From NCBI GenBank assembly GCA_024690865.1, contig JAILON010000007.1, positions 1 through 64,000 on the forward strand: a DNA stretch of 64,000 nt, read 5' to 3'. The position numbers and the translations under genes are program-made. Shown one piece after another: positions 1-64,000 of this stretch. Source of the DNA: Treponema sp. Lineage in GTDB: Bacteria; Spirochaetota; Spirochaetia; Treponematales; Treponemataceae. How positions within the stretch are numbered: the stretch's first letter is position 1; each line of letters begins with the position of its first letter. The notes under the pieces are model-generated. The model worked only from the letters and a program-made list of their open reading frames with translations. It had not been told where the DNA came from and did not search any database.

Positions 1-2
1 TA

Positions 3-200
3 GACTGTCACGGACGTGACGCAAGACTGTCACGGACGTGACGCAAGACTGTCACGGACGTGACGCAAGACTGTCACGGACGTGACGCAAGACTGTCACG
101 GACGTGACGCAAGACTATCACGGACGTGACGCAAGACTGTCACGGACGTGACGCAAAACTGTCACGGACGTGACGCAAAACTGTCACGGACGTGACGTAA
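3..200. repeat. 22-bp tandem array with CGTGAC palindrome
   Basis: Nine head-to-tail copies of a 22-bp unit. Each contains GTCACG-GA-CGTGAC, a 6-bp inverted repeat with a 2-bp centre, followed by GCAAGACT. Copies differ by one or two bases, for example TGT to TAT in copy six, and G to A at the first base of the last two units. There are no unique spacers, so this is not CRISPR. The array may extend left of the window. A related array with the same period and palindrome lies at 13950-14040. Confidence 0.95.
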
Positions 201-426
201 ACCCAGCACAGCCCGTGACGCAAGCCGTCGGTTCAGCCTGAAAATTCCGCGCCTCCTCCTCTCCTGTTCCTTGCCATAAGATAACTAATTAAGGAAACAC
301 TTCGGGGCAGGTCCGTGCACGTTGCATACGCAACGGCGGGTCCTGTTCCTTGGACGCTCCCGTCCTGCACGAGGGCGGAAGTGGCGGCCGTTAGCCTTGC
401 CGCCTCTCCCTGCGTTTGTGGAATTA
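201..426. other. Gene-free stretch upstream of luxS
   Basis: No credible coding frame. It holds a hairpin with arms CGTTGC and GCAACG around ATAC near 318-333, inside a longer imperfect pairing (CAGGTCCG with CGGGTCCTG). A 12-bp direct repeat TCCTGTTCCTTG occurs at about 263 and 343. The luxS promoter lies downstream of all this, so it is not a luxS leader or riboswitch. Function not recognised. Confidence 0.5.
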
Positions 427-456
427 TTGACTTGCGGGGCTCGGAGCCTGTATAAT
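427..456 (+). promoter_or_regulatory. luxS promoter
   Basis: Sigma-70 type promoter: TTGACT at 427-432, an 18-bp spacer and a perfect TATAAT at 451-456. It lies about 100 bp before the luxS start codon. Confidence 0.8.
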
Positions 457-555
457 CGTTTGTGATTTTGCTATGGAATCAGAGCGGCTTTGGGGAGAAG
501 GACATTCATTTTTTCTCCTTGGGCGTTTTACGAGGATGCAAGAGGAGAAATAATT

Positions 556-1035
556 ATGGAAAAGATTGCGAGTTTTACGGTGAACCACCTGAAGCTGGAG
601 CCGGGGGTCTACGTCTCCCGCAAGGACAAGAGGGACAACGTTACGGTGACGACCTTTGACCTGCGCATGACGGCCCCGAACAAGGAGCCGGTGATGAACA
701 ATGCCGAGATGCACACGATTGAGCACCTGGGGGCGACCTTCCTGCGCAACGATGCGGAGTGGAAGGAGTCTGTCGTCTACTTCGGGCCGATGGGATGCCG
801 GACGGGCTTCTACCTGGTGCTGTTCGGTGACCTGACGAGCGAGTCCGTTGCCCCCCTGGTCAAGAAGATGTTCGAGTTCGTGAGGGACTACCAGGGCGAG
901 ATTCCCGGCGCAACCGCCCACGACTGCGGCAACTACCTGGACCAGAACCTGGGCATGGCCAACTGGCTGGCCCGCCGCTACCTGGACAACACGCTCAACA
1001 AGCTGGACAAGGCCCACATGTACTACCCGGAGTGA
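556..1035 (+). CDS. luxS: S-ribosylhomocysteine lyase LuxS
   Basis: 159 residues, the usual length for LuxS. The enzyme cleaves S-ribosylhomocysteine to homocysteine and DPD, the AI-2 precursor, within the activated methyl cycle. The metal-binding set is complete: the HTIEH motif (His53, His57) and Cys124 in AHDCGNY, plus the catalytic Cys81 in MGCRTGF. The start at 556 is chosen because GAGGAG lies just upstream; the frame is open further upstream but without a ribosome site. Gene stands alone behind its own promoter. Identification is secure. Confidence 0.97.
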   Translation: MEKIASFTVNHLKLEPGVYVSRKDKRDNVTVTTFDLRMTAPNKEPVMNNAEMHTIEHLGATFLRNDAEWKESVVYFGPMGCRTGFYLVLFGDLTSESVAPLVKKMFEFVRDYQGEIPGATAHDCGNYLDQNLGMANWLARRYLDNTLNKLDKAHMYYPE

Positions 1036-1157
1036 GTGGTGCGCCTGCCCAAAGCCTGTGGCTTTCAGAATGCGCGAGTCCCAAAAGTCGCAATGAAATT
1101 GCGTCTAAGGACTTGTCGTGAGCTTCAAGATGCGCATAGCGCGGCTTGAAGCTCATT

Positions 1158-1190
1158 GCCTTACCCAAAGCCTGTGGCTTTGGGTAAGGC
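1158..1190. terminator. Perfect 15-bp hairpin between luxS and yebC
   Basis: Arms at 1158-1172 and 1176-1190 pair perfectly around a TGT loop. There is no strong T-tract after it; the yebC -35 box follows after one base. It may end luxS transcription or insulate the yebC promoter. The arm sequence CCCAAAGCC also occurs near 1048, so this may be a local repeat. Confidence 0.5.
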
Positions 1191-1191
1191 G

Positions 1192-1221
1192 TTGACATTT
1201 CGTGCGGTTTAGTGATAAAAT
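1192..1221 (+). promoter_or_regulatory. yebC promoter
   Basis: Consensus TTGACA at 1192-1197, directly after the hairpin. TAAAAT at 1216-1221 gives an 18-bp spacer; the overlapping GATAAA at 1214 would give 16 bp. Confidence 0.7.
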
Positions 1222-1256
1222 CGCCCTATAAACTGTTTTACTTAGAGGAGTTACCC

Positions 1257-2006
1257 ATGTCGGGACACAGCAAATGGTCAACTATTAAGCATGCGAAGGG
1301 TATTGCCGATGCCAAGCGCGGTCAGCTGTTCACAAAGTTCATAAAAGAGATTTCTATCGCCGCAAAGATGGGCGGCGGAGACCCTGCCTCCAACCCCCGC
1401 CTGCGCACGGCCATGCTGAAGGCCAAGGCCGCCTCAATGCCCAAGGACAACATCGAGCGTGCCATCAAGAAGGGAACGGGAGAGCTTGGTGCCACTTCCT
1501 ACGAGGAGCTTGTGTACGAGGGATACGCTCCGGGCGGAGTCGCCGTCCTTGTTGAAGTCCTTACGGACAACAAGAACCGCGCGGCCGCCAACGTCCGCAA
1601 CTTCTTCACGAAGAACGGCGGCAATCTGGGAACGACGGGTTCAGTTTCCCGTATGTTTGACCGCAAGGGCGTGATTGAGTACGATGCCGAGAAGGTCAGC
1701 GAGGACGAGATTATGGAAGTCGCCCTTGAGGCCGGAGCCGACGACATAACGACCGAGGACGGCGTTACCACCGTTACGACTGATCCTTCCGCATTCGACA
1801 AGGTTCTGGAGGCCCTGCAGGCAAAAAACTTCGAGTCCCTTTCCGCCGAAGTTTCCATGGTTCCCCAGGCCTATACTTCTGTCGATGCCGACACGGCCAA
1901 GAAGGTTGCCAAGCTGGTCAGCAAGTTGGAAGAGGACGAGGACGTGCAGAACGTCTACACGACGGTCGAGTATCCCGATGATTTCGACCCGGACAGCGTA
2001 GCGTAA
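1257..2006 (+). CDS. yebC: YebC/PmpR family translation or transcription factor
   Basis: 249 residues, normal for the YebC/TACO1 family. The N-terminus [15 protein letters not shown] is the family hallmark and fixes the start at 1257 behind AGAGGAG. The in-frame codons upstream to 1212 are not conserved-looking. Family members are cytosolic; some act as DNA-binding regulators and others relieve ribosome stalling on proline stretches. yebC beside ruvC is a widely conserved pairing, but ruvA and ruvB do not follow here. Confidence 0.96.
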
Positions 2007-2186
2007 GTTCCTGACAGTTTTTTCAACTGCGATTGAATTCGTATGCGGGGGCCGTGATTGTACGTCGTGCAATTGCGGCCCCCGTTGGTTTGTGCCGCCG
2101 TGTGGTTCCGCGCGGGCGGATTGTCCTGGGCAGTCGGATTGTCCTGGGGCAGGGCCGATGTTTTTTGCGTTCTATAAAAAAATCCT

Positions 2187-2669
2187 ATGAAAAAGATTCG
2201 TGTTTTGGGAATAGACCCCGGGCTGGCCAATACGGGCTTTGGCATTGTCGATTGGTGTGGGGGCAGGCTCAAGATGGTCGGCTACGGGGTGATTGAAACC
2301 GCGAGCACGGAGGACCATTCCACCAGGCTCCTCGCCATATACAACCGTCTCCTCGCCGTCATCGACGAGTTCCGGCCCGACGAGGCGGAGATGGAGGCCC
2401 TCTACTTTGCGCGGAACACGTCCAGCGCGCTTGCGGTCGCCGAGGCAAAGGGGGTCATCACCCTCTGCCTGGCCCAGCAGGCCATTCCCCTGACGATGTA
2501 CACCCCCAACCAGATAAAGACCGCCGTCACCGGTACGAGCTCGGCCGACAAGGAGACTGTTGAAATGTACGTCAAGCTGCTCTTGAACCTGAAGGCCGAA
2601 CCCAAGCCCGACCACGCCGCCGATGCCCTTGCCGGGGCCATCACCCACATACATTCGTCCCTGCGCTGA
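2187..2669 (+). CDS. ruvC: Crossover junction endodeoxyribonuclease RuvC
   Basis: 160 residues, full length. RuvC resolves Holliday junctions with RuvAB during recombinational repair. The RNase-H-fold catalytic set can be read: Asp10 in LGIDPG, Glu70 in EMEALYF, then His143 and Asp146 in DHAADAL, the H..D version also known from Thermus RuvC. The start at 2187 gives the standard N-terminus. It lies 180 bp downstream of yebC; the gap holds a GC-rich inverted repeat near 2045-2083 that may end yebC transcription. Confidence 0.96.
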   Translation: MKKIRVLGIDPGLANTGFGIVDWCGGRLKMVGYGVIETASTEDHSTRLLAIYNRLLAVIDEFRPDEAEMEALYFARNTSSALAVAEAKGVITLCLAQQAIPLTMYTPNQIKTAVTGTSSADKETVEMYVKLLLNLKAEPKPDHAADALAGAITHIHSSLR

Positions 2670-2696
2670 AGGCGGGCGGCCTTTGCTGCGGACCCG

Positions 2697-3254
2697 TCAG
2701 CCGATGGTCTTGCCGTCCGAGAATGCCTTTCCCACGATGCCGCCAAGCACGTTGTAGTTGTGGCCCACGGGGTCGTAGCAGATTGGCTTGAGCTTCGCCG
2801 CATCGATTTTTCCATCCGTCAGGACCGACTCGTCGGCGGAAACGTTCACGATGTTTCCCACGATGTAGTCGCTGTCGTCGTCCATCCGGGCCAGTTCACA
2901 TTCCAGCACCATCGGCAGCTCGTTGATTACGGGAGCGTCCACGAAGTTCGACTTGCTTATGGAAAGCCCCGCCTTCTGTATCTTGTCCGGTTCCGTATTT
3001 CCACTCACGATTCCCAAGTAGTCGCATTCCTTCACGTGGGCCGCGTCCGCCATGCTCACGGTGAAGGCCTTGCGGGCCGCGATGTTCTTGGTCGTCTTGT
3101 GGCTTTTGTCCAGGCAGATGCCTATCTGGTTCGTGTCGTGGATTCCGCCCCAAGCCGCGTTCATCGCGTCCGGCGTTCCGTCTTCGCCATAGGTTGCGAT
3201 GATCAGCACCGGCATCGGGTACATGAAGGTTTGCTTTCCAAAATCCTTTTTCAT
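2697..3254 (-). CDS. Flavin reductase-like FMN-binding protein
   Basis: 185 residues with the split-barrel flavin reductase (DIM6/NTAB) pattern: PMPVLIIATYGEDGTPDAMNAAWGG at the start, then a ligand segment HKTTKNIAARKAFTVS and PVINELPMVLECEL. Such proteins bind FMN and reduce flavin or small aromatic substrates in the cytoplasm. Start set at 3254, after AGAGGAAC. Converges with ruvC, with 27 bp between stop codons. The substrate cannot be told from sequence. Confidence 0.88.
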   Translation of the reverse strand: MKKDFGKQTFMYPMPVLIIATYGEDGTPDAMNAAWGGIHDTNQIGICLDKSHKTTKNIAARKAFTVSMADAAHVKECDYLGIVSGNTEPDKIQKAGLSISKSNFVDAPVINELPMVLECELARMDDDSDYIVGNIVNVSADESVLTDGKIDAAKLKPICYDPVGHNYNVLGGIVGKAFSDGKTIG

Positions 3255-3291
3255 ACTGTTCCTCTCTATTATAGTGAATTTAGACTGGTGG

Positions 3292-3455
3292 GGCAGCTTC
3301 TGGAAGTCCTCGCAGCTTTGTCGCAGGCGGCTTTTGAAACAAGTTCTGCTTCCAAGGTGGCCGCGGCAACGAATCTGCCACGGTCTTTTGAAGCAAGCTC
3401 TGGATTCAAAGGGGCGCGGCAACAGCGGTGCCAAGTTCTTTTGAAACTGCCTTGA
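3292..3455. repeat. Dispersed palindromic repeat: one full and two half copies
   Basis: 3292-3345 is a copy of the roughly 50-bp element (GGCAGCTTC ... GTCGCAGGCGG ... CTTTTGAAAC). Two partial right halves follow, each with CTTTTGAA(A/G)C, ending near 3400 and 3455. The region separates two minus-strand flavoprotein genes. Confidence 0.7.
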
Positions 3456-3467
3456 ATGTCCTCTGGT

Positions 3468-4154
3468 TCATTTCCACGGACGGGTCTTTCCCGCCCATCC
3501 CATCTCGTTCCAATACTGGACGTCGCTTTCGTTCCAGCCTTTTTTCTGTAGGAGCCGCATCAGGAAAAAGAAGGCCTTGGTCTTCAGTCCCGGCTTTGCC
3601 TTTCCGTTCCGCCGCCGTATGGCCCGTGCCAGGGCGTCCGTCTTCCGTGAGATGAGGGCCTTCTTTTTGTCTGCCACTCCGTCCCAATTTACGGCCGCTA
3701 CGGCAAATCCCAGCCGGTACTGTTTTGCGATGCCCCAGAAGTAGAGGCTGTCCGCCATGTCCTGCATGGTTGACTTCATTCCTGCACCCGCTGCGGTTGC
3801 CACGCATACCCCCTGTTTTTTGAACATGCAGGCCCGGGGCCGGTGGACCATCCATCGGTAGCCGAGGTGGTCCAGGAACGCCTTCATTGCTCCCGTGGCG
3901 TGGTATACGTAGACCGGGCTGGCGAGGATTATCACGTCGGCCAGGTCCATCGCCTGCACGATGGGGGCCAGATCTGCGGCGTGCGGGCACTTTCCTTCAT
4001 CTTTGAAGCAGAGCGTGCAGCCTCCGCAGAAGTGGGGAAAGTCTTTTGGCAGGAAAAACTCAATCTGCTCGCCACCGATTTTTTCCGCCAGCTCGTGGGC
4101 AATATGGTATGTGGAGCCCTCGTGGGCCTGCCCATGGATTATTACTGTTGTCAT
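3468..4154 (-). CDS. Iron-sulfur flavoprotein (Isf-like) NAD(P)H oxidoreductase
   Basis: 228 residues, flavodoxin-like fold. The compact cysteine motif Cys43-x2-Cys46-x2-Cys49-x6-Cys56 matches the 4Fe-4S ligand spacing of archaeal and anaerobe Isf proteins. It is followed by the FMN-contact segment ILASPVYVYHATGAMKAFLD. It probably carries electrons between NAD(P)H or ferredoxin and FMN in anaerobic metabolism or oxygen defence. Start at 4154 after AAGGAA. The reading frame is open to 4385, but that extension runs through a terminator hairpin and is rejected. The C-terminal 60 residues are basic and unassigned. Confidence 0.85.
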   Translation of the reverse strand: MTTVIIHGQAHEGSTYHIAHELAEKIGGEQIEFFLPKDFPHFCGGCTLCFKDEGKCPHAADLAPIVQAMDLADVIILASPVYVYHATGAMKAFLDHLGYRWMVHRPRACMFKKQGVCVATAAGAGMKSTMQDMADSLYFWGIAKQYRLGFAVAAVNWDGVADKKKALISRKTDALARAIRRRNGKAKPGLKTKAFFFLMRLLQKKGWNESDVQYWNEMGWAGKTRPWK

Positions 4155-4176
4155 GCTGTGAAATTCCTTGGGGGCA

Positions 4177-4205
4177 ATTCTACCATGGATTGGCCGTTTC
4201 CGCAA
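4177..4205 (-). promoter_or_regulatory. Promoter of the Isf-like gene
   Basis: On the minus strand TTGCGG (4200-4205), a 17-bp spacer and TAGAAT (4177-4182). It lies 23 bp before the start codon and downstream of the candidate small RNA terminator, so the gene can be expressed on its own. Confidence 0.6.
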
Positions 4206-4304
4206 CGAATGGATTGGCGTGTTCCAGGGGGCGGATTGATGGGGCGGTCGTTCCGGGCGGGGGGAGCCAGTGGATGGGTGCCTCTGTTGGGGCTTCCGGC
4301 GGGC

Positions 4305-4440
4305 AAAAAAAACGCACCGGCGGCTTTCACCACCGGTGCGGACTGCGGCATTCCTTGTGACTTCGTCAATGAAGCTTTGAAGCATTCAACCGTTAGAATC
4401 TTAACCTGTTAAACCGCCGAAAAAGACAGATTCCCAAAAT
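4305..4440 (-). ncRNA. Candidate small RNA with own promoter and terminator
   Basis: On the minus strand a perfect TATAAT (4446-4451) would start a transcript near 4439. About 100 nt later a strong intrinsic terminator follows: GCACCGG (4333-4339) pairs with CCGGTGC (4314-4320), then eight T's at 4312-4305. No convincing protein is encoded between; the longest frame lacks a ribosome site and crosses the terminator. The RNA matches no family that I recognise (not 6S, SRP or tmRNA). It could be a leader of the Isf-like gene or a stand-alone sRNA. The -35 box is poor. Confidence 0.45.
4314..4339 (-). terminator. Intrinsic terminator, minus strand
   Basis: A 7-bp GC-rich stem (GCACCGG/CCGGTGC) followed on the minus strand by G and eight T's. 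It ends the candidate RNA at 4305-4440, or read-through from the gene at 4754-5332. Confidence 0.75.
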
Positions 4441-4451
4441 CAATGATTATA

Positions 4452-4753
4452 AAGTGATAAAGGAGTGCAGCTATAACGGCACAGAAAGACGGGCAGCGTC
4501 AGTGCGCCGCCCGCACCAGACCCGTGATGGGGAGTGCTAGGCCTTTGGCCAGGCAAAGGCATCCAGCTTTGTTGATTACAGTTTTACGTGTAATCACCTC
4601 CATCACAAGGAATCCCCGCCGGGAGTTGCCTCTGGACGGGGGAGGGATTTTGGACTGGACCGGTTGCCCGGTTGCGTCCGTCTCCGTTGTACCGCAGCCA
4701 AAACGCAGTCCTGCCCAGGTTGCCCCGGACGGGACGCGCGATTTTCCACAATC
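4452..4753. other. Gene-free stretch
   Basis: No supported gene. A 34-codon frame on the minus strand (start ATG near 4603, stop near 4502) has no ribosome site and resembles nothing known to me. A CCTTTGGCCAGGCAAAGG imperfect hairpin occurs near 4541. Confidence 0.4.
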
Positions 4754-5332
4754 CTACAGCAGGTCCTCCGGCATCTCCCAGTCCACCTTCTGGGTGGCGT
4801 TGAAGGCCGAAATCTCGTCGCGGACCTCTTCAAGCTCCTTCGTCAGCTTCTTTTTCAGCTGGACAAGGCTCATGCCCAGCGAGGACTCGTCCAGCATGGG
4901 ATAGTTGTAGATGGTGACGTCGTAGCGCCTGAAGTTGCCCTTGTTGTCGGAGGTTTCGTAGTCCACCCGTGTTTCCGTGGAGGTCGCCGTAATCTGCCGC
5001 TCTTTTTCCAGCAGCCGCTCCACGTACAGGAGCTTGGACTTGACGGCCGTCTCCTTGAACAAAAGCTCGTGTCCCCGCTGGTTGCAGGACTCTATCGCCA
5101 GGTTGAGCGAAAGGCAGGCGTCCGTAATGGCGAAAAGCCGTTTGACGGCCTCGTCGTAGGAAAGCCCGTCCAGCTTGTTGAGCTTTTCATTCCGCTTTTC
5201 CGCAAGCTGGGCACTGTCCGCTTCGGCCCCCTCGAACTGTACGACGTAGGGCACGTTTTCCAGCATGGTGCTGAGCTTTGACGCCGCAACCTTGAGTTCC
5301 GCCCTGATCCGCATGGCCTTCTGAATGTTCAT
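4754..5332 (-). CDS. Coiled-coil hypothetical protein
   Basis: 192 residues, soluble, rich in Lys/Glu with long helices predicted by eye around residues 5-75 and 88-120 and again near the C-terminus. The layout (N-terminal helical bundle, then a TSTETRVDYET segment and short strands) faintly recalls DIP1984-type proteins, but I would not assign it. The start at 5332 is well set: AGGAGG lies seven bases upstream, and TTGCGG-N17-TATACT (5384-5356) forms a promoter. Confidence 0.7.
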   Translation of the reverse strand: MNIQKAMRIRAELKVAASKLSTMLENVPYVVQFEGAEADSAQLAEKRNEKLNKLDGLSYDEAVKRLFAITDACLSLNLAIESCNQRGHELLFKETAVKSKLLYVERLLEKERQITATSTETRVDYETSDNKGNFRRYDVTIYNYPMLDESSLGMSLVQLKKKLTKELEEVRDEISAFNATQKVDWEMPEDLL

Positions 5333-5355
5333 AAACAGCCTCCTGATGTTACGCC

Positions 5356-5384
5356 AGTATACATCGCGCCCCGTGTTTCCGCAA
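5356..5384 (-). promoter_or_regulatory. Promoter of the coiled-coil gene
   Basis: Minus strand TTGCGG (5379-5384), 17-bp spacer, TATACT (5356-5361), about 24 bp before the start codon. Confidence 0.65.
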
Positions 5385-5459
5385 GCGATGCTGCGGTCCG
5401 CGAGGGGGCGTTTCTGCATTGCTGTGGTCCGCGAGGCCACGGTTCCGTTCGGGGGAGGC

Positions 5460-5489
5460 TTGCCGTGCATCTGTTGCCCATGCTATAAT
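5460..5489 (+). promoter_or_regulatory. Promoter of the GH5 gene
   Basis: TTGCCG at 5460-5465, 18-bp spacer, perfect TATAAT at 5484-5489. Confidence 0.65.
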
Positions 5490-5526
5490 TCCTGCAGTCG
5501 TTTTTCCACGTTTGGAGGGAGGTTGT

Positions 5527-6555
5527 ATGAAGAAATTCACCGGTTATGAAAAGGGCATCGATTTGGGCGGTTGGCTTTCGCAGTGCTCGGAGTATACGCA
5601 GGAGCACTACAAGACGTTTATAGGCGAGAGCGACTTTGCCGTCGTCGCTGGTTGGGGGGTGGACCACGTCCGGCTCCCCGTTGACTGGCAGGTGTTCCAG
5701 AAGGAGGACGGCAGCTTCATAGAAGAAGGTTTTGGATACGTTGAAAATGCCATTGCATGGGCCAGGAAGCAGGGACTGAACATGATCCTTGACCTGCACA
5801 AAACCCTGGGCTATTCGTTTGACGCGAGCGCGGACAAGAACAACTTTTTTGCCGACGAGAGGCTGCACGGGCATTTTTACGCCCTCTGGGAGGAGTTTGC
5901 AAGGCGCTTTTCCAAGCACGAGGATATGCTGGCCTTCGAGCTGCTCAATGAAGTGACCTCCCCTTCCTACAGCGATGCCTGGAACAAGATTTCTGCAAAA
6001 GCCGTCCAGATTATACGGAAACATTCGCCTTCCATCCGCATACTGATTGGAGGCTACTGGAACAATTCGATTGACGCGCTGAAGGATCTGGATCCGCCCG
6101 CCGACCAGAACATCGTCTACAACTTCCACTGCTACGATCCGTTGCTGTTTACCCACCAGGGGGCCTACTGGGTCAATGGCATGCCTGCCGATTTCAAGCT
6201 GGTCTACCCGCTGACCTATAAGGAGCACAACGACGCGGCCCGCAGGCTGGGGCTGACGGATTTTATCAATCCCATGGAGGACGAGTCCAAAACATACGGC
6301 AAGGACTTTTTTGTGCGCAAGTGGCAGGCTGGAATCAAGGTCTGCGAAGAGCGGGGGGTGGCCCTGTACTGCGGCGAATACGGGGTCATAGACCGGGCCA
6401 GTCCGGAGTTTGCCCTTGCCTGGTACAAGGACATACATGCGGCTTTTGAAGAATGCGGCATCGGCCGCGCCGCGTGGAGCTACAAGAAGATGGACTTTGG
6501 CTTGAGCGACGACCGCATGAAGGGCGTGATTGGCCAGTTGATAAAGCTTTTCTAG
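5527..6555 (+). CDS. Glycoside hydrolase family 5 (cellulase-type)
   Basis: 342 residues forming a GH5 TIM barrel. The two catalytic glutamates are visible: Glu142 (acid/base) in ELLNEV and Glu284 (nucleophile) in CGEYGV. Supporting GH5 motifs are WGVDHVRLPVDW near residue 43, LDLHK at 88-92 and NFHCYDP at 199-205. No signal peptide is present, so it probably acts in the cytoplasm on imported beta-glucan or manno-oligosaccharides. Start at 5527 behind GGAGGGAGG. No sugar-transport genes are adjacent. The exact substrate (cellodextrin, mannan, beta-1,3-glucan) is not decidable here. Confidence 0.92.
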   Translation: MKKFTGYEKGIDLGGWLSQCSEYTQEHYKTFIGESDFAVVAGWGVDHVRLPVDWQVFQKEDGSFIEEGFGYVENAIAWARKQGLNMILDLHKTLGYSFDASADKNNFFADERLHGHFYALWEEFARRFSKHEDMLAFELLNEVTSPSYSDAWNKISAKAVQIIRKHSPSIRILIGGYWNNSIDALKDLDPPADQNIVYNFHCYDPLLFTHQGAYWVNGMPADFKLVYPLTYKEHNDAARRLGLTDFINPMEDESKTYGKDFFVRKWQAGIKVCEERGVALYCGEYGVIDRASPEFALAWYKDIHAAFEECGIGRAAWSYKKMDFGLSDDRMKGVIGQLIKLF

Positions 6556-6730
6556 CGGCAGGGCTGGTGACGTGGCTCGTGTAGGGCCCGTGCGGGGGCT
6601 TGGCGGGCCGGGCCGTGCAATTCCGGCGGGCCATGGTGACTGGTCGGGCCTGTGCGGGGGCTGCACTTCCGGTGTGGCCTCGCCCGTCTCCCGGTAGCCG
6701 GGCTCGTATGGCAGCCGCGTATCCTGCCAC

Positions 6731-6758
6731 TTGACTTTCCCCTCCCTATTGATAAACT
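6731..6758 (+). promoter_or_regulatory. Possible ilvN promoter
   Basis: TTGACT at 6731-6736 and TAAACT at 6753-6758 with a 16-bp spacer. A second -10-like TATAAA lies at 6761. The preceding 170 bp hold no gene, only G+C-rich sequence with no clear feature. Confidence 0.45.
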
Positions 6759-6793
6759 AGTATAAAATAGAAGAAATTCAACAGAGGTGTCCA

Positions 6794-7300
6794 ATGCTTA
6801 ATTCTATGGAAGAAAAATATGTCCTGTCCGTGCTGGTTGAAAACCATGCAGGTGTCCTGAGCCGCGTGTCCGGTCTTTTCAGCCGCCGTGGCTACAACAT
6901 AGACTCCCTTACGGTCTGCGAAACCTCCGACCCAGCGAAATCCCGAATGACGATCGTTGTCCGGGGTGACGAGCACATCCTTGATCAAATAGAGAAGCAG
7001 CTTTCCAAGCTGGTGGAAGTCATCTCCATAGAACACTGCAAGCCCTCGGAAACCTGCCAGCGTGAGATGGCCCTCATAAAGGTCAAGGCTGGCGGTCCCA
7101 ACCGTGCCGTCATCCTTGAAACCTGCAACATTTTCCGTGCCCACATCGTGGACGTGGCGGCCGAGTCCCTTATCGTCGAGGCGACGGGAAGCGAGGACAA
7201 GATTTCGTCCCTCATCCGCCTGCTGGAGCCCTATGGCATACTGGAGCTGCTCAAGTCCGGCCTCACCGCGATGGACCGCGGTGCAAAGGTGATGGAATAG
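6794..7300 (+). CDS. ilvN: Acetolactate synthase small (regulatory) subunit
   Basis: 168 residues. The N-terminal ACT domain has the family pattern LSVLVENHAGVLSRVSGLFSRRGYNIDSL, and the second half GRAHIVDVA/ELLKSGLTAM is the typical IlvN/IlvH C-terminal domain. It binds valine and regulates the catalytic IlvB subunit in branched-chain amino acid synthesis. Start at 6794 behind AGAGGTG; Met5 is a weaker alternative. The catalytic subunit ilvB is not next to it, which is unusual. Confidence 0.95.
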   Translation: MLNSMEEKYVLSVLVENHAGVLSRVSGLFSRRGYNIDSLTVCETSDPAKSRMTIVVRGDEHILDQIEKQLSKLVEVISIEHCKPSETCQREMALIKVKAGGPNRAVILETCNIFRAHIVDVAAESLIVEATGSEDKISSLIRLLEPYGILELLKSGLTAMDRGAKVME

Positions 7301-7523
7301 CGGTTCCGACGGGCGCGGGCCGCGATGTGTCCGAACACGGGCTGTGAAGGTGTCCGGCTTCGGTCGGCATTTTTTTTCCAGAAAACGGCCGACGAATGTA
7401 AGCGTCCCATTGTGTCCGAACACGGGCCGCGAACAGCCTTGGCACGGGCCGTAAACTGCCCTGTTACGGTCCCTGAACAGCTTGCGCGTCACGAACAGCT
7501 CCGGCGCGAGCCTTGGACTGCCC
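7301..7523. other. Gene-free repetitive stretch after ilvN
   Basis: No supported gene. The phrase TGTCCGAACACGGGC occurs twice (about 7326 and 7412), followed by degenerate repeats of the type GAACAGCTTGCGCGTCAC leading into the 25-bp array. Confidence 0.55.
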
Positions 7524-7612
7524 GCGCGTCATGAGCCAAAAGCTACCCGCGCGTCATGGGCCAAAAGTTGCCTGCGTATCAGGGGCCAAAAGCTGCCCGC
7601 TCGTCATGAGCT
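7524..7612. repeat. 25-bp tandem array
   Basis: Units start at 7524, 7549, 7574 and 7599 (the last partial), with core GCGCGTCATGAGCCAAAAGC. The last unit supplies the stop codon of the minus-strand gene ending at 7604. Confidence 0.85.
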
Positions 7613-8086
7613 GGCTACTTTCTGCCATCGTTCATCCCAGACTTCCCAGCTGTCTCCCTTGAATTCCACCCGGCCGATGCGGAACACGCGGGGGTGGAGG
7701 GGGAACTTCTCGCAGCCACGGAACTGGGGCAGGGCCTGACTTGCTGCATGCCCGGCTCCGTCCAGCTGGGCGAACACGATGCGCAGGTCGAAGCTGGCGC
7801 CGCCTTCCCCGCATGCCAGTCTGACGGGAAAGAAGAAGTTTGTTCCGTCCTGCTGCGGTGCAGAGATGGTGCAGGACGAAAAGCCGCCTTCAGGAAGTTC
7901 GTCTGCAAATGCATAGAGGGGAAAATGGGGAAAGAGGACCTGCCCTTTGGATTGCGGGGCGGCGTTGTAGGCGCTTATGAAGGAGCGTGCGGCCGTGGCC
8001 AGGTCCAGCGCCGTGTCCTTTTGTGGCATAAAGGCTTGCATAGCAAGAATGTAGACAAAAAGCTTAAAAAACTCTAGTATTTTCAT
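7604..8086 (-). CDS. Hypothetical exported protein
   Basis: 160 residues. The first 20 (MKILEFFKLFVYILAMQAFM) form a hydrophobic signal or anchor; the rest is a small soluble domain with three cysteines and no motif I know. The stop codon lies inside the 25-bp tandem array. Its start at 8086 is two bases from the divergent start at 8089. A TATAAT on the minus strand (8101-8106) lies inside the neighbour, giving a leader of under ten bases, so translation may be almost leaderless. Confidence 0.6.
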   Translation of the reverse strand: MKILEFFKLFVYILAMQAFMPQKDTALDLATAARSFISAYNAAPQSKGQVLFPHFPLYAFADELPEGGFSSCTISAPQQDGTNFFFPVRLACGEGGASFDLRIVFAQLDGAGHAASQALPQFRGCEKFPLHPRVFRIGRVEFKGDSWEVWDERWQKVASS

Positions 8087-8088
8087 GT

Positions 8089-9855
8089 ATGAATCGTAGG
8101 ATTATAGAGGCTCTTTTCCTAGTTTTCTCCTGCATCCTCTTTCTGGGGGCCAGTTTTTTCATAACCGACAGGTTCATTGCCTCCTCTTCCCCCCTTGGCA
8201 TGAATGGCGAGCGGTTCGTGGCGATGAATGCCCAGTCCGCGAAGGGCAAGATTACAAAACCCGACAAGAATTCTTCTCTATACTACCGCTTTACGGCCAA
8301 CCAGAAGGTGCACCTGAAGCAGGAGGTGAAGTCCAACGGCGGCATTTCGCTCGTGGCCGATATAAAGACGATCGACGGCAAGTATGACGAGTTTGCGAAG
8401 GTCCTGCCGTTCCAGTTTGGATTCCTGTATGACAAATCCTCTTCGTCAGGTGATGCGGTTGCGCCAAGCAGCAACTTCGTGTCCGGTGACTACCTCATGT
8501 TTGACAGGACGGGAATCTCCTCCTTCCGAATCTCCATAAGCGTGGGGACCGATGATGTGGTTCCTGCGGGATTCTTCCTGCATTCGGCCCACCCCTGCCA
8601 GATAGAGGAGGTTTCCTTTGAGCATGTGATGGTCGGCTGGGACTTTTCCGGTCCCGTGCCCCTCTACGCCTTCAGCGACCGGGGCGGAACCATAGACATA
8701 CTGGAGGGGGCCTCTGCAGATTTCACGGATGTTGAAAAGCTCTTCAACAGGACGCTGCTTCCAAAGATAACGGTCAAGTTCGCACCTGCCGACGACATCG
8801 GGACTTGGCAGAAGCAGAAGACGCTGGTGGCCCATTACGGTGGAGAGGAGATTTCCATCAGGCGCAATAAGAAGAACAATGTCATGACGCTGCAGCTGGC
8901 GGCGTTTTCCAAGCCGTGGGACAGGCTGGTATTCGACTCCAGTGACCAGGTCCAGGCAATCCTCCTTGAGGCAAACGAGCCCAAGTTGGGAGGGGGAACG
9001 GATGCCGGGGCGGTGTATCCCTTTGTGACGGACCTGGGCATGATCATGGGCTGGCCCAGGAACAGCTGGCGCGGGCAGGACTATGAGCTGTTCGAGTGGG
9101 AGGAGGTTCCCCACGTCCTTTTCTTTGACTTTGCCAACTACAAGGTGCAGGGCGACTATCTGACGCGGCTGGCCTATTTTGCGGAGAAGACCGGATACCG
9201 GGGGACTTTGGTGAGCGACGAGTTCATCAAGGACCACCACGGCTACAATGCGCACGACTACAAGGCCAAGGACATGGCGGCCTTCTATACGGAGGCGTCG
9301 TTGCAGGAGTTCCCCCTCAATGAAAGCGAACTGCGCCTGCGGGACATTTTGATTGCCAACGGCATCATACTGGATGCGGGGAATGGAACGTACACGCCGG
9401 GGGTAGGGGCAATCGTTTCGTTTGCCCAAGAGTCTGCCCATTACCTGCGCTGGCAGTTCATGGCCCATGAGAGCTGGCACGGCATATACTTTACCTCACC
9501 CGAATTCCGGGCCGAAGTTGACAGGGTGTACAACAGTTTTGACCGGAAGAGCTTGGAATTCATACAGGTGTTCTGGGAGACCCAACCGGGCTTGAACTAC
9601 GACAGGACGGATGATTACCTGATGCGCAATGAGCTGATGGCCTACATCATGCAGCAGTCGCTTTCCAGGGTAGGGCAGTATTTCGTGGGCCTTGCCCAGC
9701 GCGATTCTGTGAGGCAGATTGAAGGGGACCTTGCCGCTTACATTCGGAATACGGGTGCCTCTGCCTTCATAGACGCCGGTGGCGAGCTGAACCAGTGGGC
9801 CTTCGACAACTACGGCTTTGCAGCCGGCCGGGTGAATTTGATTTACCGGGAATAA
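8089..9855 (+). CDS. Exported protein with HExxH zinc-protease motif
   Basis: 588 residues. An N-terminal hydrophobic segment (residues 5-24) acts as signal or anchor, followed by a long beta-rich ectodomain. Residues 460-464 are HESWH, a gluzincin-type HExxH, and a downstream Glu515 in NELMAY is a plausible third zinc ligand. The surrounding context (FMAHESWHGIYF) supports a real metallopeptidase site, but the protein fits no peptidase family I can name. No clear Shine-Dalgarno precedes the 8089 start; it is kept because the signal segment begins there. Divergent from the 7604-8086 gene. Confidence 0.75.
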   Translation: MNRRIIEALFLVFSCILFLGASFFITDRFIASSSPLGMNGERFVAMNAQSAKGKITKPDKNSSLYYRFTANQKVHLKQEVKSNGGISLVADIKTIDGKYDEFAKVLPFQFGFLYDKSSSSGDAVAPSSNFVSGDYLMFDRTGISSFRISISVGTDDVVPAGFFLHSAHPCQIEEVSFEHVMVGWDFSGPVPLYAFSDRGGTIDILEGASADFTDVEKLFNRTLLPKITVKFAPADDIGTWQKQKTLVAHYGGEEISIRRNKKNNVMTLQLAAFSKPWDRLVFDSSDQVQAILLEANEPKLGGGTDAGAVYPFVTDLGMIMGWPRNSWRGQDYELFEWEEVPHVLFFDFANYKVQGDYLTRLAYFAEKTGYRGTLVSDEFIKDHHGYNAHDYKAKDMAAFYTEASLQEFPLNESELRLRDILIANGIILDAGNGTYTPGVGAIVSFAQESAHYLRWQFMAHESWHGIYFTSPEFRAEVDRVYNSFDRKSLEFIQVFWETQPGLNYDRTDDYLMRNELMAYIMQQSLSRVGQYFVGLAQRDSVRQIEGDLAAYIRNTGASAFIDAGGELNQWAFDNYGFAAGRVNLIYRE

Positions 9856-9902
9856 AATCCTGCAAAAAATAAAAATCCTCCACAGATAACTAGTATAGAT
9901 GG

Positions 9903-9954
9903 GTCAGTTCCAAAACGTCCTCGCGGCTATGTCGCCGTGGACTTTTGCAGCTGG
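9903..9954. repeat. Dispersed palindromic repeat copy
   Basis: About 50 bp: GTCAGTTCCAAAACGTCC ... GTCGCCGTGG ... ACTTTTGCAGCTGGC, with complementary ends. Lies between two exported-protein genes. Confidence 0.75.
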
Positions 9955-9981
9955 CTCAGATGAATTCCTGTGGAGGTTCTG

Positions 9982-11082
9982 ATGAAAAGGCCTTTTCTTT
10001 TGTGCCGTGTCTTGGGCGCCGTCTTTATTTCGGCTGTGGAGCTGCTTTTGCTTTCTGTGGGGCCAATTTCCTGCAGCATGGCGGGGAGCGATGACTCTGC
10101 TCTGTCTTTCCATGTTGCAAGTCCCGGATCCACCGGTGGGGCGGCCCTCAAGGTACAAAGTTCTTCCCCGCCCGTGTTGCGTTCCTTCCTTGTGGATTCT
10201 TCGTCCGGTATGACCCTCGAATTTGACAAGCTTGTTTCCATAACGGACGCAAGCCTCTGTCCGTCGGACGGGGGAACTCCCGTTGCCGTCTCCTGCGATG
10301 AAGGGGAGGGCGGTATGTCGGTCCGGCTCCGTTTTTCCAGTGAAACAAAGATAGGTGTCGCGTACGATTTGAAGGCCGTTGCCCATGACGCTGACGGAAA
10401 CACCCTGGGCTTTTCCGTCAGCTTTGACGGATACAATGCGAACCTGCCGGACCTAGTTTTGTGTGAGGTGCGGAATGCCTATTCGTCCAAGGCGAACAAG
10501 TATGAGTTTGTCAGGCTGTATTGTTCCAAGGCCGGAAACCTGAGCGGCCTGGAGCTTTTGAGCGCGGGCGATGGCGAGGCGAAGTCCTTTGTGTTTCCTG
10601 CGGTCGAAGTTTCGGAGGGGGAGTATGTCTGTGTCCACCTGCGCAAGATGAAGGACGAGGACGGTGCATGGAAGCAGCAGGGGATGACGGATGAAGATTG
10701 CGGTGATATCCGTGCATCCACGGCCGTGGACTCTTCCGACGACACCTGGGATTTCTGGCAGGACAACCAGAAGAGTCGCCTGTCCCCATCAGATATCGTG
10801 ATGCTTCGGAACCGTACGGACGGCAGGGTTGTTGATGCGTTCCTGTTCCGCGATCCCAAGAAGGAGGCTGCGGATTGGGACGGCAAGTATGCTTCCTTCC
10901 TGAAGGCGGTGGAGCAGAGCGGACGCTGGCTGGACGGGGAGGGGAATGTTTCGACGGAATTTGAAAGTGCATTTGTCGCGGAAGGAATCACCAGTTCCGC
11001 CGTGACGCGGACGATGCGGCGGCGGAAGCTGGACGCAGGGCCAAGTTCCGCCGCAGACTGGTGCGTGGAAAAAACAAAATAG
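9982..11082 (+). CDS. Putative lipoprotein with lamin-tail-like domain
   Basis: 366 residues. The signal peptide ends in SVGPISC, a relaxed spirochaete-type lipobox with Cys near residue 31. A segment around residues 150-260 (LPDLVLCEVRN ... YEFVRLYCSK ... GEYVCVHL) resembles the lamin-tail (LTD) fold seen in bacterial surface proteins; this is a pattern judgement. Start at 9982 behind GGAGG with five bases of spacing; the frame is open to 9970 but lacks a site. It converges with clpB, with only 24 bp between stops. Confidence 0.75.
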   Translation: MKRPFLLCRVLGAVFISAVELLLLSVGPISCSMAGSDDSALSFHVASPGSTGGAALKVQSSSPPVLRSFLVDSSSGMTLEFDKLVSITDASLCPSDGGTPVAVSCDEGEGGMSVRLRFSSETKIGVAYDLKAVAHDADGNTLGFSVSFDGYNANLPDLVLCEVRNAYSSKANKYEFVRLYCSKAGNLSGLELLSAGDGEAKSFVFPAVEVSEGEYVCVHLRKMKDEDGAWKQQGMTDEDCGDIRASTAVDSSDDTWDFWQDNQKSRLSPSDIVMLRNRTDGRVVDAFLFRDPKKEAADWDGKYASFLKAVEQSGRWLDGEGNVSTEFESAFVAEGITSSAVTRTMRRRKLDAGPSSAADWCVEKTK

Positions 11083-11106
11083 CCGCCGGGATGTGGAGGC
11101 GGTCCG

Positions 11107-13728
11107 CTAGCGGAATACGACGGACCGGCCGTCCGCATCCACCGTGATCGTAGAGTTCTCCCCGAAGTTTCCGGCGAGCAGGGCCTTGGACAGCGGGTTT
11201 TCCACGTAGTTCTGGATGGCCCGCTTGACCGGGCGTGCTCCGAACGCCGGGTCGTAGCCCAGGTCGGCGATGAGGTCGAGCGCGGCGGGGGTGAACTCGA
11301 TACGGATCCTCCGGTCCGCAAGCCGCGACGACAGGCGGTCCAGCTGGAGCTTGACGATGCCCTTGACGTGCTCCTTGCCCAGTCGGTTGAACATGACCGT
11401 TTCGTCTATCCTGTTCAGGAACTCCGGCTTGAAGTGCTGCTTCAAAAGCGTGTCGATCTGCTGCATGAGCTTGGCGTTGCTGTCGTCTGGATCAGCGCCG
11501 TCAGCGTCGGCTCCTGCCGCCTCCAAGATGAGCTCGGACCCCAGGTTGCTCGTCATGATGATTATCGTATTCTTGAAGTCCACGACCCGGCCCTGTCCGT
11601 CGGTCAGGCGGCCGTCGTCCAGCACCTGCAGGAAGACGTTGAACACGTCGGGATGGGCTTTTTCCACCTCGTCAAAGAGGACGACGGAGTAGGGACGGCG
11701 CCGTACGGCTTCGGTCAGCTGCCCGCCCTCGTCATAGCCCACGTATCCTGGCGGTGCACCGATCAGGCGGGAGACGGAGTGCTTCTCCATGTACTCGGAC
11801 ATGTCGATCCTGGTCAAGGCCTTCTCGTCGTTGAACAAAAAGTCGGCGAGGGTCTTGGCGAGCTCCGTCTTGCCCACGCCGGTCGGCCCGATGAAGAGGA
11901 AGGTGCCGAGCGGCTTGTTGGGGTCGGAAAGTCCTGCCCTGTTGCGGCGGATTGCGTCCGCGACGGCCTGCACGGCGGTGTCCTGCCCGATGACTCGCTT
12001 GTGCAGCACCTCCTCCAGTTCCAGGTACTTCTGCTTCTCGCCGCTCATCATCTTGGCGACCGGGATGCCCGTCCAGTTGGACACGACGCGGGCAATGTCC
12101 TCTTCCGTCACCTCCTTGCGGAGCAGGCTCTTTCGCTCCTCGCTCATCTCTCCCCCGGCCTCCGCCGCGCCGGAATTGTTCTGCTCCTCCGCAATCGCCT
12201 TTTCCAGCTGGGGGATGACCGAATACTTGAGCTCGGCGGCCTTGTTGAAATTGCCCTCCCGGGTATATTTCTCCATGTCGAACTTCGCCTTCTCCAGCTC
12301 CTCCTTGGAGTGGCGGCTGCCTTCGATGGCCTGCTTCTCGTTCTGCCACTGGAGCTTCATGGAATCGCGCTCGGACGTAAGTTCAGCAAGCTCTTTCTCC
12401 AGCTTGGCAAGCCGCTCCATGCTCGGCGCATCGTCCTCCTTGGAAAGCGACTGCTTCTCTATCTGCAGTTGAAGCAGCTTGCGCTCCAGGCGGTCCAGCT
12501 CCACGGGCTGGCTTTCTATCTCCATCTTGAGCCGGCTCGCCGCCTCGTCCACAAGGTCTATCGCCTTGTCGGGCATGAAGCGGTTGGTGATGTAGCGGTT
12601 TGAAAGTGTCGCGGCGGCGACTAGGGCCTCGTCGTTTATCTTTACCCCGTGGTGTATCTCGTACTTGTCGCGCAGGCCGCGCAGGATTGCGATCGTCGCC
12701 TCCACGTCAGGCTCCGCGCAGTAGACCTGCTGGAAGCGTCGCTCCAAGGCTGCGTCCTTTTCTATATACTTGCGGTATTCGTCCAGCGTCGTCGCGCCGA
12801 TGACGTGCAGCTCCCCGCGCGACAGGGCGGGCTTGAGCAGGTTGGACGCGTCCATGCTGCCCTCCGCCGCGCCCGCGCCGACAATCGTGTGCAGCTCGTC
12901 GATGAAGAGGATTATCTGCCCCTCGCTCTTGACGATTTCGGTTATGACGGCCTTGAGCCGTTCCTCGAACTCCCCGCGGAACTTTGCCCCGGCGACCAGT
13001 TGCCCCATGTCCAGGGCGAGCAGCCGCTTGTTCTTGAGGCTTTCCGGCACGTCGCCTGACGCGATGCGGCGGGCAAGCCCCTCCACGATTGCGGTCTTGC
13101 CCACGCCCGGCTCCCCGATGAGGACGGGGTTGTTCTTGGTGCGGCGGGAGAGCACCTGCATGACCCGGCGGATTTCCTCGTCGCGCCCGATCACGGGATC
13201 TATCTTGTCCAGCCTTGCCCGCGCGGTCAGGTCGGTGCAGTACTTCTCCAGCGACCGCATCTTGGCCTCGGGGTCCTGGCTGTCCACGGTCTGGTTGCCG
13301 CGCACGGCCCTGAGCGCCTCCAGCGTCGCCTTCCTGTCGCAGCCGTGCGACCGGAGCATGCCGCCAGTCTTGTCCTTGGCTTCCGTCATCGCGAGGAAGA
13401 GGTGCTCGGTGGAAAGGTAGAGGTCCTTGAGCGATGCCATCTCCTTTTCCGCGAGGGCGAGCGTCCGCTGTGCCTCGCTTGAGAGGGTCATCTGGGTGTT
13501 TCCCGAAACCGTCGGGTACTGGTCTATCAGCTTCTCAAGCTCCGAGAGCAGGATCTCCGGCTGTACGCCGATCCGCTCGACGAGCGGGGAAATGATTCCG
13601 TCCTTCTGGCGGAGCATGGCGGTCAGCAGGTGCTCGTTGCCTATCTCGCTGGAGCTTTTCTGCATGGCGAGGTTGCTCGCCTCCTGTATCGCGTCCTGGG
13701 TCTTGAGCGTCATCTGGTCATAGTTCAT
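11107..13728 (-). CDS. clpB: ATP-dependent disaggregase ClpB
   Basis: 873 residues, full length. Order: Clp N-domain (1-145), AAA+ domain 1 with Walker A GEPGVGKT at 205-212, a coiled-coil middle domain (about 410-530) that separates ClpB from ClpA/C, then AAA+ domain 2 with GPTGVGKT near residue 610 and the [30 protein letters not shown] signature. It works with DnaK to rescue aggregated proteins in the cytoplasm. Start at 13728 after AGGGAGGAC. Promoter and a hairpin-rich leader lie upstream. Confidence 0.98.
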
Positions 13729-13744
13729 GTTCTGTCCTCCCTGT

Positions 13745-13824
13745 CTGAACCGCGGGGTTCAGGCGCGCGGAACCGTAGGCATTCGGTTCCCGCAAGTGAA
13801 TTTGGATGCCGTACGGCGGCATCC
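13745..13824 (-). promoter_or_regulatory. Structured 5' leader of clpB
   Basis: Three consecutive inverted repeats fall between the clpB promoter and its start: CTGAACC/GGTTCAG (13745-13762), GGAACCG/CGGTTCC (13769-13790) and GGATGCCG/CGGCATCC (13804-13824). None is a CIRCE element. The innermost hairpin abuts the ribosome site at 13735-13741. Thermosensing or repressor binding are both possible; neither is shown. Confidence 0.6.
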
Positions 13825-13836
13825 GTGCCTGCTTTG

Positions 13837-13865
13837 AATATATTGAAAATAACGGAGAAAGACAA
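13837..13865 (-). promoter_or_regulatory. clpB promoter
   Basis: Minus strand TTGTCT (13860-13865), 17-bp spacer, TATATT (13837-13842). Looks like a vegetative sigma promoter, not a heat-shock sigma-32 site. Confidence 0.6.
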
Positions 13866-13949
13866 AATTTCCCTGTAAATGGGGCGGGTTGGGAAAATCC
13901 GTCCGTGCCCACGACGCTACGCACTTGCTTGCGGCGTGTCCGTCACGCT

Positions 13950-14130
13950 CGTGACGCAGTTTTGTCACGCCCGTGACGCAGTTCAGTCACGCCCGTGACG
14001 CAGTTTTGTCACGCCCGTGACGCAGTTTTGTCACGCTCGTGCCCACGACGCTACGCACTTGCTTGCGGCGTGTCCGTCACGTCCGTGCCCACGACGCTAC
14101 GCACCTGCTTGCGTCGTGTCTGTCACGTCC
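13950..14130. repeat. Second 22-bp tandem array with CGTGAC palindrome
   Basis: Five units of period 22 with core GTCACGCCCGTGACGCAG run from about 13950 to 14040. They are followed by a longer duplicated block (GTGCCCACGACGCTACGCAC) seen at about 13909, 14040 and 14086. Same palindrome and period as the array at 3-200. The interval 13866-14147 has no supported gene. Confidence 0.9.
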
Positions 14131-14147
14131 GCTGTTGTCCTGCCCCT

Positions 14148-14176
14148 TTGACCTTTCCTTCCTCCAGTGCTATAAT
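14148..14176 (+). promoter_or_regulatory. Promoter of the small protein/YchJ operon
   Basis: TTGACC at 14148-14153, 17-bp spacer, perfect TATAAT at 14171-14176. Confidence 0.8.
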
Positions 14177-14266
14177 GCGTCCGTGGCAGCAGGTACGGGC
14201 GTCTTTTGGGGCTTTGGGCTGCCGTTCCATACATCACTTTTTAACATCATTTTACGAGGTGGGCTT

Positions 14267-14464
14267 ATGTATTACTATGCGGAAGAAAAGAAGAGCGGGA
14301 AGCCGGTGGACTTCAATTTCAACCCCACGAGCGAGACGGCGAAGGCCGTGTTCCATTCCAAGGAGGACCTGTTCTACTTTATGGATGTCGCCAGCCGCGA
14401 GAAGTTTGGCGCGGACAAGATTGACAGCGAGCGTGAGAAGTTCACCGTCAAGGAAACTGCATAA
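14267..14464 (+). CDS. Small hypothetical protein (65 aa)
   Basis: 65 residues, charged, starting MYYYAEEKKSGKPVDF, no membrane segment or known motif. Support comes from a consensus promoter 90 bp upstream, GAGGTGG before the start, and an 18-bp gap to the SEC-C gene, so the two are probably co-transcribed. The start at 14267 is preferred over the longer open frame, which runs through repeat DNA. Function unknown. Confidence 0.7.
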   Translation: MYYYAEEKKSGKPVDFNFNPTSETAKAVFHSKEDLFYFMDVASREKFGADKIDSEREKFTVKETA

Positions 14465-14482
14465 GGAGCTAAATAACGCATT

Positions 14483-14992
14483 ATGAGTGAAGAAAATACA
14501 GAGCTGTGTCCCTGCGGAAGCGGGAAGAAATATGCGGAGTGCTGCCAGCCCATCATAAAGGGTACGGTGAAGGCGGCAAACCCCGAGGCCCTGATGAGGG
14601 CACGGTATTCGGCCTATGTGAAGCAGGAGATTGATTTCATAATCAACAGCTGCGAGAAGGGCGAGAAGATTGCCGAGATAGACCGGAAGGCGACGGAGGA
14701 TTGGAGCCGCAATTCCACCTGGCATGGGCTGAAGATCCTCCGCACCGAAAAGGGCGGTCCTGACGATACGGAAGGAATCGTTGAATTTGAGTGCATCTAC
14801 ACCCAGAAGGGCATCCGCGACGTCCATCATGAAATCAGCGGCTTCCGGAAGATCAACGGCGAGTGGCTTTTCAGCGAAGGCGTGGTAAGGCCGACCACCG
14901 TGGTCCGCGAGGGCCGCAAGGTTGGCAGGAACGAACCCTGTCCCTGTGGGTCTGGCAAGAAGTACAAGAACTGCTGCGGCAAAAATGCCTAG
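14483..14992 (+). CDS. YchJ-like protein with two SEC-C motifs
   Basis: 169 residues. A SEC-C zinc motif sits at each end: [13 protein letters not shown] (residues 9-21) and [13 protein letters not shown] near the C-terminus. Between them is the NTF2-like YchJ domain ([19 protein letters not shown] ... WHGLKIL). SEC-C motifs bind zinc and often contact SecB-like or ribosomal partners; YchJ function is unknown. Start at 14483 behind AAGGAGC. Followed by an intrinsic terminator. Confidence 0.92.
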
Positions 14993-15010
14993 TGGCTTTG
15001 GGTCCCTGGG

Positions 15011-15053
15011 CCAGTGCAAAAGACTGATTTTGTACTGGCGCGGGGCTTTTTTT
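15011..15053 (+). terminator. Intrinsic terminator after the YchJ-like gene
   Basis: CCAGTGCAAAA (15011-15021) pairs with TTTTGTACTGG (15028-15038), followed by GCGGGGC and seven T's. Confidence 0.8.
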
Positions 15054-15229
15054 ATGACGGCTGTATCCCGACATGTGCCGGCATCTTGACGCGGGAGGCC
15101 CGGAGAGCCTGCATTCCAGCCATCCTTCCGTTTTTCCGTCCTGTTCCCAATAAAAGCTTTTTTCCTTCAATAATCTGACATTTCTGACATTCCTGCATTT
15201 TTCCTGGAGATGTATAGGTAAAACACGGA

Positions 15230-15281
15230 GCCAGTTGCAAAAGTCCCTTGCGATGAAGCCGGGGGACTTCTTGAAACTGCC
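15230..15281. repeat. Dispersed palindromic repeat copy
   Basis: GCCAGTTGCAAAAGTCC ... GGGGGACTTCTTGAAACTGCC, complementary ends. Lies 20 bp before comM. Confidence 0.75.
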
Positions 15282-15301
15282 TCCATACATCGAGGATGAA
15301 C

Positions 15302-16879
15302 ATGCAAGTGTACAGTTTTTCACCTTTCGGCTACGAAGGGTCGCTCGTGAGCGTGGAAGTTGACTTACGGCGGGGAATTCCGGCTGTTGACATCGTGGGG
15401 CTGGCCGAGGGCGCCGTGAAGGAATCCAGGGAGCGGATGAGGAGCGCGATACGGAACTGCGGCTTTGAGTTCCCTCCGGAGCGGGTGCTCATAAGCCTGG
15501 CCCCCGCCGACCTCCGCAAGGAGGGGGCTGCGTTTGACCTGGCGGTTGCCCTTGCCGTCCTGTGCGAGAAGGATGTTGCCGACGGAAAGGGCACGTCGCT
15601 TTTGGACGGAAACATCCTGGTCATGGGCGAACTGGAGTTGAACGGAAGGGTACGGCCGCTGAAGGGCGTACATGCCGCCGTAAGTACGGCCCGTGACGGC
15701 GGGATACGGCGGGCTATTGTCCCCAAGGAAAATGCAGATGAGGCGCGCGAGATAGGGGGGATGGAGGTGTTCGGAGCCTCTTCGCTTGTGGATGCCTATG
15801 CGGCGCTCATGGACGGCAGCCGGTTCAGCGCAAAGCAGGACTGCGGCCATGGGGGCGGGCCCTCCTTTCCCTGCGATGAGGTGGGGGGCGTGCTCTTTCC
15901 CAAAGCTGATCCCGGCCTTGAGTTTGCCGACATACGGGGGCAGGATTTCTTCATCAGGGGCCTGCAGCTGGCGGCGGCAGGCGGGCACAACGTCATGGCC
16001 TTTGGGCCGCCCGGATGCGGAAAGACGCTGGCCATGCAGAAGTTCCCGGCCCTCCTTCCCCTGCTGGACCCGGAGGAGTCACGTCCCGTCACGCGGATCT
16101 ATTCCATTGCGGGGCTGCTGCCCACGGACAGCCCGCTGGTGCGCGATGCTCCGTTCAGGCAGCCCCACCAGACGGCCAGTATGGAGGGCATGTGCGGGGG
16201 CGGTCCGCGCCTGACGCCGGGGGAGATTTCCCTGGCCCACAACGGGGTCCTGTTCCTGGACGAGGCTGCGGAATTCAAGAGTTCCGTCCTGCAGATGCTC
16301 AGGGTGCCCTTGGAAAGCGGGTCCATCACCTTGAGCCGGGCGGGCAGGTCCACGGTCTTTCCTGCCTCCTTCCAGCTGCTCATTGCTACAAACCCCTGTC
16401 CCTGCGGGAATTTTGGTTCCAGGGAGAAGATATGCCTTTGTTCTGCAAACAGCGTGTCCCTGTACTGGAGGAAGTTTTCGGCCCCCCTGTTGGACCGCAT
16501 AGATATCCGCGTCCAGGTGGAAAAGCGGGAAGGAAATGCCGGCGGGAAGGATGACGGGGAACGGCTTACGACTGCGTTCCTGCGTCGGGGAATTGCGAAG
16601 GCCGTCCTGGTCCAACGGGAACGGCAGGGAAAGAAGAACGCACGGCTTTCTCCTGCGGAGCTGTCCGAATACTGCGTCCTGTCTGCGGAGGCAAAGGAGG
16701 CCCTTGAGTCTGCCAGCCTGCGTCATTCATTTTCGCCCCGGAGCGTTTCCAGCGTCGTGAAGCTTTCGCGGACCATTGCGGACATGAAGGGGGAGGGGAC
16801 CATAGGGCTGGAAAGCATGGAGGAGGCCCTTTCCTACCGGCGGGGCGGTGGGCTGGTGGAGGAGTTGGGGATGCTGTAG
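15302..16879 (+). CDS. comM: YifB/ComM family Mg-chelatase-like AAA ATPase
   Basis: 525 residues, full length. N-terminal ChlI-like domain (VDIVGLAEGAVKESRERMRSA; ILVMGELELNG), central AAA+ with Walker A GPPGCGKT and Walker B NGVLFLDEAAEF, then the ATNPCPCGNFG segment and Mg_chelatase_C. ComM drives branch migration during transformation in other bacteria. Start set at 15302 because GAGG (15292-15295) has correct spacing to it; an ATG at 15296 directly abuts that site. Stands alone, with no dprA neighbour. Confidence 0.94.
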   Translation: MQVYSFSPFGYEGSLVSVEVDLRRGIPAVDIVGLAEGAVKESRERMRSAIRNCGFEFPPERVLISLAPADLRKEGAAFDLAVALAVLCEKDVADGKGTSLLDGNILVMGELELNGRVRPLKGVHAAVSTARDGGIRRAIVPKENADEAREIGGMEVFGASSLVDAYAALMDGSRFSAKQDCGHGGGPSFPCDEVGGVLFPKADPGLEFADIRGQDFFIRGLQLAAAGGHNVMAFGPPGCGKTLAMQKFPALLPLLDPEESRPVTRIYSIAGLLPTDSPLVRDAPFRQPHQTASMEGMCGGGPRLTPGEISLAHNGVLFLDEAAEFKSSVLQMLRVPLESGSITLSRAGRSTVFPASFQLLIATNPCPCGNFGSREKICLCSANSVSLYWRKFSAPLLDRIDIRVQVEKREGNAGGKDDGERLTTAFLRRGIAKAVLVQRERQGKKNARLSPAELSEYCVLSAEAKEALESASLRHSFSPRSVSSVVKLSRTIADMKGEGTIGLESMEEALSYRRGGGLVEELGML

Positions 16880-17031
16880 GGCTGGCGGTCAGTGCTTTCG
16901 TGCGGTCTGGCTGGTATTTCTGGGCCGGATGCGGGGGGTGGAGCTTTCTTGTGTCTGGCAGTGGGTGCGTCTGGCGGGTATTTGTGCCGTGCGTCTGGCG
17001 GGGGAATCCGTGCAGGATGACGAAATAAAAA

Positions 17032-17053
17032 ATCCCGCACATCTGCGGGATTC
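17032..17053 (-). terminator. Terminator of tRNA-Leu
   Basis: ATCCCGC/GCGGGAT hairpin with a run of T's on the minus strand, about 15 bp beyond the 3' end of the tRNA. Confidence 0.8.
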
Positions 17054-17066
17054 CTTTGGGTTTCGT

Positions 17067-17149
17067 TACCGGCTCTGAGACTTGAACTCAGACACCATCG
17101 CTGGCAAAAGATTTTGAGTCTTTCGTGTCTACCATTCCACCAAGCCGGC
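17067..17149 (-). tRNA. tRNA-Leu (CAA)
   Basis: Minus strand. Acceptor arm GCCGGCT/AGCCGGT, anticodon loop CTCAAAA giving anticodon CAA, a long variable arm (GCCAGCGATGGTG) typical of leucine tRNAs, and T-arm GAGTTCAAGTCTC. CCA is not encoded. Coordinates include the discriminator base. Confidence 0.93.
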
Positions 17150-17162
17150 TCGTTATGAAATG

Positions 17163-17191
17163 ACTATAGCAGTTTTGAAAGTTTTTTTCAA
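17163..17191 (-). promoter_or_regulatory. tRNA-Leu promoter
   Basis: Minus strand TTGAAA (17186-17191), 17-bp spacer, TATAGT (17163-17168), about 14 bp from the tRNA 5' end. Confidence 0.75.
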
Positions 17192-17201
17192 GGGGGTAAT
17201 T

Positions 17202-17420
17202 ATGGAAGATGTAAAATATAGCGAAATTCAAAGGCAACTGAGGGACAGCGCCCGCAGGCAGGCGGTCATGTTGGGGACGAGCGGCGGAGAGCTTTTCTGC
17301 AATAGCCCGGAGCTGGAGGCCCCGCCCTATGGGGAAGAGCTGCCGCCCCCGGACTGCTGCGGGGACTGCCGGGCGGGATACGCCCGGGACTGCTTCCGCT
17401 GCCCCGGACAGCCGGCATGA
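17202..17420 (+). CDS. Small cysteine-rich hypothetical protein
   Basis: 72 residues: a helical N-terminus (MEDVKYSEIQRQLRDSARRQA), then a Pro/Gly/Cys-rich tail with Cys in CCGDC and DCFRC, a possible metal-binding cluster. GGGGG lies before the start at 17202; upstream in-frame codons overlap the tRNA-Leu promoter. No homology recognised; could be spurious. Confidence 0.5.
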   Translation: MEDVKYSEIQRQLRDSARRQAVMLGTSGGELFCNSPELEAPPYGEELPPPDCCGDCRAGYARDCFRCPGQPA

Positions 17421-17471
17421 CAGGAGGGACCATGTCGGCACGTTGGCCGTTATGGCCTGCGGGGCAATTTT

Positions 17472-18029
17472 CTATTTTCCGACGTAGTTGAAGAGCGTAC
17501 GGTTGGAAAAGTCGTATCCGTTGGGATCGGCGGTGATGTTGCTGCAGCTTACGATGAGGTAGTCCTTCTTTTCGGCGATGTAGTTCATCTTCCAGTCCTT
17601 GTAGGACGTCTTGCCGTTTGCTGAAACGAGGTGGAGGATGAGCTGCTTCTTTTCATCCCCTTCTTCATAGGTTCCCGTCCAGACGTTCTCGCCGTTTTTC
17701 TTCGTCTGGGTAATCTTGAAGTCCCAGTCGTTTTCAAAGGTTATCATGGTGGCGTAGCTGCCGTTGGCAAAGTACCACTCGCCTACGTAGGCTTCTTGGG
17801 TGATTTCCTTCGCCTTCTCCTTGGCGCTGTGGGTCCCGTCCTTGACGGCCCCCTTGATGCCGCTGAAGATGCCCTTTGCACCCTGCTTTATCTTCTGGCC
17901 GTTGCTCTCTTCGGTGGCCTCGTTCGCCACGGACTCGCTTGCCCCTGAGTCGGATGCAAAGGCGGGCAGGACGACGGACAGGGCCGTCAGAGAGAACACG
18001 AGCGCACAGACAAATCGAATCCTTTTCAT
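17472..18029 (-). CDS. Exported hypothetical protein
   Basis: 185 residues. Signal peptide MKRIRFVCALVFSLTALSV...AFA, then a low-complexity linker (residues 25-75, rich in Glu/Ser/Lys) and a compact C-terminal domain beginning YVGEWYFANGSYATMITFE, which has a lipocalin-like or beta-sandwich feel. AGGAG seven bases upstream fixes the start at 18029. Function unknown. Confidence 0.75.
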   Translation of the reverse strand: MKRIRFVCALVFSLTALSVVLPAFASDSGASESVANEATEESNGQKIKQGAKGIFSGIKGAVKDGTHSAKEKAKEITQEAYVGEWYFANGSYATMITFENDWDFKITQTKKNGENVWTGTYEEGDEKKQLILHLVSANGKTSYKDWKMNYIAEKKDYLIVSCSNITADPNGYDFSNRTLFNYVGK

Positions 18030-18149
18030 TTCATTTCTCCTTACTACAATCAAATTGTTCGGTGCAAGCTAGAGGCCCCGCTCTGCCGGGAAAAAGCACG
18101 GCAACGCACGACACAAGCGCCTCCACCGTTGGGCCGTGGCCTTGCGGCG

Positions 18150-18195
18150 GGCAGCTGTGCAGGCATCGTGCTTCCGTGGACTTTTGAAGCTGCCG
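18150..18195. repeat. Dispersed palindromic repeat copy
   Basis: GGCAGCTGTGCAGGCATC ... TTCCGTGGACTTTTGAAGCTGCC, a slightly shortened copy of the 50-bp element. Confidence 0.65.
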
Positions 18196-18255
18196 GGGAG
18201 GCTTACCCTGCAAAGAAAACTTCCCGGCAAGCCCCTCGGTTACAGTGTGGGTGAA

Positions 18256-20115
18256 CTAGAGTTTGAATTTGCGGATGACGTCGTCAAGCTGCTTGGCGGC
18301 CTCGTTGTTCTCTGCCGAGCTCTTCGTGACGTTGGCAACGGCCTCGGTTATCTGGGTTGCGCCGCTGGAAATCTCTTCCATTGAATTCATGATGGCCTCG
18401 CCGGTGGCGCTTATCTTTTCCATCTCCGAGGTGATTTTCTTGCCTCCGCCCAGCATTTCGGCAGTCCCCTGCTTGACGCTGATCGTCGAATTGTCGATGT
18501 TCTTCATCGCGTCCAGAATCTGGGTGGATCCCTCGTTCTGCTCCTTCATCGCATTCATGACGACCTCTTCCTGCTGCTGGACGGTCTGGGTCAGCTCGTA
18601 GATTTTGCTGAACTGGGCCTGCAGCTGGCCGGTGGTCTGGGAGACCCCCTTTATGACTTCGGTCAGGCTGGAAAGGCTCTCGCTTATCTTGCGGCCTTGC
18701 GTGTTGGACTGCTCGGCGAGCTTGCGGATCTCGTCGGCGACGACGGCGAATCCCTTTCCGGACTCACCGGCGTGGGCGGCCTCGATGGCAGCGTTCATGG
18801 CAAGGAGGTTGGTCTGGTCGGCGATGTTCTGGATGACGGAGCTTGCCTCCTGTACGCCCACGGACTCCTCGAGAATCTTCTTGGACATGTTGACAGCGTT
18901 CTGGACGCTCCTCTGTCCTTCGTCGGAGGCCTGTGCCAGCTGGTCAACCTGCGCTCCGTTCTTCTCCAGAATGCTCGTGACGCTCTGGATGTTGGCGACC
19001 ATCTCGCGGACGGCGGCGGAACTCTGTTCTACGCTGGCGGTCTGCTCATCTACGCTCTGGTTGAGGGACTTGATGTTCTCCATGATCTCGCTGGCGGCTA
19101 TGGTCGCATCGTTTATACCGGAGGACTGCCCTTCCATCTGGGTCTTGATGGTGCCGATGTTGCCTATAATCTGCTGTATCGTCGCGGAAGTCTCGGTCAT
19201 GTTGCTCTCAAGCTCCACGGCGACCTTGTTCGTGTCGTCGATGTTGCCCTTGATGCCCTTCAATATATTGTGCGTCGTGTTGTAGAAGCGGTTCAGGCGG
19301 CCGGTCAGGACTCCGAACTCGTCGCGGCTGACGATGTCAAGGTTCTTCCCCGTATAGTCGCCCTGCGAGATGTTGCCCGCGAAGTAGGTGATGCGGTCCA
19401 GCCGCTTTTTGATGCCGCTGGTCATGGTGAGCATGCCGAGGAGGACGAGCACGACTCCTCCAATCATGAGGGGGAGCATCAGGCTTGTGACGAAGCGATT
19501 GACGGGAACCGTATGGTACTTCACGGCAAAGGCGGGGCCGGCAACCAGGAAGAAGATGCCGCTCATCAGGACGGTCAGAACCGCCACGTAGCGCGCGACG
19601 ATGGACAGGCCCATGTTCCCCTGATGAAGGGGCAGGAATGACAGCCATGCCTCATAGTTCTCCAGCCAGTGGATGTACAGGAACACCGCGCCCAGGAAGC
19701 CGCATCCGACATAGGTCATGAAGAAGGTCGCGAAGTTGAAGTTGGGGTAATTTCCGCCGCGTGCGGCAAAGCCCATCGCGAGCGGGTACAGGAGGACGAA
19801 TCCTATCGTGACCCCGATATTAATGGAAGAATACTTGTTCGCGAGGGTGTTGCAGCTGTCCACCGAGTCCTCGGTGCCGTCGAAGGCCATGAGCTTGGGG
19901 TAAACGAGCTTGTTGGGCAGGTACACGGCGAGGACATTCAGTATGAGGACCGGGATGTTCAGGACGCTGAAGAAGAACTTGAAGTATTCGCCGAAGGTGA
20001 AAATTCCGTAGTGATGGCCCAAGAGCATGGTGGCGAGGAACGGAAAGACCTGCATCGAGCCGTTCAGTATGTTTACGATAGCTGGCGGCTGCTCTATAGA
20101 AATCTTATTCTCCAT
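18256..20115 (-). CDS. Methyl-accepting chemotaxis protein
   Basis: 619 residues. The N-terminal half has about six hydrophobic segments between residues 20 and 240, not the usual two flanking a periplasmic sensor. A HAMP domain (about 240-300) and the cytoplasmic signalling domain follow. The hairpin tip is conserved: [35 protein letters not shown]. It would feed CheA/CheW at the pole. Start at 20115 (MENKISIEQ) with GGAGCA upstream; the longer open frame begins near 20157. Divergent from rpmH. Confidence 0.94.
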
Positions 20116-20253
20116 AAAAAGTCTTGCTCCTATTAATATTTTCTCTGATGATAACACCTTATTCTAGTATAAAATCGGCATTCTGACAAGGATGAAAAAC
20201 GGAAAAGCCGTTGTTTTTCACTTCGTTTAAAGAGTTTATACCCTGTATTCCAC

Positions 20254-20281
20254 TTGACGGAATGACGAAAACTGTGATAAA
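20254..20281 (+). promoter_or_regulatory. rpmH promoter
   Basis: TTGACG at 20254-20259, 16-bp spacer, extended -10 TGTGATAAA ending at 20281. Confidence 0.65.
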
Positions 20282-20324
20282 CTACCGCCTACTATCGGAA
20301 AATCTTTACAATGAGGAGAAATAT

Positions 20325-20510
20325 ATGTTACGTACATACCAGCCCAGCAAGGTCAAGCGCAACAGGAAATTCGGTTTCCGCGCGAGGATGGCGACGAAAG
20401 GCGGCCGCCTGGTCCTGAAGAGGAGGAGGCAGAAGGGGCGCTGGAAGCTCACCATCTCTGACGAGAAGAAGCCTTACCAGAACGGCAAGTGCAAGACCAA
20501 GACTTGGTAG
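20325..20510 (+). CDS. rpmH: 50S ribosomal protein bL34
   Basis: 61 residues. Core [22 protein letters not shown] ... LKRRRQKGR is canonical bL34. The family is usually 44-47 residues; here a charged tail ([21 protein letters not shown]) adds about 14. GAGGAGAA precedes the start. First gene of rpmH-rnpA-yidD-yidC-jag. Confidence 0.96.
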
Positions 20511-20574
20511 GCTTTTTGCGTTAGGCAGGATGCCGGTTTCCATCCTGCCGTAGACGAAATTTCCGGAGGCTTTT

Positions 20575-20958
20575 ATGGAAGATGCGGAGGAGCGGCGGGT
20601 ACGCACAATGGCGAAGACCGGTCCTTTTCGGCGTGATGAACACATCAAAAAGCCGAAGGAAATTTCTAGACTTTTCAAACAGGGGAACAAGGTGGGCATC
20701 TGGGGGGCCAAGCTTTTTTACAAGGAAAATGGCCTGTCCTGCAATAGGATTGCCTTCACCCTTCCGAGGGGCTACGGTCGGGCGGTGGACAGAAACAGGT
20801 CCAAGCGTTGCAGCCGTGAAGCCTACAGATTCTATAAAGCGCACCTGAACACGGGGTATGACCTGTTGCTGCTGGTCTATCCTGGAAATGACTCGTTCCA
20901 CTCGCGGTGCGGACAGCTGAAGACATTATGCAGGAAAGCGGGACTCATGAAGGACTGA
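20575..20958 (+). CDS. rnpA: Ribonuclease P protein component
   Basis: 127 residues. The RNR motif is present in RAVDRNRSKRCSREAYR, with the N-terminal substrate-binding segment KKPKEISRLFKQGNKVG. It binds RNase P RNA for tRNA 5' maturation. Start at 20575 after GGAGG, giving an N-terminal extension of about 18 residues before the conserved FRRDEHIKK. Overlaps yidD. Confidence 0.93.
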   Translation: MEDAEERRVRTMAKTGPFRRDEHIKKPKEISRLFKQGNKVGIWGAKLFYKENGLSCNRIAFTLPRGYGRAVDRNRSKRCSREAYRFYKAHLNTGYDLLLLVYPGNDSFHSRCGQLKTLCRKAGLMKD

Positions 20959-21341
20959 AGTCTGGCGGAAGGTTTGGAAAACAGCCAGGCTTTGCTTTTG
21001 GGGGATCTACTTCCGGGCGGTCCGGTGGATGGCCCCGCGGGCGGAGCATTGCCACCGCCATGCTGGTTGCCCCCATACGGCTGTATCAATTGACCCTTTC
21101 CCCCATGATGGGGGATGTCTGCCGCTTTACTCCCTCGTGTTCTCACTATGCTGTCGAAGCTTTGCAACGGCACGGTCCAATCAAGGGCCTGTACTTGACC
21201 GTACGGCGGATCCTGCGTTGCAATCCCTGGCACGAAGGGGGCTGGGATCCTGTCCCTGGGGTGCAAGAGGCCCGGAGTCAGATGGTTCCGCCGCCGCAGG
21301 GAAGCGGGGCTCTGGAGCGGGAGCCCGGCAGACACGAATGA
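20928..21341 (+). CDS. yidD: Membrane protein insertion efficiency factor YidD
   Basis: 137 residues from this start. Core LVAPIRLYQLTLSPMMGDVCRFTPSCSHYAVEALQRHG ... RILRCNPWHEGGWDPVP is diagnostic; YidD aids YidC-dependent insertion at the inner membrane. The start is uncertain: ATG at 20928 overlaps rnpA by 31 bp and adds about 44 residues to the usual N-terminus, while ATG at 21060 would give the standard short form. The C-terminal tail (about 30 residues) is also longer than usual. Confidence 0.9.
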   Translation: MQESGTHEGLKSGGRFGKQPGFAFGGSTSGRSGGWPRGRSIATAMLVAPIRLYQLTLSPMMGDVCRFTPSCSHYAVEALQRHGPIKGLYLTVRRILRCNPWHEGGWDPVPGVQEARSQMVPPPQGSGALEREPGRHE

Positions 21342-21365
21342 AAACAAATTAAGGATGCTTATATT

Positions 21366-23195
21366 ATGGATAAAAACACGATACTGGCTATCGTTTTGAG
21401 TGCGATAGTGCTGTTCGGTTACTTTTTCTTCGACGCTTTTTATATGGCTCCGAAGCGGGAGGCTGCGTTCGAAGCCCAGCAGGCCGCGGAACTGGAGGCC
21501 CAGGCCGCGAAGGCCGAAGAGGCGGAGGAACTGTCCTCGATGGTTTCCGAGGTCCCTCTGTTTTCCGGGACTGACGCAGACGGGACGGCTGCCGGCGAGG
21601 TTCCCATCGGGGAGTTCACCATTACGACGAACAGGGCCAAGGTCGTCCTGACCAACAGGGGCGGCGACATTGTGAGCTACAAGCTGGTGGAGCACCTGGA
21701 TAAGGACACCGGCGAGGGCGTGGAGATGGTGGACAACGTGACCAGCTCCAATCGGGCCTTTTCGCTTTCGTTCGGCGACTCCAGCATGGCGGCCTTGGAT
21801 GGCGGCTTCAATGTCAAGAGGATCGACGACTACACGATAGGCTTCTACCGCGACTTCACGGTGAAGGGGGACGACGGGAATGACCACAGGTTCAGGCTGG
21901 GGAAGCTCTACAGCTTTACGGCGGACGACTATGCCTTCCGCCTGTCCGTCACGGTGAACAGCCTGGACGGCAAGCCCGCCCTGTTGAACCTTGGTGGCGC
22001 TGCCTATACGCTCAGGACTTCCCCGCAGATTGGCCCCCACTACGACAAGAAGAGCAACCGCTATGAAGTCAGGCAGTTCGTCTCCTGGGACGGGCGCAAG
22101 AAAGCCAAGAAGGCGTTCTCCGACCGCAGTTACGACAAGCCGTGGGAATGGGCGGGTGCCGCGGGCAAATACTTCACGGTCATCGTGAAGCCGACCGACA
22201 GTTCCGTGATGTCTTCTACCATAAAATGTTCCGCGCAGCAGGTTGCAGGCTATGAGAATTCCCAGGTTTTCCTGACCCGAACTGCGATAAGCGGCAACAG
22301 TACGGACGACTACTACATCTATGTCGGTCCGCGCAGCGAGAACGAGCTTATCAAGTACAACAGCGCGGACTCCAACGGCTGGAAGCTGGTGAACGCCAGG
22401 TTCAACCAGGCCCTCCAGACTTCTGGCTTCCTTTCCATAATCGAGATTGCGCTCAAGTGGTGCCTGAGGGCCATATACGGCCTTGTCCGCAACTGGGGCG
22501 TCGCCATCATCATCCTGACCATTTTCCTCAAGATAGTCCTCTTCCCCCTCAACAAGGCCACCGCGCTTGGTTCCATAAAGATGCAGGGCCTGCAGCCAAA
22601 GATGAAGGAGATACAGGAGAAGTACAAGGACGACCCCCAGCAGCAGCAGGCCGCGATGGGCAAGCTGTACAAGGAGGCCGGCTACAATCCTGCCTCCGGC
22701 TGTTTGCCGATGGTCCTGCAGATGATGGTTCTGTTCGCGCTCTACAACGTGTTCAACAACCACTTCGAGTTCCGCGGTGCCAGCTTCATCCACGGCTGGA
22801 TCGACGACCTTTCGGTGGGCGACAGCCTCTTTACCTGGGAGAAGCAGATTCCGTTCATCTCGTCGTTCACGATGAACACCCTGCGCCTGCTGCCCTTCAT
22901 CTACACGGGCAGCCAGCTGCTGAGCGGTGTCATAACCCAGTACGGCAATCCTGCCGGAGCCAACCAGAGTTCCATGAAGTTCATGATGTACGGAATGCCT
23001 CTGATGTTCTTCTTCCTGTTCTACAATGTGCCTTCCGGGCTTCTGCTCTATTGGACGGTCAGCAACATCCTGCAGATTGGCCAGCAGGTCATAATCAACA
23101 AGATTACGGCGAAGAAGAAGCGTGAGCTGGAGGCTTCCAAGCCCCGTGTCATTGACAAGGCGATGGGAGGCCGCAAGAAGAAGGGCCGCAAATAG
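21366..23195 (+). CDS. yidC: Membrane protein insertase YidC
   Basis: 609 residues, the Gram-negative form: TM1 (residues 5-23), a large periplasmic beta domain (about 60-350), then the conserved C-terminal membrane core starting near RAIYGLVRNWGVAIIILT with the GCLPMVLQMMVLFALYNVF segment and a basic tail (KKKRELEASKPR ... GGRKKKGRK). Inserts and folds inner-membrane proteins with or without SecYEG. AAGGA precedes the start. Confidence 0.97.
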   Translation: MDKNTILAIVLSAIVLFGYFFFDAFYMAPKREAAFEAQQAAELEAQAAKAEEAEELSSMVSEVPLFSGTDADGTAAGEVPIGEFTITTNRAKVVLTNRGGDIVSYKLVEHLDKDTGEGVEMVDNVTSSNRAFSLSFGDSSMAALDGGFNVKRIDDYTIGFYRDFTVKGDDGNDHRFRLGKLYSFTADDYAFRLSVTVNSLDGKPALLNLGGAAYTLRTSPQIGPHYDKKSNRYEVRQFVSWDGRKKAKKAFSDRSYDKPWEWAGAAGKYFTVIVKPTDSSVMSSTIKCSAQQVAGYENSQVFLTRTAISGNSTDDYYIYVGPRSENELIKYNSADSNGWKLVNARFNQALQTSGFLSIIEIALKWCLRAIYGLVRNWGVAIIILTIFLKIVLFPLNKATALGSIKMQGLQPKMKEIQEKYKDDPQQQQAAMGKLYKEAGYNPASGCLPMVLQMMVLFALYNVFNNHFEFRGASFIHGWIDDLSVGDSLFTWEKQIPFISSFTMNTLRLLPFIYTGSQLLSGVITQYGNPAGANQSSMKFMMYGMPLMFFFLFYNVPSGLLLYWTVSNILQIGQQVIINKITAKKKRELEASKPRVIDKAMGGRKKKGRK

Positions 23196-23290
23196 GGCGT
23201 CCTGTGGAGTGCCGTGGTCCATGCGGGAATACCGCTGGCGGCGCTGAATAAGAAATTATTTCGGGGGCCAGAATGATACGGGTCCCCGTG

Positions 23291-23330
23291 GGCCGGTACA
23301 AGGCAGACTTTTGTGCCGGCCGGGAGTTTT
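23291..23330 (+). terminator. Hairpin between yidC and jag
   Basis: GGCCGGTACAA (23291-23301) pairs with TTGTGCCGGCC (23311-23321) with one G-U pair, followed by GGGAGTTTTT. Looks like an intrinsic terminator or attenuator only a few bases before the jag start at 23337. Confidence 0.7.
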
Positions 23331-23336
23331 TGATAT

Positions 23337-24053
23337 ATGGTGTACGAGTACGAAGGTAAGAACGAGAAGGAGGCCATAGAGAAGGCCGCCGAGGAGCTGG
23401 GACTGGAGAGGGACCAGTTTGATGTCGAGATTCTGGAATCGCAGAAGGGCACGCTCTTTAAGAAGGGCTATGTGCGCATCCGCGTCCAGCCGGTTGACAG
23501 CGAGGAGCATGTGGCGGGCGAGTTTGAGGGCAAGGTGCCCAATACGACCGAGCGGGCCAGAAATCCCAGCCTGGTTGCCAATCCCATGCCCCAGAACGAA
23601 TTTGAGGAGAAGCTGCTTGAGTTCGTCAAGACGATGATAGAGCGGATGGGCTACACGGTTTCCGTCGAGGTGATGTTCCGCGAGGACAAGAAGATTGGAA
23701 TCAAGCTTACCAGCGAGTCGTCTTCCATCCTGATTGGCCGCAAGGGCAAGAACCTGGATGCCATGCAGCTTCTGGCCAATGTCTACGCCGGCCACTTGGG
23801 CCGCGAGGACATGAGGATTATCCTTGATACCGAAAACTACCGCATCCGCAGGGAGGAGAGCCTGGTCCGCCTGGCATACACCACTGCCGACAAGGTGCGC
23901 CAGAGGCACAGCACCGTGCTGCTTGAGCCGATGAATCCCTACGAGCGCAGGCTCATCCATACGACCTTGAACGACATCCCCGATGTTGAAACCAAGAGCG
24001 AGGGTGATGGTTTATATAAGCAGGTCCGTGTCATCTATACGGGAGTCCGTTGA
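23337..24053 (+). CDS. jag: Jag/KhpB RNA-binding protein
   Basis: 238 residues: Jag_N (1-50, EYEGKNEKEAIEKAAEELGLERDQFDVE), a KH domain with GRKGKN loop (about 130-150) and a C-terminal R3H domain (NPYERRLIHTTLND). KhpB binds RNA with KhpA and influences elongation and division in other bacteria. It follows yidC as in many genomes. Ribosome site is weak (GGGAG about 12 bases upstream). Confidence 0.95.
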   Translation: MVYEYEGKNEKEAIEKAAEELGLERDQFDVEILESQKGTLFKKGYVRIRVQPVDSEEHVAGEFEGKVPNTTERARNPSLVANPMPQNEFEEKLLEFVKTMIERMGYTVSVEVMFREDKKIGIKLTSESSSILIGRKGKNLDAMQLLANVYAGHLGREDMRIILDTENYRIRREESLVRLAYTTADKVRQRHSTVLLEPMNPYERRLIHTTLNDIPDVETKSEGDGLYKQVRVIYTGVR

Positions 24054-24156
24054 TAAAAGCGTCAGGGGCGTTTCTACCGAGGTGCTTGTGTCGAAAACGG
24101 GTGGCGGCGGGAGACCTGCCATGCCGCGGGCTCTCTGATGTGGACGGATGAGGAGT

Positions 24157-24208
24157 GGCAGCTTCAAGAAATCCTTGCGACTTTGCCGCATGGGGCTTTT
24201 GAAGCTGG
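24157..24208. repeat. Dispersed palindromic repeat copy
   Basis: GGCAGCTTCAAGAAATCC ... TTGCCGCATGGGG ... CTTTTGAAGCTGG; near-complementary ends of about 10 bp. Confidence 0.8.
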
Positions 24209-24230
24209 ACAAAATTAATCTGGAGAAAAA

Positions 24231-25052
24231 ATGAAGAAAAAAGTGCTGTTCATACGCCTTGCAGGAATGCTCCTGCTGTTGTTGCAGCCTATGGTCCAGT
24301 CCCATGCCTTCAATGCGAGGGACCTCTTTTCGGCGGCGGATTATGAGAAGCTGCTGAAGGATGGGAAGATAGAGCGCATCGCTTTCATGGAAGATGGGAT
24401 GGAGATGGGGCTGACTCCGAACACCCCGTTGGCGAAGAAGGTCCTTTCGGCATGGCCAAAGGACTTGGATACCCCCAACTTTTTTGTGGAGGAGCTGTAC
24501 CTGGCAAAGAAGGATGACTTCGCCCGGCCCGGCCTTGCGACCATAGACTTTGCGGGCAAGATCCTCCGCTCTTTTTCAACCCTGCAGGGCATACAGTATT
24601 ACAGCCACAGGCGGGGAAAGATGGCCACCCTCTACGAGGAGGCCTATACCGTTGATCCTGAAAAGGATCCTGTGACGGGACGGGTCGCCAAGGTTGGGGA
24701 AACCAAGGGGCATGACGACACGGCGGGAAGTGCGGACGGCAAGGTGCTGTATGCCCTGCTGGACGACAGTTCCCTGGGCCGTACGGTGTACCGGGTGGAA
24801 TATGTGGAGCGTCCCGACGAAATATGGGCCAACTTTGTGAATGAAAGCGCGCTCAAGCTGGGCCCCATAAAGGCCTTTGCCCCCGGCAAGCTGCGCATGA
24901 ACTTCGTCGTCATCGACTGCGGCGAATACGTGGCCGCCTACTTGACTACGCAGGCCGCCGTACCGCCGCTGGCCATATTGGAAAAGAAGATAAAGGAATC
25001 CTTTTCTACGCGGTTGGACGCCGTGTACAAATGGTTCGTTGAACGCTTTTAA
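24231..25052 (+). CDS. Exported hypothetical protein (DUF6675-like)
   Basis: 273 residues. Signal peptide MKKKVLFIRLAGMLLLLLQP...HAF, then a soluble domain with motifs such as LQGIQYYSHRRGKM and FVVIDCGEYVAAYLTTQA. The pattern recalls a treponemal exported family (possibly DUF6675), a memory-based suggestion only. GGAG lies before the start. Function unknown; likely periplasmic. Confidence 0.7.
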   Translation: MKKKVLFIRLAGMLLLLLQPMVQSHAFNARDLFSAADYEKLLKDGKIERIAFMEDGMEMGLTPNTPLAKKVLSAWPKDLDTPNFFVEELYLAKKDDFARPGLATIDFAGKILRSFSTLQGIQYYSHRRGKMATLYEEAYTVDPEKDPVTGRVAKVGETKGHDDTAGSADGKVLYALLDDSSLGRTVYRVEYVERPDEIWANFVNESALKLGPIKAFAPGKLRMNFVVIDCGEYVAAYLTTQAAVPPLAILEKKIKESFSTRLDAVYKWFVERF

Positions 25053-25186
25053 CTTTTGTGGATGGGACTGCGGAGGACTTCGGCTCTTTGTGGTCTTATA
25101 GGCAATAGAGGCGGCCGCAAACGGCGGGGGTGCCCGGACCTTGGCGGTTGCCCTGTGCTTTTATGTACTTTTATATGGAGGAAGAA

Positions 25187-26227
25187 ATGAAAAAAAGGAT
25201 GTTTTTGACGCTGCTGCTTTCGGCAACGATTTTAATGACAGGGAGCTGTAAGGCTATGGATCCGGAAAAGGTTTTGAAGGGTAAGGATGGGCTTTTCGCA
25301 AACATCTCGACCGCAAAGGGAGATATTTTTGTCGAGCTCTATTATAAAGAGGCCCCGCTGACGGTGACCAACTTTGTGGGCCTTGCGGAAGGGACGCTGG
25401 ACGCAAGCAAGGGGAAGAACTTCTACGAGGGGCTCAAGTTCCATAGGGTCATCGCCAACTTTATGATCCAGGGAGGCGATCCCAGGGGCAACGGAACCGG
25501 TGGTCCCGGCTACTCTTTCCCAGACGAAATCTCCAGCAAGTATAGGTTCGACGGGCCGGGAGTCCTGGCCATGGCCAACAGGGGCAAGGGGACCAACTCC
25601 AACGGCAGCCAGTTCTTCATCACCCACGTTCCGACGGCATGGCTCAACGGCAACCACACGATCTTCGGCCACGTGGTGGACAAGGACAGCCAGAAGGTCG
25701 TTGACAGCATAAAGCAGGGCGACCTGATAAAGGACGTGACCATCTACCGGCGCGGAAGCGATGCCAAGGCCTTCACTGCGACACAGGAGGATTGGAACGC
25801 AAGGCTCAAGGAGTGCGTTGCGAGGGTGCAGGCCGAAAAGGAAAAGGCTTTCGCTTCCCAGATTGCGACGATAGAAAAGAACTTCCCCGGATTCAAGAAG
25901 GATTCGAGCGGCATCTACTACAAGATTACAAGGGAAGGCGTCGGCAACAAGTGCGGGAGCGGAAAGTCGGTTTCCACCGAGTACAAGGGCTATTTGATTG
26001 ACGGAAAAGTGTTCGACCAGTCCGCGGGCCGCGGTCCCTTGGACTTTACGACGGGCGCAGGACAGATGATTCCCGGATTTGACTTGATGGTCCAGGACAT
26101 GCGGGTGGGCGAGAAGCGCACCATCGTCCTTCCGCCCGACCAGGCCTATGGTGAGCGTGGCGCGGGGGATGCCATCCCGGGCAACAGCTACATCGCTTTT
26201 GATGTGGAACTTGTGAGCGCGAAATAA
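25187..26227 (+). CDS. Lipoprotein cyclophilin-FKBP dual peptidyl-prolyl isomerase
   Basis: 346 residues. Lipobox LMTGSC gives a lipid-anchored N-terminus. Cyclophilin domain about residues 30-200 (FHRVIANFMIQGGDP, KGTNSNGSQFFITH, GNHTIFGHV), a helical linker, then an FKBP domain about 245-346 (GKVFDQSAGRGPLDFTTG ... GFDLMVQDMRVGEKR ... LPPDQAYGERG). Both active sites look intact. Dual-family immunophilins of this order are known from a few bacteria including Treponema. Likely an extracytoplasmic foldase. Start at 25187 after GGAGGAAG. Confidence 0.95.
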   Translation: MKKRMFLTLLLSATILMTGSCKAMDPEKVLKGKDGLFANISTAKGDIFVELYYKEAPLTVTNFVGLAEGTLDASKGKNFYEGLKFHRVIANFMIQGGDPRGNGTGGPGYSFPDEISSKYRFDGPGVLAMANRGKGTNSNGSQFFITHVPTAWLNGNHTIFGHVVDKDSQKVVDSIKQGDLIKDVTIYRRGSDAKAFTATQEDWNARLKECVARVQAEKEKAFASQIATIEKNFPGFKKDSSGIYYKITREGVGNKCGSGKSVSTEYKGYLIDGKVFDQSAGRGPLDFTTGAGQMIPGFDLMVQDMRVGEKRTIVLPPDQAYGERGAGDAIPGNSYIAFDVELVSAK

Positions 26228-26313
26228 ACGGATTAAAGTGGGCTGCTGTGACGGCTGGGGCAAACGGGACGGTTTTGCTCCAACCGGCTGTGCGGCAGCC
26301 TGGGAGGGAGATG

Positions 26314-27030
26314 ATGAAAAAAGTAGTAGGACTTGGGCTGCTGTTGGCGGCCTTGCTGTTGGCTTCATGCAGCCATTCTTCAAGCAGTAGTAGCGATGGC
26401 GGTGGAAACACGTATTCTGGCGGTGGAACGACCGGAACGGACCAAGGCACGGGGACGGGCGGATCCAGCTCAAGCAGCGGAACGACTTCTGCCGTCACCC
26501 CGACGGAGATGGAGGCTGCCGTCCTCACGGAGATGAACTTTGCACGGACCAACCCACAGGGCTATGTGAATGCCAGGCTTGTGCCGCAGCGTACGAATCC
26601 CACCGTCAACCTGAGCGGGACTTCGACCTACCAGTCCGCCCTGGAGGAGTGCATTTCCCAGATGAACGCCATGACGCCTATAGGCAGCTTGAGCTTAGGA
26701 GCGGGCCTGTACAAGGCTGCCCGGGAGTGGGTCGTTACGCAGGGGGCTGGCACGACCACCGGTCATGACCCCAATCTGGGTTCCAGGATAAGCAAGTATT
26801 GCAACTGGACGTCGCGGGGCGAGAACCTTGCCTACGGGTACAGTACGGCGGAAGCCATTGTGATTGCCCTTTTGGTGGACGATGGCGTGGGGGACAGGGG
26901 TCACCGCAAGAACATTCTGGAGACGGACAATCACGGTCCCTATACCCATGCGGGTGTGTCCATAGGCAGCCATGCCAGGTACAACATCATGTGCTGCATC
27001 GACTATGCCGGAGGCTACAGCGACAAGTAG
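26314..27030 (+). CDS. CAP/SCP domain lipoprotein
   Basis: 238 residues. Signal with lipobox LLASC, a Ser/Gly/Thr-rich linker to about residue 60, then a CAP (SCP/PR1) domain: MEAAVLTEMNFARTNPQGY, a conserved His in TTGHDPN, RGENLAYG and GDRGHRKNIL. CAP proteins are secreted; bacterial roles are poorly known (lipid or peptide binding). The double ATG leaves the start open; 26314 has better spacing from GGAGG than 26311. Confidence 0.92.
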   Translation: MKKVVGLGLLLAALLLASCSHSSSSSSDGGGNTYSGGGTTGTDQGTGTGGSSSSSGTTSAVTPTEMEAAVLTEMNFARTNPQGYVNARLVPQRTNPTVNLSGTSTYQSALEECISQMNAMTPIGSLSLGAGLYKAAREWVVTQGAGTTTGHDPNLGSRISKYCNWTSRGENLAYGYSTAEAIVIALLVDDGVGDRGHRKNILETDNHGPYTHAGVSIGSHARYNIMCCIDYAGGYSDK

Positions 27031-27054
27031 CAGCTAGTCCTGCGGTTTTTGGCC

Positions 27055-27105
27055 GCAGTTTGGCAAGAGCCGCGTTTTGGCAAGAGCCGCAGTTTGGCAA
27101 GAGCC
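27055..27105. repeat. 17-bp tandem repeat, three copies
   Basis: Three units at 27055, 27072 and 27089 of GCAGTTTGGCAAGAGCC (second copy GCGTTTT). The last unit merges with the terminator stem. Confidence 0.9.
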
Positions 27106-27132
27106 GCAGGAATTGACCCCTGCGGCTTTTTT
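27103..27132 (+). terminator. Terminator of the CAP gene
   Basis: GCCGCAGG (27103-27110) and CCTGCGGC (27119-27126) with an 8-base loop AATTGACC, followed by six T's. The loop carries the -35 box of the next gene. Confidence 0.9.
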
Positions 27133-27141
27133 GTATATAAT
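27113..27141 (+). promoter_or_regulatory. Promoter embedded in the terminator
   Basis: TTGACC at 27113-27118 in the terminator loop, 17-bp spacer made of the 3' stem arm and T-tract, then perfect TATAAT at 27136-27141. Drives the DUF2804 gene. Confidence 0.8.
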
Positions 27142-27170
27142 CCTTCCCCTAGCAGCAGTAGAGGTGGCGC

Positions 27171-28241
27171 GTGTACAACAGGAAGATACAGCCTTGTCCA
27201 GAGGGCTTTGTAAAGGCCGGCAAGCCGGTGTTCGGTACATTTTCGGGCGTTCCAGAACGGATTGACATACGGGGGGTTAGGAATCCCTATTCGGCATTCC
27301 ATTTCCTTCCGCCGGTTGTCACCAACTTCAGAATCAAGAGCCGGCTTTCATACTTCTTTTCTATCGGGAATTACGCCGGTTGCATCGAGTTCTTTGACGC
27401 AAAGGTCTTTAGCTTTGAGGAATTGAGCTTCTGGGAAAAGACCACGAAACGCCGTTTCGTCTACCGTGCTGTCATGGGGCCCCGAAGGCGCTTCATTCCC
27501 CATTCCCTCCATTCGGGATTCGTGATGAACAATGCGTCAAGACGCTATTCCCGCATCAGCTGGGACAAGAAACACCGCAAATTTTCGTTCATCTTCCACA
27601 TGGCCGGCTACAAAGGCACGCCGGCATCAAACGCCGCATTCATCTCACGGATGGAATCGGAGGACGTGGCTTCGCTTACCACCTGCAATCCTTCCCCGAC
27701 AAGCCGCCGTTGTTCGCTCCATTTCATGCAGACCATGCCGATCCATGGTGCGCTTTCCACCAGGGAGAAGGACGGAACGGCACGGTTCATGGAGGACAGC
27801 GAAGGGATCTGCTTCTTTGATATGGCCCGTCACTACATGAAGTTCCACAGCCAGGGGGAATACGTGACGGGGCTTGGACAGGTGGACGGCCGGGCCATTT
27901 CCGTCCGGTTGGAAATTTCATCGCAGGACGCGGTGGATCCGTATGCCCACAATTCCAATGTGCTTTTCATCGGCGGCCGGGCGACCCCGCTGCCTCCCGT
28001 GCGCATAACCCACAACCATGGATTGATGAAGGATTGGAATATACAGGATACCGAAGGAATGGTTGACCTCCGTTTCACCCCTGCTTCCGACAACCACAAT
28101 CTTATTTCGACCCTCATGCTGAAAACCGAGTACCATACGATTTTTGGTAACTTGGAGGGAACGCTCGTGACGGATGATGGGGAGAAGATAAGTTTCAAAA
28201 GTCTGGAAGGAATTGCCAAAAAATACAGAATCCGCCTGTAG
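27171..28241 (+). CDS. DUF2804 family protein
   Basis: 356 residues, soluble, beta-rich. The overall pattern (FGTFSGVPERIDIRGV near the start, paired MNNASRRYSR and FMEDSEGICFFD segments, HNHGLMKDW near residue 280, and a C-terminal GNLEGTLVTDDGEKI) fits DUF2804, a family with a possible lipocalin-like or hydrolase-like fold but no proven role. GTG start at 27171 with GAGGTGG upstream. Confidence 0.8.
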   Translation: MYNRKIQPCPEGFVKAGKPVFGTFSGVPERIDIRGVRNPYSAFHFLPPVVTNFRIKSRLSYFFSIGNYAGCIEFFDAKVFSFEELSFWEKTTKRRFVYRAVMGPRRRFIPHSLHSGFVMNNASRRYSRISWDKKHRKFSFIFHMAGYKGTPASNAAFISRMESEDVASLTTCNPSPTSRRCSLHFMQTMPIHGALSTREKDGTARFMEDSEGICFFDMARHYMKFHSQGEYVTGLGQVDGRAISVRLEISSQDAVDPYAHNSNVLFIGGRATPLPPVRITHNHGLMKDWNIQDTEGMVDLRFTPASDNHNLISTLMLKTEYHTIFGNLEGTLVTDDGEKISFKSLEGIAKKYRIRL

Positions 28242-28307
28242 TCCTTGCTTTCCAAGGGCCCGGCGGATATCTGATTGAAGGGATTGTCTTATTGATGGAA
28301 CTGAAGA

Positions 28308-28379
28308 AGGCGTCTAGCGGAATCGAACCGCTGCATAGAGGTTTTGCAGACCTTTCCCTTACCACTTGGGTAAGACGCC
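28308..28379 (-). tRNA. tRNA-Cys (GCA)
   Basis: Minus strand. Acceptor GGCGTCT/AGACGCC, D-arm ACCCAAGTGGTAAGG, anticodon loop CTGCAAA (GCA), T-arm GCGGTTCGATTCCGC. Short variable loop. CCA not encoded. Confidence 0.95.
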
Positions 28380-28391
28380 ATATATGTAGCT

Positions 28392-28420
28392 AACATAGCA
28401 AAAAAAGCATTTTATGTCAA
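28392..28420 (-). promoter_or_regulatory. tRNA-Cys promoter
   Basis: Minus strand TTGACA (28415-28420), 17-bp spacer, TATGTT (28392-28397). Confidence 0.8.
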
Positions 28421-28539
28421 GCCAGATGATGGACCTGCGGCCAGTTTTGTTGGTCTGTTTTGCCCGCCTGTTTTCGGTCGATTTTACCAGCCTGTTTATT
28501 TGACCTGCGGCCGATTTTCCCCGCGCTTTTCTGATGGCA

Positions 28540-28569
28540 TTGATTTCATCCGTACCTACGGACTATACT
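28540..28569 (+). promoter_or_regulatory. Promoter of the TrxR-like gene
   Basis: TTGATT at 28540-28545, 18-bp spacer, TATACT at 28564-28569. Upstream (28430-28520) degenerate repeats of the type GACCTGCGGCC(A/G)ATTTT occur. Confidence 0.65.
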
Positions 28570-28591
28570 GTCGTGTGGAGGTTTGTAGCGT

Positions 28592-29464
28592 ATGGGCGAC
28601 AGATACGACATAGTGATAGTCGGAGCGGGACCTGCGGGGATGGAGGCCGCGATAACGGCGACGGTTCGGGGAAAGAAAATCCTGCTCGTCGGCAACGGTG
28701 GAAGCAAAGGCGGCAGCACGAAAGTCCAGAAGGCACACCAGGTCCTCAACTACCTGGGGCTGCCGGAAATCTCTGGTGAAGAAATGCAGTCCCGCTTCAT
28801 GGTGCATCTTGAGCGGATGGGCATTCCCATAAGGCCGGGTAAGGTCGCCTCGGTCTACCCGATGGGTGACTATTTTTCCCTGCAGCTGGATTCGGACATA
28901 CTGGAATCCCGTGCCATAATCCTTGCATGCGGCATCAACTTTGGCACTCCGCTTCCCGGCGAGCTGGAATTCCTGGGCCGGGGGGTCAGCTACTGTGCGA
29001 CCTGTGATGCGGCCCTGTACAAGGGGAAAAGCGCGCTTGTCGTGGCCTGGTCCAAGGACGAGGAAAGCGAGGCCGCCTTCCTCGCTGAAAAGGTCGCCTC
29101 GGTCGTCTATATGCCCCAGTACAAGGGGGACGTTTCCTTTGCTGCGGAGAATATTGAGGTCGTCGCGGGCCGACCCCTTTCTATAGAAGGAAAGATGAAG
29201 GCGGAGCGGCTCGTCTGCGAGGGCGGAAGCTACAGTGCGGACGGAATTTTCCTCTTGCGTGAGGCGGTTGCGCCAGACAGGCTGCTGCCCGGCTTGGAGA
29301 TGGACGGCAGGCATGTCAAAGTTGACAGGCGCATGGCGACGAACATAGCGGGCTGTTTTGCCTGTGGGGACATTGCCGGCACGCCCTACCAGTACATCAA
29401 GGCTGCCGGGGAGGGCAACGTTGCCGCCCTGTCCGCCGTGGAATACCTGTCGCACGGGCAATAG
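28592..29464 (+). CDS. Thioredoxin reductase-like flavoprotein
   Basis: 290 residues. FAD site GAGPAGMEAA (residues 11-20), redox motif CATC in SYCATCDAALY (about 132) and C-terminal FAD motif GCFACGDIAG. The usual NADPH loop GGGxSA is replaced by VVAWSKDEESEAAF, so NADPH binding is doubtful; a ferredoxin- or other-donor enzyme is possible. No thioredoxin gene adjacent. Start at 28592 after GGAGG about 12 bases upstream. A paralogue or diverged TrxB are both possible. Confidence 0.85.
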   Translation: MGDRYDIVIVGAGPAGMEAAITATVRGKKILLVGNGGSKGGSTKVQKAHQVLNYLGLPEISGEEMQSRFMVHLERMGIPIRPGKVASVYPMGDYFSLQLDSDILESRAIILACGINFGTPLPGELEFLGRGVSYCATCDAALYKGKSALVVAWSKDEESEAAFLAEKVASVVYMPQYKGDVSFAAENIEVVAGRPLSIEGKMKAERLVCEGGSYSADGIFLLREAVAPDRLLPGLEMDGRHVKVDRRMATNIAGCFACGDIAGTPYQYIKAAGEGNVAALSAVEYLSHGQ

Positions 29465-29511
29465 GCGGCAAGCCTCCGGGCAGGAGAGTGTACTGAGCCG
29501 GACAAAATAAA

Positions 29512-29539
29512 GGCCGGAACATCTTGCGAAGCTCCGGCC
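29512..29539. terminator. Hairpin between convergent genes
   Basis: GGCCGGA (29512-29518) and TCCGGCC (29533-29539). On the minus strand it is followed by TTTATTTTG, so it most likely ends the M48 transcript; it may also stop the plus-strand TrxR-like gene. Confidence 0.6.
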
Positions 29540-29556
29540 CCTGTTGGAATTGGTAC

Positions 29557-29609
29557 GGCAGTTTCAAGAAGCCCTTGCGACTGTGTCGCAACGGACTTTT
29601 GAAACTGGC
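29557..29609. repeat. Dispersed palindromic repeat copy
   Basis: GGCAGTTTCAAGAAGCCC ... TGTCGCAACGG ... ACTTTTGAAACTGGC; the best-preserved copy, ends complementary over about 10 bp. Confidence 0.85.
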
Positions 29610-29632
29610 TCTGTTGAACCGAATCCGCCAGC

Positions 29633-30487
29633 CTATTTCTTCTTCTTCTGGGTTTCCTGATAGAGGGGATAGACGGTCTCTGCCACGCTGGTCAAGTTCT
29701 TGATGCGGTTGCTGTTGGACGGGTGGGTGGAAAGAATCTGCGGAACGGAGCTGCCGCCCAGCTTGTTCATCTTTTCCCATACGTTTATCGCCTCGTGGGG
29801 GTCGTAGCCCGCGCGGGCCATCAGTTCCGTGCCCATGTTGTCTGCTTCGGTTTCGCATTCGCGGCTGAACGGCAACGTAAGTCCCAGCTGTCCGCCGTAC
29901 ACCAGGGCAGTCTGTCCCAGCTCTCCCAGTCCCGCTGCCTGCGAGACGACGGAAATGCCCGCGTTCTGCAGGGCCTGCTTGCTCGCCTGTTCGCGGCTGT
30001 GCTCCTTGAGGGCATGGGCTATTTCATGTCCCATCACGGCGGCCAGTTCCCCATCGGTCAGTTGGAGGCTGTCGATAATTCCCGTATAGACGACAATCTT
30101 CCCGCCAGGCATGCACCAGGCGTTCACGGTGTCTTCCTTTATGACGTTCATCTGCCAGTCCCACTTGAGGGCATCCTCGCGGAAGACGCCTGTCTGGGCA
30201 ATCAACTTGCGGGCAATGGTCTGGACGCGGTTGTAGACGGCTTTGTCCGTGTTCAATGTTCCAGCATCTCCCGCTTCCTTCAGAACCTGGGCGTACTGCT
30301 CGTTTGCGGCCTGATCCATCTCTTCTGCCGAAACGAGCATGAACTGCTCGCGGTCGGCTCCGACGGCTCCACCGGACGTAGTGCTCGACTTGCCAAAGAG
30401 CTTGCTGAAAAAGCCTTTGGCAGACACAGGGGCGGCAAGTGCCACCACCAGAAGTAAAACGTAAGTATATTTATGTAGTCTCTTCAT
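29633..30487 (-). CDS. M48 family metalloprotease (copy 1)
   Basis: 284 residues. Signal peptide to about residue 23 (no lipobox Cys), then M48 domain with zinc site HEIAH (154-158) and third ligand in CETEAD (Glu212, Asp216). The layout (NVIKEDTVNAWCMPGGKIVVYTGI before HEIAH) matches the LoiP/YcaL group of periplasmic proteases that clear misfolded envelope proteins. Ends in a KKKK tail. About 57 bp downstream of its paralogue and likely co-transcribed. Confidence 0.94.
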   Translation of the reverse strand: MKRLHKYTYVLLLVVALAAPVSAKGFFSKLFGKSSTTSGGAVGADREQFMLVSAEEMDQAANEQYAQVLKEAGDAGTLNTDKAVYNRVQTIARKLIAQTGVFREDALKWDWQMNVIKEDTVNAWCMPGGKIVVYTGIIDSLQLTDGELAAVMGHEIAHALKEHSREQASKQALQNAGISVVSQAAGLGELGQTALVYGGQLGLTLPFSRECETEADNMGTELMARAGYDPHEAINVWEKMNKLGGSSVPQILSTHPSNSNRIKNLTSVAETVYPLYQETQKKKK

Positions 30488-30544
30488 ACCGTAATAATAA
30501 CAAAAACTCCGGGGAAAAGTAACTTGCCTCTGGAAAAGCCGTTC

Positions 30545-31351
30545 CTAGCGCCTTGCCGCTTGATAGAGGGGGTAGACCGTCGCGGAGACCTCGGTCAGAT
30601 TCTTGATGCGGCTGTCGTTTGACGGGTGGGTGGAAAGAATCTGCGGGACGGAACTGCCTCCCAGCTTGTTCATCTTTACCCAGACGTTGACGGCCTCGTG
30701 GGGGTCGTAGCCCGCCCGCGCCATCAGCTCGGTGCCCATGTTGTCCGCCTCGGTCTCGCACTTGCGGCTGAAGGGCAGTGTCAGCCCGTACTGCACCCCA
30801 AGGGCTAGCGCGAGGGAACCAAGGTCTCCCAAGCCCGCAATCTCGGAAATCAGGGATACTCCGACATCCGCGAGCACCTGCTTGCTGGACTGCTCTCGGC
30901 TGTGTTCCTTGAGCGCATGGGAAATCTCATGCCCCATAATTGCGGCAAGCTCCCCATCGGTCAGCTTGAGCGAATCTATTATTCCCGTGTAGACGACGAT
31001 TTTACCGCCGGGCATGCACCAGGCGTTCACAGTGTCTTCCTGTATGACGTTTACCTGCCAGTTCCAGTTGACGGCATCCTTGCGGAAGGTCGAGCACTGG
31101 GCTATGAGGTCCCGTGCTATCCTTCTGACCCTTTCTGTAGTTGCATGGTTTGGGTTCAAGGTTCCGTTTTTCCTCGCCTCTGCGAGGACTTCTGCATACT
31201 GGGAGTCCGCCTGCTGGTTCATCGCGGCTTCGCTGACCAGCATCATCTGAGACCGGTCGGCCCCTACGCTGCCTCCTGCCGTTGTGCTTGTGCAGGCTGA
31301 AAATGCGAACGTAGCCAAAACAAATGCAAAGACCTTGAAAAAGCTTTTCAT
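30545..31351 (-). CDS. M48 family metalloprotease lipoprotein (copy 2)
   Basis: 268 residues, clear tandem paralogue of the 29633-30487 gene with nearly identical core. Here the signal ends AFSAC, with lipidated Cys20, so this copy is membrane-anchored while the other looks soluble. Zinc site HEISH (141-145) and CETEAD downstream are intact. Start at 31351 behind AGGAGG. Confidence 0.94.
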   Translation of the reverse strand: MKSFFKVFAFVLATFAFSACTSTTAGGSVGADRSQMMLVSEAAMNQQADSQYAEVLAEARKNGTLNPNHATTERVRRIARDLIAQCSTFRKDAVNWNWQVNVIQEDTVNAWCMPGGKIVVYTGIIDSLKLTDGELAAIMGHEISHALKEHSREQSSKQVLADVGVSLISEIAGLGDLGSLALALGVQYGLTLPFSRKCETEADNMGTELMARAGYDPHEAVNVWVKMNKLGGSSVPQILSTHPSNDSRIKNLTEVSATVYPLYQAARR

Positions 31352-31392
31352 GGTGAAACCTCCTTTGTCTTTTCCTTCTTCAGGAACAATTC

Positions 31393-31421
31393 ATTATAGT
31401 GGAGATTACAGGCGGCTTCAA
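31393..31421 (-). promoter_or_regulatory. Promoter of the M48 pair
   Basis: Minus strand TTGAAG (31416-31421), 17-bp spacer, perfect TATAAT (31393-31398). Confidence 0.7.
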
Positions 31422-31480
31422 GTAGTCGCCACGCCGTCCCACTGCTTGCCAAAAGGCCCTCCATACGTTACATTCAGACC

Positions 31481-31972
31481 ATGGTTGTATTGGACATAGT
31501 GCTTATACTGGCGGCAGCTCTCCTTTTCCTTGTGGGCATCATCGGTTGTGTCGTCCCGGGCCTGCCGGGCGTCCCCCTCTGCTGGGGCGGCCTCCTTGTG
31601 GGGCACTTCATCCACTGCAAGGAGCCGGTGACCTTCACCGTCCTGATAATTGCGGCCATCGTCTGCGTCATCGTGACGATTGTGGACTTCGTCGTTCCAT
31701 CCTACTTCACCAAGAAATCCGGGGGCAGCAAGGCGGGGAGCACGGGCAGCATGCTCGGTGTGCTCGCGGGAGTTCTGACCGGGCAGATGCTGCTGATTTT
31801 CATCGGCCCCTTCATCGGTGCGCTCATCGGAGAAATCATTCATGACGCCAGCAACATGAGGAAGGCGTTCCGGTCCGCCTGCTATTCCTTCCTGGGCTTC
31901 ATCACGGGAACCGGCCTTAAGCTTGTCACGGCAGGCTGCCTGCTCGTGCTGTTCATCAGGTCATTGATATGA
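31481..31972 (+). CDS. DUF456 membrane protein
   Basis: 163 residues, three to four hydrophobic segments and the DUF456 signature GCVVPGLPGVPLCWGG (residues 22-37), with GPFIGALIGEIIH further on. Small inner-membrane protein of unknown function. No strong ribosome site before the 31481 start. Confidence 0.85.
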   Translation: MVVLDIVLILAAALLFLVGIIGCVVPGLPGVPLCWGGLLVGHFIHCKEPVTFTVLIIAAIVCVIVTIVDFVVPSYFTKKSGGSKAGSTGSMLGVLAGVLTGQMLLIFIGPFIGALIGEIIHDASNMRKAFRSACYSFLGFITGTGLKLVTAGCLLVLFIRSLI

Positions 31973-32003
31973 CGGGCGGGAGCAATGCGTATGACAAAAC
32001 CTA

Positions 32004-32032
32004 TTGACCTAATAGGAATATTGGGCTATACT
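32004..32032 (+). promoter_or_regulatory. Promoter of the ECF-PBP operon
   Basis: TTGACC at 32004-32009, 17-bp spacer, TATACT at 32027-32032, 42 bp before the S-component start. Confidence 0.75.
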
Positions 32033-32073
32033 TCCGGCATCTTACAAACGATATACAAAGGAAAGGAATTGTT

Positions 32074-32634
32074 ATGGCTAACAAAAACAGCAAATCGGTC
32101 ATCCGTCAGGTCGTCGCGATAGGAATCGGGGCGGCGATATTCGTCGCCTTGACGACGGTTCAGATTCCGGTGGGCTTCGTCCCCAACACCGCCCTGCAGG
32201 TACGCGCCGCCGTCCTTGCATTCTTCGCGGCGGTCTTCGGCCCGGTCGCCGGCTTCGCGATCGGTCTCATCGGTCATGCGCTGGGTGACGCGCTTTTCTA
32301 CGGAAGCGTCTGGTGGTCATGGGTATTCCCGGATGCGGTGTTCGGCCTTCTGGTCGGCCTGTTCGCGAAAAAGTATGCCATCGAGAACGGCGGCTTTGGC
32401 GGCAAGCAGATAGCCCTCTTCAACGCCGTGCAGGTCATCGGCAACGCCCTTGCGTGGATTGCCTGTGCCCCGGTGCTGGACATCCTCATCTACAAAGAGC
32501 CTGCCAACAAGGTGTTCGCGCAGGGTGTCACCGCTGCCGTCACAAACCTGATTATCGTCGTCATCCTCGGTACCCTGCTTGCGTTCGGCTACTCCAAGGT
32601 CAAGACCAAGTCCGGTTCGCTGAAGGAAGAGTAA
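32074..32634 (+). CDS. ECF transporter S component (UPF0397 type)
   Basis: 186 residues, about five to six transmembrane segments. The pattern VVAIGIGAAIFVALT ... IPVGFVPNTALQVRAAVLAFFAAVFGPVAGFAIGLIGHALGDA ... WWSWVFPDAVFGLLVG fits UPF0397 substrate-binding components. It would capture a vitamin or related small molecule and dock to the EcfAT module encoded next. The substrate is not determined by sequence; no riboswitch is visible upstream. Confidence 0.9.
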   Translation: MANKNSKSVIRQVVAIGIGAAIFVALTTVQIPVGFVPNTALQVRAAVLAFFAAVFGPVAGFAIGLIGHALGDALFYGSVWWSWVFPDAVFGLLVGLFAKKYAIENGGFGGKQIALFNAVQVIGNALAWIACAPVLDILIYKEPANKVFAQGVTAAVTNLIIVVILGTLLAFGYSKVKTKSGSLKEE

Positions 32635-32640
32635 CGCACC

Positions 32641-34389
32641 ATGTCGTCGGTCCCGATTATCGAATTCAAGGATTTCACCTATACCTACAGGACGCAGGCG
32701 GGGCCGACGCTCAAGAACATCAGCTTTTCAATACGGAAGGGCGAGAAGGTCCTCATCGTCGGGGCATCCGGCTCTGGCAAGTCAACGATTGCCAAGTGCA
32801 TAAACGCCCTCATTCCCTCCACTTTTCCGGGAAAAATCGAAGGCTCTCTGACCGTGAACGGTTTGAATCCGGCGGCGGAGGGCATCTTCAATATGTCCAA
32901 GCAGGTCGGTACCGTCCTGCAGGATACGGATGGGCAGTTCATCGGGCTGACCGTCGCGGAGGACATAGCCTTCGCGCTGGAGAACGACCAGATACCCCAG
33001 GAGGAGATGCGGCGCAAGGTCATGGAGGCCGCCCGCACGGTCAGCGTGGAGCAGCTGCTCGGTTCCGTCCCCGGTGCCCTGAGCGGGGGGCAGAAGCAGC
33101 GCGTCTCGCTTGCGGGAATCCTTGTCGATGACGTGGAGATTTTCCTGTTCGACGAGCCTCTCGCCAACCTGGATCCCGCCGCCGGGAAGAAAATCATCGA
33201 GCTCATAGACCAGCTGAACCGCGACAAGGGCAAGACCGTCATCATCATCGAGCACCGGCTGGAGGACGTGCTGTACAGGCACGTGGACCGCATTATCCTC
33301 GTGGAGAAGGGGGAGATTGCGGCGGACATGACGGTGAACCAGCTGCTGTGCTCAGACCTGTTGCCCCAGAAGGGGATCCGTGAACCGCTCTACATCTCCG
33401 CGCTCAAATACGCAGGCTGTACGCTCAGAGCGGAGGACTGCCCAGAGGACATCGCGACGATGAACATGGCCCCCTACAAGTCCGCCCTGCAATCCTGGTT
33501 CCAGAAAATAGAACCGCAGGCTGAGCGGGCGGAAACCCCGCCCGCGCTGGAAGTGAGGGGCCTCTGCTTCCGCTACGACAAGACCTTGCCCTGGGCCGTG
33601 GAGGACGTGGGCTTCAAGATCCAGAAGGGCGAGATGGTCAGCATCGTCGGGACGAACGGGGCGGGAAAGTCCACCACTGCGTCGCTCATCTGCGGGTTCA
33701 ACCAGCAGGAGAGCGGTGAGATTTTCTTGGACGGCGAGGAAATCTCGTCATGGTCAATCAAGCAGCGCGGCGAGAAAATAGGCTTTGTCCTGCAGAACCA
33801 GAACCAGATGATTTCCAAGACGATTATCTGGAACGAGGTCGCGCTTGGTCTTGCCGTCAGGAAAGTCCCCAAGGACGAGATAGAGGAGCGGGTGACCCGT
33901 GCCCTCAAAATCTGCGGCATATACCCCTACCGTAACTGGCCTGTCAGCGCGGTGAGTTTCGGTCAGAAAAAGCGGGTGACGATAGCCTCCATCCTCGTGA
34001 TGAACCCGGAGCTGCTCATACTGGACGAACCGACGGCGGGGCAGGACTGGGCGCACTACACGGAGATAATGGAATTCCTCCGCACGCTCAACAAGGAGCT
34101 GGGCATCACGATACTGATGATTACCCACGACATGCACCTGATGCTGGAATACACCGACCGGGCAATCGTCATTTCCGGCGGGCAGGTGATTGCGGACGGC
34201 AAAAGCTCGGCGATTCTCACCGATGAGAAGATAACGGAGGCCGCGAGCCTGAAACGGACCAGCCTCTATGACCTTGCGGTGAAGTGCGGAATAGAAAGCC
34301 CCAGGCAGCTGGCCGACCGCTTTATCCACTACGAGCGCAAGATGCGGGAAGCAGCCGGGGCGCAAGATACGGGGAAAGTAAATGGCTAA
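32641..34389 (+). CDS. ECF transporter ATPase, two fused ABC domains
   Basis: 582 residues, a fusion of two EcfA-type ATPases. Domain 1: Walker A GASGSGKST, signature LSGGQKQR, Walker B IFLFDEP. Domain 2 (from about residue 300): Walker A GTNGAGKST, a less standard signature VSFGQKKR and Walker B LLILDEP. Powers the transporter from the cytoplasmic side. Begins 6 bp after the S component and overlaps ecfT by 8 bp. Confidence 0.95.
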   Translation: MSSVPIIEFKDFTYTYRTQAGPTLKNISFSIRKGEKVLIVGASGSGKSTIAKCINALIPSTFPGKIEGSLTVNGLNPAAEGIFNMSKQVGTVLQDTDGQFIGLTVAEDIAFALENDQIPQEEMRRKVMEAARTVSVEQLLGSVPGALSGGQKQRVSLAGILVDDVEIFLFDEPLANLDPAAGKKIIELIDQLNRDKGKTVIIIEHRLEDVLYRHVDRIILVEKGEIAADMTVNQLLCSDLLPQKGIREPLYISALKYAGCTLRAEDCPEDIATMNMAPYKSALQSWFQKIEPQAERAETPPALEVRGLCFRYDKTLPWAVEDVGFKIQKGEMVSIVGTNGAGKSTTASLICGFNQQESGEIFLDGEEISSWSIKQRGEKIGFVLQNQNQMISKTIIWNEVALGLAVRKVPKDEIEERVTRALKICGIYPYRNWPVSAVSFGQKKRVTIASILVMNPELLILDEPTAGQDWAHYTEIMEFLRTLNKELGITILMITHDMHLMLEYTDRAIVISGGQVIADGKSSAILTDEKITEAASLKRTSLYDLAVKCGIESPRQLADRFIHYERKMREAAGAQDTGKVNG

Positions 34390-35227
34390 GATAATCTCCT
34401 ACAAGGAAAAGGACTGTCTTGTCCACAGGCTGAGCGGGTTGACCAAGCTCCTCTTTTTCATCATTTGGACGCTCACCTGTATGCTGACCTACGACACGCG
34501 GGTGCTTGCCGTGATGGTCGTGGCAAGCTTCGTCGTGTTCAAGCTGTCCCAGACGGAATGGTCCGAGGTGCGGTCCGTCTTTTTCCTTATCCTGCTCTTC
34601 CTTTCGGTGAACGTCATCGCGGTCTTCCTCTTTTCTCCCTACGAGGGTTGCAAGATTTACGGGTCCCGGACTGACCTGCTCAGGATTACCGACCGCTATA
34701 GCTTCACCGCCGAGCAGATTTTCTATGAGCTGAACCTGATTCTCAAATACTTCTCCATAGTACCGTCCGTGTTCATGTTCCTGACTTCGACGAACCCCAG
34801 CGAGTTCGCTGCCAGCTTGAACAGGATAGGGCTTCCCTACACGGCCAGCTACTCGCTCGCCATCGCCCTCCGCTACGTTCCCGACGTGCAGACGGACTTC
34901 AGCAGGATAAAGAACGCGCAGGAGGCGAGGGGCATAGAGATGTCGTCCAAGGCGGGCTTTTTCTCGCGCATAAAGAACATGGGGGCAATCCTGTTCCCCC
35001 TCGTGTTCACGAGCATGGAGAAAATCGATTCGGTGACGAACGCGATGGAGTTGCGCGGATTCGGCAAGCACAAGGGCAGGACCTGGTATTCTGCCAAGAA
35101 GCTTGGGACGGCGGACAAGATTGTGATTGCTTTGACCCTCCTGTTCGCAGCCGCCGCGCTTGCGGTGACTTATTACGACGGCAACCGCTTTTGGAATCCC
35201 TTTGTGACGGGCGGGAGCAATGCATAA
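34382..35227 (+). CDS. ECF transporter transmembrane component EcfT
   Basis: 281 residues. N-terminal membrane segments, then the coupling helices with the two EcfT arginine motifs, EARGIEM and ELRGFG, that contact the ATPases, and a final hydrophobic segment near the C-terminus. Overlaps the ATPase gene and the next gene by 8 bp each, indicating tight translational coupling. Confidence 0.93.
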   Translation: MAKIISYKEKDCLVHRLSGLTKLLFFIIWTLTCMLTYDTRVLAVMVVASFVVFKLSQTEWSEVRSVFFLILLFLSVNVIAVFLFSPYEGCKIYGSRTDLLRITDRYSFTAEQIFYELNLILKYFSIVPSVFMFLTSTNPSEFAASLNRIGLPYTASYSLAIALRYVPDVQTDFSRIKNAQEARGIEMSSKAGFFSRIKNMGAILFPLVFTSMEKIDSVTNAMELRGFGKHKGRTWYSAKKLGTADKIVIALTLLFAAAALAVTYYDGNRFWNPFVTGGSNA

Positions 35228-37385
35228 GTCCCGCCGCGCGTTTCCCCTGCTGCTCCGCATCCTGCTCGCCGTTCTCCTGCTTGTCGCAGTATTCTTCCTG
35301 ACCTTGCGGCTGCTTCCCTCGCGGACGCTCTCGGACTTTACGGCGCGGCAGTATTCTTCCCGCTTCTACGACAGGGACGGCAAGCTCCTGTACATCATGC
35401 CGCTTGAGGACGGGCTCCGCCGGGAATACTACCCGCTTGACCAGATGGGGACGAACCTTGTGCAGGCTTTCATCGATGCGGAGGACAAGAACTTCCGCAG
35501 GCACTTTGGCGTGAATTTGTTCTCGCTCGTCCGGGCGGCGGTGCAGAATGGAAAAGAGGGCAGGGTCGTGAGCGGGGCTTCCACAATCACGATGCAGCTG
35601 GCCCGCATCATCTGGCCCAGGAAGGGGCGGGTCAACCTCCTCGTAAAGACCAAGGAAGCCCTGCTCGCCGTGTACCTTGAGACAAAGCTTTCAAAGGACG
35701 AGATACTGGAGCTGTACCTGAATTCTGTTCCTTTCGGTCAGCAGATAGAGGGGGTCGGGAGCGCGGCCCGCTCGTTCTTTTCCTGCGAGCCTGCTTCCCT
35801 CAGCCCGGAGCAGTGCCTGCGGCTTGCCGAAATTCCCCGCAGGCCCGCGGACTCACAGCTGGAAAAGTCGTTCGTATATCCATCGCTCTGCATGCACTTC
35901 GTGAATCATGTGATTGCGTCCTATAAGGAAGCAAAGCAGCATATACCCCCCACGCTCGAACTTGCCATAGACAGCTCGCTCACATCCCATGCGGAGTTCC
36001 TGATACAGAAGAAGCTTGAGGAGTACAAGGAGGCGCGCATCCACAACGGGGCGGCAATCGTGCTGGACAACAGGACCGGGGAAGTCCTTGTCTGGGCGGG
36101 CAATGCCTCCTTTGACGACGATGCGCATTCCGGGCAGATTGACGGCGTGAGCGTCAGGAACCAACCGGGCAGCTCCATGAAGCCCTTCCTGTATGCGCTC
36201 GCGATGGAAGAGGGCTTCTCCCCGTCTTCCGTCCTGCCCGACATACAGCAGGACTTCGGCTCAAGCGGGGTGTACGTTCCGCTCAACTTCAACAACCGCT
36301 ACAACGGTCCCGTCCGCTTCCGCACGGCCCTTGCCTCCAGCTTGAACATACCGGCGGTATACCTGCTCCATGAGCTGGGGCTGAAAAACTATATGGAGCG
36401 GCTGTATCTTCTTGGCTTCGACTCGCTCAGGGGCAGCGAAGAGGGCACCGGCCTCTCGCTCGCGTTGGGCTCAAGCGAGGTGACGCTTGAGGAGATGGCT
36501 CGCGCCTTTTCCGTGTTCACCAACGACGGGCTCCTGATGGATGTGTCCTACACGAAGGCCGGCGGAAGCTCGCGCGACGGCTGGAGGCGGGCATACAAGA
36601 GCGACACAGCCCGCGTGATGTGCGACATACTGACCGACGAGGGCGCACGGTCGCTCGGGTTTGGACACGCCTCCGTGTTCGATACCCCCTATCCGTCCAT
36701 CTTCAAGACGGGAACGTCCAACCAGTTCCAGAACATCATCGCGCTTGGCTCTACGACATCCTACACGGTGGCGGTGTGGATGGGGAACTTTGAGGGCGAG
36801 ACCGTCATCGGCGAGACAGGCAGCAGCATTCCCGCCCGCGTCGTCCGGAGCCTCCTTGACGAGCTGACGCAGACGGGTGGGGCAGCGAATTTCAAGCAGC
36901 CCGCCTCCTACCGCAAGGTCAGGCTCTGCGCCCTGTCCGGCCTGCTCCCCACGGCATCCTGCCCTTCGGTCATAGAGGAATATGTCGGCAAGGGAAGCGA
37001 AATTGCCACGTGCAGCTGGCACTACATCGAGAACGGCAGGGTGAAGGTGCACTACCCCAGCGAATACCAGCACTGGGCGGATTCCAGGAACTTCCTCGGC
37101 AACTCGGCGCAGGGGACCGGGGATTCGCAAGGTCCGCTGACGATTACCTACCCCCGGAATGGGGCGCTGTTCATCTATGATGCGTCGCTCCCTGCATCCG
37201 TGCAGTACCTTTCCGTGACGGCGGTCGGTGGAAAGGAGAAGTCCGCAAGCCTCACTCTGGACGGGCAGCCTGTCGGCAATGCCTCACAGGTCTTCTCATG
37301 GAACATCCCCCTCTCGCGCGGCTTCCATGTGCTGACCGTCACCTGCGGGACGGAGCGGGCCGTCTCCGAATTCGAGGTAAAATAA
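35220..37385 (+). CDS. pbpC: Penicillin-binding protein 1C-type class A PBP
   Basis: 721 residues. One N-terminal membrane anchor (8-33), GT51 transglycosylase domain with catalytic Glu88 in EDKNF, transpeptidase domain with SSMK (Ser318-Lys321), SLN (374-376) and KTGT (496-499), and a C-terminal BiPBP_C-like domain (from about 635). It polymerises and cross-links peptidoglycan outside the membrane. PBP1C usually travels with an alpha-2-macroglobulin gene; here it is instead translationally coupled to ecfT. Confidence 0.94.
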   Translation: MHKSRRAFPLLLRILLAVLLLVAVFFLTLRLLPSRTLSDFTARQYSSRFYDRDGKLLYIMPLEDGLRREYYPLDQMGTNLVQAFIDAEDKNFRRHFGVNLFSLVRAAVQNGKEGRVVSGASTITMQLARIIWPRKGRVNLLVKTKEALLAVYLETKLSKDEILELYLNSVPFGQQIEGVGSAARSFFSCEPASLSPEQCLRLAEIPRRPADSQLEKSFVYPSLCMHFVNHVIASYKEAKQHIPPTLELAIDSSLTSHAEFLIQKKLEEYKEARIHNGAAIVLDNRTGEVLVWAGNASFDDDAHSGQIDGVSVRNQPGSSMKPFLYALAMEEGFSPSSVLPDIQQDFGSSGVYVPLNFNNRYNGPVRFRTALASSLNIPAVYLLHELGLKNYMERLYLLGFDSLRGSEEGTGLSLALGSSEVTLEEMARAFSVFTNDGLLMDVSYTKAGGSSRDGWRRAYKSDTARVMCDILTDEGARSLGFGHASVFDTPYPSIFKTGTSNQFQNIIALGSTTSYTVAVWMGNFEGETVIGETGSSIPARVVRSLLDELTQTGGAANFKQPASYRKVRLCALSGLLPTASCPSVIEEYVGKGSEIATCSWHYIENGRVKVHYPSEYQHWADSRNFLGNSAQGTGDSQGPLTITYPRNGALFIYDASLPASVQYLSVTAVGGKEKSASLTLDGQPVGNASQVFSWNIPLSRGFHVLTVTCGTERAVSEFEVK

Positions 37386-37413
37386 AAGAATCATAAGAGC
37401 CTTCTTATCTTCG

Positions 37414-37443
37414 TAAACCTGCGTTATATAACGCTGGTTTTTT
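37414..37443 (+). terminator. Terminator of the ECF-PBP operon
   Basis: AAACC-T-GCGTTATATAACGC-T-GGTTTTTTG: a palindromic stem with matching A and T runs, 30 bp after the pbpC stop. Confidence 0.8.
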
Positions 37444-37528
37444 GTCGCCGCAAAAGAAATGCTGTAATATTGGCTCATAACCTGAGAGACACAGGTAAAA
37501 AACAAATGAAAGCCTAAGGAGGCAGTAT

Positions 37529-38140
37529 ATGAAGAAGGTTGTTATGGTTGTTGCGGCTGCGGCTGTTTTCGGGATTCCCCTCTTTGCGCAGAACAAAGTC
37601 GGCAAGGTGACCGGCATCCAGGTGGAGGACAACGAGGCTGTCGTCAGCATCGCCGAGGGGCTGATCAACCCCTTTGAGGAGGGCGGCTTTACCAAGAGCG
37701 GGGACGCGAGCGTGACCGTCCCGCTCGATGTCGCCGTCGAGTTCTACTTCCCCAGGATGGCTAAGGCCCCCAAGGACATTCCTGCAAAGGATGCCGACAG
37801 CGGCAAGAAGAATTTCGACGTCAGGAGGGGCGACAATGCCGATGACAAGCAGGCCAAGCTGCCCGAAATGCCCAAGCTGGAGGTGAAGAACCTCAAGATT
37901 GACCAGCTGGTGCAGGTCGTATACGCCGAGGACGGCAAGACCGTTTCCAAAATTCAGGCCATGCCCACGTTCTCCGCTCCCGTCCGCCCCATGGCCAGCG
38001 CCTTCCCCGGCAGGCCCGACGGCAAGCGCTTTGACCGTCAGGACAAGGACAGTGGAAACGACAACGGCAACCGTGCCGGCAACGGACGCTTTTGGGGGAA
38101 GGACCCCGCGCACCCGACCCCGCAGAGGGACAGGCGCTAG
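37529..38140 (+). CDS. Exported hypothetical protein
   Basis: 203 residues. Signal peptide ending PLFAQ, a repeated-strand region (VGKVTGIQVEDNEAVVSIAEG; LEVKNLKIDQLVQVVYAEDGKTVSKIQ) and an Asp/Asn/Arg-rich disordered C-terminus (from about 160). AAGGAGG precedes the start. No function recognised; likely periplasmic. Confidence 0.75.
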   Translation: MKKVVMVVAAAAVFGIPLFAQNKVGKVTGIQVEDNEAVVSIAEGLINPFEEGGFTKSGDASVTVPLDVAVEFYFPRMAKAPKDIPAKDADSGKKNFDVRRGDNADDKQAKLPEMPKLEVKNLKIDQLVQVVYAEDGKTVSKIQAMPTFSAPVRPMASAFPGRPDGKRFDRQDKDSGNDNGNRAGNGRFWGKDPAHPTPQRDRR

Positions 38141-38175
38141 GAATGCAGGTGTTCCGGTCTCGGTTTTAAAGTCGT

Positions 38176-38397
38176 TCAAAAGTCTATTGCTGCTTTGCCG
38201 CCATGGACGTATGGGCTAGGACAGAAGCTGGTGGGGAGGCGGCTGCGGGTTCTTTTCTGTAACAGCGGCCGCCCCTCGTCTTCCACGGCGATGTGGCAGC
38301 TTCCTGCGACGGCCTTGCCCTGGAAGTTCACCATCATGACGGCCTTGTCCGAGCTGATTCCCATCTGATTGAAACATCTGTTTGCCGACATTTTCAT
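38176..38397 (-). CDS. Doubtful short protein or remnant
   Basis: 73 codons. The first 46 residues (MKMSANRCFNQMGISS ... EDEGRPLLQ) look protein-like, with GKAVAGSCHIAVEDEG; the rest reads through repeat DNA. No good ribosome site. May be the remnant of a longer gene. A degraded copy of the 50-bp repeat covers about 38168-38215. Confidence 0.25.
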   Translation of the reverse strand: MKMSANRCFNQMGISSDKAVMMVNFQGKAVAGSCHIAVEDEGRPLLQKRTRSRLPTSFCPSPYVHGGKAAIDF

Positions 38398-38431
38398 AGC
38401 ACTTTTTTCTATTCCATGTTATAATGGACAA

Positions 38432-40168
38432 ATGGCAGATTTAAAGAACTACAGACCCATGTTCATTCTGGATCCCTACAAGGGCACGGATTTCAGCGGG
38501 GAGTGGCCGACCATCCCCGAAATGTTCAATATCGGCGTCAAACGCTGTCCCGACCGTCCCTGCTTCATCGACTTCGCGGATGATGGGACCAAGCGCAGCT
38601 TCTCATATACCGAAGTCCGGCGGGACGTGCTCGCCCTGGCCTCCTTCCTCGTGGAGCAGGGGCTTTCCAAGGGCGACCGGGTTGCCGTGACCGGCCGGAA
38701 CTCGCCGGAGTGGGGCACGGTTTTCCTCGCGACCCTCTTTGCCGGGGGCATCATCTGCCCGATTGACTGGGCACTCGGCACCGACCTGCAGGAGAACCTG
38801 CTCTCTACGGCCCGTCCCAAGTTCCTCTTCGTTGATGAGGACAAGTACGGGCACTACGCTTCCACATCCAATGACTTCCGTGTCTTTTCGCTCAGCCCCA
38901 AGCAGGCGGAGACCTACGTCTACAATCTCAAGGCGGGCGGAGACCAGGCCCTGCCGAGCGCGGACCTTGAGGACACGGCGGCCATCCTCTTCACCTCCGG
39001 CACGACGAGCAAGCCCAAGGGAGTCATGCTGAGCCACAAGAACCTTGTCGCCGACTGCTACACGGCGCAGGACAACATGAAGCTCTACCAGACCGACGTG
39101 TTCTACAACCTCCTGCCGATTCACCATGCCTACACGATGCAGGCGGCCTTCATCGAACCCCTTTCCGTAGGGGCGGCCATCGTGTTCGGCAAGAGCCTGT
39201 CGGTCACCAAGATAATGGCCGACCTGAAGAACGGCGGGGTCACGATGCTTCTGGGCGTACCCATGCTCTTCAACAAGTTTGCCGCAGGAATTCAGAAGGG
39301 GTTGAAGGCAAAGGGTGCCGTCGTTTACGGAATTATCCATTTCCTGATGGGAGTCTCCTACGCCATCAAGAAGCTGACGGGTATGAACCCCGGCAAGAAG
39401 ATGTTCGCTGCTGTCCTCAAGCAGGCAAACCTCTATACCGTCCGCATCGCGATTTCGGGCGGCGGCCCCCTGGACAAGAATGTATTCAAGTTCTTCAACG
39501 AGATGGGAATCGATTTCGTGCAGGGCTACGGACTCACCGAAACTTCGCCCATTGTCGCGCTGAACCCTATTGAACACTTCAAGATTGAGAGCGTGGGCAG
39601 CTACTTTGCCAAACACATGGAGATGAAGATTGACAAGCCCGGCGAGGATGGGGTCGGCGAAATCTGCGTGCGTGGGCCGATGGTCATGCAGGGCTACTAC
39701 CGGATGCCTGAAGAGACCTCCAAGGTCATAGATGGCGAGGGCTGGTTCCACACGGGCGACCTGGGCTGGCTGGACGGCGAGGGCTACCTGATGCTGTCGG
39801 GCCGCGCCAAGAACATGATCGTCACCTCCGGCGGCAAGAACGTGTACCCCGAAGAAATAGAAGATATGTTCCAGATGGATGACAGCATCCAGCAGATAAC
39901 CGTGCAGGGCTATAGGCCGGATTCGGGCGGTGTGGCCGAGGAGATAGAGGCTCTGGTCTACCCCTCGGATGCCCTCTACGAACGGCTGCAGCTCGTGCGG
40001 CTGACGGACGTGCAGCCCGAGGCCGTCCGCAGCGCGATTCAGGAGAGCATCGAAAAAGTCAACCGGAAGCTCCTTCCCTACCAGAGGATTACGAAGGTCA
40101 CCCTGCTGGACACGCCGCTCGAAATGACGACGACCCTCAAGGTCAAGCGCAACTACAACCGGCAGTAG
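38432..40168 (+). CDS. Long-chain fatty acid-CoA ligase (AMP-binding)
   Basis: 578 residues, adenylate-forming enzyme. Motifs in order: P-loop ILFTSGTTSKPKGV, GYGLTETSP, TGDLGWLDGEGYL and GRAKNMIVTSGGKNVYPEEIE, with the C-terminal Lys in TLKVKRN. Activates carboxylic (probably fatty) acids with CoA. The start at 38432 (MADLKNYRP) is favoured; a TATAAT at 38420-38425 lies only 6 bp upstream, so either the mRNA is leaderless or the true promoter is further up. Confidence 0.92.
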   Translation: MADLKNYRPMFILDPYKGTDFSGEWPTIPEMFNIGVKRCPDRPCFIDFADDGTKRSFSYTEVRRDVLALASFLVEQGLSKGDRVAVTGRNSPEWGTVFLATLFAGGIICPIDWALGTDLQENLLSTARPKFLFVDEDKYGHYASTSNDFRVFSLSPKQAETYVYNLKAGGDQALPSADLEDTAAILFTSGTTSKPKGVMLSHKNLVADCYTAQDNMKLYQTDVFYNLLPIHHAYTMQAAFIEPLSVGAAIVFGKSLSVTKIMADLKNGGVTMLLGVPMLFNKFAAGIQKGLKAKGAVVYGIIHFLMGVSYAIKKLTGMNPGKKMFAAVLKQANLYTVRIAISGGGPLDKNVFKFFNEMGIDFVQGYGLTETSPIVALNPIEHFKIESVGSYFAKHMEMKIDKPGEDGVGEICVRGPMVMQGYYRMPEETSKVIDGEGWFHTGDLGWLDGEGYLMLSGRAKNMIVTSGGKNVYPEEIEDMFQMDDSIQQITVQGYRPDSGGVAEEIEALVYPSDALYERLQLVRLTDVQPEAVRSAIQESIEKVNRKLLPYQRITKVTLLDTPLEMTTTLKVKRNYNRQ

Positions 40169-40182
40169 GGTGGGGGCTGGCA

Positions 40183-40623
40183 ATGGACGCGAATCTGATT
40201 GACTTTCTGATACGGGCGAAGAAGGCGACGTACGCGGGAAAAGGGGCGGAAACGGCCCCATCCCGTCGGGGCTCGCATGACCTCGTATACCGCGAGGGCG
40301 ATTTCATGTACTACGACACATACCTCGGGGGCGAAAAGTTCGCCGGGGAAGAGGCCCTGTGGATTTCGGGCAGTCCCTGCTGGAGCATGAACTACATCGG
40401 GCGCGTGACTGGGGAAAAATTCAGCGGGGACTTCCTGAAGGAGGCTCTGTTGCACGTGCCGCGCGAAATGCCGTTCCGGGGGCCTGAGTCCTACACGAAC
40501 GGCGGCTACGAGTACACCTGCCATGTCGATGGCGATTTCGACTGGTTCCAGGGCCGGGAAACGATACGTTACGACGGCAACGAAATCTACGAATGCTTTT
40601 TCCACGGCGGGCTGGTGAAGTAG
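40183..40623 (+). CDS. DUF5680 domain protein
   Basis: 146 residues, soluble. FLIRAKKATYAGKGAET ... GSHDLVYREGDFMYYDTYLGGEKFAGEEALW ... WSMNYIGRV is the DUF5680 pattern, often found alone or after HTH domains. Fourteen bases after the ligase gene, so probably in the same transcript. Function unknown. Confidence 0.85.
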   Translation: MDANLIDFLIRAKKATYAGKGAETAPSRRGSHDLVYREGDFMYYDTYLGGEKFAGEEALWISGSPCWSMNYIGRVTGEKFSGDFLKEALLHVPREMPFRGPESYTNGGYEYTCHVDGDFDWFQGRETIRYDGNEIYECFFHGGLVK

Positions 40624-40684
40624 AGGTGCAGGCCAGCGGCGTCATCGTATGTGTGGGATGACCAAAACTTTTTACGAGAAATCC

Positions 40685-40715
40685 TTGACTCTCCCCTAAG
40701 GGGATAGCTTAGACT
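40685..40715 (+). promoter_or_regulatory. MerR-type promoter/operator
   Basis: TTGACT (40685-40690) and TAGACT (40710-40715) are separated by 19 bp, and the spacer holds the palindrome TCCCCTAAGGGGA. Over-long spacer plus central palindrome is the hallmark of MerR-family activated promoters; here it precedes the MerR gene itself. Confidence 0.85.
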
Positions 40716-40753
40716 TCATGGCAGATGAATGTCAGATGGAAGGCACGACACGG

Positions 40754-41545
40754 ATGCTGAAAATCGGTGAGTTCTCGAAGCTGTGCCAGATGACGGTAAA
40801 GGCGCTGAGGTTCTATGAGAAAGAGGGCCTCCTGATTCCCGCTTCCGTTGACGAATGGACGGGATACCGCCTGTACACGACTGACCAGCTCCTCACGGCG
40901 GCACGGATCAAGTCCTACCGCCAGCTGGACTTGTCGATTGACGAGATACGGGCGATTTTTGCGGGGAAAGACGCGCGCGCCATCCTTGAGGAGAAAGCCC
41001 GGCAGCTTCGGAATCAGCAGAAGGAAATCGCCGTCCGTCTTTCAATCATCAATCACATTCTGGAGAAAGACAGCATGAAGTATCAGGTCACGGTCAAAGA
41101 AATCCCGGAGCACATCGTGTATTGCACGGAAAAGCGACTTTCAAAATACTCGGACATGATGCAGGTAATTCCCGCAATCGGCGCGGAAGTCAAACTGCTC
41201 AATCCGAATCTTTCCTGCACGGAACCGCCGTACGAGTTCTGCGAATACCCCGACGGTGAATACCGGGAAAGCGACGTGAGAATCCGGCACGTGGAGGCCG
41301 TCACGGGATTCGGAAAGGAAAGCGAGGACATCAAGTTCAAGAAGCTTCCTGCCGCAAAGGTCCTCAGCATCTTCCACAAGGGGGCCTATGATGAGATTGG
41401 CGGTGCATACGCGTTCATCATGAAATACGCGGAAGAGAACGGCTACACGGCCGCAGGACTCTCGCGCGAGTGCTACATCGACGGAATCTGGAACAAGGAT
41501 TCCGTTGACGAATGGCTCACGGAAATCCAGCTTCCGATAGCGTAA
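40754..41545 (+). CDS. MerR family regulator with GyrI-like effector domain
   Basis: 263 residues. N-terminal winged helix MLKIGEFSKLCQMTVKALRFYEKEGLL, dimerising coiled coil (about 75-110), then a GyrI-like ligand domain (ITVKEIPEHIVYCTEKRLSKYSDM ... HKGAYDEIGGAYAFI), as in BmrR-type drug sensors. Start at 40754: the open frame begins at 40718, but that lies at the expected transcription start of the MerR-type promoter. Probably autoregulated together with the downstream gene. Confidence 0.9.
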   Translation: MLKIGEFSKLCQMTVKALRFYEKEGLLIPASVDEWTGYRLYTTDQLLTAARIKSYRQLDLSIDEIRAIFAGKDARAILEEKARQLRNQQKEIAVRLSIINHILEKDSMKYQVTVKEIPEHIVYCTEKRLSKYSDMMQVIPAIGAEVKLLNPNLSCTEPPYEFCEYPDGEYRESDVRIRHVEAVTGFGKESEDIKFKKLPAAKVLSIFHKGAYDEIGGAYAFIMKYAEENGYTAAGLSRECYIDGIWNKDSVDEWLTEIQLPIA

Positions 41546-41563
41546 ATTGCAAGGAGGTGTGAT

Positions 41564-42196
41564 ATGCCGTTTGATTTCAAGAAAGAGTACAAGGAGTTCT
41601 ACCTTCCCAAGAGCACGCCGGAGATTGTTACGGTCCCGCCGGTGAACTACATCGCCGTCCGTGGGAAGGGAAACCCGAACGAGGAGGGCGGGGCCTACCA
41701 GCAGGCGGTCGGCATCCTGTATGCCGTGGCCTACACGCTCAAGATGAGCCACAAGTCCGACCACAGGATCGAAGGCTTCTTTGAGTACGTCGTCCCCCCG
41801 CTGGAAGGCTTCTGGTGGCAGGATGGCGTAGACGGCGCGGACTATTCCGACAAGGGCTCGTTCAACTGGATTTCAGTCATCCGCCTGCCGGATTTCGTCA
41901 CGAAGGAGGACTTCGACTGGGCAGTGGAGACGGCAGGCAAAAAGAAGAAGCTCGACTGCAGCCCGGCGGAGTTCCTCACGGTGGACGAGGGCCTCTGCGT
42001 CCAGGTGATGCATACCGGAAGCTATGATGACGAGCCTGAGACCGTGAAACTGATGGACGACTTCATCCAGGCGAATGGCTACGAGAACGATTTCTCCGGT
42101 ACGCGCCTGCACCACGAGATATACCTTTCCGACCCGCGCAAGACTGCCCCCGCCAAGCAGAAGACGGTCATCAGGCACCCGGTGCGGAAAGTGTAG
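41564..42196 (+). CDS. GyrI-like small-molecule-binding protein
   Basis: 210 residues of the stand-alone GyrI-like family (MPFDFKKEYKEFYLPKSTPEIVTVPPVNYIAVRGKGNPNEEGGAYQQAV). These bind or hydrolyse amphipathic compounds. It follows the MerR gene by 18 bp behind AAGGAGG, so a drug-sensing/sequestering pair is likely. Confidence 0.9.
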   Translation: MPFDFKKEYKEFYLPKSTPEIVTVPPVNYIAVRGKGNPNEEGGAYQQAVGILYAVAYTLKMSHKSDHRIEGFFEYVVPPLEGFWWQDGVDGADYSDKGSFNWISVIRLPDFVTKEDFDWAVETAGKKKKLDCSPAEFLTVDEGLCVQVMHTGSYDDEPETVKLMDDFIQANGYENDFSGTRLHHEIYLSDPRKTAPAKQKTVIRHPVRKV

Positions 42197-42303
42197 CGGT
42201 CATAAGCTGTTACGTACGAGTCGAAAAGCCTCATGAAGCAATCGGTTACGCCTTTTGCGCTATATTATGGAAGATTTTTCCCGCCCCCTCAGCCCCGACA
42301 AAA

Positions 42304-43092
42304 TTACAGGCGGGATTTCAGCTCAGATTCACTCATGCCCAGCTTCTCGGCGGCATCCTTTACGGACAGCAGCCCAGACTTCACCAGATCGGCGTAGGCA
42401 GCGAATTTGCCTTCCTCAAGCCCGCGCTGCCTGACATCGTAATCATGGAGGTTCCATGCCAGATACTCATTCACAAACGTCTGCTCGAATCTCTTTGCCT
42501 GTACCATATTCGCAATCCTCCTTGTCAAATCAGATTCCGCCGTGTTGTTCCTCACGAAAGAAAGGAAGGCCCTTATGCCGGGGTCCTTCTCTTCCTTATA
42601 AGCCTCCGCATTGAAGACAACGTGATGGGTCTTGTCACCTAGGTCCACAGTCCCGTCTTCCCTGCACTTTCGCTCGAACGTATAGACGGGAAGCCCCTTG
42701 TCGAACGGGTCGTCAAGGCAGATGAAGATTATGTAGCTTTCCTTCAACTCCGAATAGACCGCCCCCTTCAGGAGGCTGTCAGCGTCTATCATCGCCTGGT
42801 AATACCGCGTCCTTTTCCCGATGCTCTCAATCTTGTAGGTCTGGCATTCCACGTCGAAGACCTTGCCGCTCCCAGCAACATAGACATCGAGGCGCACGCC
42901 CTTCTTGGAATAGAAGGGACTTATCGACTTCTGGAGCTCGGGGTACTCGATATGGTCTATTTTGACCTGCAAGAGCAGCTCCAAAACACCCTTGCAGATA
43001 TCAGGCTCCCGCATGACGGCCCCAAACATGAAATCGTCACTGAAAACGAGCTGGTTAACCGGCTTGAACTCGTATATTCTGCTCTCGTCCAT
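42304..43092 (-). CDS. Rpn-type PD-(D/E)XK nuclease family protein
   Basis: 262 residues. Core GVRLDVYV ... VFDVECQT supplies Asp69, Glu82 and Gln84 of the PD-(D/E)XK (PDDEXK_2) fold used by RpnA-like recombination-promoting nucleases and transposase-like proteins. The C-terminus (RQRGLEEGKFAAYADLV ... LGMSESELKSRL) is the usual helical tail. Often mobile and multicopy; here it marks the left edge of the atypical island. TATAAT at 43099-43104 is so close to the start that the mRNA may be leaderless. Confidence 0.9.
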   Translation of the reverse strand: MDESRIYEFKPVNQLVFSDDFMFGAVMREPDICKGVLELLLQVKIDHIEYPELQKSISPFYSKKGVRLDVYVAGSGKVFDVECQTYKIESIGKRTRYYQAMIDADSLLKGAVYSELKESYIIFICLDDPFDKGLPVYTFERKCREDGTVDLGDKTHHVVFNAEAYKEEKDPGIRAFLSFVRNNTAESDLTRRIANMVQAKRFEQTFVNEYLAWNLHDYDVRQRGLEEGKFAAYADLVKSGLLSVKDAAEKLGMSESELKSRL

Positions 43093-43264
43093 GATTCTAT
43101 TATAACACGAATTCAGCAGTTAGAAAAGCACTAAACAGAGGGTAGGCCCTAATCAACAAGCGGAATCCGCAAGCAAATCCAAGCACACACCTGCCCAAGC
43201 CTCACGGCGGGCGGGAAGCCTGTCGAGGGGGAACTTCAGCTCTGAACAGCTGGGGGTATGAAGT

Positions 43265-43684
43265 TCACAGATACAAATCCTGAACCCCGATAGATTTGTT
43301 TGGATACAGCTCGAGCCCCATACCAAGCTCATCTTCAGGAACAGAAAACAAAGCGACCACTTTTCCGTTCTGCTTGTACAAAACGGACTGCAATGCCACA
43401 TGCCCAAAAAGTGAAGCAGAATCAGAAAGATGCAGATTATATGTCTTGTTCAAATAACCTATCATTCTTGTGATGCCATCATCATCTATCAGATTTTTCT
43501 TCTGTTGAATCATCTGGTAGTTTGATTCCTGAACACTAGAGATGCTTTCACCTGGTAAAGCCTCAACAATAGTTGTAATTGAAAACTTCTGGTTTCCGCA
43601 AGAGACGGAATCCTTCTTCTCCCATTGGAAATCATACGTCAGTTTGCCGAATATTTTATTTTCAATTGTTTCCATAATTATCAT
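43265..43684 (-). CDS. Putative immunity protein for the WHH nuclease
   Basis: 139 residues, small, acidic, soluble, without a known catalytic motif (IFGKLTYDFQWEKKDSVSCGNQKF ... SIGVQDLYL). Its ATG overlaps the nuclease stop codon as ATGA, the arrangement of toxin/immunity pairs. A second in-frame ATG at 43675 is better spaced from GGGAG. The shape recalls DUF6985/DUF2004-style proteins, but that is only a guess. The immunity role is inferred from position. Confidence 0.65.
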   Translation of the reverse strand: MIIMETIENKIFGKLTYDFQWEKKDSVSCGNQKFSITTIVEALPGESISSVQESNYQMIQQKKNLIDDDGITRMIGYLNKTYNLHLSDSASLFGHVALQSVLYKQNGKVVALFSVPEDELGMGLELYPNKSIGVQDLYL

Positions 43685-44412
43685 ACTCCCTGTTTTATAG
43701 TCGATATACCACCACGATGCGGTACATTCAAATGCACGTCGTTAGGCATTTTACTCATAGTTTTGCAATCCCGAGACTCATGCCATGTATAACCATTCTT
43801 CTCCCGCCATTCCCTGACTTCCGAAGGAGAACAGCCCCGCTTATTTGCCATTTCCACATCTGCTTTGGCAAAGTTTTTTGGACGGGAATCAGAATATCCT
43901 TCTATTTCAACCTTTCCCTTGGTGGTTTCGGAGAAATCAGGCTCACCGTCTTTAAAAGGAATTCCTTCTATACCATATTTATCTTTTATTTCCCTCCACG
44001 TCAAGCCATCAGGATTTGATTTTTCAGGTACATAATTGTCATCAGGAATCCATGTAGAATTCCCGCGTTCACCATCCCAGTGCCCGTTGTTCTCGTCTAT
44101 CGGGCAATTACGCATATCGCCCTGAGAATCTTTATCCAGCTTTTTATCAAGGTCATAGGACTTTTTGCTTTCGTCTCCTGTCCGGGTGACCTCGCCCTTC
44201 CCTACTTTCGCGTCTGGATTATAGGGCTTCCCAGAATCTCCGATAGACTTGGAGACTTCAGCTTTCCCAACTTTAGCGTCGGGATTAAAAGGTTTCCCGG
44301 CATCACCTACAGATTTGGAAACCTCTTTCCCTACTTTTGCGTCGGGGTCAAAGGCAGGCTTTACATCACCGGCCTTCTGCCCGACTTCCGAAACCTTTGA
44401 GAACGCTTCCAT
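43681..44412 (-). CDS. WHH-type HNH/endonuclease VII nuclease (toxin or effector)
   Basis: 243 residues. The C-terminal domain carries Trp210-His211-Glu212, then DCKTMSKMPNDVH with His227 and His232-Arg-Gly-Gly: the WHH pattern of polymorphic-toxin DNases of the HNH/Endo VII superfamily. The N-terminus has three imperfect repeats of KP(F/Y)NPDAKVGK (about residues 18-72) and no secretion signal. AAGGAGG precedes the start, which overlaps the HerA stop as TGATG. Expected to cut nucleic acid in the cell when released from its partners. Confidence 0.85.
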   Translation of the reverse strand: MEAFSKVSEVGQKAGDVKPAFDPDAKVGKEVSKSVGDAGKPFNPDAKVGKAEVSKSIGDSGKPYNPDAKVGKGEVTRTGDESKKSYDLDKKLDKDSQGDMRNCPIDENNGHWDGERGNSTWIPDDNYVPEKSNPDGLTWREIKDKYGIEGIPFKDGEPDFSETTKGKVEIEGYSDSRPKNFAKADVEMANKRGCSPSEVREWREKNGYTWHESRDCKTMSKMPNDVHLNVPHRGGISTIKQGV

Positions 44413-47400
44413 CACTTTAAACCTCCTTCCTTGGACCATCGTTCAAGTTGCTCGGTTTTTCCAAGCTCGTTATGCAGGTAGTCCGTTATGATGCACTGGC
44501 GGATGTTTCGCAACAGTTCCTCGTTTTCGGTCTCCCCTACGGCCTCGCGGACAGCCCTATCCACATCCTCTGTCCATTGTATCGTATCGCTTGTAGCCTC
44601 ATACGACGCGACAAAAGCCTCCCTGACAGAGGGGAACAGCTCCGCCATGACAGGCGCAAGTTTAGTGAAACGGGGTGATACAGGAGGATTAGCAAGAAAC
44701 TTCAGAATCTTCACCTGTGTTGAGGCATTCATCTTAATCCGCTTCAAATCAGAAGAAAGTTCTTTGAGCTTAATTTCTTCCTTTACAGAAACACCTTCGC
44801 ACAAAAGACGAGCCACCTCAAGGGAATCAGCCATACTAACAGCGACAGGAGCGGACAAATCCTTTGTAGGCTTCCAATTCCCCTTCGGCGTACAGTGATT
44901 CACCTTGCACAGGACGGCTTCCACCCATTCGTTCTGGTACACAGCAGCGACACCACGAGGAAGCTTAGCAAGCTCTATAATTTGGTCATCATTCAGGTTG
45001 GCTGCCTTGCCCACAAGTTCGCGATCATCTTGGTCAGGAAGCCGCATAATAATTTTTGTATTCGTATTACGGATTACCGCCATATCCAGTAAGGCGGGAG
45101 CCTGGTCAGCTATTACGAATCCCTCTCCGTAAGTCCTCATCTCCGCAATGGAATTCGTGAGCATCTCCACGGACTTACCAAGCAAGTTGCCGGAATCCTG
45201 TGACTGCTCGGTAGCAGTTCTCTTCAAAAGATTGTGAGCCTCTTCCAGAACTGTAACGTGACGGAGAGGTGAATTCATCACGCAGTTTGTCATGCGATAT
45301 TCCTGCAGCTTCATCACGAGTAGTCCCATGATGAGTGACTTTGTTTCCGCAGACCCGATACGGCTCAAATCCACGATAACGTTCCTGTCGAATAAATCAG
45401 GGGACGGAATCTCATGGGCCGTGAAAATCAGACCGTTGATTCCATTTGTGAGCGACTTCAAGCGAGTAATCAGGCTTCCTTTGTAAGCACCTTTATTCTC
45501 TGTATCATACTCGGAACTGTCTATAATTGCACGGATCTTACGGGTGACATCCCCGAAAGTCGGATAAAGAGCATCCCCATATCTTTCCTCATATTCGTTC
45601 ATAGATTCCACAAGATTCCAGCCACAGTCCTCGTAGGATTTTTCCATTGCCTCTTTGAGAACAGCGGGCATGGCAGCATACATAGGCCAGCAGACATTAA
45701 ATATCTCAATGAGACGGTCCAAGTGTTCCAAAATATGGATATTCTTGCTTGCATCCGCATCTCCATGAGGAAAACTGAAGGGATTTATACGGAGCAGATT
45801 CGTAAGTGTCGGATTCGTACCATAAACGGATACACCCACATTTCCACCGAATACATTCTTGTACTCACCCTTTGCTGGTTCCACGACGAGAAACGTAGCG
45901 AACTTACGAATCTCTGAAAGCATCTGATACACGGTGTTGCTCTTTCCGCTACCCGTTGAACCTGTTATGAAGGTATGAGAGGCTAGGCTGTCAGGATTCA
46001 GAACTACAGCAAGCTCCTCCTCCTGGTTCATGTGCCATATTCTGCCAAGCTCCACCGAATAGCTTTTGTCCTCTGAGTTTTCGTCCTCATCATAGGTCGA
46101 GACCGTCCTGCCAAATTCCGCGCATTCAAGCACGGGCAAGCCTGGCACAGAATGGTTGGGAAGCCCTGCGTGTATGGCAAGTTCTGCGCTGGAAATAAGC
46201 GTCCCAAGAGTAATATCCAAACTGTCAATATGAAAATACGGATGGCACATATATTTCAATGAATTGGCTATAAGGCGAGACTTGTCCATCCCCCAGACAG
46301 TGACTCCTCCGTTCTCAAGCGATGAGTTTTTACCCCTTATTATGGAATGATAGACGTTCGCCGCCATCTGAGCATCATGAGGATTCTCAGCGATACAGTA
46401 CATGGCACAGTTCCACATGCCAACGTCAGCACAGTTGTCATACCGTTCCAGCGTCTTGTCAATTCTCGCCATAATCTGCTTCACTGCATGATTCTCAAAC
46501 TTAATCTGTAAGCTCCGGTTCATACCGGTTCCATGAGATTCTCCCTTTGTGGATGTTTCGCTCGAGCCGTAAGATGATCCGACCTGCTCGGCTTTTCCAT
46601 GCGTGTCGGACTGACTCTGACCTTCTGTAAAACTGTGAGTTTTGGAATGATTTACACCTATATTCAGTCCTGAACTAAGGCCACTCATTACAGTTGATGC
46701 TATACTGCCACCTATACCAAAAAGCCCCGCTGATACAGAACCTGTAGTACCAGAGCTAGAAAAACTACCTATATTTATCCCTGCGCTTACGCCGTTCGTC
46801 GTACTGTCGGTCGTAGACGTGGATGTACCGCTCGTATGACTGACGGTCTCCGTAATGCTCTTGTTCACGGTCTCCGTGACACCGTGCGAAATTGAAGATG
46901 AGACGCTTTCTGTCTCGCTCGCCCCAACCGTCATCTGGCTTTCGCTGAATGGAACGAGAGAAGAATACAGGTTCTCCAAAGCACGGCGGCTTTTGCCTAA
47001 ATCTACGAGAGACACAGGGTCAGCGATGAGCAACATGGTGTAACGTTTGCCCTGCATCGTATCAATGAGCTTCTCGATCCCCTGCATGAACTGTCGTTCC
47101 CTGTTTTCTTCCTCACTCCTGTTTCCAGACACATCAGTGACGGAAGCAACGGCGCATGAGGAGGGGAAAGCAGAAAGTATGTCCGCCTGAAGCCTGTCCT
47201 TCCGCACAGGCTCTATTTTGCTGCCGGGGAAATTCCCCTTAAGGCAGTTTTCCAAGACAGAGGCATAATCCCCGGCATTGTGATTTGCCTTTATACCAAA
47301 CTTTACGGAAACCCGATCCTCTTCCCCATGAACCATCATCAAAAGGCTTGCACCCGCGCTACCAACGGCATTATACACGGAGACAAGCTTATCGCGTACG

Positions 47401-47624
47401 TTTTCGTTTTTGTTCAGGACAACTTGTGTCACGTCAAAGAAGCGTACGCTGTCATTAAGCTCATTTATGAACTCCGGATTCTTGGCGACATCTTTCATCT
47501 GCCTGACTATCGGAACATCCTTTGAATTCAGCATGCTAAGATAGGACTTCTCCAGAATCATGTCGGCTGTCGCAACAGCTTTCTCCAAGTCGTCCTTATT
47601 GCGGACATCTATTTCCTGTGCCAT
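44412..47624 (-). CDS. HerA/DUF87-type ATPase
   Basis: 1070 residues. N-terminal alpha/beta domain (1-230), a striking Ser/Thr/Gly-rich low-complexity segment (about 236-368, with GLFGIGGSIASTVMSGLSSGL in the middle), then a HerA-FtsK ATPase: Walker A GSTGSGKS at 555-562, VVEPAKGEYKN after it, and Walker B VTVLEEAH at about 790-797. Such ATPases form hexamers that pump DNA or drive defence nucleases. Start at 47624 with GGAGG five bases upstream; an in-frame TTG exists at 47642. Sits between the glycine-zipper gene and the nuclease. Confidence 0.93.
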   Translation of the reverse strand: MAQEIDVRNKDDLEKAVATADMILEKSYLSMLNSKDVPIVRQMKDVAKNPEFINELNDSVRFFDVTQVVLNKNENVRDKLVSVYNAVGSAGASLLMMVHGEEDRVSVKFGIKANHNAGDYASVLENCLKGNFPGSKIEPVRKDRLQADILSAFPSSCAVASVTDVSGNRSEEENRERQFMQGIEKLIDTMQGKRYTMLLIADPVSLVDLGKSRRALENLYSSLVPFSESQMTVGASETESVSSSISHGVTETVNKSITETVSHTSGTSTSTTDSTTNGVSAGINIGSFSSSGTTGSVSAGLFGIGGSIASTVMSGLSSGLNIGVNHSKTHSFTEGQSQSDTHGKAEQVGSSYGSSETSTKGESHGTGMNRSLQIKFENHAVKQIMARIDKTLERYDNCADVGMWNCAMYCIAENPHDAQMAANVYHSIIRGKNSSLENGGVTVWGMDKSRLIANSLKYMCHPYFHIDSLDITLGTLISSAELAIHAGLPNHSVPGLPVLECAEFGRTVSTYDEDENSEDKSYSVELGRIWHMNQEEELAVVLNPDSLASHTFITGSTGSGKSNTVYQMLSEIRKFATFLVVEPAKGEYKNVFGGNVGVSVYGTNPTLTNLLRINPFSFPHGDADASKNIHILEHLDRLIEIFNVCWPMYAAMPAVLKEAMEKSYEDCGWNLVESMNEYEERYGDALYPTFGDVTRKIRAIIDSSEYDTENKGAYKGSLITRLKSLTNGINGLIFTAHEIPSPDLFDRNVIVDLSRIGSAETKSLIMGLLVMKLQEYRMTNCVMNSPLRHVTVLEEAHNLLKRTATEQSQDSGNLLGKSVEMLTNSIAEMRTYGEGFVIADQAPALLDMAVIRNTNTKIIMRLPDQDDRELVGKAANLNDDQIIELAKLPRGVAAVYQNEWVEAVLCKVNHCTPKGNWKPTKDLSAPVAVSMADSLEVARLLCEGVSVKEEIKLKELSSDLKRIKMNASTQVKILKFLANPPVSPRFTKLAPVMAELFPSVREAFVASYEATSDTIQWTEDVDRAVREAVGETENEELLRNIRQCIITDYLHNELGKTEQLERWSKEGGLK

Positions 47625-47736
47625 AATTCCTCCACACAGCAACTATAATCACGATTTCAATTGTGAAAGCTCCTGCTGTTTTTCATACTCAGCCTGAGCA
47701 TCCTTATTCAAATCTTCCCCAGCCCGTACAACGCAC

Positions 47737-48315
47737 TCATGCTTCGCGGAAGAGCATATAACCGATTGCCGCCCCGACACAGGCTCCGGTAAGGCCTCCA
47801 CCAATGATGCCTCCGACTTTCGCACCAAATTTCGCCGCAGCGAATGCACCTCCGGCTGCTCCAAATGTCGCACCACCGACTGCACCGATGACACGACTTT
47901 CTCGCGTACTTTTCTGCATATGTTCTTTTCTATTTTTTTCCCGTTCCCCAGACCGTGATGATGGTCTTTCTCCTGTCCCCTGATTTTTTTTTGGCCCCTC
48001 CGATTCCATTTTCGGAGGATACAGGCTGAGGCCCATCTTTCTCAGTGCGTCAAGCTTCTTCTTGGAAAAGTTAACACGCAGAAGCCCGCCAAGCTCACTG
48101 AAATTATCTTTACTCGCCTCCGTTTTAAAAGGCGTACCGTCATCATCTTGAAAAAGCTCATACTCGTTTATGCCGTTCGAAAGAACGTAACCTAGGCTTT
48201 CCTTAAAACGTCCTGTCATATTCATATCAACGGCGATGCATGACCACAAGCAACCGCGAATATCATCGATATTCTTTTCTTCGACCGCTTTCTTCAGGTT
48301 TTCACTTACACTCAT
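47737..48315 (-). CDS. Glycine-zipper membrane-associated protein
   Basis: 192 residues. An N-terminal helical domain (1-95, LKKAVEEKNIDDIRGCLWSCIAVDMN) is followed by a basic Lys/Arg/Gln-rich linker and a C-terminal glycine zipper (about 142-188, GAVGGATFGAAGGAFAAAK / GGIIGGGLTGACVGAAIGYM) able to form a membrane hairpin. In an operon with two dynamin-like GTPases it could be the membrane anchor. The gap 47625-47736 to the HerA gene shows no clear gene. Confidence 0.8.
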   Translation of the reverse strand: MSVSENLKKAVEEKNIDDIRGCLWSCIAVDMNMTGRFKESLGYVLSNGINEYELFQDDDGTPFKTEASKDNFSELGGLLRVNFSKKKLDALRKMGLSLYPPKMESEGPKKNQGTGERPSSRSGEREKNRKEHMQKSTRESRVIGAVGGATFGAAGGAFAAAKFGAKVGGIIGGGLTGACVGAAIGYMLFREA

Positions 48316-48342
48316 ACCTTATATTTCCCCCTTTCACTATGC

Positions 48343-50643
48343 TTATATGCTCAGAATATTATCAAGCTCAATCGTAAATGACGCAAGCCATTCAAGATTT
48401 CGTTTATTCTCAGCGATCATTTTTTCCGTTTTTTTCGAATCCGAAAGAGTTTTCTCCATCTCCTCGACTTTCATTTTTATGGCCACATCAAGCTGTGCAA
48501 GCTTGCCCAAGAAAAAAATCTTGAACTTGCTAGCTTCATCGTTTGCCCAGTTCGTGGCAACATCCCGAGTTTCCTTTTCAAATTTCTCAATTTCTGGATA
48601 CAATATGTCGTCTATGTACTTTGAAAAGTCCACAAACTCCTGAGTCTCATAATCATCGACTGTTTTTTCTCCCTTGTATAGACCGAATGTTATAGCACGT
48701 AGGAAGGAATGACCAAAACCAGATTTCTTCTCCGTATGGCTTCCAACTTTTACCTCCTCTTCGTGCGCATAAGCATCCACAGCCTCATCAACCGTGATAG
48801 TCGCAACATCTCCCAGAATAGATGCAGCTGGAATATCATAAGAAACAGAACCGATAAGTTCCTCGACATATTTCTTATAATTCATGACACACTGCTCCGC
48901 CTGGGAACGCATAACGACATCAAGAGTTTTTTCTACCGAACTTGTAAAATCTGCGGTAATCTTAGGCAACCGCATCTTGATATTCTGAATATATGCGCGT
49001 GCCGTGTCTGTGTGGACCTTTTTCTTCATGTCCTGTATGGTAGAACCAAAGCTGGAAAGAAGCTTAGTACCAACACTTGCAAGAGCAACATCCAGCTTGT
49101 ACTTGACAGTCAGACTTTCAATCTGCTTTTTCACCTCCTTAGCCTTGTCACCTTTTGAAAGCGAAGCTTTTATCAACGAAAGATTCTTCTGCATTTCCCG
49201 CATCTTCTGCTCATTGCCTGCAAGCTCATTTTTCGCCTGAGCTTCTATTCCGAGCGCATCAATCTTTTCCTTGAATGAATATACGCCTTCCGTTATTTTT
49301 GCCGGAAGTGCATATTTTGAAAGATACTCCGTGATGGCAAGCTCTATAGACGGAACACCGGAATACAACAGCGCAAGAGCATCTTCATCATTATCATGCC
49401 GGGCTTTTTCTATCCGCTCATTCAGCTCTTTGTCAGTGGAGGGAGAAAGAAAGTCCGCAAACTGCGTAAAATGCATTCTTTCCTCTTCAACGAACGCGTC
49501 TATTCCACTCTCCCCCTTGAGGAAACGCGTGTCTTTTGACGTAAGCGCGGGGTCATTGCACTGCGTCTGACGTATGACCTTTGCAAGTTTTGCCGATGTT
49601 GGGAACACGCGGGGATTCTCTATGCCATGTTTCTCGAAGAGATATCGCTTCACATCATCTATCTTCTTTGCGACACTTTCGCCCTTGTCAGGATCAAATT
49701 CGTCTGCCCTGTTCAGGACAAAAAGGAAACGATCACGGCTTTGGCGATCCCCGCTCTTCACCAAGCGGGCAACATTGTCCAACAGGATGCTGTCATCATT
49801 CGTCTCCAGCTGCGTCCCGTTGAGGACATAGATAATCATTGGCTTGTAATCCGCATTCAGCAAGTCCATCGTGTGCTTCTCATGCTCAGAAGTACGTGAA
49901 TTGTTCGGTCCTGGTGTATCGCACAGGGCAAGACGGATATTTGTGCTTTCTATGCCAGGGATGTCACCATAAATCTCAACAACAGAAGCTGGATGTTCCC
50001 CATCGATGTTGTTCAGTCTATTCATTTCATCAGGGGTAAGGGGATCAACTGCCTCTATTTCTTTTCCATCCCGATCAAAGCTTTCTGCTCTGAAATGCTC
50101 CTCTCCGTCAATGTCATGGATGCGGGCTATATTCGCAGTCGTAGCCTCATTACGTGCCGGAAGGAGCTCCCGTCCCAGCATTGCATTTATGAGAGTGGAT
50201 TTACCGCTTGACATGGTAGCCACGACAGCCATCTCAAATTCCGAGTCAGTTGCCTTCTCGAATAGTCTTTTCACTTCGTCTGATTTCAAGCTTTCGAATG
50301 GAGTCTCTTCCTGCATTTTCTTGAAGAGCTCCTTCAATTCTGTAAGTCGATCCGCAACATCAACAACGTTGCCTTTTTCCAGCCTAACATCAGAGGCACA
50401 TTTAGACTTTTTGGCGGCATCTTCCAAAAAATCATAGTCACGGGTTATGCCGCTAAAAGTGACGCAGATGGCATCATTACAATGCTTTATCACGGAATCA
50501 AAGAAATTTGCCACCCACTCAGAAAGCTCCGTACCATCCGCTCCGCACAGTTTGGAAAGAACATCATTTGCCTGCTCTTTTCCATCAATGCAGAGACTCT
50601 TTGTTCTTGTGTACGGGTTGTACTTTAAATCAATCGACGTCAT
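48343..50643 (-). CDS. Dynamin-like GTPase, long form
   Basis: 766 residues. A unique N-terminal domain (1-120), then a GTPase with P-loop ATMSSGKS (142-149), switch threonines in EATTA, DTPG (242-245) and NRAD (311-314), and a long helical stalk to the C-terminus (about 430-766). Bacterial dynamins remodel membranes; several act in phage defence or toxin release. The segment LPARNEATTA is shared exactly with the neighbouring short GTPase, so the two are paralogues that probably pair. GAGGGG lies before the start. Confidence 0.92.
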   Translation of the reverse strand: MTSIDLKYNPYTRTKSLCIDGKEQANDVLSKLCGADGTELSEWVANFFDSVIKHCNDAICVTFSGITRDYDFLEDAAKKSKCASDVRLEKGNVVDVADRLTELKELFKKMQEETPFESLKSDEVKRLFEKATDSEFEMAVVATMSSGKSTLINAMLGRELLPARNEATTANIARIHDIDGEEHFRAESFDRDGKEIEAVDPLTPDEMNRLNNIDGEHPASVVEIYGDIPGIESTNIRLALCDTPGPNNSRTSEHEKHTMDLLNADYKPMIIYVLNGTQLETNDDSILLDNVARLVKSGDRQSRDRFLFVLNRADEFDPDKGESVAKKIDDVKRYLFEKHGIENPRVFPTSAKLAKVIRQTQCNDPALTSKDTRFLKGESGIDAFVEEERMHFTQFADFLSPSTDKELNERIEKARHDNDEDALALLYSGVPSIELAITEYLSKYALPAKITEGVYSFKEKIDALGIEAQAKNELAGNEQKMREMQKNLSLIKASLSKGDKAKEVKKQIESLTVKYKLDVALASVGTKLLSSFGSTIQDMKKKVHTDTARAYIQNIKMRLPKITADFTSSVEKTLDVVMRSQAEQCVMNYKKYVEELIGSVSYDIPAASILGDVATITVDEAVDAYAHEEEVKVGSHTEKKSGFGHSFLRAITFGLYKGEKTVDDYETQEFVDFSKYIDDILYPEIEKFEKETRDVATNWANDEASKFKIFFLGKLAQLDVAIKMKVEEMEKTLSDSKKTEKMIAENKRNLEWLASFTIELDNILSI

Positions 50644-50658
50644 ATCTTACCCCTCTTA

Positions 50659-51873
50659 TTAAAACATATTCTCTATATACCGTTCCACGGAAGTAATCCC
50701 CGTGGAATCTATATTCTTATATTGTTCCTGTATCGAGCTTAACTTTCTTTGCTCCTTTGGTGTCAGTCCCAAAGACCTGCCACTTGATGCCATTTTTAAA
50801 AGTCGGGCAGCCTGAGAGGAAACAGGAAAAATGGCAGGAGAAGTAAAACCAATATCTGAAAGATAGGAATTGTAACGGCTCAGGATGTCCGTGACATTCT
50901 CCTTGTCCTCATCCAGCTCGTCAGCCCTGTTCATGATGAACATTACCGGAATACCAAACGGCTTCACAATATTTTTCAGCAGCTCCGACAGCAGGATCTT
51001 TTCATCCATAGTGCAAAGCTGAGTTGCGTTGGCGACGAAAACCAGCGCATCCATCGTGTTTTCTTTCAAAAAACGCATGGTCATATCGTGATGGCTCTTG
51101 TCACCGGAGTTGTTCGTTCCTGGTGTATCATGTACGGCAACAATCATTCCTTTATTTCTTATTCCGTCCAAGTCACCTTGCAGGAAAATCCGCTCAACAC
51201 AGCTGGAATCATTCCATTCGTTCAATTTGAAAAGCTGTATATCGGAACATTTGTCATCACATGTACCGTCCCGCTTTTGGACAAAGCCTATCATCTTTTC
51301 CGCCCCGTCCTTGTCATAGACACTCGTAATCTTTGCTGTCGTCGCTTCGTTGCGGGCAGGGAGGACATCACGCCCCAGAAGTGCGTTGACAAAGGTGCTT
51401 TTTCCCGCGCTCATAGTAGCGCAGACTGCAATGTGCTTTATGGGAAGCTGTGCATAGCGGAGTTCTGCATCATTGAACGACATGAATTCCGCGTAGCTTC
51501 TGGCAGCAAACTTATTTGCAGGGAGTTTCTTTTGCACTGCAAGACGGAAAGCCCTGAACCTCCGTTCGCTGTACCCGAATGCTGATGCGAGCGTCACCTC
51601 ATCAGGCAAAGTCTTTCCATGCAGCTCACAGAAAAAAACAAATTCCTTGTACAAGAGCCACTGAAAACACTTGCGTTTGAGCAATTTACACAATGCAGGA
51701 GTTTTATCATATTCTGATGCAACGAGAGCGTCGAATGCAGTATGAAAGGCATTCGTATACCGTTCGTTCTGTCTTGGCCTGTCTTTCCGCTCATGGATAA
51801 TCTGAGTACGGAAGAAGACATCTGCATTTATGAGACGAAATTGCAACTGTTCTCCGTTGCCATTTTCATTCAT
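50659..51873 (-). CDS. Dynamin-like GTPase, short form
   Basis: 404 residues, first gene of the operon. N-terminal helical domain (1-140), GTPase with P-loop ATMSAGKS (152-159), EATTA, DTPG (249-252) and NRAD (315-318), then only about 80 residues: no room for a stalk. Likely a partner for the long dynamin, 15 bp downstream, as in other bacterial two-dynamin systems. Start at 51873 (MNENGNGEQ) with GGAGA upstream. Confidence 0.9.
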   Translation of the reverse strand: MNENGNGEQLQFRLINADVFFRTQIIHERKDRPRQNERYTNAFHTAFDALVASEYDKTPALCKLLKRKCFQWLLYKEFVFFCELHGKTLPDEVTLASAFGYSERRFRAFRLAVQKKLPANKFAARSYAEFMSFNDAELRYAQLPIKHIAVCATMSAGKSTFVNALLGRDVLPARNEATTAKITSVYDKDGAEKMIGFVQKRDGTCDDKCSDIQLFKLNEWNDSSCVERIFLQGDLDGIRNKGMIVAVHDTPGTNNSGDKSHHDMTMRFLKENTMDALVFVANATQLCTMDEKILLSELLKNIVKPFGIPVMFIMNRADELDEDKENVTDILSRYNSYLSDIGFTSPAIFPVSSQAARLLKMASSGRSLGLTPKEQRKLSSIQEQYKNIDSTGITSVERYIENMF

Positions 51874-52346
51874 TTTTTTCTCCGTTTATGGTTTGTATTT
51901 CCATTCTCCCCTTGACAAATACTGGCAGGAGACAAAACTTTTTCACACTTTTCCTTCCCCATACATCTCCACGACCTTCTATGCCTCGGTACATACTTCC
52001 TCGGCAAGGTCAGCGGGATGCTCTTGATGAAGGAATTCGGCTCGCCGTAGTAATAGCCCGTGCCGTCGCTTTCGACCGGGGCGTTGAGCATGTTGCGCAT
52101 GAAGTCTATGTCGCGCTGGATGGTCCGGGGGCTGTAGCTTCCGTCCTCGATGCGGGAGGTGATTTCGGCTGCGCTCAGGTGCCGCCCGTCCTTCAGGAGG
52201 CAGTCGATTTCGAGGATATGTCGGGAATGAAGCTTGGTCTGGCGCCCCAGTTTTCTTACGAGGTCGGATACAGGTTCGTCAGAGTTGAGTTGAGTTGAGT
52301 TGAGTTGAGTTGAGTTGAGTTGAGTTGAGTTGCTTAATAGTAACAT
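51870..52346 (-). pseudogene. Truncated WYL-type HTH regulator with repeat switch
   Basis: 158 codons. After the start at 52346 come LLLS and a run of NSTQL units encoded by ten AACTC repeats. Then a good HTH follows (HSRHILEIDCLLKDGRHLSAAEITSRI ... RTIQRDIDFMRNMLNAPVES) up to SFIKSIPLT. There WYL-family proteins continue into a ligand domain; here the homology stops and the frame runs through unrelated sequence to the GTPase start. Either a remnant cut by island insertion or a short DNA-binding regulator of the operon. With ten repeats the frame is open. Confidence 0.65.
52282..52331. repeat. Pentanucleotide repeat, ten copies of GAGTT
   Basis: Perfect 50-bp run of GAGTT (AACTC on the coding minus strand), five codons after the likely start of the HTH gene. 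Because five is not a multiple of three, each gain or loss of one unit shifts the frame: a typical contingency-locus design. Confidence 0.97.
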
Positions 52347-52445
52347 CGATTTCACACCTGTTCCCTTTCTTGACCAGAATGGGCAACCACCCAACGTCTA
52401 CGGCTACTATAGCACAAAGGCAAAGCCATTGCAAGGGTCTGGAAC

Positions 52446-52545
52446 AGCGGCTGTTACGCGCGAGTCGAACGGCTGTTACGCGCAAGCCGAACAGCCGTTA
52501 CGCGCAAGCCGAACAGCCGTTATGCGCAAGCCGAAAAGCCGTGCA
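52446..52545. repeat. 22-bp tandem array, four to five copies
   Basis: Degenerate units AGCCGTTACGCGCAAGCCGAAC. A related single unit occurs near 42205. Same 22-bp period as the arrays at 3-200 and 13950-14040, but different sequence. Confidence 0.85.
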
Positions 52546-52570
52546 AGATTTGACTGATAGCTCTGAGGGC

Positions 52571-52600
52571 AAAAAAAAGACCCGGCTGAAAAGCCGGGCT
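52571..52600 (-). terminator. tRNA-Ala terminator
   Basis: CCCGGCT-GAAA-AGCCGGG hairpin, with eight T's following on the minus strand. Confidence 0.85.
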
Positions 52601-52606
52601 TTGGAG

Positions 52607-52680
<74 letters not shown>

Positions 52681-52694
52681 GCAAAAGATGATTT

Positions 52695-52723
52695 ATAGTA
52701 GCAGAAAGGAGCCTCAGCGTCAA
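52695..52723 (-). promoter_or_regulatory. tRNA-Ala promoter
   Basis: Minus strand TTGACG (52718-52723), 17-bp spacer, TACTAT (52695-52700); an overlapping TATAAA is also present. Confidence 0.65.
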
Positions 52724-52798
52724 GAGCCGGAGGCAGAAAATTACAAAAAAATGTCGTTTTTTGTATCGACGTGCGGGCAGGAAGCCACCGGGCACGGC

Positions 52799-53452
52799 CT
52801 ACTGGATTATCGCGATGAATGCGTCTATGAACGCGTCCACCTTGTCCAGGCCCTTCCCCTCGGCGGGCAGGGAGAAGAGCTCGCCTTCCCCAGATGCGGG
52901 ACTGGAGGCGACCAGCTGCTTGCGGTCCAGGAGGTAGTTCTCCAGCATGTTCGTCATGCCGGAACAGAACCACTGGCTCGCGTGGAGTACCGCGTCGTCG
53001 GAAAGCTGGAGCTTGCCGAAGGAGACCAACGATCGGAGCACGGACTGGGTATCGGCAAGGATTTTCGCGTCCTGCCGGGCGGTAATCTGGGCGGCCTCCT
53101 TGCTGAAGTACTTCTGGCTCGCGACGAAGGTGTAAATCTGGAAGAGGGGGGACTTCTCATGCATCTTGAAGTAGCGGTTGACGATACCCTTGAACACGAC
53201 GGGCGCGGGGTACTTCTTGGTGACGGCATCGATGTCCTTTGGGGTAAACGTTATCGCGTCAATGTACTCGGCGCAGGAGTCGAAGGTCTGCTTTACGATG
53301 TCCTCCCGGCTCTCGAAGTGGTTGTAGAGGGAGGCTTTCTTTATGCCGATTTTATCCGCGATGTCCTTCAGGCTGGTCTCGCCCGCCGAACGCATGAAGG
53401 CTTCGTCCAGAAATGCCCGTATAATGTCGTCCTTAGAAACCTTCACACCCAC
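52799..53452 (-). CDS. TetR family regulator
   Basis: 217 residues. N-terminal HTH: SKDDIIRAFLDEAFMRSAGETSLKDIADKIGIKKASLYNHFESREDIV; the rest is an all-helical ligand/dimer domain with no assigned inducer. GTG start at 53452 with AGGAG seven bases upstream (a second GTG at 53446). Separated from the VanZ operon by about 70 bp; its target is not evident. Confidence 0.92.
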   Translation of the reverse strand: MGVKVSKDDIIRAFLDEAFMRSAGETSLKDIADKIGIKKASLYNHFESREDIVKQTFDSCAEYIDAITFTPKDIDAVTKKYPAPVVFKGIVNRYFKMHEKSPLFQIYTFVASQKYFSKEAAQITARQDAKILADTQSVLRSLVSFGKLQLSDDAVLHASQWFCSGMTNMLENYLLDRKQLVASSPASGEGELFSLPAEGKGLDKVDAFIDAFIAIIQ

Positions 53453-53521
53453 CGTAGACTCCTCTTGCGCTCGTTGATACTGACGAACTATTTTATCCTA
53501 AGAACGCTTTGTTGTAAAGGT

Positions 53522-53920
53522 CTAGTGAAGGGCTTGTACGTTTTTGCGGAACAGGCGTGCTATAAGGACGCAGGCCGCAGCCCCTATGGCCGCGCCCAAG
53601 CTGTCGGCCAGCCAGTCGTCCGCCCCCGCGCAGCGGCCCGGCGTAAAGGACTGGTGGAACTCGTCAACGGCCCCGTAGACCGACGTGAACAGGGTACACA
53701 GGGTGGCGTTCTTCCAGGAGGACCATCCGGCCCTGCACCAGCTCTCGCGGGAGAACCAGAGGCTCCAGCTGGCGGAAAGGATTCCGAAGCAGACCAGGTG
53801 CACCAGCTTGTCGGAGTCCTTGAAGCCCGGCATGGGCACCCGCTCCTGCGAGGAAAGGTACCAGCTCACGCCCATGATGCATATCGCAGGCAGGCGGAGG
53901 CAGATCTGCCTGAGCTTCAT
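53522..53920 (-). CDS. VanZ-like membrane protein
   Basis: 132 residues with four hydrophobic segments and the VanZ pattern SWYLSSQERVPMPGFKDSDKLVHLVCFGIL ... GAVDEFHQSFTPGRCAGADDWLADSLGAAIG. Family role unknown apart from teicoplanin resistance in one member. Its ATG overlaps the upstream stop as TAATG. Confidence 0.9.
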   Translation of the reverse strand: MKLRQICLRLPAICIMGVSWYLSSQERVPMPGFKDSDKLVHLVCFGILSASWSLWFSRESWCRAGWSSWKNATLCTLFTSVYGAVDEFHQSFTPGRCAGADDWLADSLGAAIGAAACVLIARLFRKNVQALH

Positions 53921-55785
53921 TATTTTGCTCCCTGCCGCTTGAGCTCCTCGTATGAGTCAAAGACGAAGGCCGTGTAGCGGTCGGACTGGTAGAGGACGGT
54001 CGCGCCCGCGCGTGACAGGCGGCTGGGCAGGGGGCGGCCCATCTCGCCGCTTTCGAATGCGCAGAAAACCTTGCCCGCCGGCCGCTCGGTGCTATGCCGG
54101 ACTTCCTGCAGCCAGGGATAGATGTCGTCCACGTCGTCAAGGTCCTGCCCCGGCTTGGTAAAGAGGGTGTCGGTCCAGCTGTACATGTCGAGCTTACCGT
54201 CGGAAAGTTCGGTCATCACGTCGGCGTTCCAGTAGGAGGCGTAGCCCGCGCTGCAGCCCTGTTCCAGGGCGGCCTTGACGATGAGCCTCCTGTCCGCGTT
54301 GAGGTCGGTCTTGTAGAAGTTGTAGCTGGCAGTCCCGCAGGTCGTGAACACGACGAAGAAGGCCGCGAGCAGGAACTGTGCCAGCTTGCCCTTCTTCATG
54401 TCCTGCACGGCCTGCAAGATGACGATGAAGAGAATCGGCGTGATGGGCAGGATGTAGCCGCCGCTCACTCCCATCGAAGCGAAGCTCGTGACCAGGGCGA
54501 AGAAGGCCAGCGCGGTGATGAAGAAGACCGGCAGGGCCTTCTGTGCGAAAGAGAAGCCATCCTTCCTGAGTATGTGGCGGACGGAGAGGACCATGCCCCC
54601 GGTCAGCGTGAAGCAGACCCCGTTCCTGAACAGGGCCTCCGAGATGAGGGGCCGGTCCGCCGTCAGGCCGATGTTGTCCAGGAAGCCGTTGACCATGATG
54701 AGCAGCTTCTCTATGGTAAACTTTGTGAACTCTTCGCTCGCCCAGGTCCGGTAGGAGTAGATTTTGCTCAGGAGCCCGGCGTTGACCACGTAGCCCAGTC
54801 CAGATGCAAACAGCAGCAGGAGCGCGCCAATCAACATGTCTGCCTCTCCGCCTGCGCCGCTGTAGCTGAGGAGCTTCCGGTCGGCCCTGCCCCTGCCTGC
54901 GCAGAAGAGGATGAAGGCGGCGATGAGGAGCGGCACGTAGAGCAGGAAGAGCATGCGGATTCCCTCAAAACCGTTGAGCAGGGCGAGCAGGCAGACGAGG
55001 GCATAGTATATGTAAACCTTAAGCTTGTTCTGTTCCTTGAGGCAGTACAAAACCACACCGACCGTCAGCAGGATTGTCGTTGCGTAGCAGGAATACCAGA
55101 GCCCGTACATGGACATGTAGAGGTACATCTTGGACATCGGCAGCATCAGGCAGGAGCAGAGCAGCGAACAGTAGCGCCAGCTGAGGCCCACCGCACGGGC
55201 GACCAGCACGGCCGAAGCGCAGAGGACGACGAGGTGCAGGGCGATTCCGACGACCTTGACCACGTACCATGACGAGAAGACCCAGAAGAGGGGGGCGAAA
55301 ATCAGCTGCTGGTTCACCACGCGGAGGGCCGTGGAATAGTACATGTCCTTGGTGAAGAGCTTGCCCTGCTTGGACAGGACCTTGGCGATGATGAGCTCGG
55401 AGGCGGTGTCGGAGTCCGTCAGGTAGCTGCCGTATTTTACGAGCCAAACGAGGAAGAATACAAAAAGGCCAAGGGGTACAAGGTAGGTCAGGGCCTTGAG
55501 CTGGAATCGGAAGGAGCGGTCGTCGGCATAGATGAAGTCAAGCACGAGCAGGCCCAGGCCGAGGGCGCAGAAGCCCGCCGACGAGAGCAGTTCGCGGTAG
55601 CGCTCCGGGTGGCCGGGGGCCTTGCCCTTGAGTGAAGCGAGCAGGCCGAGCAGGCCGGTCTGCACCGGGGGCAGCAGCAGGACGAATCCGGACAGGGCGG
55701 CGAGTGCGGCCGCCAGCGAGGCGAGGAGCTTCCAGTTTCTATATATGAAGCGTGCGGCGGTGCTTTCCGAGAGCGTGTTTTCCAT
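53920..55785 (-). CDS. Polytopic membrane protein, glycosyltransferase-like
   Basis: 621 residues with about a dozen hydrophobic segments and a C-terminal soluble domain (about 500-621). The layout, a long loop with TDSDTASELIIAKVLSKQGKLFTKDMYYSTALRV after TM3, resembles GT39/ArnT-like lipid-linked sugar transferases. Placed one base after a GtrB-like glycosyltransferase gene, it would use the sugar-lipid that enzyme makes. Start at 55785 with AAAGGA upstream. Specificity unknown. Confidence 0.8.
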   Translation of the reverse strand: MENTLSESTAARFIYRNWKLLASLAAALAALSGFVLLLPPVQTGLLGLLASLKGKAPGHPERYRELLSSAGFCALGLGLLVLDFIYADDRSFRFQLKALTYLVPLGLFVFFLVWLVKYGSYLTDSDTASELIIAKVLSKQGKLFTKDMYYSTALRVVNQQLIFAPLFWVFSSWYVVKVVGIALHLVVLCASAVLVARAVGLSWRYCSLLCSCLMLPMSKMYLYMSMYGLWYSCYATTILLTVGVVLYCLKEQNKLKVYIYYALVCLLALLNGFEGIRMLFLLYVPLLIAAFILFCAGRGRADRKLLSYSGAGGEADMLIGALLLLFASGLGYVVNAGLLSKIYSYRTWASEEFTKFTIEKLLIMVNGFLDNIGLTADRPLISEALFRNGVCFTLTGGMVLSVRHILRKDGFSFAQKALPVFFITALAFFALVTSFASMGVSGGYILPITPILFIVILQAVQDMKKGKLAQFLLAAFFVVFTTCGTASYNFYKTDLNADRRLIVKAALEQGCSAGYASYWNADVMTELSDGKLDMYSWTDTLFTKPGQDLDDVDDIYPWLQEVRHSTERPAGKVFCAFESGEMGRPLPSRLSRAGATVLYQSDRYTAFVFDSYEELKRQGAK

Positions 55786-55786
55786 G

Positions 55787-56743
55787 TCAGTAGGTCCTTT
55801 CACTTATGATGTAGCGGGGACGGCCTTTCGTCTCCATGTAGATTTTGCCTATGTATTCTCCGATGATTCCCAGGCTTATCAGCTGTACGCCCGAGACGAA
55901 GCAGATGATGCAGGTGGTGGAGGCCCATCCGGCAACGGTCTTGCCGCGTATGACCTGGACGACCGACCAGACGACGCCGATGAAGCTGACGAAGGCGATG
56001 GCGAGGCCGAATATCGAGATGAAGTGCAGGGGCTTGACGGACAGGCTGGTGATTCCGTCCAGGGCGAGCGCGAGCATCTTGGTGAAGGGGTAGTGGCTTT
56101 CGCCCGCCAGACGCTCGTGCCTTTCGTAGTAGACGGTTCCGCTCTTGAAGCCGACGAGGGGGAAAAGCCCGCGCAGGAAGAGGTTGACTTCCTTGAAGTC
56201 GGAAAAGGCATCCAGCAGCTCGTGCGAGACCAGGCGGTAGTCGGCGTGGTTGAACACGACCTCCGCCCCCATCTTGTTCAGAAGCTTATAAAAGCTTTCT
56301 GCTGTAAAGCGTTTGAGGAAACTGTCTTTTTTGCGGCTGGAGCGCACCCCGTAGACAATCTTGCAGCCTTCGTCCCGGTATTTTCTGACCATTTCGTCCA
56401 TCGCATTGATGTCGTCCTGGCCGTCGCAGTCTATCGAAATCGTGATGTCGCACTTGTCTTTCGCCTCCATGAGGCCGGACAGGAGGGAACTCTGGTGGCC
56501 GCGGTTGCGGCTTTGGCTTATGCCGATGTAGTGGGGGTCCTGGCGGGAGAGCGCCTTTATGATGTCCCAGGTGGAGTCCCTGGACCCGTCGTTGACGAAG
56601 AGGATGCGGCTGTCTTCGCTTATGAGGCCGTCGCCTGCGAGCTGGCGCAGCTTTTCGAGGAAAATGGGGGCCGTGAGGGGCAGGACTTTTTCTTCGTTGT
56701 AACAGGGGACTACAATCCACAGCAGCGGAAGGGCCTCGGACAC
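55787..56743 (-). CDS. GT2 polyprenyl-phosphate glycosyltransferase (GtrB/DPM1-like)
   Basis: 318 residues. GT-A domain with VVPCYNEEKVLP, ILFVNDGSRDST, SQSRNRGHQSSLLSGL and the metal site DCDGQDD, followed by two C-terminal membrane helices (about 235-300), as in GtrB/ArnC. It transfers a sugar from a nucleotide donor to undecaprenyl phosphate on the inner face. GTG start at 56743 after AGGAGAA. Confidence 0.94.
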   Translation of the reverse strand: MSEALPLLWIVVPCYNEEKVLPLTAPIFLEKLRQLAGDGLISEDSRILFVNDGSRDSTWDIIKALSRQDPHYIGISQSRNRGHQSSLLSGLMEAKDKCDITISIDCDGQDDINAMDEMVRKYRDEGCKIVYGVRSSRKKDSFLKRFTAESFYKLLNKMGAEVVFNHADYRLVSHELLDAFSDFKEVNLFLRGLFPLVGFKSGTVYYERHERLAGESHYPFTKMLALALDGITSLSVKPLHFISIFGLAIAFVSFIGVVWSVVQVIRGKTVAGWASTTCIICFVSGVQLISLGIIGEYIGKIYMETKGRPRYIISERTY

Positions 56744-56769
56744 ATTCTTCTCCTATATAATCTGCGGGG

Positions 56770-56799
56770 ATTATACAACGATTTGGGGCACGATGGCAA
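56770..56799 (-). promoter_or_regulatory. Promoter of the glycosyltransferase operon
   Basis: Minus strand TTGCCA (56794-56799), 18-bp spacer, perfect TATAAT (56770-56775). Confidence 0.7.
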
Positions 56800-57076
56800 G
56801 GCGGGCCGTGGGCATGGAAATCAGTTTCCACGGGGGAATCCTCCATAAAAACGTATGGAGCGGGGGCCCAACGGGCGTAGGCCCCATAGCGAGCGTTTGA
56901 TTGCCTCATGGTCCGTGTGGGCCTGTCCGCATTTGCTGAATATACCGTATGATATAAATGCAATCTCGGCGAGCGTATGGGGACACCCAGCGGGAATACG
57001 TTTTTAGTGTGTGTATCCGGTAAAAACTGATTTTCATAGGTACGGCCTTCCCATGACTGCCCCGTGAAATCTACGG
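56800..57076. other. Gene-free divergent intergenic region
   Basis: No supported gene. It holds a GGGGCC/GGCCCC inverted repeat near 56864-56889 and a weak terminator-like hairpin CGTAT...ATACG followed by five T's at about 56975-57005, which could end a short plus-strand RNA; no matching promoter was identified. Confidence 0.4.
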
Positions 57077-57105
57077 TTGATTCCTACAGATTTGTATAGT
57101 ATAAT
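57077..57105 (+). promoter_or_regulatory. Promoter of the phosphorelay operon
   Basis: TTGATT (57077-57082), 17-bp spacer, perfect TATAAT (57100-57105), 25 bp before the first start codon. Confidence 0.8.
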
Positions 57106-57129
57106 GGTGGTATTCTTTGCTGGTTGTAT

Positions 57130-58188
57130 ATGAATGTGAGGGTGACCGGATGGGCTTTGCTCATCGATTCAGATAAAGACCGCCTCAAGACCGTGGGACA
57201 GATGCTTCTGCCCTGCGGTATGCGGGTCAGCTACGCTCCGTCGGCGGAAACGGCCCTTGCCTTTTTAAAAAGCCATGTACCGGACGTCATCCTCCTTCAT
57301 TGCGGCCTGTCGGATCCTGTGGCCCTGCTTGCTTCAATAAAAAAGGGGGACCTGGGGGACCGCAGGCTGGCCGGCGTTCCCGTCCTGCTTTTGACTTCTG
57401 GAACCGAAGATGGCCTGCTGCTGGAAAGCCTTTTTGAGGCTGGGGCAGGCGATTTCCTTCAACTGCCTCCGCCCCTTCCGTTTGTCCTGGGGAACAGGGT
57501 CGGCATCTTGTTGGGTGCGGGCCGCAAGTCCGCGTCACGGTTGCCGGCGTCGGAAGCTCCCGGGAAGAAAGCTGCGGCGGCAGGCCCGGCGGTCCCGGCC
57601 TTCCCCCCGCTGGAAGGCATTTCCTTTGAGGATGCCGTGAAAAACTGCGGTGGCGAAGATGTCCTCAGGACCGTGATGCAGAAGTTCTATGACAGCATTG
57701 AGGAGCGGGCCGGGGTGTTGGAAGGCTTTGTTGCCGCCGGGGACTGGAAGAACTACCGGATTGCCGTGCACTCGCTGAAAAGCTCCGCCCGCCTGATCGG
57801 GGCTATGCAGCTTTCCCAGGACGCGAAGGCGCTGGAAGCTGCCGCCGATGCCCTTAGGACTGAGGAAATCGTGGACAAGAACCCCGCGCTGCTGGAGCTG
57901 TACCGGAGCTACCGGCAGAAGCTCCTCCCCGTGGTGGCTCATGAGGATGCCGGGGACGGCGGGGAAGGGGATGACCGCCCCCTCCTTTCGGAAGAGGATT
58001 TCGCTTCCGCATGCCGGGACCTGCGGGAGTGCCTGGAAATCTCGGACTTTGACAGCGCGGATTACATCATGGAATCGCTTGCAGGCTACCGTATAAGCGA
58101 GGACCGGCGGGACTTTATCGTGAAACTGAAAAAAGCCGTGGGCGATGTGAACAAAAAAGAGGCGTTGGCGTTGCTCTCCGATATATAA
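57130..58188 (+). CDS. Pseudo-receiver plus Hpt phosphotransfer protein
   Basis: 352 residues. Residues 8-130 have receiver topology (ALLIDSDKDRLKTVGQMLL ... VPDVILLHCG ... VPVLLLTSG), but the phospho-acceptor Asp position after VILL is His, so this receiver should not be phosphorylated. An Hpt domain follows (about 165-265) with the phospho-histidine His214 in AVHSLKSSARLIGA. A short helical C-terminal domain ends the protein. It can shuttle phosphate between the hybrid kinases and regulators encoded downstream. Confidence 0.88.
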   Translation: MNVRVTGWALLIDSDKDRLKTVGQMLLPCGMRVSYAPSAETALAFLKSHVPDVILLHCGLSDPVALLASIKKGDLGDRRLAGVPVLLLTSGTEDGLLLESLFEAGAGDFLQLPPPLPFVLGNRVGILLGAGRKSASRLPASEAPGKKAAAAGPAVPAFPPLEGISFEDAVKNCGGEDVLRTVMQKFYDSIEERAGVLEGFVAAGDWKNYRIAVHSLKSSARLIGAMQLSQDAKALEAAADALRTEEIVDKNPALLELYRSYRQKLLPVVAHEDAGDGGEGDDRPLLSEEDFASACRDLRECLEISDFDSADYIMESLAGYRISEDRRDFIVKLKKAVGDVNKKEALALLSDI

Positions 58189-58212
58189 ATATATAACAAA
58201 GGAAGAAATGGT

Positions 58213-58968
58213 ATGGAAAAAAGCGTGTTGTTCATAGGCAAGGAGCCTGGCTTCCTCGCGAAGGCGATGATAAAAAGCATCAGGGATCATGATTTTGAGG
58301 TCAAGGTTTATCCCCCGGACCCATCCTACCTTTCCAATTTTGAAGGGGAATTCCCCCCCGTGTTCCTCGTGTACATGGAGGGGGACATACAGGGCTTCGA
58401 GAGCACCCTGAAATACCTGCAGGGCATCATATCCAAGAGCAACGGCGAACTGTCCCTCTTCATCGTCGGCTCAAAGGGGGAGCTGGACTTCGTGCACGAG
58501 ATAATCCCCCCCGCCTTCATAGACAGGATGTACACCAGACCGATCGATCCAAAGGACGTCATTGATGACCTGAAAAAAGTGTCCAAGTCCGGAAAGAGCC
58601 TTGGACAGAGGATCCTCATCGTGGACGACGACCCCCTGGTGCTCAGGACCATAAAGGGCTGGCTTTCCGCCAAGTACACGGTGTTCATGGCGACGAGCGG
58701 CACGGACGCGATAGAATTCCTCAAGAAGAACTCCGTTGACCTTATCCTGCTGGACTACGAGATGCCGGAGACATCCGGGCTTGAGACCTTCGAGATGATA
58801 AAGAAGATTCCTGCCCTGTCCAAGATACCGGTGATTTTCCTTACTTCCAAGGACGACAAGGACACGGTGAAGAAGGTCCTGGACGCGCACCCTGAGAAGT
58901 ATATCCTCAAGACGATGCCGCAGGTGAAGATTGTCAAGAGCATAGACTCGTTCTTCTTGGGCGAGTAG
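58213..58968 (+). CDS. Response regulator with N-terminal degenerate domain
   Basis: 251 residues. The C-terminal receiver (about 132-251) is complete: acidic pocket VDDD (137-140), phospho-acceptor Asp181 in LLDYEMP, FLTSK and a final Lys. The first 125 residues resemble a receiver without its Asp. No DNA-binding output. It lies 24 bp after the Hpt gene behind GGAAG. Confidence 0.9.
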   Translation: MEKSVLFIGKEPGFLAKAMIKSIRDHDFEVKVYPPDPSYLSNFEGEFPPVFLVYMEGDIQGFESTLKYLQGIISKSNGELSLFIVGSKGELDFVHEIIPPAFIDRMYTRPIDPKDVIDDLKKVSKSGKSLGQRILIVDDDPLVLRTIKGWLSAKYTVFMATSGTDAIEFLKKNSVDLILLDYEMPETSGLETFEMIKKIPALSKIPVIFLTSKDDKDTVKKVLDAHPEKYILKTMPQVKIVKSIDSFFLGE

Positions 58969-59001
58969 TTGCGGACTGAAGGATCCGCATAAAGGAGCCG
59001 T

Positions 59002-61383
59002 ATGGAAACGAAGCTGAAACAGGACGAGGAGCTGCTCGCCGCCCACCTTGCCGCTATCTGCGTCGCAAGTTTCATGTTTCTGGGCCTGATGACCGAGACC
59101 CTGGTCATGGGCTGGGAGAGCTGGGCCATCCCCTTCCTGCTCGCGGTTATCGCGCTGATGCTCTTCTGCCACTTTACCCGCTTCGTTCCGATTGAGATAC
59201 GCCCTCCCCTGTACGTGCTCATCTGCCTGGGGGCCTTCTTCTTTTACGGGGTGCATCCGGACAGCCTTTTTGACGTGCCCATCATCGCCATCATCATGCA
59301 GACCGTCTTCATGACGCTGGACTGCGTGTGGGCCATCTATGCCGGGGTCGCCGTCTACGCCCTGATACTCGTCTGGCACTTCTTCATCCTCAAGACGATT
59401 GGCGCGATAAGCGGCCCGCTTGAGATTTCCCGCCTTTCCATGGACATCGTGGCGGTGGCGGTGGCGACCCTGTCCGTCAAGGACGTGATTTACCGCCGCA
59501 GGAAGTCCAAGAAGAACGTGCAGGCGGCCGTGGACAGCCTCAAGGAGGTGAACCGGCAGACCGAGGACTTCATGGCCAACGTGTCGCATGAGCTGCGTAC
59601 CCCGATCAACGCCGTGACGGGCATAAGCGAGTCCCTGCTGAAGAAGGAGGACGACGTTCAGAAGCGGTCGGAGCTGCTCGCCATCAAGCGGGCGGGCCAC
59701 AGGCTCTACGGGCAGATAAGCGACATACTGGACTACACGGAGATAGGGATGAAGCGGCTCAAGGTGAGCGAGTCCCCCTACAGCATCGTGTCCTGCATCA
59801 ACGACGTGATAAGCGACTTGAACGACATTGACGACAAGCCGTCCGTTGAGCTGATTCTGGACGTAGACATTCGCATTCCTTCCGTGATGCTCGGCGACGA
59901 GGGCAAGATAAAGAAGATCCTCCGACACCTCATCGAGAACTCGCTCAAATTCACGCAGGAGGGCGGGGTATACGTGAAGCTCAGCACGCTCAAGCGCGAC
60001 TACGGTGCGAACCTGATCATTTCGGTCTGCGATACCGGCATCGGCATGAACGACGAGCAGCTGTCCAAGGTATTCGGCAAACTGTACCAGGCGGACTCCG
60101 ACCGCACCCGCAAGAGCAGCGGCATCGGCCTGGGCCTTACCGTTACTTCCAGCCTGGTCAGGAGCATGGGCGGCTTCATCCGGGTGGAAAGCGAGGTCGG
60201 CAAGGGAACGGAGATAAACATCAGTATCCCCCAGAAGGTATCCGACGCATCGCCGAGCATGTCCATCTCCAACGAGAAGTCCCTCTGTGTAGCCTATTAC
60301 TTCCGCACGGAGAAATTCAGCGTCCCCATGGTGCGCGAGTACTACGAGCGCATGATATCGACCATACAGAAGTCGCTCCAGGGCACGCTGATACGCGCCC
60401 CGGATATGGCGGGGCTGAAGCGGATATGCCAGACCTATCCCGTGACCCACCTGTTCACCTCGCGGGACGAGTACGGCGACGATACGGACTTCTTTGACGA
60501 GTTGGCCAAGCGCATGACCGTTGCGGTTGTCGTGGGAAGGAACTTCGAGGGCTACCGGCTGGGGACAATCCCCATCATCAGGAAGCCCCTGTTCAGCGTT
60601 CCGCTCGTCAATGTCTTGAACGGGGACTACGTCGTCGAGGAGAGCGACGTGCCGCAGCACTTCATCTGCCCCGGGCTCAAGGCGCTTGTCGTTGACGACG
60701 ACGAGATGAACCTGATGGTCGCGGAGGGCGTGCTCAAGGATTACCAGATGGACGTGACGCTTGCCTTGAGCGGCAAGGAGGCCATCGAGCTGTGCCGGAG
60801 CCAGAACTTTGATGTGGTGTTCATGGACCACATGATGCCGGAGATGGACGGTGTGGAATGCCTTCACATCCTGCGCAAGCTGAACAGCCATGCGGAAAAG
60901 GAGATGGTCGCCATTGCCTTTACTGCGAACGCCGCGAGCGGGGCGAGGGATTTCTTTTTGGGCGAAGGATTCGACGAGTTCATCGCCAAGCCCATCGAGC
61001 TGGTGATGTTCGAGCGTGCCCTGCGCCGCGCCCTTCCCATATCCAAGATCCAGTACACGAGCGAACCCCCAAGGGGACTGGCAGGAGCACTCCGCGCGTC
61101 ATCATCCGGGGAGAAGTCCGACGAGGCGTTCGGGAAGGATATAGAGTGCCTGGACTACGGGCAGCTGCTGGTGGCGCTGAGGGACACGCTGGACACGCTG
61201 GAGGCGGACCGGGCGGTCCTCATCCTGCGCAGGCTGGACGGCCTGCGCCAGGGCGGCAAGTCCGTGGAGGAGCTGCTGCCGGGGGCTTTTGCGTCTGTGG
61301 AGCAATTTGAATTCGACGGGCTTAAGGGGCGGGTGTCCGCCCTTCTTGGAGGTAAGCTTGGAGGTACTACGAATGAAGCATAA
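59002..61383 (+). CDS. Membrane hybrid histidine kinase
   Basis: 793 residues. About six N-terminal membrane segments (residues 12-165) with no large external sensor, HisKA with His196 in SHELRTPIN, HATPase (NSLKFTQEGG, DTGIGM, GIGLGLT), a degenerate receiver-like stretch (about 420-540), and a true receiver with Asp609 in FMDHMMPEMDG. A helical C-terminus (700-793) resembles an Hpt without its His. No output domain, so signalling probably passes through the operon's Hpt protein. Confidence 0.93.
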   Translation: METKLKQDEELLAAHLAAICVASFMFLGLMTETLVMGWESWAIPFLLAVIALMLFCHFTRFVPIEIRPPLYVLICLGAFFFYGVHPDSLFDVPIIAIIMQTVFMTLDCVWAIYAGVAVYALILVWHFFILKTIGAISGPLEISRLSMDIVAVAVATLSVKDVIYRRRKSKKNVQAAVDSLKEVNRQTEDFMANVSHELRTPINAVTGISESLLKKEDDVQKRSELLAIKRAGHRLYGQISDILDYTEIGMKRLKVSESPYSIVSCINDVISDLNDIDDKPSVELILDVDIRIPSVMLGDEGKIKKILRHLIENSLKFTQEGGVYVKLSTLKRDYGANLIISVCDTGIGMNDEQLSKVFGKLYQADSDRTRKSSGIGLGLTVTSSLVRSMGGFIRVESEVGKGTEINISIPQKVSDASPSMSISNEKSLCVAYYFRTEKFSVPMVREYYERMISTIQKSLQGTLIRAPDMAGLKRICQTYPVTHLFTSRDEYGDDTDFFDELAKRMTVAVVVGRNFEGYRLGTIPIIRKPLFSVPLVNVLNGDYVVEESDVPQHFICPGLKALVVDDDEMNLMVAEGVLKDYQMDVTLALSGKEAIELCRSQNFDVVFMDHMMPEMDGVECLHILRKLNSHAEKEMVAIAFTANAASGARDFFLGEGFDEFIAKPIELVMFERALRRALPISKIQYTSEPPRGLAGALRASSSGEKSDEAFGKDIECLDYGQLLVALRDTLDTLEADRAVLILRRLDGLRQGGKSVEELLPGAFASVEQFEFDGLKGRVSALLGGKLGGTTNEA

Positions 61384-64000
61384 GCTTTCCCCACGTGGCA
61401 AACGCAGATTCATCATCTTCTTCTTGTCGATGGTCATCGGCTTTGTTGCCCAGTTCCAGGGGTCGCACTTCTTGTACAAGAGGTCCCAGGACAGGAGACT
61501 GCGGGGAGAGCTGGAGCAGATTCTCCGGCAGATCAGCGCCACCAAGAGCGAGACCCTGCTGTGCGTCCATACGATGGCCTCCAACCCGGTACTGGAGGAG
61601 TTCTTCCTGAACCCGGACGGAAATATGAGTCAGGAGACGGTGCAGGCTTCCTGCCAGAAGTACGAGAACAGCCTGCCCCCGTCCTGTATAACCTTCTTTG
61701 TTTCCGACAAGGATTTGCGCTACTACGAGAACGGTGTGTTCCAATACCGGGTGTTCCCTCCGTCGGCTCAGGACGGCTGGTACGAAGCTGCCTACGAGGA
61801 GGACTACTGCCTCATTACCAAGGAGACGGACTCCCTTTCCCGGAGGAGCTGGCTGCGCATGAGCGTCCCCGTGTACCGGGCAGACGGCAGGAAGTCGGGA
61901 ATCGCCGGAATCCGTATGCCGGTGGATGCGATGGGCGACTTGCTGCATATTCCGTGGTCCGAACGGAACAAGTACCTGCTCCTGCGCGACGAGGACGGGA
62001 ACTTCGCAAGCTTCTATGCCTTGTCCGACAGAATTGAGGAGAAGGCCATGCTGTACGGCCTGCAGGAAGAATTGAAGCAGCTTCCCCTGAAGCATGCCGG
62101 CATACTGCAGGGGACTTCCAGCCTTGGGGAATTCCAGCTTTCCCCGCTTGGCGACAACTGGTCGCTCCTCCTTATATACCCCTTCTCTGTGGGGAGCTAT
62201 ATCTTCAGCCACGCATTCATGTTCGGCATCCTCCTCTTCGTAACTGCGATTATATTCAGCATCGTGCAGACCCGCCGCTACATCAGGGAGAACAAGATTA
62301 TCCGCGAGCAGAAGAAGGAGATAGAGCTCCTGAACGAGAACCAGAGCCGCTTCTTCTCCAGCATGAGCCATGAAATACGCACGCCCATAAATACGATAAT
62401 CGGGCTGGACGAGATGATACTGCGGGAAGACATCTCCGAAGAGGTTGCCGAGGATGCCCGCGGCATAGCCGGTGCGAGCAACATGCTGCTTGCCCTCATA
62501 AACGACATACTGGACATGTCAAAGCTGACGAACGGCAAGATGGAGATTGTCCACGCGCCCTACGACACGGGGACGATGCTGCTGGACATCATCAACATGA
62601 TTATGGTCAAGGCAAAGGAGAAGGGGCTGGAATTCCAGGTAGACATTGCTCCGGACATTCCATCCTCCCTCCTTGGCGACGAGGTGCGTATTAAGCAGGT
62701 GCTGCTCAACCTCCTGAGCAATGCGGTCAAGTATACCAGGGAGGGCACGGTTGCCTTCAAGGTCCGCTGCGAGCATCTTGGCTACGGCGTGGTCAACGTC
62801 ACCTTCTCCGTGGAGGACACGGGAATCGGCGTGAAAAAGGAGAGCATCCCCTACCTCTTCGATGCGTTCAAGCGCGTAGACGTGCAGAAGAACCACATGA
62901 TCGAAGGTACGGGCCTGGGGCTTTCCATCGTGAAGCAGCTTGTGGAACTGATGGGCGGCACGATTGACGTGCGGAGCATCTACCTGCGCGGTTCCACCTT
63001 TACCGTGACGCTCAGCCAGGAGGTGGTCAATCCGGAGGCCATCGGGGAGCTGGACCTGAAGTCCCGGTCCGGGCATGGACGCGTCGTCTACAAGCAGTCC
63101 TTCGAGGCTCCCTCTGCCCGCATCCTCATCGTCGATGACAACGAGATGAACCTGACGGTGGAGACGAAGCTTTTGCGCGGCACCAAGATTCAGGTGGACA
63201 CGGCGGACAGCGGCAAGAAAGCCCTCGCCATGGCCCAGGTCACGCGCTACAATGTGATACTGATGGACCACCTGATGCCGGGCATGGACGGCATAACCTG
63301 CCTGCATGAAATCCGCAACCAGCCCGGCGGACTCAACAGGAGCACGCCTGCCATCGCGCTGACCGCCAACGCGGGGCGCAAGAACGAGCTTCTGTACGAG
63401 CGGGAGGGCTTTGACAGCTACCTGTCCAAGCCCGTGAACGGCGAACAGCTGGAGAGCATGCTGCTTGCATTCCTGCCGGATGACCTCGTCATGCTGCGTG
63501 GCGAAAGCATCCGGGTGCGGGAATCTGTCTCTTCGCGAAAGCTTTCCTCCCGCAAGATGCCCCTGCTCATCTCTACTGACAGCGTCTGCGACATACCCCT
63601 CCCCATGCTCCGCAGCTTGGGAATTCCCATCCTGTCTACTCCGATCGTCACGGACGAGGGCTATTTCAAGGACAACCTGGAGGTGGATACGGATTCCCTC
63701 CTCTACTACATTCAGAACACGGGCAAGACCGTCGTGTCCAAGGATCCGTCCGTCGAGGAGTACGAGGAATTCTTCGCGCGGCAGCTGCAGAAGACGCAGT
63801 ACCTCATCCACATAACGATGTCCTCCCGCCTGGGGAACTCCTTTGCCAATGCGTGCCAGGCCGCCAAATCGTTCGACAACGTGACCGTCGTGGACTCCCT
63901 GCTCATTTCCAGCAGTATGGGGATGCTGGTGCTGCAGGCCCGGCAGTTCGCCAGGGAGACCCCTTCGCCGCAGATGGTCCTGGAAAAGATAGAGGATTAC
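61373..64000 (+). CDS. Hybrid histidine kinase fused to a DegV domain (partial)
   Basis: 876 codons are visible and the frame runs off the window. Order: TM1 (11-27), extracytoplasmic sensor (about 30-275), TM2 (281-300), HisKA with His333 in SHEIRTPIN, HATPase (NAVKYTREG, DTGIGV, GTGLGLS), receiver with Asp632 in LMDHLMPGMDG, then from about residue 729 a DegV domain (LLISTDSVCDIPLPMLRSLG ... IHITMSSRLGNSFANA). DegV proteins bind fatty acids for FakA kinase. Start overlaps the previous gene by 11 bp. Confidence 0.93.
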   Translation, partial: MKHKLSPRGKRRFIIFFLSMVIGFVAQFQGSHFLYKRSQDRRLRGELEQILRQISATKSETLLCVHTMASNPVLEEFFLNPDGNMSQETVQASCQKYENSLPPSCITFFVSDKDLRYYENGVFQYRVFPPSAQDGWYEAAYEEDYCLITKETDSLSRRSWLRMSVPVYRADGRKSGIAGIRMPVDAMGDLLHIPWSERNKYLLLRDEDGNFASFYALSDRIEEKAMLYGLQEELKQLPLKHAGILQGTSSLGEFQLSPLGDNWSLLLIYPFSVGSYIFSHAFMFGILLFVTAIIFSIVQTRRYIRENKIIREQKKEIELLNENQSRFFSSMSHEIRTPINTIIGLDEMILREDISEEVAEDARGIAGASNMLLALINDILDMSKLTNGKMEIVHAPYDTGTMLLDIINMIMVKAKEKGLEFQVDIAPDIPSSLLGDEVRIKQVLLNLLSNAVKYTREGTVAFKVRCEHLGYGVVNVTFSVEDTGIGVKKESIPYLFDAFKRVDVQKNHMIEGTGLGLSIVKQLVELMGGTIDVRSIYLRGSTFTVTLSQEVVNPEAIGELDLKSRSGHGRVVYKQSFEAPSARILIVDDNEMNLTVETKLLRGTKIQVDTADSGKKALAMAQVTRYNVILMDHLMPGMDGITCLHEIRNQPGGLNRSTPAIALTANAGRKNELLYEREGFDSYLSKPVNGEQLESMLLAFLPDDLVMLRGESIRVRESVSSRKLSSRKMPLLISTDSVCDIPLPMLRSLGIPILSTPIVTDEGYFKDNLEVDTDSLLYYIQNTGKTVVSKDPSVEEYEEFFARQLQKTQYLIHITMSSRLGNSFANACQAAKSFDNVTVVDSLLISSSMGMLVLQARQFARETPSPQMVLEKIEDY

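Follow-up and report, generated by a model that had tools for sequence, protein, structure and literature searches.

An AACTC-repeat switch in a broken regulator gene ahead of a Treponema dynamin operon, and a probable family of DriD-like WYL relatives

The AACTC array and its broken gene

The window, a 64,000-nt stretch of a Treponema sp. assembly (contig C18; assembly of 3.85 Mb in 194 contigs, 91% complete), carries on its minus strand a repeat-bearing reading frame that runs into genes for two dynamin-like GTPases, with a gene for a HerA-type ATPase further on. The features are as follows.

52406..52434, minus strand: array-gene promoter, TTGCAA-N17-TATAGT, kept in both paralogues (leaders 87-100% identical)
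52282..52331, minus strand: perfect (AACTC)10 array close to the start codon (tandem-repeat and ORF analysis)
51870..52346, minus strand: array ORF of 158 aa, remnant of a WYL regulator gene (ORF, Pfam and homologue comparison)
51940..52003, minus strand: 3' end of the WYL gene, ~20 codons, out of frame (local alignment to the L072 orthologue)
51895..51926, minus strand: eroded operator/promoter unit (position and alignment to intact loci)
51870..51873, minus strand: ATGA overlap of the array-ORF stop and the first dynamin start, with possible translational coupling
50659..51873, minus strand: dynamin-like GTPase 1 (404 aa), sharing 52-55% identity with the first gene behind the intact regulator of L078 and L072
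48343..50643, minus strand: dynamin-like GTPase 2 (766 aa), sharing 36-41% identity with the second gene of those two loci
44412..47642, minus strand: HerA/DUF87-type ATPase of 1076 aa, sharing 59% identity with the second gene after the L097 operator

The array was called by TRF as 10.2 copies of GAGTT at 100% match (52282-52332) and is the only one in the window with a unit of at most 6 nt and at least five copies. The ORF starts at ATG 52346, ends at a TGA (51870-51872) and opens with MLLLS(NSTQL)n, the repeat peptide being followed by an HTH region (approximately residues 31-115) and a non-homologous tail of 43 aa. When copy number was varied from 6 to 14, the frame was open at 7, 10 and 13 and otherwise met a stop after 15-36 codons; 20 codons are read at nine copies, 158 at ten and 31 at eleven. 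The first-pass annotation had described ten perfect copies just after the start codon of a gene that is in frame at ten, and both statements hold. Runs of (AACTC)4 or longer occur at three places in the assembly, each just after the start codon of a member of the same gene family, so the array is not a chance occurrence. It is a genuine genetic on/off switch, lying in a broken regulator gene.

That annotation had also called the product a WYL-type HTH protein, of which the HTH half stands. Pfam returned HTH_11 alone, under its cut-off, the PADLOC WYL model covers only the HTH part (residues 44-100), and the WYL and WCX domains of an HTH-WYL-WCX regulator are absent. The closest homologue lies in the same genome, on contig C136, and is 83% identical up to 'KSIPLT', beyond which it carries on through WYL and WCX domains. 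Between these flanks the window gene lacks 681 nt, and with a 4-nt GACC overlap the deletion comes to about 685 nt, a frameshift. The surviving 3' end reads LAEEVCTEA*KVVEMYGEGK in the window against LVEEVRAEAAQVAAMYGEGK in L072, an alignment scoring 42 where the best of 200 shuffles scored 28. Within the HTH, an arginine kept in 20 of 20 relatives has become histidine, and the eight polarised codon changes assigned to the window branch comprise five non-synonymous and three synonymous ones. As predicted from the ten-copy sequence, the product is an HTH domain with a foreign 43-aa tail, and the gene is probably a decayed member of a phase-variable, DriD-like WYL regulator family.

Other features lie close by. 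Immediately ahead of the array gene, at 52453-52542, is a 22-bp G+C-rich minisatellite (GTTACGCGCAAGCCGAACAGCC x4). The paralogues on contigs C136 and C4 also have related repeats upstream of their arrays, and further 22-bp arrays occur in the window at 2-197 and 13942-14041. A tRNA-Ala(GGC) gene with a terminator is found directly upstream of the array gene (52606-52680). An origin by tRNA insertion was considered and dropped, because no tRNA lies near the paralogues or orthologues. Downstream of the HerA gene is a gene for a WHH/colicin-DNase-type nuclease (43681-44439), which holds a 66-bp tandem repeat of 2.3 copies (44198-44346).

Tract-bearing relatives

The three AACTC arrays of the genome share the same leader and differ in length, with nine copies on C136, ten in the window and twelve on C4. 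The C136 and C4 copies are out of frame, their ATG meeting a stop just past the array; C136 would be open at 7, 10 or 13 copies and C4 at 10, 13 or 16. Apart from its frame, the C136 gene is full length, with HTH_11 (just under cut-off), WYL (7.8e-18) and WCX (2e-14) all recognised by Pfam, and its orthologues likewise hold all three domains. The contig ends C4:1-43 and C37:1-43 overlap by 43 bp, and these two contigs probably hold one phase-variable regulator gene that was split by the assembler.

In other genomes the same point of the gene can carry a different tract. The L072 orthologue (genome G212) has at least 11 AACTC copies, at a contig edge, while four orthologues of 67-69% identity (G050, G075, G035 and L081, the last taken as G167 from its sites) read ATGAC followed by G9 (three genes) or G11 (one) at the equivalent position. 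These poly-G genes need 7, 10 or 13 Gs to be in frame, and all four are out of frame. More distant orthologues, including those of T. saccharophilum DSM 2985 and T. bryantii, are free of tracts. The tree puts the poly-G and AACTC genes into two distinct groups, each supported, and tract-free genes lie between these, so the two kinds of tract arose independently, at least twice. Their convergence on one site of the gene is the strongest sign that frame switching is selected. At the level of the family, then, the switching proposed by the earlier annotation is supported, by paralogues out of frame at 9 and 12 copies and by poly-G at the same point.

Like an SSR contingency locus, the gene has a frame-shifting tandem repeat in its coding start region, and copy number differs among close copies and genomes; from these differences between paralogues and genomes we infer that the tracts slip within populations. 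All six intact tracts are OFF, but no claim is made from this, because random phase would give it with a probability of about 0.09 and three of the tracts may share ancestry. The related loci are nearly all from Treponema or other spirochaetes. No (AACTC)5 was found in 58 relatives, and no homologue of the leader in 199 other genomes of the genus. AACTC arrays are present in viral contigs, where a search for relatives of the regulator gave none. A close paralogue of the AACTC genes in L097 (1887-3029) has no array; it precedes an operator, a gene for a leucine-rich-repeat-like protein and HerA.

Operators, operons and the window copy

Behind the intact regulators lies a conserved unit, YGACA-N5-TGTCR-N12-TAnnnT, with no -35 box and with CCAYGACA-N5-TGTCRTGG as the full palindrome. 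Among 47 distinct palindromes in the fetched loci, 45 have TAnnnT exactly 13 nt past TGTC, all other offsets being found seven times at most. The palindrome covers the -35 position, where the best -35 match is 1-3 of 6 bases, fewer than in shuffled sequence. Of the 22 genomes that hold the close regulator clade, 20 have the strict unit, against 22 of 178 others, a test that is partly circular, since the pattern was drawn largely from sites adjacent to WYL regulator genes. On contigs other than that of the regulator, a hand count gave approximately 15 sites in the 22 genomes against 23 in the 178, and 11 in 200 for a reversed control pattern. The source genome has four exact operators, two of them behind the C136 and C37 regulators and the others at C37:12799 and C59:3325. 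The operator is presumably bound by the family regulator.

The genes behind intact operators vary. The C37 operator is followed by a Sel1-repeat protein and three dynamins, and the C136 operator by a glycine-zipper protein, TerB and an AAA+ ATPase. The intact order of regulator, operator, dynamin 1 and dynamin 2 is kept in L072 and T. saccharophilum (L078). Other operator sites precede small membrane-type proteins, and those tested had no Pfam match. Of these, proteins of 66-95 aa (for example MIKRFIGTCVAATVLAVTGKLVSDYAE...) recur right after secondary operators across many Treponema species, as does a second family of 71-139 aa, whose tested members were likewise without a Pfam match. Instances of such small proteins are L104:3332-4000, L105:2940-3180, L082, L083, L084, L089 and L092. 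At L081:14350-14720 a short protein with a partial match to FHIPEP (flagellar export FlhA) stands directly behind an operator. Because most of the regulon proteins tested had no Pfam match, a defence role is unproven; a role of the operons in defence or membrane stress is plausible. The window island gave LeoABC-like and HerA matches, and protection of B. subtilis populations from phage by a bacterial dynamin is reported (PMC8844932).

We consider it fairly likely that Treponema holds a small family of phase-variable, DriD-like WYL regulators, of which the window copy is a decayed member. In the proposed mechanism, a slipping tract after the start codon (AACTC in one lineage, poly-G in another) would set the frame of an HTH-WYL-WCX protein. 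The in-frame dimer would bind the palindrome over the -35 position of -10-only promoters and would most likely activate a few operons, namely dynamin pairs or triplets, TerB/AAA+ genes and small membrane proteins. With the tract in frame, the regulator would be made and the operons would be available for induction; out of frame, the operons would be silent. In the window, the deletion and the eroded cognate promoter would leave an in-frame tract that no longer controls a working regulator. More tentatively, the repeats in a DriD-like activator may switch a dynamin/membrane, possibly anti-phage, regulon on in a few cells, an arrangement that may have evolved at least twice. That reading, held with the same reserve, would make this a trans-acting phase-variable regulon run by an activator rather than a DNA methyltransferase. 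A limited search of the open-licence literature found no phase-variable WYL regulator.

Activation was weighed against repression using sequence, fold and operator position. By sequence, the regulator matched the solved structures of PafBC (1.8e-16), DriD (approximately 1.7e-6) and CapW (0.027). A model of modest confidence (pTM 0.51) matched the DriD crystal structures with Z scores of 14.8-16.6 (C-domain rmsd 6-7 over 190 residues; whole-chain rmsd 11 with 253-285 residues aligned), against 12.2 for PafB and at most 11.8 for CapW; BrxR, at 12.2, also falls below DriD, although fold alone has no power to settle function. For intact family members activation is the most likely mode, since the Treponema site has the core and placement of DriD sites and DriD leads by fold.

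The contrary view is unlikely but has some points in its favour. The whole family would be repressors relieved by a ligand, of the CapW/BrxR kind, so that an OFF tract would mean constitutive operon expression. WYL proteins beside defence genes are often repressors, and the Acinetobacter BrxR, a proposed repressor, has a site over its predicted -35 with a 5-nt gap (PMC9122589). Against this, CapW sites overlap the -10 (PMC9122588) and that of E. fergusonii BrxR is downstream of it (PMC9122601); a repressor would leave the -35-less promoters unexplained, and the closest fold is that of DriD. The analogy with CapW and BrxR drawn by the first-pass annotation is thus weakened by sites at the -35 position, fixed -10 spacing, the missing -35 box and the fold.

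For the window copy itself, regulation in trans is hard to sustain. Its operator now reads GCCAGTATTTGTC-N13-AAATAC (51926-51895), that is, GCCA-GTATT-TGTC, 13 nt and AAATAC where intact loci have GACA-N5-TGTC-N13-TAnnnT. This unit was identified by position and alignment alone, and a scan of the window for the operator pattern with up to three mismatches gave one match, which is chance level. The protein is unlikely to be a trans regulator, because it has lost its WYL and WCX domains and an HTH residue that is otherwise invariant, and its target promoter is gone; the proposal that it controls the dynamin operon is not supported for this copy. What survives of the proposed slip switch is an in-frame contingency tract in a WYL family that fronts dynamin operons.

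A residual effect on the dynamin operon could, speculatively, be exerted in cis through coupling or polarity. An influence of repeat number is possible because the operon's own promoter is eroded, the array promoter is the only one found upstream and the frames overlap at ATGA. We regard as rather improbable the full version, in which the decayed ORF now serves as a phase-variable upstream ORF. At ten copies ribosomes would reach the overlap (51870-51873) and re-initiate; at other copy numbers they would stop after 20-31 codons, so that hundreds of nucleotides would go untranslated and coupling would be lost, possibly with polarity. The frame states (20, 158 and 31 codons at 9, 10 and 11 copies) fit this, and between the one minus-strand promoter found (52434-52406) and the dynamin start there is neither a second promoter nor a terminator. 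However, the dynamin gene has its own Shine-Dalgarno sequence, GGAG-AAAAAA-ATG, so coupling may not matter, and the overlap may be fortuitous because the tail frame is not ancestral.

It is still less probable that the tracts are simply left over from slippage, neutral and without a switching role under selection. The window tract does persist in a dead gene and the L097 paralogue does without an array, but two independent tract types sit at the same codon position of one gene clade, and AACTC arrays occur nowhere else in the genome. Least probable is that the ten-copy HTH protein is a working, slippage-switched repressor of the adjacent dynamin operon: the array is in frame and adjoins the operon, and defence operons repressed by WYL proteins are known (by CapW, PMC9122588; by BrxR, PMC9122601), but WYL and WCX are gone, the conserved arginine is histidine, codon changes are mostly non-synonymous (5/8), operator and -10 are eroded, and the family sites look like activator promoters.

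The family model bears on how costly defence or membrane-remodelling systems stay off yet available to a population. Should it be true, several such operons would be set together by one tract in the gene of their activator, a form of bet-hedging for a defence-like regulon. The unit YGACA-N5-TGTCR-N12-TAnnnT offers a precise operator for finding regulon members, and T. saccharophilum DSM 2985 is a named reference species with an intact, non-slipping version. Caution is needed in that the copy noticed first is the broken one.

Comparison with known systems

A DriD-like activator is defined by activating transcription when single-stranded DNA binds its WYL domain. DriD of Caulobacter crescentus recognises ATACGAC(N7)GTCGTAT, a site that overlaps a poor -35 and keeps its spacing to the -10 constant (PMC12340889). 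The Treponema family shares with it the HTH-WYL-WCX order, a (C/T)GAC-N7-GTC(A/G) core over poor -35 boxes at a fixed -10 distance and, among all solved WYL proteins, the nearest fold. In contrast, identity is only approximately 21-23%, the targets of DriD are DNA-damage genes where those in Treponema are dynamin, AAA+/TerB and small-membrane-protein operons, and the coding SSR tracts of the Treponema genes have no counterpart described in PMC12340889.

The mycobacterial activators PafBC and SiwR act at the -26 promoter region (PMC10693628), a likeness in placement, and work by sigma adaptation at the place where the -35 is normally contacted by sigma domain 4. PafBC is also the best sequence match among solved structures. 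It differs in being a heterodimer on a non-palindromic motif, whereas the Treponema site is palindromic, which suggests a homodimer.

The defence-island repressors CapW and BrxR share the WYL fold, palindromic sites and a gene beside candidate defence operons. Their fold match to the Treponema model is weaker, and the available portions of their reports describe no SSR switch. Where CapW covers the -10 and the E. fergusonii BrxR binds downstream of it, the Treponema operator lies over the -35, with 13 nt from it to the -10 at 45 of 47 sites.

In the SSR contingency loci of Neisseria, Haemophilus and Campylobacter, and in the poly-G of T. pallidum tpr genes, a tract after the start likewise toggles the frame. 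Known loci of this kind mostly encode surface proteins or DNA methyltransferases; in Treponema, the gene that is switched is a WYL transcription regulator.
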